From: an uncultured Bacilli bacterium
GTDB lineage: Bacteria; Bacillota_I; Bacilli_A; RF39; UBA660
Reading direction: 5' to 3'
NCBI GenBank assembly: GCA_947624955.1
Contig: CANQMM010000003.1
Coordinates: 1 to 54,295 of the forward strand
DNA: 54,295 bases
Within the stretch, counting starts at the first letter, position 1. The number at the start of each line of letters is the position of its first letter. A program made the position numbers and the translations under genes. This document shows positions 1 through 54,295 of this stretch, piece by piece. Under the pieces are notes generated by a model, which worked only from the letters and a program-made list of their open reading frames with translations, ran no database searches and was not told the DNA's origin.

Positions 1-44
1 TCCAAATGGAGGCCGCCAGTATTTGGCCTTATAGGCCTTAGCGA

Positions 45-72
45 AAAACCACGTCTTATAGGCGTGGATTTT
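45..72 (+). terminator. intrinsic terminator-like hairpin
   Basis: A 7-bp stem (CCACGTC 49-55 with GGCGTGG 61-67, one G-T pair) closes a TTATA loop. It is flanked by A-runs on the left and T-runs on the right, so it could stop transcription in either direction. A second short hairpin (GGCC-TTATA-GGCC, 25-37) lies just before it. Together they look like the 3' end of a transcript from the left of the window. Confidence 0.5.
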
Positions 73-180
73 TATTTGTAGCAAAATTTTCCAATGATAA
101 CGCTTATAAAAATTTTTACTATTGCCAGAATGCAAAGCAATTAATTAAATGTTATTAAAATAAATAATATGTTAACTAGT

Positions 181-194
181 ATTTCCCGGGAAAT
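181..194. other. Noc-binding-type palindrome (NBS)
   Basis: ATTTCCCGGGAAAT is a perfect palindrome (extendable to 16 bp, 180-195). It is identical to the consensus I know for the B. subtilis nucleoid-occlusion protein Noc. Noc is a ParB paralogue that brings bound DNA to the membrane and blocks division over the nucleoid. The match is seen in the sequence; use by a Noc protein here is inferred, since no noc gene is in the window. Confidence 0.7.
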
Positions 195-195
195 A

Positions 196-211
196 TGTTT
201 CACGTGGAACA
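196..211. other. parS centromere site (ParB/Spo0J binding)
   Basis: On the minus strand this reads TGTTCCACGTGAAACA, an exact fit to the bacterial parS consensus TGTTNCACGTGAAACA. ParB-CTP loads at such sites, spreads, and recruits SMC and ParA for origin segregation. It lies one base from the Noc-type palindrome, upstream of the SRP RNA gene. This agrees with the origin-proximal gene order of the left part of the window. Confidence 0.85.
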
Positions 212-221
212 TAAAAATTAG

Positions 222-250
222 TTGAACTTTATAGTTAAATTTGTTATTAT
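222..250 (+). promoter_or_regulatory. SRP RNA promoter
   Basis: TTGAAC (222-227), a 17-base spacer and TATTAT (245-250) form a good vegetative sigma promoter. It would start transcription near G257, the first base of the SRP RNA helix. Confidence 0.75.
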
Positions 251-256
251 CTATTC

Positions 257-332
257 GTGCAACAAATATATTGGAACTTGGTCAGGGTCGGAAGACAGCA
301 GCCATAACATTCCCTGTTTGTGTGCACTTTTT
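257..332 (+). ncRNA. ffs: small bacterial SRP RNA (4.5S-type)
   Basis: This is the RNA scaffold of the signal recognition particle, which binds Ffh and directs co-translational targeting. The conserved apical domain is clear: GGTCAGG, then GGAAG and AGCAGCC (about 280-303). The ends pair (GTGCA-ACAAA near 257-266 with TTTGTGTGCAC near 317-327), and six Ts follow as a terminator. At about 76 nt it is the short form without the Alu domain. Placement just before tadA-dnaX matches B. subtilis scr. Confidence 0.85.
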
Positions 333-350
333 TAATGTGAGGTGGATTTT

Positions 351-779
351 ATGAATTGGAAATTTATGGATATAGCAATAGCTGAAGCAATTAAAGGAGC
401 TAAGAAAGATGAAGTACCTATTGGAGCAGTAATTGCAAAAGGCAACAAGATATATACAAAAGGATATAACAATCGAATTAAATCCCATTTAGTAACTGGC
501 CACGCCGAAGCAATAGTTATTAACAAAGCGTGTAAAAAATTAAAGTATTGGAAATTGAATGACTGTGAATTATACGTTACTTTGAAACCTTGTAAGATGT
601 GTATGGAAATAATCAGGGAAGCGGGAATAAAAAAAGTCTATTATTTATTAGATCCTTTAAAAGAAAAGGAAAATAGATATAAGGATGAGGTAAATTATAT
701 TAAAACAGCAAATGAAATTTATGAAAAAAAGTACGAAGAAATATTACAAAAATTTTTTGAAAATAAACGCACAAAATAG
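351..779 (+). CDS. tadA: tRNA-specific adenosine deaminase TadA
   Basis: TadA deaminates the wobble adenosine A34 of tRNA-Arg(ACG) to inosine. At 142 residues it has the family's usual length. The zinc/active-site motifs are His51-Ala-Glu53 and Pro80-Cys81-x-x-Cys84, so the catalytic Glu and three zinc ligands are all present. The start is the ATG at 351 behind GAGGTGG (339-345); an in-frame GTG at 342 falls inside that ribosome binding site and is unlikely. It follows the SRP RNA gene and precedes dnaX, as in B. subtilis. The stop codon lies inside a terminator hairpin, so dnaX has its own promoter. Confidence 0.92.
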   Translation: MNWKFMDIAIAEAIKGAKKDEVPIGAVIAKGNKIYTKGYNNRIKSHLVTGHAEAIVINKACKKLKYWKLNDCELYVTLKPCKMCMEIIREAGIKKVYYLLDPLKEKENRYKDEVNYIKTANEIYEKKYEEILQKFFENKRTK

Positions 780-789
780 TGCTTTTTTT
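769..789 (+). terminator. terminator overlapping the tadA stop codon
   Basis: GCAC (769-772), loop AAAATA and GTGC (779-782) are followed by seven Ts. The TAG of tadA (777-779) lies within the hairpin. Confidence 0.75.
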
Positions 790-810
790 ATGGGCATTTT
801 TAGGTAATAA

Positions 811-819
811 TGATATAAT
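811..819 (+). promoter_or_regulatory. extended -10 promoter for dnaX
   Basis: TGATATAAT is an extended -10 (TGN plus perfect TATAAT, 814-819) placed between the tadA terminator and the dnaX ribosome binding site. No good -35 is visible. Confidence 0.6.
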
Positions 820-847
820 GTTACTAACAGGTTGAGGTGAAAATCGA

Positions 848-2482
848 ATGAATTATAAAGTGCTTTACAGAAAATACCGACCTAAGGATTTTGATAATTT
901 GATTGGTCAAGATTATACTAAAAAAATGCTTACAAATATCATCGATTCAGGGAAGATTGGACACGCATATATTTTTACGGGCCCTAGAGGAACCGGGAAA
1001 ACTAGCAGTGCGAAGCTGTTTGCTAAAGCAATCAATTGCCTTGACTGTCATAATGGTAATCCTTGTGGAAAGTGTACTAATTGTGAACAGTTTGCTAGTT
1101 CTCCTGACATTATCGAAATTGATGCTGCTTCAAATAATGGTGTAGACGAAATAAGGGAGTTAATTGATAATGTTAAATTAAGCCCTAGTACATTAAAATA
1201 CAAAGTTTATATAATTGATGAAGTTCATATGTTATCTGCGAGCGCTTTTAATGCTTTACTACTAACTTTAGAAGAACCCCCAAGTCACGTTGTATTTATT
1301 TTAGCTACGACGGATATTCAAAAGGTACCAATAACTATATTATCAAGGTGTCAGCGTTTTGATTTTCGACCAATTGATACAAAGCATTTAATAGAGCGCC
1401 TAGAGTACGTTAGTAAAGAGGAAAAAATTAATATAACGCCGGAGGCCTTAGAAGAAATCGCTTTTATTTCGGCGGGTGGAATGCGTGATGCGTTAAGTAT
1501 TTTAGATCAAGTTGCTGCTGATAATGAAAAAGTAGACGTAGATACGGTAATCACTAATTTTGGAACGATTTCAGGGGAAAGAATAAAAAAATTTGTTGAT
1601 GATTTTCTAGAAAATAAGGTTAATGAAGTATTAAAATTTCTCCAGGATGTTAGCGATAAAGGAATATATTATAGCGTTTTTCTAGAAAAATTAATTCTAG
1701 AATTAAGAAATAGAGCGGTTCTTATTAAGTTAAATAAATTAAAGTACGACTTCCAAATTATTTATGATTTGATAATTGAACTTAATAATTGTTTATCTAA
1801 TATAAACATAAATATTAATCCTTATACTTTAATTGAAATGGCTATCTTGAAATATTTACAACCTAGTGGGGAAAATACAGATGCAAAACAGTTTGAAGAA
1901 ATAAAAGAAGAAAAACCAAGTTTACCATCTGAGGAAAAAACGATTGCTAAGCCGGAAAAAGTGGAAAAAAATATTTCCCGGGAAATAAAAGAGGTAAAAG
2001 AAACGAGCAAAAAGGAAAAAGTAAGTGATGAATTTGTTAAAATTCGCGTAAATAATTGTTTTGTTGGAGCTAATAAGGAGGCGAAACAAAAATTTGCTGA
2101 AAAATGGCGCGACTTACTCGATCAACTAGCAGTTACGGATATGTATATGATGTCACTATTAGCTGATTGTGAAGTGGAAGCAGCATCCGAAAATTATGTA
2201 ATTATCAGTTGCAAAGTTGACTCCACAAATGCTTTAATAAATAGTTCAATTAAGGAGATTGAAACATTATTTATGAATTTGTATAATATTGATTGTAGGT
2301 TTGTTGCTTTAACAAAAGACGAATGGCAAAAAGTCAAAGAGGAATATATCGCTAATCTAAAAAACAAGGTTACTTATACATTAATTGATGAAGAATATGA
2401 AGAGGCCTTAAGTGAAGAAAGTGACGAACTAGAAAAGTTAGCAAATGAAATATTTGGGAGTTCGAATATCGAATTTGAATAG
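848..2482 (+). CDS. dnaX: DNA polymerase III subunit tau/gamma
   Basis: DnaX is the clamp-loader ATPase that opens the beta clamp. The 544-residue protein has Walker A (GPRGTGKT, about residues 45-52), a four-Cys zinc module (CLDC...CGKCTNC), Walker B IIDEVHML, the Ser-Arg-Cys finger in ILSRCQRF, then an acidic/lysine-rich linker (about 340-395) and a tau-type C-terminal domain. ATG 848 follows GAGGTGA (834-840). The linker contains a Noc-type palindrome and, overlapping it, an A-AAA-AAT slippery heptamer (1966-1972). A -1 shift there would give a gamma-like product of about 393 residues. Neighbours ebfC and recR follow closely and are probably co-transcribed. Confidence 0.95.
   Translation: MNYKVLYRKYRPKDFDNLIGQDYTKKMLTNIIDSGKIGHAYIFTGPRGTGKTSSAKLFAKAINCLDCHNGNPCGKCTNCEQFASSPDIIEIDAASNNGVDEIRELIDNVKLSPSTLKYKVYIIDEVHMLSASAFNALLLTLEEPPSHVVFILATTDIQKVPITILSRCQRFDFRPIDTKHLIERLEYVSKEEKINITPEALEEIAFISAGGMRDALSILDQVAADNEKVDVDTVITNFGTISGERIKKFVDDFLENKVNEVLKFLQDVSDKGIYYSVFLEKLILELRNRAVLIKLNKLKYDFQIIYDLIIELNNCLSNINININPYTLIEMAILKYLQPSGENTDAKQFEEIKEEKPSLPSEEKTIAKPEKVEKNISREIKEVKETSKKEKVSDEFVKIRVNNCFVGANKEAKQKFAEKWRDLLDQLAVTDMYMMSLLADCEVEAASENYVIISCKVDSTNALINSSIKEIETLFMNLYNIDCRFVALTKDEWQKVKEEYIANLKNKVTYTLIDEEYEEALSEESDELEKLANEIFGSSNIEFE
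1973..1986. other. second Noc-binding-type palindrome, inside dnaX
   Basis: ATTTCCCGGGAAAT occurs again here, and the 16-bp extension (1972-1987) is also identical to the copy at 180-195. It lies in the poorly constrained linker of DnaX, where coding constraint is weak. I saw no third exact copy in the window. Confidence 0.6.
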
Positions 2483-2498
2483 GAAAGAGGAATAATAT

Positions 2499-2798
2499 AT
2501 GAATATGCAAGCAATAATGGCCCAAGCTCAGAAGATGCAACGCGATGTAATGAAAAAGAAAGAAGAAGTTGATAATAAGGAATTTATCGGGAAATCTGAA
2601 TGGGTGGAAGCTGTTGTAATGGGAAATAAAACAGTTAAAGAAATTCGGATTATTAAAGAAGGCACAATAGATGACGAGGACCGTGAAGTTTTACAAGATA
2701 TGTTGGTAATTGCAATTAATGATGCTATGGCACAAATAGATAAAGAAATGGAAAAAGCGATGGGCCCTTATGGGAATGCTTTAAATGGCTTATTCTAA
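2499..2798 (+). CDS. ebfC: nucleoid-associated protein YbaB/EbfC family
   Basis: A small DNA-binding protein of the YbaB/EbfC family (99 residues; the usual size is about 105). Its N-terminus is the family's Met/Gln-rich helix (NMQAIMAQAQKMQRDV), followed by the conserved beta segment and an Asp/Glu-rich DEDREVLQDMLVIAINDA helix. The family forms tweezer-like dimers that bind and compact DNA. It sits between dnaX and recR, the classic arrangement. GAGG-type ribosome binding site at about 2486; the stop codon TAA shares its last base with the recR start, so the genes are translationally coupled. Confidence 0.9.
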   Translation: MNMQAIMAQAQKMQRDVMKKKEEVDNKEFIGKSEWVEAVVMGNKTVKEIRIIKEGTIDDEDREVLQDMLVIAINDAMAQIDKEMEKAMGPYGNALNGLF

Positions 2799-3397
2799 TG
2801 ATATATCCAAGTAATTTAGCAGATTTAATTGATAGTTTTCGAAAATTACCAGGAATTGGAGAAAAAACCGCGGAGAGGCTTGCTTTATCGATTGTCGATT
2901 TTAAGCAGGATGATGTGGAATTTTTTGCCAATAGTTTAGTTAGTTGCCGAAACAAATTACATCGATGTGCAGTTTGTGGACATATAACGGACAAAGAAAT
3001 ATGTGATATTTGTAGTGATGAGCAACGCGATGGTAAAACTATTTGCGTTTTAGAAGATTATAAAAGTGTCTTCGCTTTTGAAAAAGCGGGAAATTATCGC
3101 GGAAAGTATCACGTATTAAACGGCCTTATTTCCCCGATTGATGGAATAAATCCGGAAGATATCAACATTTCTTCGTTGTTTAAGAGAATTGAGAATGAAA
3201 AAGACGTCGAGTTAATTATTGCCCTTAAATCAACGGTGGAAGGAGAAGCAACGTCTCTATATCTTCAAAAAGTCTTGGAAGGTCGTGGGGTAAAAATTTC
3301 CCGTTTATCTTATGGTATTTCAATGGGAACGGAAATCGATTATCTTGATGAGATGACTTTGGATAGGGCTTTGGAAGATAGAAAAGTAATATCATAA
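2798..3397 (+). CDS. recR: recombination mediator RecR
   Basis: RecR acts with RecO and RecF to load RecA at gaps and breaks. The 199-residue protein (standard length) has an N-terminal helix-hairpin-helix (LPGIGEKTAERLA), a four-cysteine zinc finger (CAVCGHITDKEICDIC), a TOPRIM core (ICVLEDYKSVFAFE; ALKSTVEGEATS) and the C-terminal Walker-B-like strand. The ATG overlaps the ebfC stop by one base. Confidence 0.95.
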   Translation: MIYPSNLADLIDSFRKLPGIGEKTAERLALSIVDFKQDDVEFFANSLVSCRNKLHRCAVCGHITDKEICDICSDEQRDGKTICVLEDYKSVFAFEKAGNYRGKYHVLNGLISPIDGINPEDINISSLFKRIENEKDVELIIALKSTVEGEATSLYLQKVLEGRGVKISRLSYGISMGTEIDYLDEMTLDRALEDRKVIS

Positions 3398-3434
3398 GTC
3401 CGAAAGTTTTTCATAAAATTTATTGAGGGATTTT

Positions 3435-3617
3435 ATGAAAAAAATATTTAATGTAGTTAAAAAAGTATGTATTGCAATATTTTTACTTTATGGTCTTAAT
3501 GTATTAATTTCAGCATTAGATATTATGATTCCAATTAATATAGTTACGGTGGCTACAGTGACGTTGCTTGGTATTCCGGGGCTTTTATCTTTAATAGTTA
3601 TGGTATTTCTATTATAG
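3435..3617 (+). CDS. bofA: BofA-family sigma-K processing regulator
   Basis: In B. subtilis BofA is a membrane protein of the forespore-surrounding membrane that, with SpoIVFA, inhibits the SpoIVFB protease that matures pro-sigma-K. This 60-residue protein has two hydrophobic segments and the family signature IPINIVTVATVTLLGIPG near the C-terminus. The ATG at 3435 is chosen because GAGGGA (3425-3430) sits in front of it; an upstream TTG at 3423 has no such site. It follows recR, as in B. subtilis, and is a first sign that the organism sporulates. Confidence 0.8.
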   Translation: MKKIFNVVKKVCIAIFLLYGLNVLISALDIMIPINIVTVATVTLLGIPGLLSLIVMVFLL

Positions 3618-3628
3618 TAGGTGGTTTT

Positions 3629-4477
3629 ATGGTAGTAGCAGAGGAAATAGGAAAAATATATAAGCGTTATCATGAGGACAAGCTCGCTCATGCTTTTTTG
3701 CTTGAAACTAATGATGTTAATAAGTGCTATAAAGACGTACTAGAACTAGTCAAAATGCTAAATTGTCCTTATGAATATAATGATAGCTGTAATCGAGAAT
3801 GTAATTTATGTACTTTGGTTGATACTTTAAATCTACCTAGTTTAATTGTAGTTAATCCGGAAGGGATGAGTATTAATAAAGACCAAATTTTAGCTTTACA
3901 AGAGAGATTTTCTACTAAACCGGTATATGCCAAATTTAATATATATATTATAAATGATTGTGACCGTTTAAATGCTTCTTCAGCAAATACAATGTTAAAA
4001 TTTTTAGAAGAACCAACAGATGATATACTAGGTTTTTTTATAACTAAAAACAAAGAAAATGTGATTAGTACTGTAAAAAGTCGTTGTCAAATAATGCGGG
4101 TTATGTATAATCAAGATGAAAACCAAGATGATAAATACACTGAACTTTGTAATTATCTCAATGATGTCTATAAATGCGATTATGATACAATGTATATTAA
4201 CCGCAAAGATTTTGTTGAAACAATGGGTGAGCGAAAAGGACTAGAAGAAGCTTTTGGATGGATGATCCAAGAATTTGTAAATTATAATTTTGATTTGCTT
4301 GGCGAACCGAGAAATAGTAAAATAGTTAAAGAGAGCTTTAGTAAAAAGCTAAATGTGAAGAATATTGGAAAAGGAATCGATATTTTAAAAAAAATTTTGC
4401 TTATGTTAAGAAATAATGGTAATATTGATTTAATTTTAGATATGTTCTACTTTGAAATGAGGGATTTAGATGTATAA
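3629..4477 (+). CDS. holB: DNA polymerase III delta-prime subunit
   Basis: The 282-residue delta-prime subunit is the rigid stator of the clamp loader. The AAA+ fold is recognisable (HAFLLETNDVNKCY at the position of Walker A, without the GxxxxGKT motif, as expected for delta-prime). It has a four-Cys zinc module (CPYEYNDSCNRECNLC), the DQILALQERFSTKP region, IINDCDRLNASSANTMLKFL and an SRC motif (VKSRCQIM). Ribosome binding site AGGTGG (3619-3624). It overlaps the next gene by 8 bases, so holB-ricT are coupled. Confidence 0.9.
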   Translation: MVVAEEIGKIYKRYHEDKLAHAFLLETNDVNKCYKDVLELVKMLNCPYEYNDSCNRECNLCTLVDTLNLPSLIVVNPEGMSINKDQILALQERFSTKPVYAKFNIYIINDCDRLNASSANTMLKFLEEPTDDILGFFITKNKENVISTVKSRCQIMRVMYNQDENQDDKYTELCNYLNDVYKCDYDTMYINRKDFVETMGERKGLEEAFGWMIQEFVNYNFDLLGEPRNSKIVKESFSKKLNVKNIGKGIDILKKILLMLRNNGNIDLILDMFYFEMRDLDV

Positions 4478-5246
4478 ATACTATGGTGTTTCGTTTAAAA
4501 GTGATGGAAAAATATATATCTTTAAGTTTGAAGAAGATTTAGATAAGGGAACTAATGTCATCGTCGAAACAGAAAAAGGGTTACAGTTTGGGAAAATTAA
4601 TATCTTAATTGATGAAGAAGACTTAAAGTTAAGTATCGAAAACATCAAGAATATCGTAAGGGTTGCGACGGAAAAAGATGAGGCAATACAAGCGAAGAAT
4701 ATGAAAGATAGTAAAAATGCTCTTGCGAAAGCGGTGGATTTTGCTAAAGAATTAGAATTAGATATGCATTTCATCGATGCTAGTTATACTTTTGATAGAA
4801 AACAATTACTTTTTAACTTTATAGCAGATGACCGAGTAGATTTTAGAGAACTTGCTAAACGCTTAGCGGGTGTTTATCGAACAAGAATCGAGTTACGGCA
4901 AATCGGGGCGCGTGATAAAGCACGGGAAGTCGGCGGTATTGGTGCTTGTGGCCGAAAATTATGCTGTTCTTCATTTTTAAATCATATCGACGTGGTAAGT
5001 ATGAGTATGGCTAAAAATCAGAATATCGCGTTAAATCCTTCAAAGATAAATGGCTGTTGTGGAAGATTACTTTGTTGTTTGGCTTATGAAGATGAAGAAT
5101 ATATTCGGTGTAGTAAAGGTTTACCAAGTGTTGGACAGAAAGTGAATACAGAATTTGGGAATGGGCAAGTAGTTAGTGTCGATATCTTAAGCAGAAAATA
5201 TATTGTCGATATCAATGGTGAAAAGAAAGAAGTTGTATTAAATTAA
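4470..5246 (+). CDS. ricT: PSP1-domain protein RicT (YaaT)
   Basis: RicT (YaaT) is part of the RicAFT (YlbF-YmcA-YaaT) complex, which carries Fe-S clusters. In B. subtilis it stimulates RNase Y-dependent mRNA maturation and is needed for competence, biofilms and sporulation. The 258-residue protein has the PSP1 domain with the clustered cysteines GACGRKLCCSSFL and NGCCGRLLCCLAYE in its second half. The gene order holB-ricT-yabB is that of B. subtilis except that yabA, the DnaA regulator normally between ricT and yabB, is missing. Confidence 0.92.
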   Translation: MYKYYGVSFKSDGKIYIFKFEEDLDKGTNVIVETEKGLQFGKINILIDEEDLKLSIENIKNIVRVATEKDEAIQAKNMKDSKNALAKAVDFAKELELDMHFIDASYTFDRKQLLFNFIADDRVDFRELAKRLAGVYRTRIELRQIGARDKAREVGGIGACGRKLCCSSFLNHIDVVSMSMAKNQNIALNPSKINGCCGRLLCCLAYEDEEYIRCSKGLPSVGQKVNTEFGNGQVVSVDILSRKYIVDINGEKKEVVLN

Positions 5247-5247
5247 A

Positions 5248-5985
5248 GTGGCAAATGTAAAGAATGATTTATTCGATTATGGTTTACAAATTTATCAATA
5301 TGAAGATAGCTTTAAATTTAGTTTAGATTCAATTTTACTAGCGGAATTTGTAGATTTGAAACCTTCGATTAAGACAATTGTGGACTTTTGTACGGGAAAT
5401 GCTCCGGTACCGTTAATTTTATCGACGAAAACCAAAGCCAAAATTTATGGTTTTGAGATTCAAAATAATATTTACGACTTAGCTAAAATGTCTGTAGCGG
5501 CGAATAATTTAACTGATCAGATTGAAATATATAATGCGGATTTAAAAGAAGCCTTAGAATATACGCTACCGGAAAGCATCGATGTCGTAACTTGCAATCC
5601 ACCATATTTTAAAGTCAATAAAGATGCAATGATTAATGAAAACGAAGAGAAAGCCATTGCTCGGCATGAAATTAAAGCAACTTTAGAAGATATAGTTATT
5701 ACTTCAAAATATGTATTAAAAAATAAAGGAGCTTTATATTTTGTCCACCGGCCGGAACGTTTAGAGGAATTAATTCAGTTATTGAGTAAATATAATTTTA
5801 GAATAAAAAAATTACAGTTTATCTATGCAGGATTTAATAAGGAAGCTATAATGATATTAGTTAAAGCAGTAAAAAACGGCCTTTATGGAATGAAAATTGG
5901 TAGACCGATAGATGTCTTACAATATAAAAGCTATAAAGGAATTTTTGAGGGTGATGTTAATGAAACTAATCGTGGGATTGGGTAA
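5248..5985 (+). CDS. yabB: tRNA1(Val) (adenine(37)-N6)-methyltransferase
   Basis: A class I SAM-dependent methyltransferase of 245 residues. It opens with the family's LDSILLAEF helix, has a SAM site (IVDFCTGNAPVPLIL, where the usual DLGTGxG is varied to DFCTGNA) and the NPPY catalytic motif (VVTCNPPYFKVNK) typical of N6-adenine methylation. It starts with GTG one base after the ricT stop; no in-frame ATG lies nearby. It overlaps pth by 26 bases. The exact tRNA target is inferred from family and position. Confidence 0.85.
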   Translation: MANVKNDLFDYGLQIYQYEDSFKFSLDSILLAEFVDLKPSIKTIVDFCTGNAPVPLILSTKTKAKIYGFEIQNNIYDLAKMSVAANNLTDQIEIYNADLKEALEYTLPESIDVVTCNPPYFKVNKDAMINENEEKAIARHEIKATLEDIVITSKYVLKNKGALYFVHRPERLEELIQLLSKYNFRIKKLQFIYAGFNKEAIMILVKAVKNGLYGMKIGRPIDVLQYKSYKGIFEGDVNETNRGIG

Positions 5986-6511
5986 TCCCGGTAAAGAATA
6001 CGAAAACACGAGGCATAATATTGGTTTTATGACTTTAGATAGCTATTTACCGGATGTTAAATGGAGTGAAAAATTTAAAGCTTTATATTATGAAAAAGTA
6101 ATTAATAATGAAAAAGTTTTATTTATTAAACCTTTGACTTATATGAATTTATCGGGAGATGCGGTTTATAAATATGTCGATTATTATGATATAGCAATCC
6201 AAGATATATTAGTAATCCAAGATGATATGGATTTAGAGGTTGGCAGTTATAAATTAAAGAAAAATAGTAGTTCCGGTGGTCATAACGGAATTAAATCAAT
6301 TATTGCTGCCTTGGGTAGTGAAGAGTTTGCTAGATTAAAGATTGGGATAGCACACAATAAAAGTATGGATACCAAAGATTATGTATTAGGTAGATTTAAA
6401 GAAGAGGAAAGGGAGATTATCAATAATAATTTGCCAACATTTAATAAAATAATCGATTCTTTTATTAGTGATGGTATAGAAAAGACAATGAATATTTATA
6501 ATACTAAATAG
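5960..6511 (+). CDS. pth: peptidyl-tRNA hydrolase
   Basis: Pth releases tRNA from peptidyl-tRNAs that drop off the ribosome. The 183-residue protein (usual length about 190) begins MKLIVGLGNPGKEYENTRHN, carrying the family Asn in GLGNPG and the catalytic His in TRHNIGF. It also has the DDMDLEVG and SGGHNGIKSI motifs. ATG 5960 is chosen because GAGGGTG (5947-5953) is well placed for it; upstream in-frame starts would add residues that no Pth has. In B. subtilis pth (spoVC) also precedes mfd. Confidence 0.95.
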   Translation: MKLIVGLGNPGKEYENTRHNIGFMTLDSYLPDVKWSEKFKALYYEKVINNEKVLFIKPLTYMNLSGDAVYKYVDYYDIAIQDILVIQDDMDLEVGSYKLKKNSSSGGHNGIKSIIAALGSEEFARLKIGIAHNKSMDTKDYVLGRFKEEEREIINNNLPTFNKIIDSFISDGIEKTMNIYNTK

Positions 6512-6519
6512 AGGCATAT

Positions 6520-9500
6520 ATGAAATTTTTAGAAGGATTAATTGAGGCAGTAGATGGTGATATAATTAGCGGTTTAACTAAAGAGTTAAACGTTTTTTGC
6601 GTATTAGATTACTTTAATAAAAATGAAAAAAATGTAATTGTTTTAACTAGTAGTTTATATGAAGCCAATATGTATTATGATGCCTTATGTACTTATACTG
6701 ACAAAGTTTCCTTATTTCCAATGGATGATTTCTTGACTTCAGTTGCCATAGCTGTTTCACCGGATTTAAAGGTTAAAAGATTAGAGACTTTAGAAGAGAT
6801 AAGTCACGGCAAACGAATTGTAGTAACTAATTTAATGGGCTATTTAAGATATTTACCTAATAAAAATTATGCCGGTAAGTTAGCTTTTAAGTTAAAAAAG
6901 GGTGATGCTCTAAAAAGAGAGAATTTTTTAAATGCTTTAGAGCAATTTGGTTACACTAAGACATCTATTGTCTCTTCGACAGGGGAGTATGCTGTTCGCG
7001 GTTTTGTGGTCGATATATTTTTGATTGGTGAAGAACACCCAATTAGAATTGAATTTTTTGGTGACGTGATTGACGATATTCGTTATTTCGATGAAAACAC
7101 GCAGTTATCAGTTGGAGAAATTTCGGAAATTGAATGCAAGCCATATCGGGAGATTGAAACGGATACTAAGAGTTCTTTAGTTGACTATCTGCAAAATCCA
7201 ATGGTATTTAAAATTAACGCAACGCAGATAGAAGCATCTTATGAAAAATTAGTTAATGATATACTAGATTATAAAGCTAGTGTTGGTGATGATGCTAGCA
7301 AGCAGTATATGTTCGATATGGAAGAAATTACTAGTACCGCAACTGTTTGTTTAAATAATTTTAAGAGTAAAGATGATACTAAAGCTTTTAGCGCGCGAGA
7401 AATACTCAATTTTGATAGCGATTTTGAAAGATTAAGTGATTATTTAAAAGATGGGATTAATAAAGGTAAAACCGCTATTATTTGTTTAAGTAGTAAACAA
7501 CAAATTGATAATATGACCGCCTTTATAAAAGAAGCAGTACTGACTAATGAAAGAAGCATCTTACCTAATAAAATAAATGTTATTAATAAGAAGATTAATA
7601 TGGGTTTTGAATTTGCTAATCTCATTGTTATTGGTGAGAAAGATTTAGATAAGAGTAAACATTCGATAATCAACTATAAGAACTCTTTAAAGATAGGGAA
7701 AAAGATAAAGGATTTTTCTCAATTAGTGCCGGGGGATTATGTTGTACATACTTTACACGGTATTGGTGTTTATAATGGTGTTATAACGCTAACGAAAAAT
7801 GGCTTAAAAAAAGATTATATTCAAATTAATTATCAAGGAAATGATAAAGTTTATATTCCGGTAGAGAAGATTAGTACGATATACAAGTATTCTAGTAGAG
7901 ATGGTAGTGCACCGCACATTAATAAATTAAATAGTACAAGTTGGGCTAAGACCAAAAGAGAGCTAAGGAAGAAGATTAACGATATTAGCAAAGAGTTAAT
8001 CGAGTTATATGCTGCGCGAGCTAAAGTTAAGGGGGAAGCTTATAAGTCTTTCGAATTAGAGGATATATTTGCTAGTAAATTCCCATATGAAGAAACTAAA
8101 GATCAAACGAAGGCAATTAGAGAAATCGATAAGGATTTATTAAGTAGTATCCCAATGGATCGTTTATTGTGTGGGGATGTTGGCTTTGGTAAAACGGAGG
8201 TGGCTTTTAGAGCAATATTTAAGGCAGTGGCTAATAATAAGCAAGTATTTTATCTATGTCCAACAACAATTCTTTCTAAGCAACAATATACGAGTGCTAT
8301 AGAAAGATTTAAGGATTTTCCGGTGGAGATTGCTTTATTGAATAGATTTACTACGAAGAAAGAGACGGAAAGAATTTTAGCAGGATTAGAAAACGGTACA
8401 ATCGATATTGTCTTTGGTACACATCGCTTACTTAGTGATGACGTTAAATTTAAAAAGCTAGGTTTATTAATTGTCGATGAGGAACAAAGATTTGGGGTTA
8501 CTCATAAAGAGAAGATCAAGAAATATAAAAATGATGTTAACGTTTTAACTTTGTCAGCAACGCCAATACCAAGGACTTTAAAGATGGCTTTGAGTGGTTT
8601 AAGAGACCTATCAATTATCGATACGCCACCTGTTAATAGATATCCGGTTCAAACCTATGTAATGGCGGAGAATGATGCTTTAATCAAGGATGCTATTTAT
8701 AAAGAAATGGCTAGAAAAGGGCAGGTATTCGTCTTATACAATAAAGTCGAATCAATCGAGCAGATGGTTAATCATTTACAAGAGTTAGTACCAGAAGCAC
8801 GAATTACCTATGCGCACGGGCAGATGAATAAGACAGAGCTAGAGGATGTCATGCAGGCGTTTATCGATTACGAGTTTGATATATTGGTATGTACGACGAT
8901 TATTGAAACGGGAATCGATATTCCAAATGCTAATACTCTAATAATTTTTGATGCCGATCATTTTGGTTTAAGTCAGTTATATCAAATTCGCGGCCGAGTT
9001 GGTCGAAGTAATCGGATAGCTTATGCTTATTTATTCTATAATAAATCAAAAATGCTCAATGATGTGGCCGTTAAGCGACTAGAAGCAATCAAAGAATTTA
9101 CGGAATTAGGTAGCGGTTATCGCATTGCGATGCGAGATTTATCAATTAGAGGGGCCGGCGATATTCTAGGTAGTGAACAAGCAGGATTTGTCGACTCAGT
9201 GGGAATTGAATTATATATGAAGATGGTCGATGAAGAAATTAGAAGATTAAATGGTGAAGAGGTACCGGAAGAGGATGAAAGTTCAACTAATTTAATCGAT
9301 GTTGAAACCCATATTTCCGATGCTTATGTAAGTGATGAGGATTTAAAGATTGAAATTCATAAAAAGATTAATGAAATCGATAGTTACGATAAGTTAAATG
9401 AGGTAAAAGCCGAGATAGAAGATAGATTTGGTAAATTACCACAAAATATTCTTATTTATATGTTAGAAGAATGGTTTGAAAAACTAGCTTTAAAACTTGG

Positions 9501-9783
9501 AATATCGCGAATTAATCAATCTCCAAGAAATGTGGAAATTGAAATTCCTGAAGAAATCAGTAATAAGTTAAAAGGCGATAAGTTATTAATGAAAGCTTTG
9601 AATATTAATCCGAAGTTCAATTTAAGATACCAATTTAAGAGAGTTTATATATCTTTAAATACAGTTAATTTGGAAAAGCATTTCTTGTATTATTTAATCG
9701 AACTTTTGGAAGAGGTTAAGAGTGAGGTAGATGATGCCGATGAGTTTACAACAAATGAACTTGCAAATGACAGCAATATATGA
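6520..9783 (+). CDS. mfd: transcription-repair coupling factor Mfd
   Basis: Mfd removes RNA polymerase stalled at lesions and recruits UvrA. The 1087 residues show a UvrB-like N-terminal region, the RNA polymerase-interaction domain (DYVVHTLHGIGVYNGV, about 405-420), a RecG-type translocase with Walker A GDVGFGKTE (about 550), DEEQ box (VDEEQRFGV), helicase motif VI (QIRGRVGRS), the TRG segment and a C-terminal UvrA-masking domain. Length is slightly short of B. subtilis (1177). The ribosome binding site GAGG overlaps the pth stop, so pth-mfd are coupled. The gene is followed by the small toxin-antitoxin-like locus and not directly by spoVT. Confidence 0.96.
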   Translation: MKFLEGLIEAVDGDIISGLTKELNVFCVLDYFNKNEKNVIVLTSSLYEANMYYDALCTYTDKVSLFPMDDFLTSVAIAVSPDLKVKRLETLEEISHGKRIVVTNLMGYLRYLPNKNYAGKLAFKLKKGDALKRENFLNALEQFGYTKTSIVSSTGEYAVRGFVVDIFLIGEEHPIRIEFFGDVIDDIRYFDENTQLSVGEISEIECKPYREIETDTKSSLVDYLQNPMVFKINATQIEASYEKLVNDILDYKASVGDDASKQYMFDMEEITSTATVCLNNFKSKDDTKAFSAREILNFDSDFERLSDYLKDGINKGKTAIICLSSKQQIDNMTAFIKEAVLTNERSILPNKINVINKKINMGFEFANLIVIGEKDLDKSKHSIINYKNSLKIGKKIKDFSQLVPGDYVVHTLHGIGVYNGVITLTKNGLKKDYIQINYQGNDKVYIPVEKISTIYKYSSRDGSAPHINKLNSTSWAKTKRELRKKINDISKELIELYAARAKVKGEAYKSFELEDIFASKFPYEETKDQTKAIREIDKDLLSSIPMDRLLCGDVGFGKTEVAFRAIFKAVANNKQVFYLCPTTILSKQQYTSAIERFKDFPVEIALLNRFTTKKETERILAGLENGTIDIVFGTHRLLSDDVKFKKLGLLIVDEEQRFGVTHKEKIKKYKNDVNVLTLSATPIPRTLKMALSGLRDLSIIDTPPVNRYPVQTYVMAENDALIKDAIYKEMARKGQVFVLYNKVESIEQMVNHLQELVPEARITYAHGQMNKTELEDVMQAFIDYEFDILVCTTIIETGIDIPNANTLIIFDADHFGLSQLYQIRGRVGRSNRIAYAYLFYNKSKMLNDVAVKRLEAIKEFTELGSGYRIAMRDLSIRGAGDILGSEQAGFVDSVGIELYMKMVDEEIRRLNGEEVPEEDESSTNLIDVETHISDAYVSDEDLKIEIHKKINEIDSYDKLNEVKAEIEDRFGKLPQNILIYMLEEWFEKLALKLGISRINQSPRNVEIEIPEEISNKLKGDKLLMKALNINPKFNLRYQFKRVYISLNTVNLEKHFLYYLIELLEEVKSEVDDADEFTTNELANDSNI

Positions 9784-9787
9784 TATA

Positions 9788-9817
9788 TTGAATATGTCAA
9801 GGAAACTTGCATAAAAT
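9788..9817 (+). promoter_or_regulatory. promoter of the candidate antitoxin RNA
   Basis: TTGAAT (9788-9793), an 18-base spacer and TAAAAT (9812-9817) predict a start at about G9824. The promoter begins just after the mfd stop codon. Confidence 0.45.
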
Positions 9818-9823
9818 AAAAAT

Positions 9824-9908
9824 GGGAATGTTCAACAGTCTAGGTTGAGCACTCACCAATAAATTTGGTTTGGTACTTAATCTATTATAGATTGAGTACT
9901 ATTTTTTT
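9824..9908 (+). ncRNA. candidate antisense antitoxin RNA
   Basis: A transcript of about 85 nt is predicted from the promoter at 9788-9817. It ends at a strong intrinsic terminator: GTACTTAATCTA (9873-9884), loop TTA, TAGATTGAGTAC (9888-9899, one G-T pair), then seven Ts. Its 3' end overlaps the last codons and the stop of the minus-strand membrane-peptide ORF, and its whole length is antisense to that mRNA's 3' untranslated region. This is the arrangement of type I antitoxin RNAs such as RatA. The terminator could equally serve mfd alone. Confidence 0.45.
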
Positions 9909-10044
9909 ATACATAGAATCATTACTGAAACTATCAATAAAATGATGATTAATATTAGAAATGTGATTAATAAATCTTTTTTCTTCATAACATCAAGCCT
10001 CCCTTCAAAAGAAAGTTGGCAAGTACTCAACAGTTAAACATTCC
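9825..10044. repeat. inverted repeat bracketing the small membrane-peptide gene
   Basis: Left arm 9825-9859 and right arm 10016-10044 are inverted copies. After reverse-complementing the right arm, GGAATGTT(C/T)AAC and TTGAG(C/T)ACT(C/T)(A/G)CCAA align, with only the spacer between the two blocks differing in length. All four differences are transitions, and all four become G-U pairs only in the minus-strand transcript. That argues for selection on base pairing between the 5' and 3' ends of the toxin mRNA. The T-rich stretch beyond the left arm (on the minus strand) would make the paired end a terminator. Confidence 0.65.
9899..9988 (-). CDS. candidate type I toxin: 29-residue single-span membrane peptide
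   Basis: The minus-strand ORF encodes 29 residues: MKKKDLLITF, a continuous Leu/Ile/Val-rich span of about 20 residues, and a Cys-Ile-Lys-Lys end. Such a lysine-flanked single membrane helix is the hallmark of type I toxins (TxpA/BsrG/Fst-like and holin-like peptides) that depolarise the membrane. A strong ribosome binding site AAGGGAGG (9998-10005) sits 9 bases before ATG 9988. A CUUUC/GAAGG hairpin could partly mask it. The gene has its own extended -10 promoter. I do not recognise an exact family; a short regulatory membrane peptide is the alternative. Confidence 0.55.
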   Translation of the reverse strand: MKKKDLLITFLILIIILLIVSVMILCIKK

Positions 10045-10052
10045 TAAAATAA

Positions 10053-10081
10053 ATTATATCATAAAATTTACACACCGTAAA
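10053..10081 (-). promoter_or_regulatory. promoter of the membrane-peptide gene
   Basis: Read on the minus strand: TTTACG (10081-10076), 17 bases, TATAAT (10058-10053) with an extended TGA before it. The predicted start near 10046 places the right arm of the inverted repeat at the very 5' end of the mRNA. It is divergent from the lipoprotein promoter at 10115. Confidence 0.6.
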
Positions 10082-10114
10082 CATATATACTTTTATTTTA
10101 TATTTTATTGGGTG

Positions 10115-10123
10115 TGATATAAT
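10115..10123 (+). promoter_or_regulatory. extended -10 promoter for the Cys-rich lipoprotein
   Basis: TGATATAAT (TATAAT at 10118-10123) lies 22 bases before the start codon, followed by GGAAGGTGA as ribosome binding site. The -35 region is poor. Confidence 0.5.
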
Positions 10124-10144
10124 TATAATGGAAGGTGAATAAAT

Positions 10145-10837
10145 ATGAAAAAAGTTAAATTTATTATTTGTTTATGTTTAGCAATGAGTTTTGTTGGTTG
10201 TGGAAAGAAAGATGAGAGTAGTTATTACTGTGATGAAGGTACTTTAAATGGTGATAAGTGTGAGATTATTGCAACAAAGGAAGCTACATTAACTTGTGAT
10301 GAAGGATATACTATTCAAGATAACCAATGTGTTAAAGAAACTAAAGCTGATGCTGAATCTAGTAAAACTTGTGAATCTGGTTATACTTTAAGTGGTAATC
10401 AATGTGTAAGTGATAAAGATTATGAAAAAGTATCTAAACAGGTTTGTAAATTAACCGAACTATTTGATAAAGGAGATTTTACTTGGATTGGTGGAAAAAA
10501 AGATACGAGTGAAGCTTATATAGTAGATGGCAAGTGTTTTAATTCAACATGTGCTAGATTTATTGATGGGGAATGTTACGATGCGGCATTTGGTGAAGTT
10601 GGATATCAAACAGAAACTTCTTGTCCAAGTGACACAAAAGAAATAAATGGCAAATGTAAGAAGACAGCTAGTCCAAAAACAGACTATACTTGTGAAACTG
10701 GTACATTAGATGGTAAAAAATGTATTATTAGTGAAACCAAAGAAGCAAATGGCAGCTGTGAAGATGAAGATTACACTTATAATACGGAAAGCCATACTTG
10801 TGAAAAGAAAAGTATAAGCGATGCTAAAAAGAAATAG
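10145..10837 (+). CDS. cysteine-rich repeat lipoprotein
   Basis: A 230-residue predicted lipoprotein: a signal peptide of 18 residues ending in the lipobox FVG-Cys19. The mature part is built of short modules with a Cys at each end, for example CDEGTLNGDKC, CDEGYTIQDNQC, CESGYTLSGNQC, CPSDTKEINGKC and CETGTLDGKKC. I count at least six C-x(8-13)-C units, which resembles EGF/furin-like disulfide repeats. A central aromatic stretch (FTWIGGKKDTSEAYIVDGKC) interrupts the repeats. Function is unknown; anchorage on the outer face of the membrane follows from the lipobox. It has its own promoter and terminator, so it is a single-gene unit. Confidence 0.75.
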   Translation: MKKVKFIICLCLAMSFVGCGKKDESSYYCDEGTLNGDKCEIIATKEATLTCDEGYTIQDNQCVKETKADAESSKTCESGYTLSGNQCVSDKDYEKVSKQVCKLTELFDKGDFTWIGGKKDTSEAYIVDGKCFNSTCARFIDGECYDAAFGEVGYQTETSCPSDTKEINGKCKKTASPKTDYTCETGTLDGKKCIISETKEANGSCEDEDYTYNTESHTCEKKSISDAKKK

Positions 10838-10842
10838 AAGAT

Positions 10843-10866
10843 TGTCCTTTAAATAGGACATTTTTT
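10843..10866 (+). terminator. terminator after the Cys-rich lipoprotein
   Basis: TGTCCT (10843-10848), loop TTAAAT, AGGACA (10855-10860), then six Ts. Confidence 0.8.
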
Positions 10867-10929
10867 AATTATTCCTTACATACTTTAAGTTATTTAGGGG
10901 AAGAATAAGAGTAAGAATGGAGTGATAAC

Positions 10930-11445
10930 TTGAAGTCGACTGGAGTAATTAAGAAGATGGATGAGTTAGGAAGAATTGTCATACCTAAAGAGATGCGCAG
11001 AATTCTCAATATAAGGGATGGCGAAGTATTAGAATTATTTGTTAGTGATGATAATTTAGTAATGAAAAAACACGAAAGTTTTGAAGGGGTTATTAACAGT
11101 ATAACAAGAATAATAGATATATTTGATGAAGCAAGGATTTGTAAAAGTATTATCGTTGATAAAGAAAAAGTATTAGTAAGCAATATAAGTGATGCTAATG
11201 TAGCAATCAGCGATGTGTGTAAAAGCTATATAATAAATCGAGAAGAGTTAGTTGATGAAAATAATAGTTTAAAATTGGGGGAAAATTTAAATGGGAAGTA
11301 TTTATTTTTTTGTCCTTTAATTACGGATTTAGATGTAATTGGTGGAGTTATATTGGTATTCGATGAAGAGATTGATGAAGAGAAGAAGAAAATAGGTAGA
11401 TTGATGGCTAAATTGATAACTAATTGTATTGGTACTTTGGGTTGA
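10930..11445 (+). CDS. spoVT: stage V sporulation protein T (AbrB-type regulator)
   Basis: SpoVT is a forespore transcription factor that tunes sigma-G genes and spore coat/cortex formation. The 171-residue protein has the N-terminal AbrB-like swapped-hairpin DNA-binding domain (VIKKMDELGRIVIPKEMRR, residues 5-23) and a C-terminal GAF-like domain, the SpoVT architecture. Plain AbrB has about 95 residues and no GAF domain. The start is TTG 10930 behind GGAGTGA; no ATG precedes the conserved N-terminus. In B. subtilis it follows mfd directly; here a toxin-like locus and a lipoprotein gene lie between them. Confidence 0.9.
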   Translation: MKSTGVIKKMDELGRIVIPKEMRRILNIRDGEVLELFVSDDNLVMKKHESFEGVINSITRIIDIFDEARICKSIIVDKEKVLVSNISDANVAISDVCKSYIINREELVDENNSLKLGENLNGKYLFFCPLITDLDVIGGVILVFDEEIDEEKKKIGRLMAKLITNCIGTLG

Positions 11446-11470
11446 TTAAATAAGATAAATGTGATATTAT
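11442..11470 (+). promoter_or_regulatory. promoter of the metS T-box transcript
   Basis: TTGATT (11442-11447), 17 bases and TATTAT (11465-11470, extended by TGA) overlap the spoVT stop codon. The predicted start is near 11477. Confidence 0.65.
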
Positions 11471-11476
11471 AAACTC

Positions 11477-11673
11477 GTATTTAACGAGGAAGAGATGGGT
11501 AAATATTTAGTAATTTATAGAGAGTTTATGGTTGGTGAAAATAAACAATTACGGATATTGAGTATGGATCTTGGAGTTAAAACGGGTAATTCCGTTATGA
11601 ATAAAGTGTATGATTAGTTCATAAACTAAGGTGGTACCGCGAGTAATTCGTCCTTAGATTTATGGGCTTTTTT
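11477..11673 (+). promoter_or_regulatory. T-box riboswitch (Met) controlling metS
   Basis: The T-box sequence AAGGTGGTACCGCG (11628-11641) is canonical. A stem I region precedes it with an AGAGAG GA-motif (11519-11524) and a likely Met specifier codon ATG near 11563-11565. Downstream, CATAAACTAAGG (11620-11631) can pair with CCTTAGATTTATG (11652-11664) followed by Ts, forming the terminator. The alternative antiterminator uses the T-box bulge, which binds the acceptor end of uncharged tRNA. Uncharged tRNA-Met would therefore raise metS expression. The specifier assignment is by eye; the T-box itself is certain. Confidence 0.9.
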
Positions 11674-11690
11674 ATTTAGGAGGAAGAAAT

Positions 11691-13223
11691 ATGGAAAAGA
11701 AATATGCAATTACAACGGCGATAGCTTATACGTCAGGAAAACCTCATATTGGGAATACTTATGAGATTGTTTTAGCTGATGCTATTGCAAGATTTAAAAG
11801 ATTACAAGGTTATGAGGTGTATTTTCAAACCGGTACTGATGAACACGGGGAAAAGATAGAATTAAAAGCTAAGGATGCAGGAGTTACACCCCAAGAATTT
11901 GTCGATGATGTAGCAGGTTCAATTAAGAATATCTGGGATTTAATGAATACGAGTTATGATAAGTTTGTTAGAACGACGGATAAGCATCACGAAGAAATAG
12001 TCCAAAAGATATTTAAGAAAATGTATGATAAGGGTGACATCTATAAAGGAGAATATAAAGGCTTATATTGTACGCCTTGTGAGTCATTTTGGACAGAGTC
12101 TCAACTTATCGATGGCAAATGTCCGGATTGTGGTAGAGGAGTCAAGATAGCGAGTGAAGAAGCTTACTTCTTTAAACTAAGTAATTATCAAGATAGATTA
12201 GTTAAATATATCGAAGAGCATCCGGAATTTATTCAACCTGAAGCGAGAAAGAATGAAATGCTAAATAATTTTATTAAGCCGGGATTACAAGATTTATGTG
12301 TATCAAGAACCTCTTTTAAATGGGGAATTCCCGTTACTTTTGACCCAAAACACGTCGTTTATGTATGGCTTGATGCTTTAACTAACTATATTACTTTTAT
12401 GGGATATGATCCGGATGGCAGCAGTGATAATTTCAAAGAGTGGTGGCCCTGTGACCTACATTTAATTGGTAAAGACATTATCCGTTTTCATACCATCTAT
12501 TGGCCTTGCTTTCTTTGGAGTTTAGACTTAGATTTACCAAAGCAAGTATTTGGACATCCTTGGCTTTTAATGAGCAATGATAAAATGAGTAAAAGTAAAG
12601 GTAATATTATCTATGCGGATGATTTAGTAAATACTTATGGAGTAGATGGCGTAAGATACTATTTATTACACGAAATACCTTTTGGTAATGATGGGAATAT
12701 TACTAATGAGTTAATGACAGAAAGATATAATTCGGATTTAGCGAATGTTTTAGGTAATCTAGTTAACCGAACCATTTCAATGAGTAAGAAATATTTTGAT
12801 GGCGTAGTTACGAATACTAAAGTTTATGAAGAGGTGGATGACAGTCTAATTAGTTTAGCTTCTTCTTTAGCAGATAGAGTTAGTGAAAAGATGGAGGAAT
12901 TACACGTAGGCGATGCTTTAGAGTTAGTTATGGATATGGCTAAAGCTTGTAATAAGTATATCGATGATACGGCACCTTGGGCTTTAGCAAAAGATGAAAG
13001 TAAGAAAGAAAGATTACAAACAGTTTTATATAATTTAATTGAAGCTATTAGAATTATTGCGGTTTTGTTACAGGCCTTCTTACCGGAAACTAGTGAAAAA
13101 ATCTTAAAACAAATTAATGCCACTGATAATAGTTTAGAATCGACGAAAGAGTTTGGAGTTTATAAATCAGGAAGTGTTGTTAATGAACCGGAAGTACTAT
13201 TTGCAAGGATTGAAAATAAGTAA
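11691..13223 (+). CDS. metG: methionyl-tRNA synthetase
   Basis: A class Ia synthetase charging tRNA-Met. The 510 residues carry the HIGH-type motif PHIGNTYE (about residue 20), the zinc knuckle CTPCESFW...CPDCG, and KMSKSKGN (about 300). The protein stops after the anticodon-binding helical domain and lacks the C-terminal EMAP-II-like tRNA-binding domain present in the 664-residue B. subtilis MetS. The start follows AGGAGG at 11678. It is controlled by the T-box leader and overlaps tatD by one base. Confidence 0.95.
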   Translation: MEKKYAITTAIAYTSGKPHIGNTYEIVLADAIARFKRLQGYEVYFQTGTDEHGEKIELKAKDAGVTPQEFVDDVAGSIKNIWDLMNTSYDKFVRTTDKHHEEIVQKIFKKMYDKGDIYKGEYKGLYCTPCESFWTESQLIDGKCPDCGRGVKIASEEAYFFKLSNYQDRLVKYIEEHPEFIQPEARKNEMLNNFIKPGLQDLCVSRTSFKWGIPVTFDPKHVVYVWLDALTNYITFMGYDPDGSSDNFKEWWPCDLHLIGKDIIRFHTIYWPCFLWSLDLDLPKQVFGHPWLLMSNDKMSKSKGNIIYADDLVNTYGVDGVRYYLLHEIPFGNDGNITNELMTERYNSDLANVLGNLVNRTISMSKKYFDGVVTNTKVYEEVDDSLISLASSLADRVSEKMEELHVGDALELVMDMAKACNKYIDDTAPWALAKDESKKERLQTVLYNLIEAIRIIAVLLQAFLPETSEKILKQINATDNSLESTKEFGVYKSGSVVNEPEVLFARIENK

Positions 13224-13975
13224 TGAAATTAACAGATACGCATTGTCATATATATGGAGATTATTATGATGATATAGAAGAGGTCTTAAATAAGAGTAAG
13301 GACTTAGGAGTAGATAGATATTTTAATTGTGCGTGCGATGGTAAATCGATGCGGGAAGTTATCGAATTATCGAAGAACTATCCTAGTTTAATACCGGCGA
13401 TAGGTATTCATCCGGAAGCAGTAGACACTTATACGTTAGATGACATCAAATATTTAGAAGAACACGTTAAGGACTCTAATGTGGTAGCTATTGGGGAGAT
13501 TGGGTTAGATTATCATTATACGAAAGAAAATAGAGATAAACAGATTGAGTTATTGAAAAGGCAATTAAAGTTAGCGATGGATGTTAATAAGCCGGTAATT
13601 ATCCACAGTAGAGATGCTACCGAAGATACAATTGAAATACTTAAAGATTATCAATTACGAGGAGTAATTCACGCTTTTAGTGGCAGTTTAGAGACCGCTA
13701 AAAGATACATTAAGATGGGTTATTTACTTGGGATTGGTGGAGTTATTACTTTTAAGAATTGTAATTTAAAAGAAGTAGTCAAGAATATCGATTTAGAACA
13801 TATAATAATAGAAACAGATGCCCCGTATTTAGCACCGGTACCGCATAGAGGAGAAACTAACATACCAGGTTATGCTATGGAAACGGCTCGATATGTGGCA
13901 GAGTTAAAAGGGATAGATATTGAAGAACTAGTAAAAATTACCAATGACAATATTCGGCAGATTTTTGACAAATAG
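13223..13975 (+). CDS. tatD: TatD-family metal-dependent DNase
   Basis: TatD-family enzymes are TIM-barrel phosphoesterases acting as 3'-5' exonucleases or in DNA/RNA quality control. The 250-residue protein has the metal ligands of the amidohydrolase-like fold: THCH (residues 5-8), the Glu in IGEIGLDYH, His in VIIHSRDA, His in IHAFSGS and Asp in IIETDAPYLAP. Its ATG overlaps the metG stop. The order metS-tatD-(3D protein)-ksgA copies B. subtilis metS-yabD-yabE-(rnmV)-ksgA. Confidence 0.92.
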   Translation: MKLTDTHCHIYGDYYDDIEEVLNKSKDLGVDRYFNCACDGKSMREVIELSKNYPSLIPAIGIHPEAVDTYTLDDIKYLEEHVKDSNVVAIGEIGLDYHYTKENRDKQIELLKRQLKLAMDVNKPVIIHSRDATEDTIEILKDYQLRGVIHAFSGSLETAKRYIKMGYLLGIGGVITFKNCNLKEVVKNIDLEHIIIETDAPYLAPVPHRGETNIPGYAMETARYVAELKGIDIEELVKITNDNIRQIFDK

Positions 13976-14016
13976 TAGGCGATATGCTAGAATTATCTTG
14001 TATTCGAGGTGAAATA

Positions 14017-14562
14017 ATGAAAAGTACTCTATTACGAAAATGCAGTAAAATTGCTCGAATTTTTGTAATTATGTTTTTAGTAGTATTCGTCCAAACAAGC
14101 TCTAATACACCAGAAGTAAAAGTAGAAAATGATAATTTAAATAAAACTTTAAATTTAACAGCGATGGCATTAAAGATTAAAGAAGATATAGCTAATGATT
14201 TATATTCAGCGAAAGATACTTTTGTAGGTGATTTAACGGGATATGGAGCAGATTGTCCATTATGTAGTGGAAAACTTGCTTGTATGCCGGAGTTAGATGT
14301 ATTACACGGTAATGTCAATTATTTAGATAGTGCTTATGGTAATGTAAGAATTGTCGCTTCATCCAAGAATTTACCTTGTGGGACGATCGTGCGATTTAAC
14401 AGTTCTAGAGTAAGTAGTGAACCGGTGATTGCCATTGTTTTGGATCGAGGTGTATTAGGTAAAGCTTTAGACTTATTAACTCCTAGTGAAGAGTATGCCG
14501 GTAAATATATTGGTAGACAAGAAATTACTTATGATGTATTAAGAAATGGATGGGGAGATTAA
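14017..14562 (+). CDS. 3D-domain secreted protein (YabE-like, short)
   Basis: A 181-residue exported or anchored protein: a membrane segment (IARIFVIMFLVVFVQ) and a C-terminal 3D/RlpA-like double-psi barrel (LTGYGADC..., ASSKNLPCGTIVRF, AIVLDRGVLGKALDLL) with the conserved aspartates of peptidoglycan-acting Rpf/YabE proteins. It has the position of B. subtilis yabE (between tatD and ksgA) but lacks the DUF348 and G5 repeats. Four cysteines near residues 88-97 (DCPLCSGKLAC) are unusual and could form a disulfide or metal site. The start is ATG 14017 behind CGAGGTGA. The neighbouring gene rnmV (RNase M5) is absent. Confidence 0.75.
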   Translation: MKSTLLRKCSKIARIFVIMFLVVFVQTSSNTPEVKVENDNLNKTLNLTAMALKIKEDIANDLYSAKDTFVGDLTGYGADCPLCSGKLACMPELDVLHGNVNYLDSAYGNVRIVASSKNLPCGTIVRFNSSRVSSEPVIAIVLDRGVLGKALDLLTPSEEYAGKYIGRQEITYDVLRNGWGD

Positions 14563-14574
14563 ACTCCCTTTTTT
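14553..14574 (+). terminator. terminator overlapping the 3D-protein stop codon
   Basis: GGGAG (14553-14557), loop ATTAAA containing the stop codon, CTCCC (14564-14568), then six Ts. The ksgA ribosome binding site follows at once, so ksgA relies on read-through or a promoter inside the upstream gene. Confidence 0.75.
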
Positions 14575-14583
14575 GAGGTATTT

Positions 14584-15366
14584 ATGGAGAAATTTAGATA
14601 TAAGAAAAGTTTAGGGCAGAATTTTTTAAAGGATGAGAATATTCTTAAAAGAATTAAAGATAGTGTCTTAGTTAAAGAGAATGATTTAGTCATTGAAATC
14701 GGACCCGGTAGTGGGGCTTTAACAAAATATTTAAAAGAGTATAAAGCAGATTTAAAGTGTTTTGAAATAGATGAAAGAGTGAAACCTTATTTAGATAAGT
14801 TAAAAGATGATAAAACGGAAATAATATATCAAGATTTTTTGCAAGTAAATATAAAAGATTACATCGATAAAGATTATGCCAATATTTATGTTATTGCTAA
14901 TTTACCATATTATATTACAACGCCGATAATTAAAAGAATAATCGATAGTGGAATAAAGATTAAACAGATGGTTTTAATGGTGCAAGAGGAAGTAGCCGAT
15001 CGATTTACGGCTTTACCGGGTAATAAGAGTTATGGCTCGATTACGGTTTATTTGAATTATTATTTTAAAGTGCAAAAATTATTTAGAGTCAGTAGGTCTT
15101 TTTTTGAGCCGGTGCCGAATGTCGATAGCGCGGTGATTAGTTTGGAAGCATTAGATACACCTTATGATATTAAAGATCCGGCTAAATTTTTTAAATTAGT
15201 TAATGATGCTTTTAGATTAAAAAGAAAGACTCTAAAGAATAATTTAAAGGATTATGATTTTGAAAAAGTGTTAGCAGTATTAATGGAACATAATTTAGGA
15301 GTGAATACGCGAGCTGAGGAATTAAGCATCGATATATTTATCGAGATTGCTAATAGGATATTTTGA
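14584..15366 (+). CDS. ksgA: 16S rRNA A1518/A1519 dimethyltransferase
   Basis: KsgA (RsmA) dimethylates two adjacent adenosines in helix 45 of 16S rRNA late in 30S assembly. The 260-residue protein starts with the conserved KSLGQNFLKDENILKRI, followed by SAM motif I (VIEIGPGSGALTKYL), the acidic FEIDERV motif and catalytic NLPYYITTPII. The C-terminal helical domain includes the NAFRxxRKTL-like DAFRLKRKTLKNNL. GAGG at 14575 is the ribosome binding site. Confidence 0.95.
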   Translation: MEKFRYKKSLGQNFLKDENILKRIKDSVLVKENDLVIEIGPGSGALTKYLKEYKADLKCFEIDERVKPYLDKLKDDKTEIIYQDFLQVNIKDYIDKDYANIYVIANLPYYITTPIIKRIIDSGIKIKQMVLMVQEEVADRFTALPGNKSYGSITVYLNYYFKVQKLFRVSRSFFEPVPNVDSAVISLEALDTPYDIKDPAKFFKLVNDAFRLKRKTLKNNLKDYDFEKVLAVLMEHNLGVNTRAEELSIDIFIEIANRIF

Positions 15367-15384
15367 TATTTAAATGAGTTGTGT

Positions 15385-15408
15385 AAGTGCTAAAGAAGCA
15401 CTTTTTTT
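15385..15408 (+). terminator. terminator after ksgA
   Basis: AAGTGCT (15385-15391), loop AAAGA, AGCACTT (15397-15403), and Ts through 15408. Confidence 0.8.
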
Positions 15409-15430
15409 CATATGATGTATTGGTGATGTT

Positions 15431-16207
15431 ATGGATATACAAGTAGGAGATTATGTAACAAGAAATAGTTATAATAATGATACTACTTTTTTAGTGATTA
15501 ATATTGAAGATAATATTTACTATTTAAAGGGTGTGGATATCAGGTTATATGCTGATGCACCTTTAGATGATTTAGTAAAAGTACAAAAAGTTGTAGAAGA
15601 TGATGGATTCGTCGAGCGCGCTTGTGATGATTTAAAGCTCGATAGGAGTGAATATTTTTATTTACCAGCGAAGATACTGCATATAGATGGGGATGCCGAT
15701 TATTTAGAGCGGTGTCTTAAATTTTATAAAGATGCGAATGTGATGGCGATTGGCAAGACGATTAGAGAAGAAAGAATTGCAATTGAACTAAAAAAATTGT
15801 TAGAAGAATATCGCCCCGATGTATTAATAATTACCGGACACGATGCTTACTACCGAAAAGAAGGTAATATTGAAGATTTAAATAGTTATAAGAATACGAA
15901 AAATTTTGTAGAAGCGGTTAAAGTAGCTAGGCAATATGAAAAAAGTCACGAAAAATTAGTAATTATTGCCGGAGCTTGTCAAAGTAATTATGAAGAGTTA
16001 ATAAAAGCGGGTGCTAACTTTGCTAGTAGTCCTAAAAGAGTAAATATTCACGCCTTAGATCCGGCCATTATAGCGACGACGATATCGTTAACGGAAAGAA
16101 ATAAAGAGATAGATTTAATTAATTTACTTAGTAAAACGAAATATGGTAAAGATGGGATGGGCGGACTTTTGTGTAATGGACTTATGTATGTCGGCTATCC
16201 AAGATAG
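15431..16207 (+). CDS. yabG: sporulation-specific protease YabG
   Basis: YabG (peptidase family U57) processes spore coat proteins such as SafA and SpoIVA in the mother cell. The 258-residue protein shows the family landmarks KILHIDGDADYLERC, RPDVLIITGHDAYY, the putative active-site block IIAGACQSNYEELI, and GANFASSPKRVNIHALDPA. The N-terminal DYVTRNSY..FLVINI segment is also typical. It follows ksgA and precedes veg, as in B. subtilis. The ribosome binding site is modest (GGTGATG). Confidence 0.92.
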   Translation: MDIQVGDYVTRNSYNNDTTFLVINIEDNIYYLKGVDIRLYADAPLDDLVKVQKVVEDDGFVERACDDLKLDRSEYFYLPAKILHIDGDADYLERCLKFYKDANVMAIGKTIREERIAIELKKLLEEYRPDVLIITGHDAYYRKEGNIEDLNSYKNTKNFVEAVKVARQYEKSHEKLVIIAGACQSNYEELIKAGANFASSPKRVNIHALDPAIIATTISLTERNKEIDLINLLSKTKYGKDGMGGLLCNGLMYVGYPR

Positions 16208-16218
16208 AGAGGGGATTT

Positions 16219-16428
16219 ATGTTAGAGGATATTAAAAATAAAGTAAGAAATAATTTAAATAGGGAAGTAAAGGTAGTCGTCAATGGAATGCGTAATCATA
16301 AAGAGGTATTTAATGGGGTTTTAAGTAAGGCTTTACCTAATGTTTTTGTAGTGACGAGTAGGGGTTTAAATAAGACTTTTAGCTATGCTGATGTCTTAAT
16401 TGGTGATGTTGTTGTTTCTTACAAGTAA
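16219..16428 (+). CDS. veg: Veg family protein
   Basis: Veg is a small protein widespread in Bacillota; in B. subtilis it stimulates biofilm matrix genes by opposing SinR and affects germination. The 69-residue protein has the family pattern EDIKNKVRNNLNREVKVVVNG, then the beta strands ending in FSYADVLIGDVVVSY. It is shorter at the C-terminus than B. subtilis Veg (86). It starts 11 bases after yabG with GAGGGG as ribosome binding site. Confidence 0.88.
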   Translation: MLEDIKNKVRNNLNREVKVVVNGMRNHKEVFNGVLSKALPNVFVVTSRGLNKTFSYADVLIGDVVVSYK

Positions 16429-16435
16429 ATTTTTG

Positions 16436-16464
16436 TTGATTTACGAGCAAATTTGCTATAAAAT
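16436..16464 (+). promoter_or_regulatory. spoVG promoter
   Basis: TTGATT (16436-16441), 17 bases and TAAAAT (16459-16464) fit a vegetative-type promoter. The surrounding string TTGTTGATTT-N15-ATAAAATATATTT recurs almost exactly upstream of the M60 protease gene at 38386. No clear sigma-H consensus, the known spoVG promoter type in B. subtilis, is visible. Confidence 0.55.
16446..16457. promoter_or_regulatory. 12-bp palindrome in the spoVG promoter spacer
   Basis: AGCAAATTTGCT is a perfect palindrome lying between the -35 and -10 elements. This is where a dimeric repressor would block polymerase. No partner regulator is identified. Confidence 0.4.
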
Positions 16465-16501
16465 ATATTTAAGTTGAAAGACTTTAGAGGGAGTGTAATG
16501 T

Positions 16502-16777
16502 ATGAAGGTTACATCAGTAAGTGTACGTAGAGTTGAAAAAGAAGGATCACGTATGAAAGGAATAGCATCTGTAGTACTAGATGATTCATTTGCTGTACAC
16601 GATATTAGAATCATAGAAGGAGACAATGGATTATTTATCGCAATGCCTAGTAGAAAAACAGCTACTGGTGGCTATAGAGATATTGCACATCCTATCAATC
16701 CTGATATGAGAAAAATGTTACAAGATGCTATTATCGATGAATTCAACAATACTTCTGTAGAAGAAACTGCTGAATAA
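16502..16777 (+). CDS. spoVG: SpoVG regulatory protein
   Basis: SpoVG is a small site-specific nucleic-acid-binding regulator affecting septation, sporulation and virulence genes. The 91-residue sequence matches strongly: VTSVSVRRVEKEGSRMKGIA, VHDIRIIEGDNGLFIAMPS and RDIAHPINPDMR. The start is ATG 16502 after GGGAGTG; another ATG four bases earlier is out of frame. It has its own promoter and terminator. Confidence 0.97.
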   Translation: MKVTSVSVRRVEKEGSRMKGIASVVLDDSFAVHDIRIIEGDNGLFIAMPSRKTATGGYRDIAHPINPDMRKMLQDAIIDEFNNTSVEETAE

Positions 16778-16789
16778 AAGTGATAATTA

Positions 16790-16811
16790 AAACTCCTCCG
16801 GGAGTTTTTTT
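16790..16811 (+). terminator. terminator after spoVG
   Basis: AAACTCC (16790-16796), loop TCCG, GGAGTTT (16801-16807), with the T-run to 16811. Confidence 0.85.
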
Positions 16812-16875
16812 GATGGGTTAAATAAATTGCGAATAAGTTAGGTGGACGAGCATATAATTTGGTAGGAGGATAAAG

Positions 16876-17169
16876 ATGAATAATAAAGGTATAGATAATT
16901 TAATTACGAGTAATCACGAATTTAAGGTAACTGATCGTTCCCAAATTTATATGACGGGGATTAAGAAAATCAATAGTTTTGATGATGAAGAATTTTTGAT
17001 GGAAACAACAATGGGGATAGTCTTATTAAAAGGTAATGGCTTAGAAATGATTAAATTAGATACGCACGATGGGCACGTATCCATTAAAGGACAAATCAAT
17101 AGTGTGACATATATCGATGATAAAAATGGTGGGAAAGAAGAAAGCTTTCTTTCAAAATTATTTAAATAA
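16876..17169 (+). CDS. yabP: spore cortex protein YabP
   Basis: YabP is a sigma-E-controlled mother-cell protein required for the spore cortex in B. subtilis. The 97-residue protein has the YabP/YqfC fold pattern: HEFKVTDRSQIYMTGIKKI, then FDDEEFLMETTMGIVLLKG and a final beta region (GHVSIKGQINSVTYID). AGGAGG ribosome binding site. The stop overlaps the yabQ start by one base. YabO, the S4-domain protein that precedes YabP in B. subtilis, is absent. Confidence 0.88.
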   Translation: MNNKGIDNLITSNHEFKVTDRSQIYMTGIKKINSFDDEEFLMETTMGIVLLKGNGLEMIKLDTHDGHVSIKGQINSVTYIDDKNGGKEESFLSKLFK

Positions 17170-17477
17170 TGGATTATAGATTACAGTTATTATCTTTTTT
17201 GCTATCTTTTATCTTTGGTATCGTATTAGCAATCGTGAACCAAGTATTTTTAATTTATATAAGAAATAAATATCAGGTAATTAGATATTTATTGGCGACT
17301 TTTTTAGCTTTTGATTTGGCAATGTTATATATGGCTTTAATGTATAAGACTAATGAAGGGGTAGTCCATATATATTTTATTTTAGTAATGTTTATTGGGG
17401 TATATATTGGGAATAAAGTAAATATTTTGTCAATATTACAAAAGTTTAGGAAAGTTTGTTGTCGGAAGAAAAAGTAA
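17169..17477 (+). CDS. yabQ: spore cortex protein YabQ
   Basis: YabQ is a polytopic membrane protein of the outer forespore membrane needed for cortex assembly. The 102-residue protein begins with the family's LQLLSFLLSFIFGIVLAIV, and has about three further hydrophobic stretches (YLLATFLAFDLAMLYMAL; VHIYFILVMFIGVYIGN) and a basic tail (CCRKKK). It is shorter than many YabQ proteins. Its start codon is shared with the yabP stop and divIC follows, so yabP-yabQ-divIC form an operon. Confidence 0.85.
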   Translation: MDYRLQLLSFLLSFIFGIVLAIVNQVFLIYIRNKYQVIRYLLATFLAFDLAMLYMALMYKTNEGVVHIYFILVMFIGVYIGNKVNILSILQKFRKVCCRKKK

Positions 17478-17514
17478 ATGCTATAATAAAAATGATAGGT
17501 AAGAGGGTGAAGAT

Positions 17515-17814
17515 GTGAAAAAGAAGCCAAGAAAGCTCGTTTTAAGAAGATTGACAGTAGAAATCGGTTTAATTGGAGTTTTAGTAATAGCAATAGTAGT
17601 ATCAACTTTTCATAGTTGGCAGACAATCAAGCAGAATAATGCCCAAGTTAAGGAACTAAATATGGCTTATACATCTTTACTAGAACAAGAGAAAGCAAAA
17701 AAATTAGAAGAGTCTAAATTACACGATGAAGATTATTTAGCAAGAATTGCTAGGGAAAAGTATTATTATTCAAAAGGTGATGAATTAATAATTCGCGTAG
17801 TCGATGGTGAATAG
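17515..17814 (+). CDS. divIC: division protein DivIC/FtsB family
   Basis: DivIC works with DivIB and FtsL in the septal divisome. The 99-residue protein has a basic cytoplasmic N-terminus, one membrane span (GLIGVLVIAIVVSTFHSW, about residues 18-35), a coiled coil (about 36-70), and the family's YLARIAREKYYYSKGDELI end. It starts with GTG 17515 behind GAGGGTGA; the overlapping ATG at 17513 is out of frame. The yabQ-divIC order is conserved with B. subtilis. Confidence 0.9.
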   Translation: MKKKPRKLVLRRLTVEIGLIGVLVIAIVVSTFHSWQTIKQNNAQVKELNMAYTSLLEQEKAKKLEESKLHDEDYLARIAREKYYYSKGDELIIRVVDGE

Positions 17815-17836
17815 CAACTGTAAAGTTGTTTTTTTT
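17815..17836 (+). terminator. terminator after divIC
   Basis: CAACT (17815-17819), loop GTAA, AGTTG (17824-17828), then eight Ts, directly after the divIC stop. Confidence 0.8.
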
Positions 17837-17888
17837 AATGGTTCATTATATACTAAACAGGTAGAGTTTAGTAAGGTAGGGATTGAAA

Positions 17889-18410
17889 ATGGATGAATTA
17901 CAAGTGCGACTTGCTGCCCCATTACAACCGGATAGTATTGTCGACGGTGAAGGGATTAGGACAGTAATATGGTTTCAGGGGTGTAGTCACGATTGTCCGG
18001 GGTGTCATAATCCAAGTTCGCACGATTTTAATGGAGGCTTTTTAGCAAATGTTCAAGATATCGCAGAAGAAATAGCCAAGTTGGAATTTCAAGATGGTAT
18101 TACTTTTTCCGGTGGCGATCCCCTATTTCAGCCGGAAGCTTTGTTGGCGTTATTAAAAGCAACCCATAATAACAAATTAAATGCTTGGGTATATACGGGA
18201 TTTACTTATGAACAATTATTAAAGATGGCCGAGGAAAAGCCAATATACCGTGAGGTTTTAGAGAATATCGACATTTTAGTAGATGGGCGTTTTGTTTTAG
18301 CCCTTAAAAGTTTTGAGGTAATGTTTAGAGGTAGTAGTAATCAAAGAATTATCGATGTACCGAAGTCGCTTGCACAAGGGAAGGTAGTATTAGTTGAAAA
18401 ATATGTATGA
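17889..18410 (+). CDS. nrdG: radical SAM activase, NrdG type
   Basis: This 173-residue radical SAM protein resembles the activase of anaerobic ribonucleoside-triphosphate reductase, which installs the glycyl radical on NrdD. The motif WFQGCSHDCPGCHNP supplies the CxxxCxxC ligands of the 4Fe-4S cluster. GITFSGGDPLFQPEAL is the SAM-contacting GGDP segment. It begins with MDELQVRLAAP and the substrate-side DGEGIRTVIW motif. The start is ATG 17889; a TTG two codons earlier has a worse context. nrdD itself is not in the window, so another glycyl-radical partner is possible. It overlaps the next gene. Confidence 0.8.
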   Translation: MDELQVRLAAPLQPDSIVDGEGIRTVIWFQGCSHDCPGCHNPSSHDFNGGFLANVQDIAEEIAKLEFQDGITFSGGDPLFQPEALLALLKATHNNKLNAWVYTGFTYEQLLKMAEEKPIYREVLENIDILVDGRFVLALKSFEVMFRGSSNQRIIDVPKSLAQGKVVLVEKYV

Positions 18411-18987
18411 AGAATATACTAAAGTTCAAAGTCCGGAAGAATTAATGAATTTTATGAATAAGTATATCACTTATGGCTTAGTGGATAATGGTGAGGTATA
18501 TACCGGAGCTAACCCGGATAAATTTGAATGGGCTTGTAAAAATCGGTGGCATTTAGCTACTAAAGATGAGTTAGCGAAAATCGGTTATGGGCACTGTTTT
18601 GACCAAGTGGAGTTAGAAAGAGATTGGTTTCAAAAGCACGGTTATGAGGTCAAAAGTTTCTTCATATGGTTTCAATTAGATTATCCTAATAATTATACAA
18701 TGCATACTTATTTGGTTTATAAAGAGGGGGATTTATGGAAATTATTTGAACATTCGGATTATTTAAATCGGGGAATAAGAGCATTTAATAGTTTGGAAGA
18801 GGCCGTTAAATTTCAAAAGAATAACCATATAAAGACGAACAGGGAACAGCAAGATATTAGCAAAGAGGAATTAGCTAGTTTAAAAATTTATGAATATGGT
18901 GAACCAACTACTAGTTATAATTTTGCAGACTTTCTAGATTATATTTTAGAACAAGGAAAAAGTTGGGAAGAAAAAATAGAGCTATAA
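18394..18987 (+). CDS. hypothetical protein, possible transglutaminase-like Cys-His fold
   Basis: I do not recognise a named family. The 197-residue protein has no signal or membrane span. A Cys68 at a helix start (YGHCFDQVELERDWF), His104 at a strand start (TMHTYLVYK) and an acidic residue (Glu119 or Asp122 in LFEHSDYL) occur in the order of transglutaminase/papain-like triads. This is a fold guess only. It overlaps nrdG by 17 bases. The TTG at 18394 lies 9 bases after AAGG (18381-18384), while the ATG at 18403 is too far from that site, so the TTG is preferred weakly. The stop falls inside the bidirectional terminator shared with nagZ. Confidence 0.6.
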   Translation: MKNMYEEYTKVQSPEELMNFMNKYITYGLVDNGEVYTGANPDKFEWACKNRWHLATKDELAKIGYGHCFDQVELERDWFQKHGYEVKSFFIWFQLDYPNNYTMHTYLVYKEGDLWKLFEHSDYLNRGIRAFNSLEEAVKFQKNNHIKTNREQQDISKEELASLKIYEYGEPTTSYNFADFLDYILEQGKSWEEKIEL

Positions 18988-18996
18988 GGCTCTATT
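18975..18996 (-). terminator. bidirectional terminator between convergent genes
   Basis: AATAGAGC (18975-18982), loop TATAAG, GCTCTATT (18989-18996). On the minus strand it is followed by a run of Ts (the As at 18971-18974), so it best serves nagZ. The stops of both flanking genes lie inside or at the edge of the hairpin. Confidence 0.7.
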
Positions 18997-20215
18997 AATT
19001 TTGGGGAATTTGTTTGATTATTTCTTGGTGTTCGGGACTATTGAGATAACTATTAGGTAGGGATTGGTAATCAGTTAAGTAAGTTAATTTGGTAGTTAAG
19101 ATATGACGAACGGAATTATCAATTTGCTCTTCAGTTAGATTACCTTTTTGAATAGCTTCTTTAATTTTGGCTACGGCACTAGAACAAGATGTAGGCATTA
19201 GGAGGATATCGACACCGGCATTAATCGCATAGGTATAGATTTCTTCTTCTGAATAATTAAGAGTTAAGGCTTGCATATTTAGGGCATCCGTAATGACTAA
19301 ACCTTGGTAATTTAATTCGTTTTTTAAAAAATCGGTAATAAGTGCTTTCGACAAACTAGCAGGAGTGTTATCAATAGTTAGTGATGGAACAGCGAGATGA
19401 CCAATCATAATCACTTGGGCATTGCTAGCAATGGCTTTTTTAAAAGGTACTAAATCACTATTTAATAATTCTTCTTTAGATTTAGTGATGACCGGTAAGT
19501 CATAGTGGGAGTCTTTAGAGGTACTACCGTGACCGGGGAAATGTTTATATACCGGAATGACACCATTATCAAGTAAGCCTTGAGCTAGCGCTGTACCCAT
19601 TGAAGCAACTACATCTTTATCCGTACCGAAGCTTCTTGAACCAATAACGGTGTTATTAGGATTAGATATGACATCGATGACGGGAGCAAAATCTAAATTA
19701 ACACCAATAGTGCGTAGTTCTTCGGCGATGACTTTACCAACTTGACTAGCTAAAGCGGGATCGTTAGTTTGCCCTAGGAGGGCCATACTAGGAATATCGG
19801 AGACAGTGGTACCCGTAAGACTTTTCATTCTTTGGACAAGACCACCTTCTTGGTCAATGGAAATAAACATCGGGATAGTAGCAGTATTTTGCATGTCTTG
19901 GACAAAATTCCTAGTGCTTGCATAGTCAGTAAAATTATTAGCAAATAAGATGAATCCCCCGGGGTGATAAGTAGTTAGCGTTTCTTGTAAGTCGGGACTT
20001 AAAGAAGTGTCATTAGTTGTAATAATTAACATTTGCGCAATCTTTTCATCCAAAGACATCTGCGATAGCAATTCAGCTACTTGTTTTTGGATTTCTTCTT
20101 CTGGATTTTTTTCGGAATTATTCGGTTTTTCACTTTCTTTTGGTCTACGGATAAAGTATATTAAACCTCCTAGTAGTAAAATAAGTAAAAGAATAACAGG
20201 TAAATATTTTTTCAT
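18995..20215 (-). CDS. nagZ: beta-N-acetylhexosaminidase NagZ (GH3), membrane-anchored
   Basis: A family GH3 glycosidase that removes N-acetylglucosamine from muropeptides during wall recycling. The 406-residue protein begins with a signal anchor (KYLPVILLLILLLGGLIYFI), and a short Glu/Lys-rich linker follows. The catalytic domain has ISIDQEGGLVQRM, DFAPVIDV, KHFPGHGS with the Asp-Ser-His dyad segment (SKDSHYDLP), and the nucleophile Asp in LVITDALNM. Lack of a C-terminal second domain is normal for NagZ. Ribosome binding site AAGGAG. It is transcribed against its neighbours and stands alone. Confidence 0.9.
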   Translation of the reverse strand: MKKYLPVILLLILLLGGLIYFIRRPKESEKPNNSEKNPEEEIQKQVAELLSQMSLDEKIAQMLIITTNDTSLSPDLQETLTTYHPGGFILFANNFTDYASTRNFVQDMQNTATIPMFISIDQEGGLVQRMKSLTGTTVSDIPSMALLGQTNDPALASQVGKVIAEELRTIGVNLDFAPVIDVISNPNNTVIGSRSFGTDKDVVASMGTALAQGLLDNGVIPVYKHFPGHGSTSKDSHYDLPVITKSKEELLNSDLVPFKKAIASNAQVIMIGHLAVPSLTIDNTPASLSKALITDFLKNELNYQGLVITDALNMQALTLNYSEEEIYTYAINAGVDILLMPTSCSSAVAKIKEAIQKGNLTEEQIDNSVRHILTTKLTYLTDYQSLPNSYLNSPEHQEIIKQIPQN

Positions 20216-20283
20216 AACAACAGCTCCTTACTTAAATTAATTGTACTCTCTTTTAAATATTTAATCTATATTTCCTTAATAAT

Positions 20284-20331
20284 TTGACAAAATATTTTAG
20301 GCTTTTAATTTCGCTTGTTTTATCTTATAAT
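20284..20331 (+). promoter_or_regulatory. promoter region of the ATPase pair-truA unit
   Basis: A perfect TTGACA (20284-20289) has a weak TAATTT 16 bases later. A perfect TATAAT lies at 20326-20331 with no good -35. Either could drive the plus-strand genes; the second is closer to the start at 20352. Confidence 0.4.
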
Positions 20332-20351
20332 ATAAGACTGGTGGTGAAGGT

Positions 20352-21140
20352 ATGCCATTTATAAGCTGTGAAAAAGTTAATTATAGTTATAAGCAAGGAC
20401 AAGTTTTAAAGGACTTGGATTTTAGAGTGGAAAAGCCTTCAAATATAGCAATTATTGGACCTAGCGGATCAGGGAAGACAACGTTACTTAAATTATTAAA
20501 TGGTAGTTTATTCGGTAATGGGGAAATAATCGTCAATGATCAAGTAGTCGATATTACATCTTTAAAGAGTATTAAAAGAAAAGTAAGTTTAGTATTAGAT
20601 GATGATATCTTTGTTAAAGAAAGAGTTATAGATATCTTAAAACAACCTTTTAGTAATTTAGTCTTAAAACCGAGTGAAGCGGAACAACGACTAGCAAGTA
20701 TTATCGATTATTTTAACTTAGAGGGAATTCTAAATGAGAATATTGAGGATTTAAAAGTTAGAGATAAGATTTTAATTAAAATACTAGCAGGGATTATTAC
20801 GAAACCGGAAATTGTATTATTAGATGATGTAGTCGGACATTTAATCGAAGAAGATAAAAATTTATTATTTAAATATTTAAAGAAAGAAAGAATTTATTTT
20901 GTTATGACTACTTCGGTGATGGAAGACGTAATGTTTGCCGATTACTTAGTAGTACTCTATAAAGGGGCTGTGGCGATAGAGGGAAAAACTTTAAGTGTAT
21001 TAAAAGAAGAAAAATTAATAAGAAGATTAGGATTTAATTTACCATTCTATGTCGATTTATCAATTCAATTAGGACTTTATGGAGTAGTCGATGGAATGTA
21101 TTTAAATAAGGAAGATATGGTGAGCGCTATATGGAAATAG
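20352..21140 (+). CDS. degenerate ECF-type ABC ATPase (EcfA1 position)
   Basis: It sits where Bacillota keep ecfA1-ecfA2-ecfT-truA-rplM-rpsI, so it descends from the energising ATPase of vitamin ECF transporters. The 262-residue protein keeps Walker A (GPSGSGKTTLLKLL) but other catalytic parts are eroded. The Q-loop glutamine is lost (VSLVLDDDIF), and the LSGGQ signature reads NIEDLKVRDK. Walker B is IVLLDDVV with Asp in place of the catalytic Glu, and the switch His is replaced (MTTSVMEDV). It probably binds but does not normally hydrolyse ATP. It overlaps the next gene by 10 bases. Confidence 0.75.
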   Translation: MPFISCEKVNYSYKQGQVLKDLDFRVEKPSNIAIIGPSGSGKTTLLKLLNGSLFGNGEIIVNDQVVDITSLKSIKRKVSLVLDDDIFVKERVIDILKQPFSNLVLKPSEAEQRLASIIDYFNLEGILNENIEDLKVRDKILIKILAGIITKPEIVLLDDVVGHLIEEDKNLLFKYLKKERIYFVMTTSVMEDVMFADYLVVLYKGAVAIEGKTLSVLKEEKLIRRLGFNLPFYVDLSIQLGLYGVVDGMYLNKEDMVSAIWK

Positions 21141-21961
21141 AATTTAATGACCTTTTATATGCGCAGAATAATAATATTAATGAAGGGATTATCTATCTTA
21201 ACCAAGTAAATTATAAGTTTACGAGTGGGAACATTTATGCTTTAATTGGGGATGCTAGAGAGGTAGTAGGACGTTTATTAGTTCTTGATAAAAGACCAAC
21301 TAAAGGGGAATTAAAAATAGATGGTACAGTTATTAAAAAGACAGCAAAAGTAGATAATCTTGATGAGTTAAAAAAGAGTTTAGTATTTATCGATTTTAGT
21401 GCTAAATATAAGTTTGCAAAGGAAAGCTTCCTCGATGAGTTAAGATTTTTATTAGGTAATCGACGAATTAGTAAAGATGTGAAAGAACTAGCGATTAATT
21501 CTCTGATAATGGTGGGTTTAGATGCTTCTTATATCGAGAGAAATTTATGGGAGTTATCGACCTCGGAAAGTAAGAAAGTCCTACTAGCTTTAAATCTTTG
21601 TTTAAATCCGAAAGTATTGGTTTTAAAAGATTTAGAATATGGATTAATCTATAAAGAAAGAATTAAACTAAAACGATTATTGTTGAAATTAAAAAATTAT
21701 AATAAAGTGATCTTTATAATATCAAGAGATGTAGAGTTTTTATTCGATTTAGTGAATAAAGTATTAGTATTCGATGAGGGTCAGTTAGTCTTAGATGGCG
21801 ATAAGAATGCTTTTTATGAAAAGATTATTTATGAGTATTTAGATGAAGCAAAGATTATTGAATTTATTAAATATGTCAATAGTAAAAAACATAATATATT
21901 ACCTTATACAGACATTAAAGAATTAATTAAAGGAATATTTAGGGATGTGGAAAGTAAGTAG
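21131..21961 (+). CDS. degenerate ECF-type ABC ATPase without Walker A (EcfA2 position)
   Basis: The 276-residue partner of the preceding gene is even more eroded. Where Walker A should be it reads GDAREVVGRLL, without the GKS/T. The signature is WELSTSESKKVLLALNL. Walker B reads VLVLKDLEYGL with its Asp and Glu displaced, and the switch region is IISRDVEFL. The overall ABC fold is still recognisable (VNYKFTSGNIYALIG; FDEGQLVLDG). No EcfT transmembrane gene follows; truA begins 8 bases downstream. The reading frames are intact over 1.6 kb, which argues for a retained non-transport role and against decay. Confidence 0.7.
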   Translation: MEIEFNDLLYAQNNNINEGIIYLNQVNYKFTSGNIYALIGDAREVVGRLLVLDKRPTKGELKIDGTVIKKTAKVDNLDELKKSLVFIDFSAKYKFAKESFLDELRFLLGNRRISKDVKELAINSLIMVGLDASYIERNLWELSTSESKKVLLALNLCLNPKVLVLKDLEYGLIYKERIKLKRLLLKLKNYNKVIFIISRDVEFLFDLVNKVLVFDEGQLVLDGDKNAFYEKIIYEYLDEAKIIEFIKYVNSKKHNILPYTDIKELIKGIFRDVESK

Positions 21962-21969
21962 GTGGCAGG

Positions 21970-22695
21970 ATGCGATATCTAATTAAATTTAGTTATGATG
22001 GTAGTAAGTTTAATGGATTTCAAAGTTTAAAGAGCCATGATGGAGTGCAGAATAAATTAGATGAAGCTTTAAGTATCATCAATAAAGCGCCGGTTCATTG
22101 TAAGGGTGCGGGAAGAACGGATAGAGGAGTTCACGCTTATAATCAAGCAGCGCATTTCGATTTAGATGTTAATGTTCCGCCGGAAAGATTAAAAAGGGCA
22201 CTTAACTCGTTAGTGGGGGATTATATTCATATAAATGAATGCGTTGAAGTAGCTAAAGATTTTCACGCACGTTTTAATGTTCAAAGAAAACGCTATATTT
22301 ATAAGATATATCAAGGAGTTTATGACCCGCTATTATTCGACTATGCCGAATTTGTTAGCAAGCCATTAGATGTTGCTTTGATGCAAGAGGGAGCAAAACT
22401 TTATGAAGGAGTACACGACTTTCGCGATTTTGTCTCCGGAGTACGAAAGAATTATGAAGCCATTATCTATGAGGTAAAAATTACTAAAGATGGGGATTAT
22501 ATCATCATTAGTTTTGAAGGAAAAAGTTTTTACCGATATATGGTAAGAAATTTAGTCGGGGCATTAATTGATGTAGGTTTGCATAAACATAGTTTAGAAG
22601 AATTAAAATCAGCTCTAAATGGTGGAAAAATCCATATAAATACTGCTAAAGCGAAGGGACTTTACTTAGAAATGGTAAGTTATGAGGAAAAATAG
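21970..22695 (+). CDS. truA: tRNA pseudouridine(38-40) synthase
   Basis: TruA modifies uridines 38-40 in the anticodon arm. The 241-residue protein has the catalytic Asp in GAGRTDRGVHAYNQ (about residue 51), the N-terminal FSYDGSKFNGFQ and the C-terminal FYRYMVRNLVGAL. The ribosome binding site AGGTGGCAGG overlaps the stop of the upstream gene. The position before rplM-rpsI is conserved across Bacillota. Confidence 0.95.
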   Translation: MRYLIKFSYDGSKFNGFQSLKSHDGVQNKLDEALSIINKAPVHCKGAGRTDRGVHAYNQAAHFDLDVNVPPERLKRALNSLVGDYIHINECVEVAKDFHARFNVQRKRYIYKIYQGVYDPLLFDYAEFVSKPLDVALMQEGAKLYEGVHDFRDFVSGVRKNYEAIIYEVKITKDGDYIIISFEGKSFYRYMVRNLVGALIDVGLHKHSLEELKSALNGGKIHINTAKAKGLYLEMVSYEEK

Positions 22696-22705
22696 TCGAA
22701 TTTGT

Positions 22706-22734
22706 TTGACTTTTAGGGACTAATTGAATATAAT
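22706..22734 (+). promoter_or_regulatory. rplM-rpsI promoter
   Basis: TTGACT (22706-22711), 17 bases and TATAAT (22729-22734) make this one of the best promoters in the window, as expected for ribosomal protein genes. The start is near 22741. Confidence 0.85.
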
Positions 22735-22740
22735 TTTAAA

Positions 22741-22800
22741 TGGTACATTTTATTTATCCAGTGTCTCAAGCCCTGGGAAAGCGGAAAGATGCGGATAGTG
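22741..22800 (+). promoter_or_regulatory. ribosomal protein L13 leader RNA
   Basis: The 5' leader of rplM contains GGTACATTTTATTTATCCAG followed by GTGTC and AAGCCCTGGG. This resembles the L13 leader of Bacillota, where excess L13 binds its own mRNA and represses rplM-rpsI. Identification rests on the remembered TTATTTATCCAGTGTC core and the position. Confidence 0.65.
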
Positions 22801-22813
22801 AAAGGAAATTATT

Positions 22814-23245
22814 ATGACAACATTTATGCAAAAGAAAGAAACTGTAGAACGTAAATGGTATGTAATCGATGCTGAAGGAGTTAGTTTAGGAAGAGTGGCT
22901 ACTAAAGTAGCAGGTATTCTAAGAGGTAAGCATAAACCTACTTATACTCCGCATGTCGATTGTGGCGACTATGTCATTGTAATTAATGCAGCTAAAGTTA
23001 ATTTAACTGGAAGTAAGTTAACTGACAAGATGTATTACAATCATAGTGGTTATCCAGGAGGATTAAGAGAGAGAAATGCTCAAGAAATGATTGAGAAGTA
23101 TCCGGAAGAAATGATGGAAAGAGCTATCAAAGGAATGCTTCCTAAAGGAAGATTAGGTAGACAAATGTATAAGAAACTATTTGTTTATGCTGATGAAAAT
23201 CATAATCATCAAGCACAAAAACCAATAGAAATGAAAGTTCTTTAA
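22814..23245 (+). CDS. rplM: 50S ribosomal protein L13
   Basis: L13 is an early-assembly protein of the large subunit. The 143 residues include the family signatures [50 protein letters not shown] and [12 protein letters not shown]. It starts after AAAGGAA and is followed at 13 bases by rpsI. Confidence 0.98.
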
Positions 23246-23258
23246 GGAGGTTTAATAG

Positions 23259-23675
23259 ATGGCTAATCAAGTATGGACAGCAACAGGTAGAAGAAAACGT
23301 TCTTCTGCGCAAGTTAGAATGACTAGTGGTAGTGGTAAGATTTTAGTTAACGGTGTTGATGTTAATGAATATATGCCTTATCCTACATTAGTTATGGATT
23401 TAAAACAACCTTTAGTTGCTACTGGTAATGAAGATAAATTTGATATCGAGGTAACTGTTAAAGGTGGAGGTTTCTCCGGCCAAACAGGCGCTATCAGATT
23501 AGGTATTACTAGAGCATTGATGGAATATGATAAAAATACTGACCAAACAAGAGAAGATGCTTACAGAAGAGTATTAAAAAATGCTGGTTTTGTAACAAGA
23601 GATCCAAGAGTTAAAGAAAGAAAGAAACCTGGTCTTAAAAAAGCTCGTAGAGCACCTCAATTCTCAAAGAGATAA
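23259..23675 (+). CDS. rpsI: 30S ribosomal protein S9
   Basis: S9 lies near the P site; its basic tail contacts the P-site tRNA. The 138 residues include ATGRRKRSSAQVRM, VKGGGFSGQTGAIRLGI, RDPRVKERKKPG and the terminal KARRAPQFSKR. AAGGAGG ribosome binding site; a strong terminator follows. Confidence 0.98.
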   Translation: MANQVWTATGRRKRSSAQVRMTSGSGKILVNGVDVNEYMPYPTLVMDLKQPLVATGNEDKFDIEVTVKGGGFSGQTGAIRLGITRALMEYDKNTDQTREDAYRRVLKNAGFVTRDPRVKERKKPGLKKARRAPQFSKR

Positions 23676-23689
23676 TCGTTTACAGTTGG

Positions 23690-23714
23690 AAGTCCAAAGT
23701 ATTGGGCTTTTTTT
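23690..23714 (+). terminator. terminator after rpsI
   Basis: AAGTCCAA (23690-23697), loop AGTA, TTGGGCTT (23702-23709, one G-T pair), then Ts to 23714. Confidence 0.8.
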
Positions 23715-23724
23715 GTGGGGTGTT

Positions 23725-23753
23725 TTGTATACAAAGGGTATTTGTGGTATAAT
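23725..23753 (+). promoter_or_regulatory. promoter of the activase-murL-murD2 unit
   Basis: TTGTAT (23725-23730), 17 bases and TATAAT (23748-23753) with an extended TGG just before it. The only promoter seen ahead of the three genes. Confidence 0.7.
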
Positions 23754-23767
23754 GAACTAGTGAAGTA

Positions 23768-26700
23768 ATGATGAAAAAGAATTATAAAATTGGTGTTGAT
23801 ATTGGTTCGACAACTGTTAAATTAGTTATAATGGATAGGAACAATCAAATTGTATATAAAGCTTATAAAAGACACTTATCAGATACTAAAAAGACGATTA
23901 TAAGTTTATTTAAATCAGGGTTAAAAAAGATTGATGATGCTAAATGTTCTTTAGTATTTACGGGTAGCGGCGCTATATCTTTAGCCAAATATCTAAAAGT
24001 TCCTTTTGTTCAGGAAGTAATTGCGTGTAAGAATGCAATTGTGGCTTATAATCCGGACGTCAATGTGGCTATTGAACTCGGTGGAGAAGATGCCAAAATT
24101 ATCTATTTTGATCAGACGATAGAAGAACGAATGAATGGTTCGTGTGCAGGGGGTACAGGAGCTTTCTTAGACCAAATGGCTATATTATTAAATACGACGA
24201 CTAAAGGATTAAATGACTTGGCTTTAAAAGGAAAGGTTATTTATCCGATTGCATCTCGATGCGGAGTATTCGCGAAAACGGATGTCCAACCACTATTAAA
24301 TGAAGGGGTTAAAAAGGAAGATATTGCGCTATCGATTATGCAGGCGGTCGTCAATCAAACGATAAGCGGTCTAGCTTGTGGAAAACCAATTAGAGGGAAA
24401 GTAATATTTCTCGGTGGGCCTTTAAATTATTTAAGTACTTTGAAGACGAGGTTTGTCCGCACTCTGAATTTAAAGCCGGATGAAGCAATTTCTCCTAAAG
24501 ATGCTAACTTGTTTGTATGTATGGGAGCGATAATCGATAAGGGTAAAAGAAAGTATTACACTATCGCAGAAATTAAAGAGATATTAAATAAAATCAAAAA
24601 CTTTAATGAGGAAAGTACGACAAGTTTAACGCCATTATTTAAAGATGAAGAAGATTACCACAACTTTGTGGTACGTCATGAACAATATAAAGTTGCGCGA
24701 AGAGATTTAAAGACTTATAAGGGCAATGCTTTTCTAGGAATAGATGCCGGTTCAACAACCGCGAAAATTGTATTAATTGATGATAAGGGTGCCTTATTAT
24801 ATGATGATTATCAAAGTAATAAAGGAACGCCATTTGATACCGTTAAAGAAATGTTAAATAAATTATATGCCGTTTTACCAAAGTCGGTGATAATTAGAAA
24901 TGCCGGTTCGACAGGTTATGGAGAGATGTTAATAAAGACGGCCTTTAATTTAGATATTTCCGAGGTAGAGACGATTGCTCACTTTGAAGCCGCAAATTAC
25001 TTTTTAAAGGGCGTGGAAAGTATCATCGATATCGGTGGACAGGATATGAAATATATTCGAATTAGGGATAATTCGGTAAATAGTATAATGCTTAATGAAG
25101 CTTGTTCATCAGGGTGTGGTTCATTTATTGAGACATTAGCGAAATCTTTAAATATGGAAGTTAAAGATTTTGTTAAACTAGCAGTAACTAGTAAACATCC
25201 TTTGGATTTGGGCTCAAGATGTACGGTATTTATGAATTCCAAAATTAAGCAAACGCAAAAGGAAGGAAGGCCACTAGAAGATATTTTTGCCGGACTTGCT
25301 TATTCGGTTGTTAAAAATGCTATTACTAAAGTAATGAAAATTCGCGATATTAGTAGTATTGGGAATAAGATTGTCGTGCAAGGGGGGACTTTCTTAAATG
25401 ATGCCGTTTTAAGAGCTTTTGAAATAATTACTGGTAAGGAGGTAATTCGTCCAGACATTGCCGGTTTAATGGGGGCTTATGGGATAGCGCTGATTGCTCT
25501 TAATAATTATGAACAATATACTGATAAAGACGTTGTTAGTGCGATTTTAAATCAAGAACAGATGAATAATTTAGAGGTAAAAACAAGCCATACACGTTGT
25601 CAGGGATGTGAAAATCACTGTGCTTTAACGGTCAATATGTTTAATAAAAAAGTCTTTATCTCGGGTAATCGTTGTGAAAAAGGTAGCGGTAACAATGGTA
25701 GCAATAGTATGTTACCTAATATGTATAAGTGGAAATATGACCGTTTATTTAATTATCAACCACTCGATAAACCAACTAGAGGAGAAATCGGTATTCCTAG
25801 GGTCTTAAATATGTATGAGAATTATCCTTTATGGTTTACTATATTTACGGAATTAGGATTTAAAGTAGTTATCAGTGATAGCTCTAGTCGAGCATTATAT
25901 GAATCGGGGATGGAGTCGATACCAAGTGAATCTGTTTGTTATCCGGCTAAATTGGTCCACGGTCATATTAAGAATTTAATTAATAAAGGAGTTAAAACGA
26001 TATTTTATCCTTGTTTAAAATACGAAAGAGATGAATTTGCTTCTTCCGATAATCATTATAATTGTCCGGTAGTACAGAGTTATTCCGAAGTTATTAAATT
26101 AAATATGGAAGACTTAAGGAAGAATAAGATTAAATATATTAATCCTTTCTTGCCAATTGAAGAAGATAAATTATGGAAAAGACTTGGGGAGTTAGAAGAA
26201 TTTAAAGAATATAAATTTAGTAAAGAAGAATTAAAAAAAGCCGTGCATAAGGGTTTTAATGAGTTAACTAAATTTAAAGAGGAAGTAAGAAATAAGGGCG
26301 AAGAGTTCATCAAATATATTAATGAACACGATGAGAAGGCAATCGTTTTAGCCGGTAGACCATATCATCTAGATAAGGAAATAAATCACGGTATTGATAC
26401 GATGATTAATAGTTTGGGCTTAGCGGTTTTAACGGAAGATGCCATTTGTCATTTAAGTAAGATTGAGTCCAAATTGCGCGTTGTCGATCAGTGGTCTTAT
26501 CATTCACGCGTATATAATGCCGCGGATGTGGTTAGTCAGTATAATAATTTGGAATTAGTTGAACTCAACTCTTTCGGTTGTGGACTTGATGCAATTGTTA
26601 CCGACCAAGCTGAAGAGATATTGAAAGCGAATAATCGGTTATATACAACGATAAAGATAGATGAAATTAATAATTTAGGAGCGGTAAAGATTCGGATTAG

Positions 26701-27997
26701 ATCTTTGATAGCTTCAATGAATAAGCGAATTAATAATGTTCAAGATTATAAACCTTATAAGTATCAAAAGAATTACTTTAAAAAGGAAGATCGAAAGAAG
26801 ACAATATTATTTCCTAATATGTCACCAAATCATATGCCAATATTTGAGAGTTTACTAAATAGTGAAGGTTATAAAGCAGTATATTTAAAAAAGACAACGG
26901 ATAAAACGGTAGATACCGGGTTAAAGTATGTCAATAATGATGCTTGCTATCCGGCGATAATTGTCATCGGTCAGTTAATCGACGCCTTAAAAAGTGGTAA
27001 ATATGATTTAAATAATACCTCGGTAATGATTACCCAAACAGGGGGCGGATGCCGAGCGACGAATTATATTGGATTACTTAGAAAAGCGCTTAAAGATGCC
27101 GGATTTGATATGGTACCGGTCTTGTCACTAAATTTATCGGGATTGGAAAAAGAACAAGATTTTAAAATCAATTTAACTTTAATTAATAAAGCCGTTCAAG
27201 CAGTCGTTTATGGCGATTTATTAGCGAAACTTCTATATGCAACAAGACCTTATGAGGTTAAAAAAGGTGAAAGTCAAAAAGTATATGATAAGTGGCTAAA
27301 GATTGTTTGTAACTCAGTTAAAAACGGGAAAGTTAACGAGTATAAAAAGAATATTAAAGCGATGATTACCGACTTTAAAAATGTTCAAGTTAAATTAGTA
27401 AATAAGCCAAAAGTAGGCATAGTTGGCGAAATACTTGTGAAGTATCACGATTATGCTAATGATGATTTAGTATTAAAGTTAGAAAAAGAAGGAGCTGAAG
27501 TATTCTTACCGGATTTAATGGGATTTGTAAAATACTGTTGTTTCGATGGTATCGCTAATGAAAAGTTATTAAAGACGAGTAAAACACCGGCATTATTCAA
27601 TAAAGCCGCTTTGGATATTTTGCATAAATATGAAGCACCGGTTAGGGAAGCGCTAAAAGGAACAAGATATCGCAATGTAACGGACATTTATGAACTTGCT
27701 AAGAACGTAACCGGGATTTTATCGGTAGGTAACCAGACGGGTGAAGGATGGTTCTTGACTGCCGAGATGATCGAGTTAATAAAAGATGGCATTCCTAATA
27801 TCGTTTGTGTTCAACCATTTGCTTGTCTACCTAATCATATAGTAGGAAAGAGTGTTATTAAAAGAGTTAAAGAACTTTATCAAGAAGCTAATATCGTGGC
27901 CATTGATTATGATCCGGGAGCAAGTCATACTAATCAAATCAATCGGATTAAGTTAATGCTTACAGTAGCGAAAGATAATATGACAATAAAAAAATAA
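23768..27997 (+). CDS. giant 2-hydroxyacyl-CoA dehydratase activase-related protein
   Basis: A 1409-residue protein with two tandem BcrAD/BadFG-type ASKHA ATPase domains: residues about 5-255 (GVDIGSTTVKLVI; NGSCAGGTGAFLDQ) and about 322-580 (GIDAGSTTAKIVLI; NEACSSGCGSFIE). A DUF2229-type region follows (about 640-1000), then a C-terminal dehydratase-subunit-like region. The Cys in CAGGTG and CSSGCG are the expected ligands of the bridging 4Fe-4S cluster of activases. Further Cys (CQGCENHC) resemble another metal site. Such fused proteins are common in anaerobic Bacillota, but their substrate is unknown to me. ATG 23768 or 23771; the ribosome binding site is weak. It lies 24 bases before murL. 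Confidence 0.85.
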   Translation: MMKKNYKIGVDIGSTTVKLVIMDRNNQIVYKAYKRHLSDTKKTIISLFKSGLKKIDDAKCSLVFTGSGAISLAKYLKVPFVQEVIACKNAIVAYNPDVNVAIELGGEDAKIIYFDQTIEERMNGSCAGGTGAFLDQMAILLNTTTKGLNDLALKGKVIYPIASRCGVFAKTDVQPLLNEGVKKEDIALSIMQAVVNQTISGLACGKPIRGKVIFLGGPLNYLSTLKTRFVRTLNLKPDEAISPKDANLFVCMGAIIDKGKRKYYTIAEIKEILNKIKNFNEESTTSLTPLFKDEEDYHNFVVRHEQYKVARRDLKTYKGNAFLGIDAGSTTAKIVLIDDKGALLYDDYQSNKGTPFDTVKEMLNKLYAVLPKSVIIRNAGSTGYGEMLIKTAFNLDISEVETIAHFEAANYFLKGVESIIDIGGQDMKYIRIRDNSVNSIMLNEACSSGCGSFIETLAKSLNMEVKDFVKLAVTSKHPLDLGSRCTVFMNSKIKQTQKEGRPLEDIFAGLAYSVVKNAITKVMKIRDISSIGNKIVVQGGTFLNDAVLRAFEIITGKEVIRPDIAGLMGAYGIALIALNNYEQYTDKDVVSAILNQEQMNNLEVKTSHTRCQGCENHCALTVNMFNKKVFISGNRCEKGSGNNGSNSMLPNMYKWKYDRLFNYQPLDKPTRGEIGIPRVLNMYENYPLWFTIFTELGFKVVISDSSSRALYESGMESIPSESVCYPAKLVHGHIKNLINKGVKTIFYPCLKYERDEFASSDNHYNCPVVQSYSEVIKLNMEDLRKNKIKYINPFLPIEEDKLWKRLGELEEFKEYKFSKEELKKAVHKGFNELTKFKEEVRNKGEEFIKYINEHDEKAIVLAGRPYHLDKEINHGIDTMINSLGLAVLTEDAICHLSKIESKLRVVDQWSYHSRVYNAADVVSQYNNLELVELNSFGCGLDAIVTDQAEEILKANNRLYTTIKIDEINNLGAVKIRIRSLIASMNKRINNVQDYKPYKYQKNYFKKEDRKKTILFPNMSPNHMPIFESLLNSEGYKAVYLKKTTDKTVDTGLKYVNNDACYPAIIVIGQLIDALKSGKYDLNNTSVMITQTGGGCRATNYIGLLRKALKDAGFDMVPVLSLNLSGLEKEQDFKINLTLINKAVQAVVYGDLLAKLLYATRPYEVKKGESQKVYDKWLKIVCNSVKNGKVNEYKKNIKAMITDFKNVQVKLVNKPKVGIVGEILVKYHDYANDDLVLKLEKEGAEVFLPDLMGFVKYCCFDGIANEKLLKTSKTPALFNKAALDILHKYEAPVREALKGTRYRNVTDIYELAKNVTGILSVGNQTGEGWFLTAEMIELIKDGIPNIVCVQPFACLPNHIVGKSVIKRVKELYQEANIVAIDYDPGASHTNQINRIKLMLTVAKDNMTIKK

Positions 27998-28021
27998 ATA
28001 TATTTATAAGGGAGGCTGATT

Positions 28022-29371
28022 ATGGATAAATTATCTTTAGAAGAAATTAAAAAATACAAGACATTTATCTTTGATCGTTTTACAGTAAATTATAAGGAAA
28101 AGGAAATAGAAATATTATATTATTATGAGATTGTTAATTTAAGGAAATTTATTCATAAATTAGTTATCCCTTGGAATAATGCAAATATTTCAAAAGATTT
28201 TGTAGAAAAGTTAGCTTTTAATATTGGGGTTTTAGAAATCGTCAGTTATTGGAAAGCTACTTTAGCGGATAAAATTATAATTAATTGTGGAGTTCTCAGC
28301 GATCGCCAAAAGGAATTCTTTAGAAAAGTCTATTACTATGGACTAGGTGAATTTTGCTATGTCAATAATATAGAGTTAAACTATCAAGACTTTGTCCATT
28401 TTGAATGTCAGGGGAAGACTTATGATGCCGAGATCACTTATGATGGTGAGGGCAGTTTAATTGCCATTGGTGGTGGTAAGGACTCGTGTGTTACTTTAAG
28501 TATTTATCCGGGACAAAATAAAAGTTGTTTCATAATTAATCCTCAAGAGGTAATGCTAGAATGTGCCTATGCTACGGGATTAGAAGATAAAGACATCTAT
28601 CAGGTCAGAAGAATTATTGATAAGAATTTATTAGAATTAAATGAAGAAGGATTTTTAAATGGGCATACACCATTTTCAGCAATGGTGGCCTTTGTCTCTT
28701 TTTTAACCGCTTATTTAAATAAGAAAAAATATATCGTTTTATCTAACGAAAGTAGTGCTAATGAAGGCAATGTTATGGGGATGAAAGTCAATCATCAATA
28801 TTCTAAATCTTATGAGTTTGAAAAAGATTTTCAAGAGTATGCTCAAGAATTTTTAAGTAAAAACATAAAATATTATTCTTTTTTAAGACCATTAAGTGAG
28901 TATCAAATAGCGATGTTATTTGCGAGAGATAAAAGATATCATAAGATATTTAAAAGCTGTAATCCCGGAAGTAAGCAAGTACCTTGGGTATGGTGTGGCG
29001 AATGCGCTAAATGTTTATTTGTGTTTGCTTTATTATCTCCTTTCTTATATAAAGAAGAGTTAGTGGATATTTTTCAACAAGACTTATTTACTAAAGAAGA
29101 ATTATTACCATTATTTAAAGAGTTACTTGGTAAAGGAGAAAAGAAACCTTTTGATTGTGTGGGGACTTTTGAAGAGATTAACTATGCAGTTACCAAAACT
29201 ATTAAAAATTTAGATAAAGATAAATTACCAACTTTGTTAAAATATTATTATGATAATTACTATGATGAAGCCATATTAAAATTAGATTTAGAACATCAAT
29301 ATTGTGAGGAGAATAGCTTAGATGTAGAAGAAAATAATTATCTAAAGGGGATTATATATAATGATAGATAA
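28022..29371 (+). CDS. murL: UDP-MurNAc-L-Ala-L-Glu epimerase MurL
   Basis: MurL, first described in Xanthomonas, epimerises the terminal L-Glu of UDP-MurNAc-L-Ala-L-Glu to D-Glu in an ATP-dependent reaction via adenylation, replacing glutamate racemase MurI. The 449 residues have an ATP pyrophosphatase-like loop (IAIGGGKDSCVTLS, about 149-162), SNESSANEGN, the LRPLSEYQIAMLFA block and a Cys-rich segment (WCGECAKCLF). The identification is strengthened by the partner: murD2 overlaps its end by 11 bases. Ribosome binding site GGGAGG. Cytoplasmic. Confidence 0.85.
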   Translation: MDKLSLEEIKKYKTFIFDRFTVNYKEKEIEILYYYEIVNLRKFIHKLVIPWNNANISKDFVEKLAFNIGVLEIVSYWKATLADKIIINCGVLSDRQKEFFRKVYYYGLGEFCYVNNIELNYQDFVHFECQGKTYDAEITYDGEGSLIAIGGGKDSCVTLSIYPGQNKSCFIINPQEVMLECAYATGLEDKDIYQVRRIIDKNLLELNEEGFLNGHTPFSAMVAFVSFLTAYLNKKKYIVLSNESSANEGNVMGMKVNHQYSKSYEFEKDFQEYAQEFLSKNIKYYSFLRPLSEYQIAMLFARDKRYHKIFKSCNPGSKQVPWVWCGECAKCLFVFALLSPFLYKEELVDIFQQDLFTKEELLPLFKELLGKGEKKPFDCVGTFEEINYAVTKTIKNLDKDKLPTLLKYYYDNYYDEAILKLDLEHQYCEENSLDVEENNYLKGIIYNDR

Positions 29372-30716
29372 AATAAAAGAATTACTAAATGGGAAAAAGA
29401 TAGCAATATTAGGTTTTGGGAGAGAAGGTAAATCAACTTATCAATTCATTAGAAAATATCTAGAAAATGGCGACATAACGATTATCGATATCAATGATGT
29501 AAGTAATGATGCCTTAGTTAAAGATGATGATTTAGTAAAATTTAAATATGGCGAAAACTATTTAGATAATTTAGAGGAATATGACTTAATTATAAAATCT
29601 CCGGGTATATCATTAAAGGATATAGATACAAGTAGATTAAATATTACGAGTCAGTTAGAATTATTACTAGAGGTAGCTCGAGATCACGTTATTGGCGTAA
29701 CGGGGACTAAGGGAAAAACAACGACATCGATGGTAATTTATAACATTTTAATTGATAACAATGTCAATGCAGTATTTGCCGGAAATATGGGTGTGCCGAT
29801 ATTTGATAGATTAGAAGAGATGATGGATGCCGAGTACATTGTCTTAGAAATGAGTTCGCATCAGTTAGAATTTGTGAAGGTATCGCCACATATAGGTATA
29901 ATTTTAAATCTTTTTGAAGATCATTTAGATCACGCGGGTTCTTTAGAGCATTACTATGAATGTAAAAAACAAATATTCAAGCATCAAGCAAAGAATGATT
30001 TTATGATATATTGTGCCGATAATCAAAACTTAAAGGCGATGGTAAGTCAAAATGAGTTTGCAGGAATAAAAGTTCCGGTAATGCTAGGAAATAATGATAA
30101 AGGAATTTATATTAAAGACGATAAGATTTATTATGAAGATAAGCTAATTTGTAATAGAGATATTCCTTTAAATCTAAAGGGTGAACACAACTTAGAAAAT
30201 GTGATGGTTGCTTTAGCTGTTAGTTGTATCTTAGACTTAGATATTGCCAAAACTTTAGAATCCGTCAAAAACTTTAGACCGGTTAGGTATCGGTTAGAAT
30301 TAGTAGGAGTAGTGGATGAGGTAGAGTATTACGTTGATACTTTAGCGACCATACCCCAAGCAACGGAGATGGCGATTAAAGCGATAGGAAATGTTAATAC
30401 TTTGATATTTGGAGGAATGGACCGGGGTATTTCCTACGAGGGATTTGCAGAATTTTTGAAAAACAGTTCTATCGAACATTTTATATGTATGCCGGAAACG
30501 GGGTATAAAATTGCTCAAGAGTTACCTGAAAATCAAGTTTATTTAGCGGAAACTTTAGAGGAAGCATGTAAGATTGCGAAAAAAGTAACTAAAAAGAAGA
30601 TGGCTTGTATTTTATCTCCGGCAGCAGCTTCGTATAACCAATTTAAGAATTATGCGGAAAAGGGTGATCGATTTAAGGAGTTAGTACTAGGAGAGAATTC
30701 CTTAACAAATAAATAA
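29361..30716 (+). CDS. murD2: UDP-MurNAc-L-alanine:L-glutamate ligase MurD2
   Basis: A Mur ligase adding glutamate to UDP-MurNAc-L-Ala. The 451 residues have the N-terminal nucleotide-sugar domain (AILGFGREGKSTYQF), the ATP loop VIGVTGTKGKTTTSM, EMSSHQLEF, LNLFEDHLDHAGS and the C-terminal domain. Where ordinary MurD has a NDSKATN-type motif, this one has VDTLATIPQAT, as in MurD2 proteins that use L-Glu. Coupling to murL fits the pathway: L-Glu is added first, then epimerised. Its stop lies inside the promoter of the next gene. Confidence 0.85.
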   Translation: MIDKIKELLNGKKIAILGFGREGKSTYQFIRKYLENGDITIIDINDVSNDALVKDDDLVKFKYGENYLDNLEEYDLIIKSPGISLKDIDTSRLNITSQLELLLEVARDHVIGVTGTKGKTTTSMVIYNILIDNNVNAVFAGNMGVPIFDRLEEMMDAEYIVLEMSSHQLEFVKVSPHIGIILNLFEDHLDHAGSLEHYYECKKQIFKHQAKNDFMIYCADNQNLKAMVSQNEFAGIKVPVMLGNNDKGIYIKDDKIYYEDKLICNRDIPLNLKGEHNLENVMVALAVSCILDLDIAKTLESVKNFRPVRYRLELVGVVDEVEYYVDTLATIPQATEMAIKAIGNVNTLIFGGMDRGISYEGFAEFLKNSSIEHFICMPETGYKIAQELPENQVYLAETLEEACKIAKKVTKKKMACILSPAAASYNQFKNYAEKGDRFKELVLGENSLTNK

Positions 30717-30730
30717 TTTGATGATATAAT
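30702..30730 (+). promoter_or_regulatory. promoter of the TPR membrane protein gene
   Basis: TTAACA (30702-30707), 17 bases and TATAAT (30725-30730), extended by TGA. It overlaps the end of murD2. Confidence 0.65.
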
Positions 30731-30760
30731 AAAGAAAATAAAGAGTGAAGTGGAGTAAGT

Positions 30761-32635
30761 ATGGATAAGGTAGATAAGGTTTTTGAATTTAAAAATAATT
30801 TATATTTAGAAGGTAGCCCAGTAATTATTAATTCGGGTATGTTAATTAAAAGTGAAGCAGTTAATAAAGTTTATGCGAAAGTACAATTTATCAATATTAG
30901 TAAAAAAGTTATTACCGGACTAAAGGCATCTTTAAAATTTGATGACGGAGCAGAAACGGAATATAAGTATGACAACTTAAAAGTTGGTAGCGGAGCAATT
31001 TTCGGTAGTGAGGTGCTTATCGATACACCTTCTAGTGCGGTGAAATCTTTTACGGCTGGAGTTACCGAGGTAGAATTTGAAGAGGAAAAACCTTGGAAGA
31101 CAAAAAAAGATGATTGGGAACCATTACCAGTTCAAGAGAATTTAAAAAAGAAATTAGATAGTAAAGAGATAGAAATATTTAGAAGTAAATATGGGATTAA
31201 AAAGGAAATAAGTAGTGGTAAATTGTTAGTACCTATGGGGTATAAAGACTTATGGTTATGTCCTTGTGGGGGAATTCATACTACCGAGGCCGGATGTAGT
31301 CGATGTGGTTTTGAAAAAGATAAAGTCGATGTTAATTATGAGGAAATAAAAAAAGAAACTATCTATAACCGGGCTTTAGAAAAATTTAATAAGCAAAAAT
31401 ATGCTGCGGCTTTAAAGGATTTCAAACAATTAGGTGAATATAAAGATGCCCAAGAAAAATTAAGTATTTGTGATGAAAAAGTCAAAGAGAATATAAGTAA
31501 TCCAAATAGAACAAGTGATATTATCAAGAAAGTAATTAAAAAGATAATTATCTTGGTAGTCGTTATTGCTTTATTAGTTGGTCTTTATTTTGCTTTTACT
31601 CTATTAGGGGTTCCTTATTATCATTATCAAAAAGGTAATAAGTTAATGGATCAAGAAAAGTATATGGAAGCTGTAGATGAATTCAAAGAATTATCTAAAG
31701 ATTATAAAAATGTTGAGGAATTAATTGAGGATTGTTATATTAAAGAAGCTGAATTATTAATGGATGACAACGAATATAAAGAAGCTATCGATATGTATAA
31801 AAATCTAGATAAATCTGACAAACGTAGTAAATTAATCGAAGATTGTTATGTAGCTTATGTTAAGTATTTAACGGAAGATGGTCAGTATGATGAAGCATTA
31901 AAGTTAATTGAAAAACTAGAGGATGATATCGATTTTGCCGATGGAAAAAAATTAGTCTATTATTCTAGAGGTTTACAATATCAAAAAGAAGGAAAATATG
32001 ATGAAGCTTATTACGAATTTGATAATTGTAAAACATATCAGGATGCGAAAGATAAAGCTAAAGAAGTAGCTAAGTTATATGCTGATAGTATATTAGAAGA
32101 AGATCCTAAAGAAGCTATTGACTGGTATGAAAAAGCCGAAGAAACAGAATTAGTCAATAAAGCAATGTATGCTTATGTTAAAGAAAACCTCGTTGTTTAT
32201 GACGATACTACTTATAATTATTTAGTTAAGTTAGTAAAAAACAATTATGAAGATGCTAAAACTTTATATAAGAATTTATACAATATAAGTATAACGATTA
32301 AAGCTAATGATAGTTATTATAATACATCTACTTCTAAAACTTCGATACCACGTTATTATTACTATAGTGGAGCATCTTATACATCTGTATATTTTCATTA
32401 TAGATTAAGTGGTAATAAGGATGCGCTTAAAGTGAAAATTATATACGAAAATCGAAATAGTACATCAGAAAATTGGGAAATAGAATCTTCTAATAGTAAA
32501 ACATTATCTACTAATGGCTGGTCTCATTTAGAAGTATCAGATTACTATTTCTATCATAAAATTACTATTTATAATGAAGATACTGGAGAAGTTATTGCGT
32601 CAATGACTGTAAGTACTCCGGAAAGTAGTTATTAA
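30761..32635 (+). CDS. zinc-ribbon/TPR single-span membrane protein
   Basis: I do not recognise a named family. The 624 residues fall into: an N-terminal beta-rich domain (about 1-115); a zinc ribbon with C167/C169 and C179/C182; a short TPR-like repeat (YNRALEKFNKQKYAAALKDF) before the membrane; one span (about 263-284); then four to five TPR-like repeats (YHYQKGNKLMDQEKYMEAVD; EAELLMDDNEYKEAIDMYKN; YDEALKLIEKL; SRGLQYQKEGKYDEAYYEF). A Tyr/Ser-rich C-terminal beta domain may bind ligand outside the cell. The repeat YKDAQEK/YQDAKDK is common in uncharacterised membrane proteins of gut Bacillota. It is a single-gene unit with its own promoter and terminator. Confidence 0.75.
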   Translation: MDKVDKVFEFKNNLYLEGSPVIINSGMLIKSEAVNKVYAKVQFINISKKVITGLKASLKFDDGAETEYKYDNLKVGSGAIFGSEVLIDTPSSAVKSFTAGVTEVEFEEEKPWKTKKDDWEPLPVQENLKKKLDSKEIEIFRSKYGIKKEISSGKLLVPMGYKDLWLCPCGGIHTTEAGCSRCGFEKDKVDVNYEEIKKETIYNRALEKFNKQKYAAALKDFKQLGEYKDAQEKLSICDEKVKENISNPNRTSDIIKKVIKKIIILVVVIALLVGLYFAFTLLGVPYYHYQKGNKLMDQEKYMEAVDEFKELSKDYKNVEELIEDCYIKEAELLMDDNEYKEAIDMYKNLDKSDKRSKLIEDCYVAYVKYLTEDGQYDEALKLIEKLEDDIDFADGKKLVYYSRGLQYQKEGKYDEAYYEFDNCKTYQDAKDKAKEVAKLYADSILEEDPKEAIDWYEKAEETELVNKAMYAYVKENLVVYDDTTYNYLVKLVKNNYEDAKTLYKNLYNISITIKANDSYYNTSTSKTSIPRYYYYSGASYTSVYFHYRLSGNKDALKVKIIYENRNSTSENWEIESSNSKTLSTNGWSHLEVSDYYFYHKITIYNEDTGEVIASMTVSTPESSY

Positions 32636-32661
32636 TAAGGAAATATTTAACATAAATAAAG

Positions 32662-32700
32662 ATAACCTTATAGCTAAAGAAAAGCTAGAGGTTATTTTTT
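32662..32700 (+). terminator. terminator after the TPR protein gene
   Basis: ATAACCT (32662-32668) pairs with AGGTTAT (32689-32695), and TAGCT (32671-32675) with AGCTA (32683-32687). Ts follow to 32700. Confidence 0.75.
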
Positions 32701-32758
32701 ATTTGGATAATTTAATTAAATGATAGAGATGAATGCATATAATTATTTAGGTGGTAGT

Positions 32759-33403
32759 ATGAAGTATATGGGATATGTAGTACTTTCTTTTATGATATTA
32801 GGTTGTATATTTGTAGGAGCAAAAGATGATGATAGTAATTTTCCATTGTTAGGAAAAGTGTATGTAATTGATGCGGGACACGGTGGGAAGGACCCGGGAA
32901 CTAGTTATAAAGATATTTACGAAAAAGATATTAATTTAAATATTGCTAAGTATTTGGAAAAAGAATTAATTCAAAGAGGAGCTAGTGTAATTATGACTAG
33001 GGAGGGTGATTATGATTTAAGCTCGCCTAAAGCTAATCGAAGAAAGAAAAGCGATTTTGATAATCGAATAAAGATAATTAATGAATCTAATGCTGATTTA
33101 TATTTTAGTATCCATATTAATTATTTAAGAGATAGTAAATATAAAGGAATTCAAGTATTTTATTTACACGATAAGGATTTAGCGGTAAAGATGCAAGATA
33201 GTCTTAATGCGATATTGGGTAGTGATAGAGAAGCTAAGAAGATGGCCAATGAGTATTATATGTATGAGAAGTTAAAACTATCAGGGGTACTTATTGAATG
33301 TGGATTTTTATCTAACCCGGAAGAGCGGGAAAAATTAATAACTAATGAATATCAAAAAACAATAGCCAAAGCTATTGCTGATAGTATTAGTAAAACATAT
33401 TAG
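32759..33403 (+). CDS. cwlD: N-acetylmuramoyl-L-alanine amidase CwlD-like
   Basis: An Amidase_3 enzyme that cleaves the MurNAc-L-Ala bond; CwlD makes muramic delta-lactam in spore cortex. The 214-residue protein has an N-terminal signal anchor (YMGYVVLSFMILGCIFVG; the LGC could also be a lipobox) and the zinc-amidase motifs: His in VIDAGHGGKDPGT, Glu in EKDINLNIAKYL, His in YFSIHINYL and catalytic Glu in LIECGFLSNPEE. The start is ATG 32759 behind AGGTGG (32749-32754); upstream in-frame codons lack a ribosome binding site. The 3' end overlaps the convergent downstream gene by 4 bases, without a terminator. Confidence 0.88.
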   Translation: MKYMGYVVLSFMILGCIFVGAKDDDSNFPLLGKVYVIDAGHGGKDPGTSYKDIYEKDINLNIAKYLEKELIQRGASVIMTREGDYDLSSPKANRRKKSDFDNRIKIINESNADLYFSIHINYLRDSKYKGIQVFYLHDKDLAVKMQDSLNAILGSDREAKKMANEYYMYEKLKLSGVLIECGFLSNPEEREKLITNEYQKTIAKAIADSISKTY

Positions 33404-34371
33404 AATTCGTAATATTGAAAGGGATAATTAGTAGTGTTAATTGGTAAACCGGAAGAGTAAGTAATATTAGGAATAATTTGTGCTAAGTCTTGATAACTAG
33501 AACGGTCATATAAGACATTATTAACTGCATTAATCATATTTAATGCTAGTTGGATAGCGGCCTCATAAAGATCATCAAAGGATGTAGTGAATGTTTCGTT
33601 AGTACAAGGATGGTGCCATTTTTGATGAGATTGATTCAAATAAGTGGGATTAATTTTGGGAACATAATAACTATAGGAAGATAAAACATTTTTATTGTGA
33701 TAGATAATTAAACTGATCAATTGGTATAAATATTTTTTAAAACCGGTACGATCTTGGCATAGGAAATGAAGCTTAGTTCTAGCTTGTTTATAACCTTTTA
33801 GATAGTAGTAAGCAATATTATCTTTGTTATAAGTTTTTTTGTAAGTTAAATTAATTAAATTGGATGTCGATTCTTGAAATTTAATTAAAGGTAAAGTTTC
33901 TTTAAAAACTTGAATGTTTTTTAAATCTTTTTGATAATTACGGTGATAGATATAAGCATCTAATTGCGTTTCCATTAAGGTATGCATTCCTTGATATTTT
34001 TTTGTTTCCGGCGTTTGACGGTAGATACCGGTTTTATAGAAAACGAAAGGATGGACAGTAGAGTCTAAGGCATAGTGGCAGATGGAACCATACAAGTAAG
34101 CGATAGCTTCTTGATTATCTTGTAATTTTAGATTGATAATATTTCGAATGAGATTAATAATATAACTTTGGGTATTAGAGTTGTGGGCTGTATGTCCTAG
34201 TTTATGAATAGATTTATTAGTTTTGGAATTAAGGGATTGAAAGTAATATAGAAAATCGTGACTTTGAGCAAAGATTAGGAAGTGGTCTAAAGATACTAAT
34301 TTTTTTGCATCTTCAGATAATCTTTGATACACAGCTAGAGCGTGTTCTTTATGGGTAACTGATGAGGGCAT
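33400..34371 (-). CDS. zinc-dependent phospholipase C-like protein
   Basis: The 323-residue protein matches the zinc-dependent phospholipase C fold family common in Clostridia and Erysipelotrichia. Its His/Asp-rich helices include KEHALAVYQRL, FAQSHDFLYYF, HKLGHTAHNSNTQ, LYGSICHYALDSTVHPFVFY and MHTLMETQLDAYIY. There is no signal peptide, so it is probably cytoplasmic, and the substrate may not be phospholipid. Ribosome binding site AGGTGAT. It follows the NlpC/P60 gene by 15 bases on the same strand and likely shares its transcript. Confidence 0.8.
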   Translation of the reverse strand: MPSSVTHKEHALAVYQRLSEDAKKLVSLDHFLIFAQSHDFLYYFQSLNSKTNKSIHKLGHTAHNSNTQSYIINLIRNIINLKLQDNQEAIAYLYGSICHYALDSTVHPFVFYKTGIYRQTPETKKYQGMHTLMETQLDAYIYHRNYQKDLKNIQVFKETLPLIKFQESTSNLINLTYKKTYNKDNIAYYYLKGYKQARTKLHFLCQDRTGFKKYLYQLISLIIYHNKNVLSSYSYYVPKINPTYLNQSHQKWHHPCTNETFTTSFDDLYEAAIQLALNMINAVNNVLYDRSSYQDLAQIIPNITYSSGLPINTTNYPFQYYEF

Positions 34372-34386
34372 AATATCACCTACTTT

Positions 34387-36069
34387 CTAATACCATAAAT
34401 TAGTTAAATTTCCATCTTCGGCATATACTTCATCCATTAAAACCACATATTTAAAGGTATCAATTACTTTGTTTTTAGGATACTTCTTGGCTACTAAACC
34501 ATATAGAGCATTTAAGGATTCAGCAATGTAGTAGTTTTTCTCATCTTCGCCGATTAAGATGGATATATGTCCCCAATAATTGAATAAGTCCCCAACTCTA
34601 ATGCGACCGGAAGCGATAAGATCATCGGTAAGCGGAAGGAATTCGGCTAGGTCGGTAAGTTGGCCGTCACTTGGAGATTCGCCTGCCCCGCGGTCACCAA
34701 CGTCAAAGCCAGCATTATATAAGGCCCAACTAACAAAGCCGGAACAGTCTAAGCCATTAGGATATTTCTTCCCCATTTTAAAGTAAGGGAGGTCATCTTC
34801 CCAAGAAATCATTTTACAACCCCACATTTGTGGGCCATAGAAGGAAGCTTCAATGGTGTCATATTTAGAACTATCGAGATATAAGCCTTTATGGTAATAT
34901 CTTCCTTCACCATCGACGTAATGTTTACCGGTATTATTTAAGCGGCCTGTTTCCCAATAATAGGAAATGCGGTAAGGGAATTCTAAAGTGAGGAATCTTG
35001 CAGCCGCGACAGCTCCGGCGCGCGTTGCATAACCGGCAGAAGCGATGCGGTATTCTAAGATTTCATCGAGTAAGCTTGCTTCTTCGTGAGTAAATTGTTC
35101 ACAATCTAAATAAGGTTTTTGATAATCGAATTCCGTAGGCATTTGGACAATAACATTTGTTAGGGTAAATTGATAAGATTTATATAATTGATCATTTACG
35201 AGAATATCTAAAGTGGCTTTATCGGAGTTAGTCGCCGTAATTTTTAAATCTTCAATTTTTAACGTAGCCGAAGAGGACTTTAAGGTAATTTTAGGATTAC
35301 CCATTTTGATGATTTTGGAACTTAAGTCGATAGTAGTGTCGAGGGCTAGATAGTTAATCGGTGTTAAGTCGATATCTAGTACTAAATCATTGATAGATAA
35401 TTCTTGGGAAACAAAACCGGTTGGATCTTTAAAATATAGTTTATGCGGTTCAATCGTCGTTGTAACAAGACATTTATTTTCCGTAAGTTCTACATAAGTT
35501 GCGGTATCGTTATTATCAAGAGCACAATAACTTTGTTCACTCGTCGGTTCGATAGCGAGTTGCATCGTGTTTTCCGTTAAATCGTAAGCGATGACCGTTA
35601 TATTTTTAATTTGGGCATTATTATAGTAGGTATTTTTAGATACTTTAAAAAATATGGTAATACTAGTTAGGGTAACTCCAAAAATAATTAGGGGAATTAA
35701 ATAGAAAAGGACATTTTTCGTTTTCTTCTCCGCAATCGGTTCTACTTTGGGAGTAGGTAGTGGAGCAGTAACGGATTTTGGAGTTTGAAGCTTTGTAGTT
35801 TGGGTTTTTGCCGGTTTGGTTTCTGGCGTTTGGTTTTTTAGTTTAGGCAAAAAGACTTCCGGAGTAGTTTTCTTGTTACTAGTCTTAGGTTTATTACTTG
35901 TAGTTTTCTTAGGAGTGAAACTTTTTAATTTAGGCAACTCAATATCGTTGCTAACCGGTTTTGGTAAACTTTTGCTACTTGGTTTTTGGGGAGCTGGCAA
36001 ATTTTTAGTACTACCTTGGGAGTTCTTATTATTCGGCTTTTTCTTGGTATTTTTATTAGTTGTTGGCAT
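34387..36069 (-). CDS. membrane-anchored NlpC/P60 cell-wall hydrolase
   Basis: The 560-residue protein has a long Lys/Pro/Thr/Asn-rich cytoplasmic N-terminus (about 1-120, repeats of LPKLK...P), one membrane span (VLFYLIPLIIFGVTLTSITI), an extracytoplasmic beta-rich region, and a C-terminal NlpC/P60 cysteine peptidase. That peptidase has Cys in NGLDCSGFVSWALY, His in GHISILIGED and a third polar position in NYYIAESL. Such enzymes cut D-Glu-diaminopimelate or similar stem bonds. The start is taken as ATG 36069, behind GAGTG; a GTG at 36078 lies inside that site. It has a promoter at 36089-36117. Confidence 0.85.
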   Translation of the reverse strand: MPTTNKNTKKKPNNKNSQGSTKNLPAPQKPSSKSLPKPVSNDIELPKLKSFTPKKTTSNKPKTSNKKTTPEVFLPKLKNQTPETKPAKTQTTKLQTPKSVTAPLPTPKVEPIAEKKTKNVLFYLIPLIIFGVTLTSITIFFKVSKNTYYNNAQIKNITVIAYDLTENTMQLAIEPTSEQSYCALDNNDTATYVELTENKCLVTTTIEPHKLYFKDPTGFVSQELSINDLVLDIDLTPINYLALDTTIDLSSKIIKMGNPKITLKSSSATLKIEDLKITATNSDKATLDILVNDQLYKSYQFTLTNVIVQMPTEFDYQKPYLDCEQFTHEEASLLDEILEYRIASAGYATRAGAVAAARFLTLEFPYRISYYWETGRLNNTGKHYVDGEGRYYHKGLYLDSSKYDTIEASFYGPQMWGCKMISWEDDLPYFKMGKKYPNGLDCSGFVSWALYNAGFDVGDRGAGESPSDGQLTDLAEFLPLTDDLIASGRIRVGDLFNYWGHISILIGEDEKNYYIAESLNALYGLVAKKYPKNKVIDTFKYVVLMDEVYAEDGNLTNLWY

Positions 36070-36088
36070 AATAATCACACTCTAGATA

Positions 36089-36117
36089 AATATAGCATAA
36101 ATTAGCATTTCCGACAA
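36089..36117 (-). promoter_or_regulatory. promoter of the NlpC/P60-phospholipase unit
   Basis: On the minus strand: TTGTCG (36117-36112), 17 bases, TATATT (36094-36089). It is 20 bases upstream of the chosen start codon. Confidence 0.6.
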
Positions 36118-36238
36118 CCAATAAGCGATTTTGTTTTTCACTAAATCTTCATAATTTTTTCTCAAAGTTGCCATAATAATTAACTATAATTTTATTGTTC
36201 TTTGTGGTATAATGCTATTACAATAGGTGGTGGCTGGG

Positions 36239-37183
36239 ATGCTAAAGACATTTAAAACGCTCGATGAACAAATCGAGATTTTAAAAAGTAAGGGTTTAGA
36301 AGTTGAAGATTATGAGTATACTAAAGATGTATTACTTCGGGAAAACTATTTCTTTATTAGCGGTTATAGACACCTATTCTTGAAGTCACCACAAGATAGA
36401 ATGTTTATACCGGGAACAACTTTTAGAGAGTTATATGCCCTATTTACTTTCGATAGGCAAATGAGAAATATCGTTTTTAAAAACCTTTTAATTGTTGAGA
36501 ATAATGCTAAAAGTATATTTTCTTATATGTTATCGAAGAAATATGGTATTAAAGAAAAGAGTTACTTAAATGCGTCTAACTTTAGTAGAGATCCGGAAAA
36601 GTCTAAACAGATAAATGACCTTATCAAGAAGATGAAAAGACAGATTAGAATAAATGGAGGACAACATACAGCAACGAGTCACTATATCAATAACTACGGT
36701 TATGTACCTTTATGGGTTGTGGTGAAAGTTCTATCTTTTGGAATAGTTAGTGAATTATATTCGATTTTAAAGAAAGAAGATCAAGTAGATATCGCGGATG
36801 TTTATGGAATAAAAGTAGATGATTTATTAGTATATTTACCAATATTATCTAATTACCGTAATTTATGTGCTCACGAAGATATCTTGTATGACCACCGAAC
36901 ACAAAGAAGAATTGATGATACGAAATATCATTATTATTTAGGAATTCCGATGATGGATGGAGAATATATCTATGGCAAAGATGACTTATTTGCATTAGTA
37001 ATTATTCTGAAAAGATTGTTAAGAGAAGAAGATTTTACAATGTTTATGAATGAGGTATCTTATGAAATATCTTTATTGGAAGGAAGATTACATAGTATAA
37101 GTATTCAAAAGGTTTTAGATAAGATAGGTTTTCCGCCAAATTACAAGGAAATAGTAAGGATGGATAGTTATGGAAACGAATGA
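36239..37183 (+). CDS. Abi_2 (AbiD/AbiF-like) HEPN protein
   Basis: The 314-residue protein belongs to the Abi_2 family of abortive-infection proteins. It opens with LKTFKTLDEQIEILKSKGL and has ENYFFISGYRHLFL, FDRQMRNIVFKNLLIVENN and the HEPN RNase motif Arg207-x4-His212 (SNYRNLCAHEDILYD). This suggests an RNA-cleaving toxin held in check until infection. The start is ATG 36239, 8 bases after AGGTGG; the in-frame GTG upstream overlaps that site. Promoter: extended -10 TGGTATAAT near 36205-36213. Unusually, its stop overlaps the start of htrA by 14 bases, so the two are co-translated. Related AbiF genes are reported with neighbouring regulatory RNAs; none is obvious here. Confidence 0.82.
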   Translation: MLKTFKTLDEQIEILKSKGLEVEDYEYTKDVLLRENYFFISGYRHLFLKSPQDRMFIPGTTFRELYALFTFDRQMRNIVFKNLLIVENNAKSIFSYMLSKKYGIKEKSYLNASNFSRDPEKSKQINDLIKKMKRQIRINGGQHTATSHYINNYGYVPLWVVVKVLSFGIVSELYSILKKEDQVDIADVYGIKVDDLLVYLPILSNYRNLCAHEDILYDHRTQRRIDDTKYHYYLGIPMMDGEYIYGKDDLFALVIILKRLLREEDFTMFMNEVSYEISLLEGRLHSISIQKVLDKIGFPPNYKEIVRMDSYGNE

Positions 37184-38282
37184 AAGAAAAACTAAATGGG
37201 GAGTTACTATCGTATTATGTATTATTTGTATCTGTGTTGGAGCAATAGTCATGTATGGCTTATTCTATTTTTTCCCAACCAAGTTATCTTCTGTAACCAA
37301 TATTAATAAGTTAGAAAAAGAGGTAACTGTTAATGAAAATGGTATTAGCGATGCAGTAGAGAAGATTTATGATGCGGTTGTAGTAGTAGAAACTTATAAT
37401 AATGGTCGAGGTATTGCAAGTGGAACTGGGTTTGTTTATAAACTAACAGGTAACGGTTATGCTTATATCTTGACTAATAACCACGTTATTGAAGATGGTA
37501 ATGAAATTTATGTGACTTTTACGGATGGGAAAAGAGTTAGAACAAATATAATAGGTAGCGATTCCTATGCGGACATTGCAGTTTTATCGGTAAGTGAAGA
37601 TGCAATTATCTCAGTAGCGGAATTAGGTAGTAGTGTAGATGCTAAAGTAGGAGATACGGTGTTTGCTACGGGAGCACCGCTTGATAGTGCGACATATTCT
37701 TGGACAGTTACAAGAGGAATTGTATCCGGTAAAGATAGAATGGTCGAGGTAAGTACGGATAGTAGTAATTCCGCCGATTGGATTATGAAAGTATTGCAAA
37801 CAGATGCGGCGATTAATTCAGGGAATAGTGGTGGGCCACTAGCTAATTCTAACGGTCAAGTAATTGGAATTAATTCCTTAAAATTAGCATCGACGGGAGT
37901 AGAAGGTATGGGATTTGCCATTCCAATTGAGGACGCTCTAGCGATTGCTGAGAAACTAGAAAAAGGGGAAAAGATTGTTAGACCAGTTCTAGGTATATCA
38001 ATGTATGATGTTAGAAATACCGCTTATGTGACCCATTATGGAATAGTGGTTCCTGATGATGTAAATGCTGGAGTGGTAATTGCTAGTATCGAAAGAGGTT
38101 CGAGTGCCGAAAAAGCCGGGTTAAAAGTCGATGATATAATCGTTAAAATGGGAGATGCAGATATAACATCTGTAGCAATGTTAAGATATCAATTATATAA
38201 ATACGAAGTCGGAGATAAAGTGGAGGTAACTTACTACCGGGATGGAAGTAAGCGGACGGCTACAGTGACGTTGACAAATTAA
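37170..38282 (+). CDS. htrA: HtrA/DegP-family serine protease
   Basis: The 370-residue protein is an envelope quality-control protease. It has one N-terminal membrane span (VTIVLCIICICVGAIVMYGL), a trypsin-like domain with the triad His105 (LTNNHVIED), Asp135 (SYADIAVL) and Ser220 (NSGNSGGPL), and one C-terminal PDZ domain (about 290-365; AEKAGLKVDDIIVKM). B. subtilis HtrA-type proteases have the same layout and face outward. It overlaps the Abi_2 gene and is followed by a strong terminator. AAGGATGG is the ribosome binding site. Confidence 0.92.
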   Translation: METNERKTKWGVTIVLCIICICVGAIVMYGLFYFFPTKLSSVTNINKLEKEVTVNENGISDAVEKIYDAVVVVETYNNGRGIASGTGFVYKLTGNGYAYILTNNHVIEDGNEIYVTFTDGKRVRTNIIGSDSYADIAVLSVSEDAIISVAELGSSVDAKVGDTVFATGAPLDSATYSWTVTRGIVSGKDRMVEVSTDSSNSADWIMKVLQTDAAINSGNSGGPLANSNGQVIGINSLKLASTGVEGMGFAIPIEDALAIAEKLEKGEKIVRPVLGISMYDVRNTAYVTHYGIVVPDDVNAGVVIASIERGSSAEKAGLKVDDIIVKMGDADITSVAMLRYQLYKYEVGDKVEVTYYRDGSKRTATVTLTN

Positions 38283-38304
38283 GCAACTTGAGGGTTGCTT
38301 TTTT
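38281..38304 (+). terminator. terminator after htrA
   Basis: AAGCAAC (38281-38287), loop TTGAGG, GTTGCTT (38294-38300), then Ts to 38304. It overlaps the stop codon. Confidence 0.85.
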
Positions 38305-38388
38305 GATGTAGATAATAACGGGAAATTAAGGCATTTTAATTCATATATTATAATGGGCGAAAAAAGTGTCATATAATATATTTTATTG

Positions 38389-38418
38389 TTGATTTTTGGC
38401 TAAATTTTAAGATAAAAT
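38389..38418 (+). promoter_or_regulatory. promoter of the M60 protease-anchor operon
   Basis: TTGATT (38389-38394), 18 bases and TAAAAT (38413-38418) lie within TTGTTGATTT-N16-ATAAAATATATTT, nearly the same string as at spoVG. Additional TATAAT-like sequences upstream (38348-38353, 38372-38379) may be further starts. Confidence 0.5.
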
Positions 38419-38446
38419 ATATTTGAAAAAGGAAGGAGAAAAAACA

Positions 38447-41400
38447 ATGAAAAAAATAGGAAAAAGAGCATTATCTTTATTGTTAGTAATGGCTTTATTA
38501 TTTAACTACTTTACACCTTTATTAGCTGTAGCAGCTGAGGATCTTAGTAACAGCACAACAAATAATGTTGCAATGGATAAGATTGTAAGTAAAGGTAATA
38601 TTGAGGTTGAACTACATTTAGTATTACCAATAAGGAATAGTGAAACAAATGATATTAATTTTGGAATAGCCGATGAAAATGGTAATAAGGCAGCTATCGA
38701 TTTAAATGAGGTTAATAAACCGGCAGATGGATATTACCAGACTAGTATAGATTTGGGTAGTCAAAAAATTACGGCGGCCGTGACCGAAAGAGATAAAGAT
38801 GGGCATTTACTTAGTGGTATTAACAAGAGTGAAAATGTTGTCTATGTAAGTGTTAATCTTTACGAACTTGCTAAAGGAACTTATACATTAGAATTAAGTG
38901 GTAAACATTTTGCAACTTATAGTGTTTCCGTTACTTTAGATGACTATTCAAAGAGAGTAATGATTAGTGATGAAGCAGGTTTATTTACTATTGGGGATGT
39001 TAACCAAGATAAGGTAGTAGATGAGAAGGACTATGCTTTAGTAAGAGATAATCTTGAGACGAATAAAGCAGAGTATGACTTAAATTTAGATGGCGTAGTC
39101 GATATTGCGGATCTAAACTATGTAACAGCAGCGATTACTTCTGCTAAAAAGACCGTAAAAATAGAAAATACTAGTGCGATTATTAATAGTGAAAATATTT
39201 CTTTTGAAGTAGGAAAAGACATACTTGCAGAAGATAGTGATAGCGTTAGTTCTTTATTTACGGATGAAGGGGTTGTTAAACTTCAACAAGTTGGCGAAGA
39301 ACCCGTTGAATTAGGAATTAATTTAAGTGGCGAAGAAGAAACCGCAACAGTAGAAATGAGCGAGGTAAGAATTACGGTGGGCGATAATGCCCCGGTGGGA
39401 ATGAAACTACGTGTCGAAACAGAATCCGGAGAAATAATCGAAAAAGAGGTTGCTAATAATACTAATGTACCGGAAGGAGTTCATCTATTTACGGACGAAG
39501 CTAAAGAAGGAACTATTAGAGTAGACTTAGGTAAACAAGTAGCGGTTAAAAAAGTAACAATTGTTGTTACAGAAACCGGCGAAAATAATTTAGCGGAGAT
39601 TGCGAAAGTAGAATTCTTAAATAATGTTAAAGTACAGACTAAAGAACCGGATAATTTTTATACTCCACAACACATTAAGGTAGATGATTCAGTTAGTGAA
39701 CAATTAACCGTTACTTTTGATAGTGTACCTAATGTTACTGGCTATGAAATTGAAATTACGGGCGGCAAGATGAAAGGAGTTGTTTTCCAAACAACTTATA
39801 CATCATTTACTATTGAAGATTTGGAAAACTATACGGAGTATGCAATTAGAGTACAATCAGTTAATCAAGAATGGCGAAGTGGCTATAGTGAAATAGTTAA
39901 AGCAACGCCACAAGCAACTAGAGTACCACCGGCTCCAGATATGGTAAATACGAAAGCAATTTATGGTGGTATTGAATTTGATTGGAAAGATATGGATGAT
40001 ACTTTAACTTATAATATATATTACCGTTTAGTAGGGGATACTAAATGGACGAAAGTTGAAAATATTCCAACTAATAAGTATACTTTAAAAGGATTAAAAG
40101 GTAATACCGAGTATGAAGCTTATATTACGGGGAATAATCCACTTGGTGAAGGTAGTGCTAGTCAGACTGTTAAAGTTAAGACTTTAGAAGAAGCAGCAGC
40201 TATTGCTCCTAAATATAAAGTAATTAATGAATTTGATAGTGCTTTAGGTAGAACTAACCATATAAATGGCGTTTATTCTTCAAGTGGTACGATGGTTGGT
40301 AGCGAATATGCGATGTATGATGATAACTTTGCGACGTATTGGGAGTTACAAGGATGGCAAAGTGGATCCCATTATTATAATTTGGGTTATCCAATATTCG
40401 AACTTGATAAATCATATAAGATGGATGAATTTGTTATAACTGTTCCGGATAGTTATCCATATAGTTTAAAAGCGGGTTCTTATAATCCGAATGACCACGA
40501 CACATTAGTATATTATTGGAATGATACGGAAACTCGTACAGCTGATAATAAGAAGGTAGCTAATGGGGTATTATCAACAAGAACCGATGAAAATGGGCGT
40601 AAATACTATGTTCTTAAATTGCAAGATCCAATTGAAGCTAATGCAGTACAATTTGGGCTTACAGTTGTTGCTAATAATAATTTAATACAAATAGATGAAG
40701 TTAAATTCTATAATTACGATTCTTTAGTAGATGATGTTGCAGCTTTATTTACCGATGATTTAAGAGTAGAGTTAGCTGAAGGTGTTACTCAAGATACTAT
40801 TGATAAATTAAGAGTTAGAGCTAATACAAAGGATCACGATGAATATTCTCCTTACCGGGATAGTGTATTAAATGATTTAGATTATGCCGAAAAAATCTTA
40901 AAGGATGAAAACTTAAATGATGTAATGATTGTTAATCCAAATATTTCTAATACTTACAATGGTCATTTAAAATTTGCGATGACAATTAACGATTATCAAC
41001 CTTTAGGAATTGTGGCAAGACCGGGTGATACCTTAAATGTCTATGTTGGAAGTACAACCGGTAATGTAAATATCGAACTTGTTTATACTCAATTCTATGC
41101 GGAAGCGGGTTCTTGGAGTAAGACTTATAGTTTACAAAAAGGTCAAAACATTATTACTATCGATGCCATCGGTAGTGCTACTAGCGAACGCGGTGGAAGT
41201 GTCTATGTTAGATATAAATCAGCTCCTAGCGCTACTAATCAAATTAAAGTAAGAGTTAGTGGCGGCGTAAAAATTCCGGTATTGGATGTTTCTACTTTAA
41301 CTAGCGAAGCGGATAAAAAGACAGCAATTAATGAATATGTTAAAGAGTTAAAAGAATATACGGATGCCTTAAGTAGTGTATATACTAATGAAGGTAAGAC

Positions 41401-43597
41401 TTTTGATAAAAAAACGAGTGTCCTTAATTCAACGGAAATCGTTACGGAATATGGCATATTCTCTGTAGCTGCTACAGCAGTTATGGAAGCTTTGGAAGGT
41501 AAATCTAGTGATGCTAGTGAACAAGCTAATGTTTTACTAGAATCAACAGAAGCCTTTGATGAGGTGATGGAATTATTCTATCGACAAAAAGGGTTACAAA
41601 AACAAGCCGAAGATCCGAAAGATGAAATGCCAAAATCAAGAATTAACATTCGTTATATGCGAATGTTCGATGGAGCATTTATGTATGCCGGGGGATATCA
41701 TATTGGTATTGAATATGGTTCTATTCCGGGTTTAGTTCAAGCTCATCGTAATACTGATAGCGAAACGGGATATTTTGGTTGGGGTATTAGCCACGAGATA
41801 GGACATCAAATTAATCAAAAAGATACTGTCTTTGCGGAAGTAACTAATAATATCTATGCTTTACTTGCACAGACAAGTAACGATAGTGATAAATCAAGAT
41901 TAGAATTAAGTAATGTATATGAAAAGATTTATGATAAAGTAACAAGTCATACTATTGGTAGAGCGCAAAATGTCTTTGTTCAACTTGGTATGTATTGGCA
42001 GTTACATTTAGCTTATGATGAAGATAAAACTTTCGATGATGAAAATTCAATATTAGCGAAGATTAATCATATTTCTAGAACATATAACAATGTTAATAAA
42101 TATGGTAGAGATGAACTAACTATTCTATTTGCTAGTATGGCAGCGGGAAAAGATTTAACAGATTTCTTTGAAATTTGGGGATTAAAAGCAAGTCAGACGC
42201 TAAAAGATGAGATTGCTAGTATAGAAATTGATGGTCATAAATTAGAAAAAGAAACTAGAGCAATATATTATCTAAACGATGAAGCAAGAAGATATATTCT
42301 TGGTGGTGGAGAAGGCATTACTAATAAGAACATTCTTAATGCTAGTATTGCTTCTACAAGTAATGAAGATAAACGTGTAGAAATTAGCTTTAGTGTAACT
42401 AGCGAAAAAGATAAGATTCTAGGTTATGAAATTCTTCGTAACGGTGTATCTATTGGTTTTGTCACTGATGGAGGTACTTTTGTAGATAATGTTGGAGCCG
42501 AAAATAATCGCGCTTATACATATACAGTAGTAGCTTATGATTACTTACTTAATAAAACGGATGTGGTAACTTTAGATGAAGTTAAGATAAGTCACGATGG
42601 TAGTGTTAAGAAAGATACATTTACGATTACTTCAAATGTCAAAGAAGCAGGTGAAGTTGTCGATAACGAAGATGAAAAACTAGATTTTGGTAAATTAAAA
42701 GTCAATAATCTAATTGATGGTAATATATTAACAGGATTTAAAGGAGTAGAAAAGATTAGTACTTTAAATCAAACAACTGATAAACCTAGTCTTACTGTTG
42801 ATGACGGCAATGCCTATATTATTATTAATTTGAATAATCCAATGAGTGTTAGTGGTATTAAGTACCGGGCTTTAGTAGAAAATGGTGTTCTTGATACTAA
42901 CACAATTAAGAAATATAAAGTTTATGTAAGTAGTGATGGCAATACTTGGACACTTGCAAGAACGGGGACATTTAATGTAACTGTGGAAAACCCTGAAGAA
43001 ATTATCTACTTTATGGGTCAAGGTACTGATAGTGAAAGTCAATTATGGACTTATAATGATATAGCTTATATTAAGATTGAATCAGATGGTAATAAAGCTG
43101 GTTTATCAGGGTCCGAAATCGATGTAATCGCTCCTCCGGGAGATAATGTTGATTTTAATGAAAATGCCATAGGTAAACTTGCAAAAGATTATTGCTACTT
43201 AACTGAAGGATGTAGTGAGGAAGACTTAATTAAAGCTGGTTCAGTTATTATTCAAGGGACTTATCGTGGTAATCCTTCATTCAATAATGTATTGATTGGT
43301 GATGCTGCTAACGAGAAAAAACCTTATAGTGGTAAAGCATTAATATTTGCAGAACTTAATAGCGATCATTCAGTTTATGATGTAGCGAGCGGTACTTGGT
43401 TATATGTAATGACTCAAGAAGAATATGAAAAGATGAGAAGTGAATCAAGTAGTATTCGTGCTTACTTATATCGAGTTAATGATGCAATTACTTTAGCGGG
43501 TCAAAGACTTACAAGTACTTCAAAAGTAATTAGCGAATTAAAACCTTATTCTGAATTATCAGATATGGAAATTATTAGTGCTAATGCTAGCAACTAG
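38447..43597 (+). CDS. secreted M60 (enhancin/mucinase-like) metallopeptidase with dockerin, FN3 and discoidin modules
   Basis: A 1716-residue exported protein. Signal peptide about 1-29 (LSLLLVMALLFNYFTPLLAV...). A dockerin-like module follows at 183-231 with two calcium loops (Asp184-x-Asn186-x-Asp188...Asp195; Asp211-x-Asn213-x-Asp215...Asp222). Fibronectin III domains lie at about 405-490 and 495-585, and a discoidin/F5-8C domain at about 595-765. The M60 catalytic region (about 830-1290) carries zinc motif HEIGH 1116-1120 plus Glu1131. A further FN3-like and a second discoidin domain follow (about 1310-1570). M60 enzymes cut mucin-type glycoproteins. The start is ATG 38447 after GGAAGGAG; the upstream in-frame TTG would bury that site. 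No sortase motif or membrane anchor is seen, and the next gene may supply the anchor. Confidence 0.85.
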   Translation: MKKIGKRALSLLLVMALLFNYFTPLLAVAAEDLSNSTTNNVAMDKIVSKGNIEVELHLVLPIRNSETNDINFGIADENGNKAAIDLNEVNKPADGYYQTSIDLGSQKITAAVTERDKDGHLLSGINKSENVVYVSVNLYELAKGTYTLELSGKHFATYSVSVTLDDYSKRVMISDEAGLFTIGDVNQDKVVDEKDYALVRDNLETNKAEYDLNLDGVVDIADLNYVTAAITSAKKTVKIENTSAIINSENISFEVGKDILAEDSDSVSSLFTDEGVVKLQQVGEEPVELGINLSGEEETATVEMSEVRITVGDNAPVGMKLRVETESGEIIEKEVANNTNVPEGVHLFTDEAKEGTIRVDLGKQVAVKKVTIVVTETGENNLAEIAKVEFLNNVKVQTKEPDNFYTPQHIKVDDSVSEQLTVTFDSVPNVTGYEIEITGGKMKGVVFQTTYTSFTIEDLENYTEYAIRVQSVNQEWRSGYSEIVKATPQATRVPPAPDMVNTKAIYGGIEFDWKDMDDTLTYNIYYRLVGDTKWTKVENIPTNKYTLKGLKGNTEYEAYITGNNPLGEGSASQTVKVKTLEEAAAIAPKYKVINEFDSALGRTNHINGVYSSSGTMVGSEYAMYDDNFATYWELQGWQSGSHYYNLGYPIFELDKSYKMDEFVITVPDSYPYSLKAGSYNPNDHDTLVYYWNDTETRTADNKKVANGVLSTRTDENGRKYYVLKLQDPIEANAVQFGLTVVANNNLIQIDEVKFYNYDSLVDDVAALFTDDLRVELAEGVTQDTIDKLRVRANTKDHDEYSPYRDSVLNDLDYAEKILKDENLNDVMIVNPNISNTYNGHLKFAMTINDYQPLGIVARPGDTLNVYVGSTTGNVNIELVYTQFYAEAGSWSKTYSLQKGQNIITIDAIGSATSERGGSVYVRYKSAPSATNQIKVRVSGGVKIPVLDVSTLTSEADKKTAINEYVKELKEYTDALSSVYTNEGKTFDKKTSVLNSTEIVTEYGIFSVAATAVMEALEGKSSDASEQANVLLESTEAFDEVMELFYRQKGLQKQAEDPKDEMPKSRINIRYMRMFDGAFMYAGGYHIGIEYGSIPGLVQAHRNTDSETGYFGWGISHEIGHQINQKDTVFAEVTNNIYALLAQTSNDSDKSRLELSNVYEKIYDKVTSHTIGRAQNVFVQLGMYWQLHLAYDEDKTFDDENSILAKINHISRTYNNVNKYGRDELTILFASMAAGKDLTDFFEIWGLKASQTLKDEIASIEIDGHKLEKETRAIYYLNDEARRYILGGGEGITNKNILNASIASTSNEDKRVEISFSVTSEKDKILGYEILRNGVSIGFVTDGGTFVDNVGAENNRAYTYTVVAYDYLLNKTDVVTLDEVKISHDGSVKKDTFTITSNVKEAGEVVDNEDEKLDFGKLKVNNLIDGNILTGFKGVEKISTLNQTTDKPSLTVDDGNAYIIINLNNPMSVSGIKYRALVENGVLDTNTIKKYKVYVSSDGNTWTLARTGTFNVTVENPEEIIYFMGQGTDSESQLWTYNDIAYIKIESDGNKAGLSGSEIDVIAPPGDNVDFNENAIGKLAKDYCYLTEGCSEEDLIKAGSVIIQGTYRGNPSFNNVLIGDAANEKKPYSGKALIFAELNSDHSVYDVASGTWLYVMTQEEYEKMRSESSSIRAYLYRVNDAITLAGQRLTSTSKVISELKPYSELSDMEIISANASN

Positions 43598-43612
43598 GAA
43601 GGAGAAAGGAAT

Positions 43613-44503
43613 ATGAAGAAAAAATTATTACTTGTTATTACTCTATTAACTAGCATATTCTTTTTCTCTTTTTCTGCGCAAGCGCTAACTAAAATTAATT
43701 TTCAAGAGAAAAGTAATGGACATATAGATACTACTTTGCATTTTGAAGAAGGCTTTGTTGGTGGAATTGATATTACTTTTAACATTACAGGAAATGTCAA
43801 AGTTAAGGAATTCAGTTTTTCTGATAAAATAACGAGCGGCAATTACAATAAAGAGTATGAATATGATCAAAAGAATAATAGTTTAGTAGTAAGAGTGACA
43901 ACTGGTGGTATTGGAGCTAGTCATAATTTACTTAATGATAAAAAAGAATTAGTTCTTGGAACGATTGTTTTGGAATCTTCCGAAAAAGAAGATGTTACTT
44001 ATAAACTTTCTGAAAAAGAATTTAAGATTGTTGGTAATTATTGGGAACCCCAAGTTATTGCCCAAGAAAATATTACGTTAGGGGATAATACAGAGTTTGT
44101 ATTTAAAGCCGAAGTAATTAATGAGCCGGAAGAAGATAAACCTGGTGATGAAGATAATAAAGATACCGATGGAGATAATCCTCAAGATAATACTGATAAT
44201 GAGGACGAGAATAAACCAAGCGACTCTACCGAGGTAGATCCTAGTGATTCTGACGACAAACAAGGTGATGATAAGAATGAAGATGACAAAGACAATACGG
44301 ATAAAAATGATCAAGTAGATAAGGAAGAGCAAGAAGACAAAGAAGATCAAGAAAATAATTCAAAAGAAGAAGCAGAAGATAATAAAGTAGAAGAAGAAAA
44401 TAATACGATTACTTGGATTATTTTAGGGATTGCGGGAGTTGTATTTATTGCTTGCGTTGTTTGGTTTGGGTTAGTAAATAGAAAAAAGAGACTAGGAAAT
44501 TAA
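43613..44503 (+). CDS. membrane-anchored surface protein, possible cohesin-like ectodomain
   Basis: The 296-residue protein has a signal peptide (LLLVITLLTSIFFFSFSAQA), a beta-rich domain of about 140 residues (GGIDITFNITGNVKVKEFSF; ELVLGTIVLESSEKEDVTYK), a strongly acidic Asp/Glu/Asn/Lys linker (about 167-262), a membrane span (IILGIAGVVFIACVVWFGLV) and a basic tail (NRKKRLGN). The ectodomain's pattern and length suit the cohesin/carbohydrate-binding jelly-roll group, but this is only a likeness seen by eye. It follows the dockerin-bearing protease by 15 bases with GGAAGGAG, so both come from one operon. The acidic linker is a plausible wall-spanning spacer. Confidence 0.65.
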   Translation: MKKKLLLVITLLTSIFFFSFSAQALTKINFQEKSNGHIDTTLHFEEGFVGGIDITFNITGNVKVKEFSFSDKITSGNYNKEYEYDQKNNSLVVRVTTGGIGASHNLLNDKKELVLGTIVLESSEKEDVTYKLSEKEFKIVGNYWEPQVIAQENITLGDNTEFVFKAEVINEPEEDKPGDEDNKDTDGDNPQDNTDNEDENKPSDSTEVDPSDSDDKQGDDKNEDDKDNTDKNDQVDKEEQEDKEDQENNSKEEAEDNKVEEENNTITWIILGIAGVVFIACVVWFGLVNRKKRLGN

Positions 44504-44521
44504 TCTAGTTTATAAAACTCT

Positions 44522-44546
44522 AAAGGATGATGAGAGTCATCCTTTT
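44522..44546 (+). terminator. terminator after the surface-anchor gene
   Basis: AAAGGATGA (44522-44530), loop TGAGAG, TCATCCTTT (44537-44545), with a short T tail. Confidence 0.65.
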
Positions 44547-44567
44547 ATGATGGAGGGAAATAAAATA

Positions 44568-44596
44568 TTGCGGGATATGGGAGAATAAACTATAAT
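44568..44596 (+). promoter_or_regulatory. promoter of the DUF262 gene
   Basis: TTGCGG (44568-44573), 17 bases and a perfect TATAAT (44591-44596). Confidence 0.6.
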
Positions 44597-44636
44597 TAAG
44601 AAGGAATAAAATGTAGTAAAGGAGCAAAGATAAGAA

Positions 44637-46532
44637 ATGGCTAAACAAATAGATCCTCACTTAAGTAATATTGGAAGTTATTTAGAACTAGAAAGAGATG
44701 CTAAATTTATAATTCCGGAATATCAAAGAAAGTATGCTTGGGAAATAGCAAACTGTGATAAATTATGGTCTGATATTACAGATTTTATTGAAAACGATAA
44801 TAGAGATCCGTATTTTTTTGGAACGATAATAATTAACTGTACTAATGATGATAAAGAACTAAGTTTAATAGATGGACAGCAACGAACAACAACTTTTATG
44901 CTTTTATTAAAAGCTTTATTAATTAAAATTAATGATACTTTAAAGCTGATGGTTGATGATGCGGAATCAGAACAACTTAGGAGAGCTCTAAGAGAAAGAC
45001 GAAGAACTCTAATGAAGATCTTATATAAAGCGGATGCGGAAGAAATTGCTGATGAACCAAATGATGTAAGCGACGCGAAAATATATAATTCTTTTGGTAA
45101 TTTAGTTAATCAATCTAATCAAGAGATATATAAAGATGAATTAACTAATATTATGCGAGCTTTAAATTATGAGGAAGCTGAGCAATCAGCAGTTAAAATA
45201 CCATATAAGCAGAAAGATAATCGCTATACTAATTTCTTTAGAAATTTTAAACATTTCTATTTTAAAGATGAATTAAATAAAATAGATTTTTTAAATAAAT
45301 TTACAAAAACATTTTTAGATGAGTGTCAGGTAATAGAAATAAAAAGTTGGAAAGTTGAACAAGCCATAACGATGTTTAATTCTTTGAACTCTGATGGCAT
45401 GCCATTAACGGATTCAGATATTATATATTCGAAGATGTTTGCAGCTGCCAAAGAGGAAGAAAGAAAATCATTAGGAGAAAAATGGCGTTATTTAGTTGAT
45501 ATTACTAGTAAATTAGAAAGTAGCAAAATAGTTAGTATTAGTGCATTATTAAATCAAAAGATGTACTTATATCGAAGTATTAATGGGGAAACAAGAAATG
45601 CCAGTGGTAATATTGATGTTACTACTCCAGGATTAAGAAGATATTATACAGATATTAATCCGACGTTAATTAAAAAACCATTAGAGTTTTGTGATGAATT
45701 AATTATTTTAACGGAAATTTGGAATATTGTAAAAGATAATAATGCTGTAAAAGTTTTGTTAAATTTTAATGATAACTCTAAATTATTTTTGGCCAGTTTC
45801 TTTCATCGGTATGATAGTTATTTTTCATTCGATGAAATGGGGAAGGTAAAAATAGAGGAAGATAATAAAGCAACTCTAATTAGAAATATTGAAAAAGTTG
45901 CTGAAATGATGTTGAGATTGTTTACGATACTAGCTTTAGTCGATGCTGGTTACTCTAGTTCAAACTTTAAAACTTTCTTATTTTCTGAAGAAATAAAACT
46001 AGCTGATGCCAATATTTCTTTGGAAGAAATTAGAGAAGATTTTAATACACATATTAATAAACAGTGGACAAAAGAAGAGATAAGAAGTAAACTGTATGAT
46101 TATGAAAAAAATGATATGGTTTATTTGAATGAGTATTTATATGCTAAAAATAATAATAAGCCTTTGGTAATATCGGCTGACATAGATATTGAACATATTA
46201 TGCCGCAAAGTGGAAAGAATATTAGAACTATTCAAAGTGATGCTAATATAGCTGATGATGAGATGTTTGCTGAGTATATAAATAAACTAGGTAATAAAAT
46301 TTTATTGGAATATAATATTAATCGTTCTATTAGCAATGAATGGTTTAGAACGAAAGTATCAACGAAGATTTCTGATAAGACAGGGTACATAAATAGTGGA
46401 TATCCTTTAGCCCAACATTTAGTAGAATTATATAGTGGAAGTGTAAAGCCTTATTGGACTAAAGTTGATATAGAGAATGCTACTAATGAAGCTGCTGATA
46501 GAATTGTCGAGTTTATTTTTAGTAATGATTAA
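44637..46532 (+). CDS. DUF262/DUF1524 protein (GmrSD-like, putative DNA defence nuclease)
   Basis: The 631-residue protein has an N-terminal DUF262 ParB-like nucleotidase domain (IIPEYQRKYAWEIANCDKLW; LSLIDGQQRTTTFMLL) and a C-terminal DUF1524 HNH-type nuclease with IDIEHIMPQS (His520). This two-domain layout is that of type IV restriction enzymes GmrSD and several phage-defence proteins that attack modified DNA in an NTP-dependent way. It starts behind AAAGGAGC, has its own promoter and terminator, and opens the accessory part of the window. The specific target is unknown. Confidence 0.82.
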   Translation: MAKQIDPHLSNIGSYLELERDAKFIIPEYQRKYAWEIANCDKLWSDITDFIENDNRDPYFFGTIIINCTNDDKELSLIDGQQRTTTFMLLLKALLIKINDTLKLMVDDAESEQLRRALRERRRTLMKILYKADAEEIADEPNDVSDAKIYNSFGNLVNQSNQEIYKDELTNIMRALNYEEAEQSAVKIPYKQKDNRYTNFFRNFKHFYFKDELNKIDFLNKFTKTFLDECQVIEIKSWKVEQAITMFNSLNSDGMPLTDSDIIYSKMFAAAKEEERKSLGEKWRYLVDITSKLESSKIVSISALLNQKMYLYRSINGETRNASGNIDVTTPGLRRYYTDINPTLIKKPLEFCDELIILTEIWNIVKDNNAVKVLLNFNDNSKLFLASFFHRYDSYFSFDEMGKVKIEEDNKATLIRNIEKVAEMMLRLFTILALVDAGYSSSNFKTFLFSEEIKLADANISLEEIREDFNTHINKQWTKEEIRSKLYDYEKNDMVYLNEYLYAKNNNKPLVISADIDIEHIMPQSGKNIRTIQSDANIADDEMFAEYINKLGNKILLEYNINRSISNEWFRTKVSTKISDKTGYINSGYPLAQHLVELYSGSVKPYWTKVDIENATNEAADRIVEFIFSND

Positions 46533-46543
46533 GAATGATAAAC

Positions 46544-46579
46544 AAATTTTGGTTTAATTAGTTAAGGCCAAAATTTTTT
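46544..46579 (+). terminator. terminator after the DUF262 gene
   Basis: AAATTTTGG (46544-46552) pairs with CCAAAATTT (46568-46576) across a 15-base loop, within a T-run to 46579. Confidence 0.65.
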
Positions 46580-46637
46580 CTTTTGAAGAGTTAATAATGT
46601 TATAATATGTATAGAGATTGACTTAGGGGATGATTAA

Positions 46638-47090
46638 ATGGCAAAGAAGAATGATGATGTAGTAAATTCACTAGCTAAATTATTAACTATTATAATTATG
46701 GCGGGTTTATGGCTTTTTAAAGAAGTTATTGAAGGAATTATTTTAATAATAAAAGATATAGTAACTTTTCTTGGATTTATTATTAAATTACTTTTTAATA
46801 AAATAAAAGGTTTAAATAAGAAAGGAGAAAGTAAAATGGAAAAATCTAATTGGGGAGAAAGTAATGATGAAGGTATTAAAGCACCGGATGTGGTAGCGGG
46901 TTTAGTTTTAGGAGGACTAGCTAGTCATAATAAATCTGATATAGATGACGAATTAGAAGAGGAAATGGATAATTACGATTTGGAAGATTGGCAAAAAGAT
47001 TTAGTTAGAGATGGTGATTATGACTCTTGGGACTTTGAAGAAGATGGTGAACTTGAGGAAGATGATTACTATTCGGAAGATGAATTTTAG
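46638..47090 (+). CDS. hypothetical membrane protein with acidic tail
   Basis: No family recognised. The 150 residues begin with a basic start and two close hydrophobic helices (LLTIIIMAGLWLFKEVIEGI and IILIIKDIVTFLGFIIKLLF), then a Lys-rich joint, a small Gly/Ala patch (VVAGLVLGGLASH) and a strongly acidic C-terminus (about 105-150). The charge split suggests a cytoplasmic acidic domain bound to the membrane. It has an extended -10 (TGTTATAAT near 46601-46609) and AGGGGATGA ribosome binding site. The GNAT gene follows by 21 bases. Confidence 0.65.
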   Translation: MAKKNDDVVNSLAKLLTIIIMAGLWLFKEVIEGIILIIKDIVTFLGFIIKLLFNKIKGLNKKGESKMEKSNWGESNDEGIKAPDVVAGLVLGGLASHNKSDIDDELEEEMDNYDLEDWQKDLVRDGDYDSWDFEEDGELEEDDYYSEDEF

Positions 47091-47111
47091 AATATATGAA
47101 GAGATAGGAAA

Positions 47112-47561
47112 ATGAAAAAAGGTTTTGTAATAAAAGAAGTTAGTGTTGAAGAAGCTTTAAAGGTGTTTCCAAAAATAAAGGAATGGGATAGACCGGAAGC
47201 GGGGAAAGTTTCTTATTGCTTAGAAAGAATTGGAGATAAAAGATATATTGCATTAGCAGCTTATAATGAAGAGGCAGAAAACATTGGCTATTTGATTGGC
47301 TATGAGCGAGATCAGGCATTTTATTGTTGGTTTGCCGCTGTAGAAGATGGATATCGGAGAATGGGTATACTTACGAAGATGATGGAAAAGTTTATTGATT
47401 ATGCAAGAAGTCTTGGATATGATAAGGTGACATTAAAGACGGTGAATAATAAAAGAGAAATGTTGAGTTACTTAGTCAAGAATGGTTGGAATTTTATGCA
47501 AGTATTTCCTAAAGATAAGCCAATATTAAATGAAATTTGGGTTGAGAAGAGAATTGATTAA
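47112..47561 (+). CDS. GNAT-family N-acetyltransferase
   Basis: A 149-residue single-domain GNAT. The acetyl-CoA-binding segment is EDGYRRMGILTKMMEKFIDY (R-x-x-G-x-L type), followed by the typical YARSLGYDKVTLKTVNNKRE and a C-terminal LVKNGWNFM. The substrate cannot be inferred. It is probably co-transcribed with the preceding membrane protein. Confidence 0.8.
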   Translation: MKKGFVIKEVSVEEALKVFPKIKEWDRPEAGKVSYCLERIGDKRYIALAAYNEEAENIGYLIGYERDQAFYCWFAAVEDGYRRMGILTKMMEKFIDYARSLGYDKVTLKTVNNKREMLSYLVKNGWNFMQVFPKDKPILNEIWVEKRID

Positions 47562-47655
47562 GATAAGTTCCTTTTTGAAATATAGTTGTTATAAATTGTG
47601 AGAATTTTAGAACTAATTATTATTATGTTGTTAATAAAGTAGTGTGGTGAAATAA

Positions 47656-48834
47656 ATGAACGAATTTAATGAATTTATGAGTACATATCCGATAGGAGAA
47701 AAGCTAGTTGACTCATCGGCAAATTATTATATTCTGTTAAAGAAAATTGCTAATAAAATTAGTGATTTATACAGGGGAAAATATTTAGTTAAATTTTCTT
47801 GTGGTCAGGGTAGACTTTCAGATGTTCCTTGGATTTGCATTTTTAATACAAGCATTACTGAAAAAGCTGGCAAAGGTTTATATATATGTATTTTGTTTAG
47901 GGCAGATATGTCTGGATTTTATATTGAAATAATTAACGGTATGCAGTATTTTAAGGATACCTTTGGCGCTAATAGTCTTATGAATCTAAATAAAATTTCG
48001 CATTACTTTAGAAGGCAGATTAATACCGACAAGTTTAATCTTTATAATATAGATTTAGGTGTTAAAAAAGGTACTAGGGGAGAAGCATACGAATTTGGTA
48101 CTGTAATAGCAAAGTTTTATGAAAAAAGTAATTTTGATATAATTGGGCTGAAAAAAGATTTAGATGATATTTTGTTAATATATGATGGATTAGTTGAAAA
48201 TATGTCTGCAACTTCATATGATGAAATCATAAATATGGTAATTAATGATAATGATATTCCCTTGGATTGTATTAATGAATCAAATCAGCAATTAGAACAA
48301 AAAATGTTAAAAGAGTTAGGATTAGATATCGGTGAAGTTAATTCTCTTGTAGAAATATCTATTCCAAATAAAGAGAAAAGGTTGACTACAGAAATAACAA
48401 GAACTGTTAGAAAAATAGATGGTGTTGAAAAAGCTAAAAAAGATGCCGAAGTTGGTTTATTAGGAGAAGAATTAGTTATAGAGTACGAAAAGCAAAAAAT
48501 GATAGATAATAAAAGACCTGATCTTGTAGATAAAGTTGTTTGGGAGTCTAGAGTAAATGATGTCTTAGGATATGATATCAGATCTTATGATTTTGATGAA
48601 AATGGTAATGAATACGAGATTTTTATTGAAGTTAAGTCAACTGAGTCAAATGAAAAAAACGTTTTTTTCATTAGTAAAAACGAATATGATAAAATGGTAT
48701 CATTTAAAGAAAAATATTGGATATACAGAGTTTCAAATAAAAAACATATTTTTTACAAGATTAATTATGAATTACTATGTAAAAGATTTGATATGGAAAT
48801 AAATGATTATGTGGTTATGTTAAAAGATCAGTAG
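47656..48834 (+). CDS. MrcB_N-DUF3883 nuclease-like protein
   Basis: The 392-residue protein joins an N-terminal MrcB_N/DUF3578-type domain (SCGQGRLSDVPWICIFN; GLYICILFRADMSGFYIEI, about 35-100), typical of modified-DNA recognition modules, to a C-terminal DUF3883 domain. The latter reads GYDIRSYDFD...IFIEVKSTES and carries a PD-(D/E)xK-like set Asp307, Glu325 and Lys327. A role in modification-dependent restriction is inferred; it lacks the McrB AAA+ motor, so it would act alone or with host factors. It is the second putative nuclease of the accessory region. Confidence 0.75.
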   Translation: MNEFNEFMSTYPIGEKLVDSSANYYILLKKIANKISDLYRGKYLVKFSCGQGRLSDVPWICIFNTSITEKAGKGLYICILFRADMSGFYIEIINGMQYFKDTFGANSLMNLNKISHYFRRQINTDKFNLYNIDLGVKKGTRGEAYEFGTVIAKFYEKSNFDIIGLKKDLDDILLIYDGLVENMSATSYDEIINMVINDNDIPLDCINESNQQLEQKMLKELGLDIGEVNSLVEISIPNKEKRLTTEITRTVRKIDGVEKAKKDAEVGLLGEELVIEYEKQKMIDNKRPDLVDKVVWESRVNDVLGYDIRSYDFDENGNEYEIFIEVKSTESNEKNVFFISKNEYDKMVSFKEKYWIYRVSNKKHIFYKINYELLCKRFDMEINDYVVMLKDQ

Positions 48835-49002
48835 AACTTGTTAAGAAAAGACTTATTAAGTGAAATTAAATAGCTAGGGATGAAGCGTAGCTGCTTATAG
48901 AACTTTTTGATTATTAAGATGAAGAAAAGATAAAGATGACTTTGATATAAGTTAGTAATAACGTTAAGTTTAGCCGAATGTGTAAGAATGATCAAAATAT
49001 AT

Positions 49003-49010
49003 GATATAAT
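49003..49010 (+). promoter_or_regulatory. extended -10 promoter of the small-ORF/283-residue gene pair
   Basis: TGATATAAT (49002-49010, TATAAT at 49005-49010), with AAGGACGTGA as ribosome binding site before ATG 49034. The 200 bases before it hold no gene I can support. Confidence 0.5.
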
Positions 49011-49033
49011 CATAATGTAAGGACGTGAATATT

Positions 49034-49174
49034 ATGAATTTGAATCCAGAATCAAAACCATCAATTCGAACTAAACAAGATGCACAAAAAGTTCAAGAGC
49101 AATTATTGGAAAAGAAAACTCAAATTATTGAAGATGCTCCTAAATTATCTTTATCAATAAAAAATGCAAGGTGA
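49034..49174 (+). CDS. small hydrophilic protein, 46 residues
   Basis: The ORF begins MNLNPESKPSIRTKQDAQKV, continues through a Gln/Glu/Lys-rich helical segment and ends LSLSIKNAR. Support: an own promoter and ribosome binding site, and an end that runs to within 6 bases of the next start codon, whose ribosome binding site (AAGGTGATA) it contains. Such tight coupling of a small soluble protein to a larger membrane-linked one is seen in toxin-antitoxin pairs, but no homology is recognised. Confidence 0.6.
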   Translation: MNLNPESKPSIRTKQDAQKVQEQLLEKKTQIIEDAPKLSLSIKNAR

Positions 49175-49179
49175 TAGTT

Positions 49180-50031
49180 ATGAAAGAAGAAACTAAAGAT
49201 AAAATTCAGACTGCTACAGAATGTATTTCTGTTGGTTCAAATATAGCTACACTTGCTAATCCATGGTTTGCTACTGTGCCTTTAATTGTATTTTGTGTTA
49301 ATAGAGCTATTGGCTTAATTAGTAATGATGATATTATAAAACGTTTAAGAAAATTTGAAGGTGAATTAGAAAGAAAAAGGATAACAAAAAAGCATTTCAA
49401 AGAAAAAGTTCTTAGCTTGTCAGAACACAAAAAATTTTTTGCTTCATCAACTTTAGAATATATAATTAAAAATTGCATCCCAGAAACTGTAGATATTTAC
49501 ATATCATTATTTATTGATTACATTATAGCAGATAAATATGATTTAGAAGAAGAATTATGTGAAATAATTTTATCATTAAATAAACATGATGTTGAGTTAT
49601 TAAAATATATAAAAGGATTTTTAAAAAATGGTGATAAAACTGTATATCAAAAAGAATTAGAAATGAAAAATAATAAGATGATTTCTAAGGATAATGATGA
49701 AGATGAATTATCTATGTTTGCTGATAGAAATATTATATTAGATAAAAATAAAACAATATTTTGGGAAGATTTTGCCTATTTTTGTAATCTTTCTAAAGAA
49801 ATGACATTAAATGAAATAATGTTATTAGAAAAATATGAAAATGAGGAAAATTTTGTGTATAATAATTGGAAATTTTATGGCAAATCTTTTACAAAACTAG
49901 AAAAGCTTGGTGTCTTAAGTTTAGATTATCATACTTTTTTAGGAACTATGAATAGTATGGAAATTAGTAGATTTCATTTAACTATTCTTGGATTAGACTT
50001 ACTAAAATACATTAAAATAGACGATGATTAA
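49180..50031 (+). CDS. hypothetical membrane-associated protein
   Basis: No family recognised. The 283 residues have one hydrophobic hairpin near the N-terminus (SVGSNIATLANPWFATVPLI...VNRAIGLIS, about 15-50). The rest is helical and charged (about 55-170, then an acidic joint and a C-terminal domain FWEDFAYFCNLSKEMTLNEI). The C-terminus could be a winged-helix-like module (LEKLGVLSLDYHTF...SRFHLTILGLDLLKYI). The start is ATG 49180; the GTG at 49171 lies in the ribosome binding site. Codon use is AT-rich, like the Fic and Cas9 genes that follow, suggesting one acquired block. Confidence 0.65.
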   Translation: MKEETKDKIQTATECISVGSNIATLANPWFATVPLIVFCVNRAIGLISNDDIIKRLRKFEGELERKRITKKHFKEKVLSLSEHKKFFASSTLEYIIKNCIPETVDIYISLFIDYIIADKYDLEEELCEIILSLNKHDVELLKYIKGFLKNGDKTVYQKELEMKNNKMISKDNDEDELSMFADRNIILDKNKTIFWEDFAYFCNLSKEMTLNEIMLLEKYENEENFVYNNWKFYGKSFTKLEKLGVLSLDYHTFLGTMNSMEISRFHLTILGLDLLKYIKIDDD

Positions 50032-50078
50032 ATCATAATTTTTTGATATAATAAATATATAAAAAAGGAGGTAATTTT

Positions 50079-50891
50079 ATGGATGAAATAACTTATGATA
50101 AAGTTCAAGAAGAAAGCAATCCTATAATAAAACAATTATATTGGAATATAGCTTTTGGCCTTCAAGATGTCGATGGATTAAAACCTTCTAAATATATGAA
50201 AGAACTATCTAAGCAACATATTCAGGGGGAAAAGACTTATCAAGAAGTTCAAAATGAAATAACTTCCTATTATAGTAAAAATAAAGATAATCATAATGAC
50301 GATGATGAAGAAGAAGCAGATGAAGTTGCCACTGCTATATATGAAATATTAAGTGATAAATCATTTAGATTTGATTTTCTAACTTTTAAAAATTATCATA
50401 AAAGGCTATTTACTAATTTAGATAAGAAAAAATATAATCCAGGAGAATTTAGAACTTATAATTTTACAAAAGATGAGCCTGTACTTAAGGGAGATACAGT
50501 TCAATATCAATCCTTTGATTTAATTGAAGAAACTTTAAAATATGATTTTAATGAAGAAAAAGAAATAGATTATAGTAAATTTAATGAAGAAGAATTAATA
50601 AATAGAATTGTTGAATTTACCTCTAGAATTTGGCAAGTTCATCCATTTCAAGAAGGAAATACTAGAACTACTGCTGTATTTATTCAAAAATATTTAATAA
50701 GTATGGGATTTAATATTAATAATGAATTGTTTAAGGATAACGCATTATATTTTAGAAATGCTTTAGTAAGAGCAAATTATACCAATTATAGTAAAGGTAT
50801 TAAAGAAACAAATAAGTATTTAATTATGTTTTTTGAAAACTTGTTATTAAATAAAAGTAATGATTTAAATAATAAAGAGTTATATATTTAG
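50079..50891 (+). CDS. Fic-domain protein with N-terminal VbhA-like inhibitory segment
   Basis: Fic enzymes transfer AMP or other phosphate-containing groups to proteins. The 270-residue protein has the active-site motif His188-PFQEGNTR, with Thr in place of the usual Gly/Lys before Arg. Upstream lies a flap-like KYNPGEFRTYNFTKDEP segment. The N-terminus (about 20-65: GLQDVDGLKPSKYMKELSK, then GEKTYQEVQNEI) resembles the VbhA antitoxin domain, here fused in cis, so activity may be self-inhibited. AAAGGAGG ribosome binding site, and its own extended -10 (TGATATAAT near 50044-50052). It immediately precedes cas9. Confidence 0.82.
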   Translation: MDEITYDKVQEESNPIIKQLYWNIAFGLQDVDGLKPSKYMKELSKQHIQGEKTYQEVQNEITSYYSKNKDNHNDDDEEEADEVATAIYEILSDKSFRFDFLTFKNYHKRLFTNLDKKKYNPGEFRTYNFTKDEPVLKGDTVQYQSFDLIEETLKYDFNEEKEIDYSKFNEEELINRIVEFTSRIWQVHPFQEGNTRTTAVFIQKYLISMGFNINNELFKDNALYFRNALVRANYTNYSKGIKETNKYLIMFFENLLLNKSNDLNNKELYI

Positions 50892-50981
50892 AAATGAAAA
50901 ATGTAGTTTTAAAATAATTACTAAATAGCAAATAATTGAAAAAATATTAAACAAAAGAAAAAATAAAATGAGGAGTAAAAT

Positions 50982-53900
50982 ATGAAATACATAATTGGTT
51001 TAGATTTAGGAATAGATAATGTTGGTTATTCAGTTATTAATGCCGAAACAAAAAGTATTATTAAAAAGGGTGTTCGATTATATAGTGTCGCTGATAAGGC
51101 TGAAAATCGTAGAATTCTAAGAAATACTAGAAGAAGAATAAAGAGAAAAGATAATAGAGTTAATGAATGTTTAAATTTATTTAAAGAAATAAATTTTCCG
51201 GATTATAATACTATTGATGATGATTTATTAGCTAAAAGAATTAAAGGTTTAAATGAAAAAATAGAAAAACAAGAAATAGTAAATATAGTATGTTATTTTA
51301 TGAGCCATCGTGGTTATATTCCGTTTGGCGATGAAGACCGAAACTTAATTGATTTAGATAATAAATATCCATGTGAGTATTATATGGAAGTCTTTAAAAA
51401 GTGCGGTAAATTTCGGAATATGCAATTAGTGGTAAAGCATAGTGATTTGAAAAAAGAATTAGGGGCTATTTTAAATAAACAACTAAATTATTATCCAGAA
51501 TTAAAAAATATAATGAATAAAGATAACAATTTATTAACTATTTTTTCAAGGAAAAGAAAATTTTGGGAAGGTCCAGGAAGTATAGATTCATTAACACCAT
51601 ATGGTCGTTTTAAAAATGTAGATGATGTATTAGAATATCAAAAAATTAAAGAGGAAGGAAAAGAAAAATATTTATTTGAAGAATTGATAGGTCATTGTAA
51701 AATTTATCCTAATGAAAAATGTGTTCCAAAAGCTAACTTTTTTGCCGAAAAATTTAATTTATTAAATGATTTTATAAATATTAGAATTAACAATATTGAA
51801 AATATTACAAATAATGAATTTATATATGTGGATAATAATGAATCTTATCGACTTACAACCTTAGCCTTGGAAAAAATTATTGATTATTGTTTAAATTATG
51901 AAGGGACTTTAACTTATGTTAAGGTTTTAAAAGATGTGTTGGGTTTGAAGAAAGAAGATATAAGTAGCTACCGTATTGATAAAAATAATAAGCCAACATT
52001 TTCTCTTATGAACAATTATAGACATATAAAAAAAGTTTATCAAGAAAATAATTTGGATATGACTTGGTTAATTAAAGATAATTATAAAAATTACAATATT
52101 TTGATAAATCTTTTAGCAGTTGCTCCTGGTATAGTAGAAGTAAAAAAGATGTTAGTGAATATACATGATTGTCATGATGATGAATTAAATGTGATAAAAA
52201 GTATAAATGATAAACTTAAAAAAGATGGAGTATTGCAATATCATGCTTTATCTGAACGAGCATTAGTTAGAGCAATAAATGATATGGTTACAAATTGTAT
52301 GAATTTTATGCAAGTATCTAAAAAATTCGATTATGAAAAGGAAGCAAGAGTAGAATTAATTAAAAATTATGGTAATGGTAAAAGTAAATTATTAATGACT
52401 ACTAAATATGTTGATGATATTATTGCATCTCCACAAGTAAAAAAGACCTTACGTCAAGCTATTAAAATTGTTAATGATATTATTAAAGAACAAGGTGATT
52501 ATCCATCTGTAATTGCAGTTGAAACAACTACGGAACTAAATAGTAATGAAAAGAAAAAAGAAATTGAAAAAGATCAAAAAAGAAATGAAGATTTAAGAAA
52601 AGAAGCCATTAAGTATTTGGAAACAAATTTAAAAAATATAAATGTTACTCCTAAAATGATTGAAAGAGTAATGCTATATCGTGAATTAGATGAAGCGTGT
52701 CCTTATTGTGGTTCTCCTTTAAATATTAATGATGTTATAAATGATATTGTAGAAGTAGAACATATTCTTCCAATTAGTCAAAGTGCTGATGATTCTCAAG
52801 ATAATAAAACCCTTGCTTGTGTTAAATGTAATAATTTAAAAGGAAATAGAACTCCATATGGTTTTTTAACTCCAGAAAAATTTGAAGAATTTGTTCAAAG
52901 ATTATCAAAATTAAAAATAAGTGAGCAAAAAAGAAATAATTTCTTAACAACAGATGATATAAATAAATATAAAACTAAATTTTTTAATCGTAATTTAAGG
53001 GATACTGCTTATGCTACAAAAGAAATGGTTAATCAAATAAAATTGTTTAATTTATATTTAAAAGAAAACGATAAGGAAAAAGAAATTTTAACTTTATCTA
53101 CTCCGGGGCAATTAACTCATAAAATTAGAGAAGTATGGCAACTTGAAAAAAATCGTGAAGAAGGAAAATGGCATCATGTTGTGGATGCTTCAATTGTTGG
53201 TAGTATAGCTATTACAAATATAGGTAAAAAAATTATTAAGTTACAAAATGATCCCCAATATTTGCTTTTAAATAAAAATGAGCTTCAAGAAATACCTAAA
53301 TTATTGTCTAATTTTACCCCTAATGAAATGAAAGATGAAATATGTCAAATTAAAAGTGATGCTGATATAAATATTTCTATGCAAGTTAATAAAGATATTA
53401 ATAGGTCAATTTCTAATGCTAATTTAAGTAAATTTATCAAAAAAGATAATAATTATTATATTATAAAACAGATTAATGATATATATGCTCCTGACTTATA
53501 CCGAAATGATAAAAAATTATTAGATTGCTTATTTGATAGTAATGATACTAAATATACATTGTTATGTCAAAGTCAAAATCCTAAGTTATATTCTTTATTA
53601 AAAGATATATATCACAATTATCAACATGATAATACTAATCCATTTTTAAATTATTGTTATGAATTAATGGATAAAGACCCTAAAGAATTTAATTATTTAG
53701 TTGATGGAATAAAAACTTCTTCTAAGAATAATAAAGGAGTATTAATAAAAAAATTACGCTATATGCAAAATGTAAATGCTCCCTTCCTTTTAGAAAAGAA
53801 AAGTATTGCTAAAAAAGAATCTACTTTAATAGGTTTAGATAGTGTAGCTGTTTATTATACAAGTTTATATTGGAATAAAGATTTAGAGAAAATAATATTT

Positions 53901-54218
53901 ATGCCAGTATATCTTCCTTGTGTTAATTTTAAAACAAAGCAAATTAATAAAGAACACCGATTATATCAGTTATATTATCAAAAATTAATTGCAGGAAAAG
54001 ATGTGGAATTTATAGTTAATTTGTATAATGGGAATTATATTGAAATAGAAAAACCAAATGGTGAAATATTTCATGAATATGTTAAAGGATATTCTAAATC
54101 GAGTGGTAGTATTCAATGTAAATCAGGTAAATATTTATCTTCAAATGATAAATTTACTTTGTATGATGTTGATCGTTTAGGAAATAAGTATAAACGTTTG
54201 ACATGGCCTCAAAAATAA
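50982..54218 (+). CDS. cas9: Cas9 RNA-guided endonuclease (compact, type II-C-like)
   Basis: At 1078 residues this is a compact Cas9. RuvC-I Asp8 (IIGLDLGIDNVGYS) is followed by an Arg-rich bridge helix (RRILRNTRRRIKRK). RuvC-II Glu514 lies in IAVETTTELNS, a variant of the usual IEMAR. The HNH domain has Glu593-His594 and Asn617 (VEHILPISQS...KCNNLKGN) inside two CxxC pairs (CPYC, CVKC), a zinc-ribbon form frequent in compact Cas9s. RuvC-III His732/Asp735 sits in WHHVVDAS. All four catalytic centres are present, so double-strand cleavage is expected. There is no cas1, cas2, csn2 or array upstream; what lies past 54295 is unseen. ATG 50982 follows AGGAG. Confidence 0.95.
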   Translation: MKYIIGLDLGIDNVGYSVINAETKSIIKKGVRLYSVADKAENRRILRNTRRRIKRKDNRVNECLNLFKEINFPDYNTIDDDLLAKRIKGLNEKIEKQEIVNIVCYFMSHRGYIPFGDEDRNLIDLDNKYPCEYYMEVFKKCGKFRNMQLVVKHSDLKKELGAILNKQLNYYPELKNIMNKDNNLLTIFSRKRKFWEGPGSIDSLTPYGRFKNVDDVLEYQKIKEEGKEKYLFEELIGHCKIYPNEKCVPKANFFAEKFNLLNDFINIRINNIENITNNEFIYVDNNESYRLTTLALEKIIDYCLNYEGTLTYVKVLKDVLGLKKEDISSYRIDKNNKPTFSLMNNYRHIKKVYQENNLDMTWLIKDNYKNYNILINLLAVAPGIVEVKKMLVNIHDCHDDELNVIKSINDKLKKDGVLQYHALSERALVRAINDMVTNCMNFMQVSKKFDYEKEARVELIKNYGNGKSKLLMTTKYVDDIIASPQVKKTLRQAIKIVNDIIKEQGDYPSVIAVETTTELNSNEKKKEIEKDQKRNEDLRKEAIKYLETNLKNINVTPKMIERVMLYRELDEACPYCGSPLNINDVINDIVEVEHILPISQSADDSQDNKTLACVKCNNLKGNRTPYGFLTPEKFEEFVQRLSKLKISEQKRNNFLTTDDINKYKTKFFNRNLRDTAYATKEMVNQIKLFNLYLKENDKEKEILTLSTPGQLTHKIREVWQLEKNREEGKWHHVVDASIVGSIAITNIGKKIIKLQNDPQYLLLNKNELQEIPKLLSNFTPNEMKDEICQIKSDADINISMQVNKDINRSISNANLSKFIKKDNNYYIIKQINDIYAPDLYRNDKKLLDCLFDSNDTKYTLLCQSQNPKLYSLLKDIYHNYQHDNTNPFLNYCYELMDKDPKEFNYLVDGIKTSSKNNKGVLIKKLRYMQNVNAPFLLEKKSIAKKESTLIGLDSVAVYYTSLYWNKDLEKIIFMPVYLPCVNFKTKQINKEHRLYQLYYQKLIAGKDVEFIVNLYNGNYIEIEKPNGEIFHEYVKGYSKSSGSIQCKSGKYLSSNDKFTLYDVDRLGNKYKRLTWPQK

Positions 54219-54238
54219 TGTATCTTGACTTTGACAGT

Positions 54239-54281
54239 AAAAACGAGCAATCCCTTTAATTACCTAGGTTTGCTCGTTTTT
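54239..54281 (+). terminator. strong bidirectional terminator after cas9
   Basis: AAAAACGAGCAA (54239-54250) pairs perfectly with TTGCTCGTTTTT (54270-54281), a 12-bp stem with a 19-base loop. It would end the cas9 transcript. Because it also ends in Ts on the minus strand, it could terminate a leftward tracrRNA coming from beyond the window. Confidence 0.75.
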
Positions 54282-54295
54282 AAAATGTTGTACAT

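Follow-up and report, generated by a model that had tools for sequence, protein, structure and literature searches.

A dockerin-bearing M60 protease and a neighbouring membrane protein with a predicted cohesin fold: a putative two-part surface tether in uncultured gut Bacilli

Type II X-dockerins of C. thermocellum bind cohesins on surface-anchored proteins, as described for the X-dockerins (XDoc) of ScaA or CipB with SdbA, OlpB and Orf2p, and ScaD and ScaG of the same species are single-cohesin surface anchors able to hold an enzyme directly (PMC5141474). Putative anchoring scaffoldins of the non-SLH type, in which a single cohesin is combined with a membrane helix at the C-terminus, have been reported as well (PMC11557425). 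In C. perfringens, the proteins with cohesins and dockerins that have been reported are glycoside hydrolases, and a mucinolysome has been described in Limousia (PMC12997984). A 2012 survey of M60-like (PF13402) proteins found a dockerin in 2 of 415 of them and drew Clostridium and Bacillus members with an unknown anchor (PMC3267712).

The window analysed here, a 54,295-nt stretch of DNA from an uncultured Bacilli bacterium, contains a pair of genes that combines these elements in a different way. The first encodes a dockerin-bearing M60 protease (38447..43597) and the second a membrane-anchored partner (43613..44503); both lie on the plus strand, as do all their features given below, and they are only 15 bases apart. 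As the initial annotation had noted, the two genes have the same ribosome site; in each case it is of the AAGGAGA type. A terminator-like hairpin (38281..38300, plus strand) separates the pair from an upstream htrA-like gene. The other end of the two-gene unit is probably marked by an inverted repeat 3' of the partner gene (44522..44545), which resembles a terminator when read on the minus strand and has a weak T run on the plus strand. The Pfam scan also identified an Abi_2-like protein (36227-37183) and a GmrSD-type restriction protein (44637-46532), one on each side of the pair, which are possible phage-defence genes. Our main reading of the locus, to which we assign a probability of roughly 0.86 on the strength of structural models and comparative genomics, is that the protease and its partner bind to each other through the dockerin and a cohesin-type head, forming a surface tether.

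The protease gene, an open reading frame from ATG to stop, encodes a secreted metalloprotease of 1716 aa (Pfam Peptidase_M60, E 2e-19). Its signal peptide (38447..38545, hydrophobic run LLLVMALLFNYFTPLLAVA) is followed, in this order, by an X-like module, the dockerin, two fibronectin type III domains (aa 406-485 and 495-589; 39662..40213), the M60 catalytic domain (aa 1032-1245; 41540..42181) and a weak F5/8 type C (CBM32-like) domain (aa 1452-1510; 42800..42976), the Pfam score of which, 28.1 bits, is slightly below the cut-off of 28.2. The zinc site HEIGH...E occupies aa 1116-1131, and both the HExGH motif and the downstream Glu ligand (E1131) characteristic of Peptidase M60 (PF13402) are invariant in a 12-sequence alignment. 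The closest solved relatives are the F5/8/ZmpC/ZmpA glycopeptidase entries of C. perfringens (E 5e-38 to 2e-18). Since these nearest relatives are glycopeptidases of the ZmpA/B/C type, mucin-type glycoproteins are the likely substrate and the enzyme is, by analogy, probably a mucin O-glycopeptidase. Past the signal peptide we found neither a hydrophobic span (the best 19-residue hydropathy is 1.39) nor a sortase motif, and hence no membrane or cell-wall anchor, in agreement with the initial annotation.

The two dockerin calcium loops recognised earlier near the N-terminus of the protease, DVNQDKVVDEKD (aa 184-195) and DLNLDGVVDIAD (aa 211-222), belong to a dockerin of aa 182-231 (38990..39139) that is matched by Dockerin_1, the type I dockerin family of Pfam, over aa 183-229 (23.4 bits, cut-off 22.9). 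The loop residues are invariant or near-invariant among relatives. A feature that had previously gone unnoticed is an X-like beta-sandwich module (aa 49-174; 38591..38968), which in the predicted structure stands immediately N-terminal of the dockerin. The AlphaFold2 model of aa 45-248, based on an alignment of 69 sequences, has a pLDDT of 94.3 and a pTM of 0.90, and its eight best solved matches are all type II X-dockerins (Z 11.2 to 10.5 over ~135 residues), with the X-dockerin dyads 5k39, 2b59 and 4fl4 at the top. The ninth-ranked match is the NagH dockerin of C. perfringens (2ozn_B; 1.1 A over 54 residues), and the top match that is not a dockerin has a Z of 8.0. Two duplicated F-hand calcium loops are present, and the two helices that follow them in the model match those of solved dockerins. 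The N-terminus of the protease is thus predicted to be a type II-like dyad of X-module and dockerin. In most relatives the second dockerin repeat (DLNxDG..DIAD) is much better conserved than the first, and one homologous M60 protein (L222) combines a decayed first calcium loop with an intact second one and still has its partner gene; together, these patterns suggest that one binding mode, via the second repeat, is dominant.

The partner gene, likewise open from ATG to stop, encodes 296 aa, and its product was described in the initial annotation as a single-span protein with a beta-rich head and a long acidic linker. This description is borne out: behind an N-terminal signal peptide lie a head (aa 25-165; 43685..44107), an acidic linker of 97 residues, 46% of them Asp or Glu (44108..44398), and a single membrane span (approximately aa 264-286; 44402..44470; hydropathy 2.74) with a short basic tail. 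A cohesin-like fold of the head was the point on which the tether proposal had been staked, and in prediction the proposal passed. The AlphaFold2 model of the head (alignment of 68 sequences; pLDDT 93.6, pTM 0.87) retrieved cohesins as the top Foldseek matches (E 3.9e-6), and with VIA-align ranks 1-48 were all cohesins (Z 13.3 to 9.2), the first other entry scoring 8.9. The head is accordingly predicted to have a cohesin fold, and sequence methods gave no indication of it: Pfam reported no match to the cohesin family PF00963, the head profile found no match among PDB sequences, and hhalign of the head against the other cohesin-like partner family returned nothing (probability 0.1%). The Pfam scan also matched the partner to eukaryotic membrane families, most likely an artefact caused by low complexity in its acidic linker and span. 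With its cohesin fold, as predicted, a stalk, a single span and no other or catalytic domain, the protein has the make-up of a monovalent non-SLH anchoring scaffoldin. The partner heads would then represent a family of cohesin fold that escapes detection by sequence, and counts of cohesin systems are for this reason probably too low.

Scanning GTDB genomes with the protease alignment yielded 76 loci, mostly from uncultured Bacilli MAGs with isolate names in 'Lapin' (presumably rabbit gut) and also from Erysipelotrichaceae, Romboutsia weinsteinii and Clostridia. The dockerin is present in all 72 of the protease reading frames that span the dockerin region, and the partner is the next gene 3' of the protease in every one of the 73 loci with readable downstream DNA, at a gap of -32 to +93 nt; L070 appears to be truncated, and L076 and L081 extend to contig ends. 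The neighbours of the pair vary from genome to genome, and the pair itself is retained. Recurrence in more than 70 relatives indicates that neither the dockerin loops nor the gene order arose by chance; because the two genes are kept together in all these genomes, one with a dockerin and the other with a predicted socket fold, the pair very probably constitutes a two-part surface-holding device. Residue-level co-variation, assessed as mutual information between protease and partner columns, was not enriched in the dockerin. In a mirror-tree analysis the dockerin window ranked 1-2 of about 110 over all sequences and 15 inside the close clade. Signals of co-evolution were in this sense weak or negative and, like the missing sequence link of the head to cohesins, count against the main reading.

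The loci above were collected with the protease alignment; a second sample consisted of M60 genes picked by the Pfam M60 domain alone from the same class and phylum, together with M60 genes met earlier, and their downstream DNA was searched with the partner profile. The partner was found in 9 of 9 loci of dockerin-type M60 genes and in 0 of the 36 remaining M60 loci whose downstream DNA could be read (Fisher p 1e-9, a value that ignores relatedness). The nine comprise seven with a plain dockerin, one with the decayed first loop (L222) and one cut before the dockerin region (L209). Conversely, a C-terminal membrane helix of the protease's own occurs in 14 of 37 other M60 proteins with complete ends, among them one from the same taxonomic family as the window (L217), and in none of the nine that are accompanied by a partner. 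As partner and own helix exclude each other in this sample, dockerin and partner occupy the place that the helix has in other M60 proteins.

These distributions also bear on the idea that the partner is no tether but an accessory factor with a fold like that of cohesins; it might, for instance, assist secretion as a chaperone, or be a surface protein that binds substrate and merely travels along with the protease. The head has no sequence link to cohesins, and cohesin folds also occur in proteins without known dockerin binding, such as TMEM132 (PMC6030884). However, the occurrence of the partner follows exactly that of the dockerin, not that of the M60 domain in general, the partner is exclusive with the protease's own membrane helix, and its span can be exchanged for other means of attachment, so that we regard an accessory role as improbable. 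One such exchange is seen in a Clostridia MAG (L105), in which the partner homologue (11109-12404, 431 aa) lacks the membrane span and has a dockerin at its C-terminus instead (Pfam 23.3 bits); in Romboutsia (L118) the partner tail consists of an NPTTG motif and a span, resembling a sortase signal. Interchangeable tails of this kind are as expected for an anchoring scaffoldin. The proposal that the partner tethers the protease, already put forward in the initial annotation, is therefore supported by comparative sequence evidence of three kinds, namely conserved adjacency, exclusion with the own helix and swapping of the anchor.

The L105 homologue also speaks for a larger, mucinolysome-like assembly, in which the partner head would take up other enzymes, or further enzymes would attach to the protease, to give a multi-enzyme complex. 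By sequence, the head is in this case placed on an adaptor-like protein comparable to an adaptor scaffoldin, with what is probably, as judged by eye, a second cohesin-like region, and Limousia has been proposed to form multi-enzyme mucin complexes via scaffoldins (PMC12997984). The window genome (1.17 Mb, 93% complete) speaks against such an assembly, as it encodes just four dockerin matches and two Pfam cohesin matches, no multi-cohesin scaffoldin was found in it, and the window partner is single-headed. A cellulosome or mucinolysome, in the sense of a scaffoldin with several cohesins serving many dockerin enzymes, is accordingly not what this 93% complete genome displays, and of the explanations weighed here we consider a larger assembly the least probable.

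A search of the genome for other dockerin proteins, as had been suggested, retrieved three besides the M60 protease. Two of them form further adjacent pairs of a dockerin enzyme and a cohesin-like anchor. On contig C15 (L042:8322-11949), an SH3b/glucosaminidase-like enzyme (the glucosaminidase label was assigned by eye) with a C-terminal dockerin precedes a cohesin-type membrane protein, an arrangement found again in most family genomes checked. On contig C30 (L041:3946-9326, minus strand), a papain-like (C1) protease combines lectin-like and Big_2 domains with a C-terminal dockerin, and the gene directly behind it encodes a surface protein of cohesin-like and cadherin-like character. Contig C43 (L043:157-7341) encodes an M26 IgA1-protease-like metallopeptidase that unites a cohesin at its N-terminus, two hydrophobic spans and a dockerin in a single chain, and long reading frames with cohesin matches similar to this protein are present in relatives.

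Given these genes, the dockerin of the M60 protease might bind another cohesin-type protein (that of C15, C30 or C43) while its neighbour serves a different dockerin protein, the gene order then reflecting mere co-regulation. The genome does hold three further dockerin proteins as well as further cohesin-type heads, and many dockerins are known to recognise several cohesins each (PMC5141474). Against this stand the one-to-one relation of M60 protease and partner, which is kept even in genomes as distant as that of Romboutsia, the presence of the partner beside dockerin-type M60 genes and its absence beside others, and the fact that the other dockerin pairs carry adjacent anchors of their own. 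Such cross-pairing seems to us unlikely, if marginally less so than the other alternatives considered.

Across the family the same layout recurs. Among the best 30 dockerin loci, 28 have a next gene with a cohesin- or Ig-like head at a gap of at most about 24 nt (one overlaps by 4), and in 58 family genomes 26 of 48 Pfam cohesin matches lie directly behind a dockerin match; of the heads behind dockerin loci, only some pass the Pfam cohesin threshold. Chances are about even, in our estimate, that small-genome gut Bacilli generally rely on private cohesin-dockerin pairs for surface display, with several secreted hydrolases (M60, papain-like and M26 proteases and a glucosaminidase-like enzyme) each having a cohesin-type anchor of its own, the anchors being mutually orthogonal. 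If true, a module long tied to multi-enzyme assembly would act as a one-enzyme-one-anchor lock.

For the pair in the window, tethering through dockerin and cohesin-type head would proceed as follows. The two genes would act as a single functional unit and be co-transcribed, the first giving a secreted M60 zinc metalloprotease that has an N-terminal X-module/dockerin dyad and lacks an anchor, and the second a dedicated anchor composed of one sequence-divergent head of cohesin fold, a long acidic stalk and one membrane span. Once secreted, the dockerin, presumably folded by calcium, would dock onto the neighbour's head in a calcium-dependent manner, and the protease would be held to the cell a stalk length away from the membrane, where its substrate would be mucin. 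The pair would supply an anchor for dockerin-bearing M60 proteases, and the bacteria that carry it may act on host mucin. More broadly, uncultured gut Bacilli with small genomes would employ cohesin-dockerin modules to tether an enzyme by a dedicated pair of parts, and not to assemble several enzymes; the M60 dockerin and its partner are also a possible orthogonal pair for engineered display.

The initial annotation held both the N-terminal position of the dockerin and a two-component M60 device to be undescribed. This claim goes partly too far, as the literature mentions N-terminal dockerins, and dockerin-bearing M60-like proteins (PMC3267712) and peptidases (PMC12997984) have been reported too. 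A two-component M60 device itself was not found: the open-licence papers searched describe neither an M60 protein paired with a cohesin nor comparable operons with one enzyme to one anchor, and the M60-like survey reported no cohesin partner (PMC3267712). A close counterpart is the type II X-dockerin of C. thermocellum, in which X-module and dockerin likewise dock on a surface-anchored cohesin; no solved structures match the N-terminus of the protease better than those of X-dockerins. In that system, however, the dyad is C-terminal on a multi-enzyme scaffoldin, whereas here it is N-terminal on the enzyme itself with the anchor gene adjacent, and the partner head shares no detectable sequence with cohesins. 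The putative non-SLH anchoring scaffoldins (PMC11557425) are identical in architecture to the window partner, but they and ScaD/ScaG either cater for a pool of enzymes or have partners that are unclear, while in the window a single partner is encoded together with a single enzyme. C. perfringens provides, in NagJ/NagH (2ozn) and ZmpA/B/C, relatives of both the dockerin and the protease, yet its cohesins sit on enzymes and give enzyme-enzyme pairs. The Limousia mucinolysome resembles the window locus in that cohesins and dockerins organise its mucin-active enzymes, among them peptidases with a dockerin, and in having a cohesin protein that is anchored, in its case to the wall; it differs in its multi-cohesin scaffoldins and in its more than 20 dockerin enzymes, where the window locus has a single enzyme and a single anchor (PMC12997984). 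The parts and the principle are thus known; what is new is a dedicated one-to-one X-dockerin/cohesin operon, as predicted here, on a secreted protease of small-genome Bacilli.
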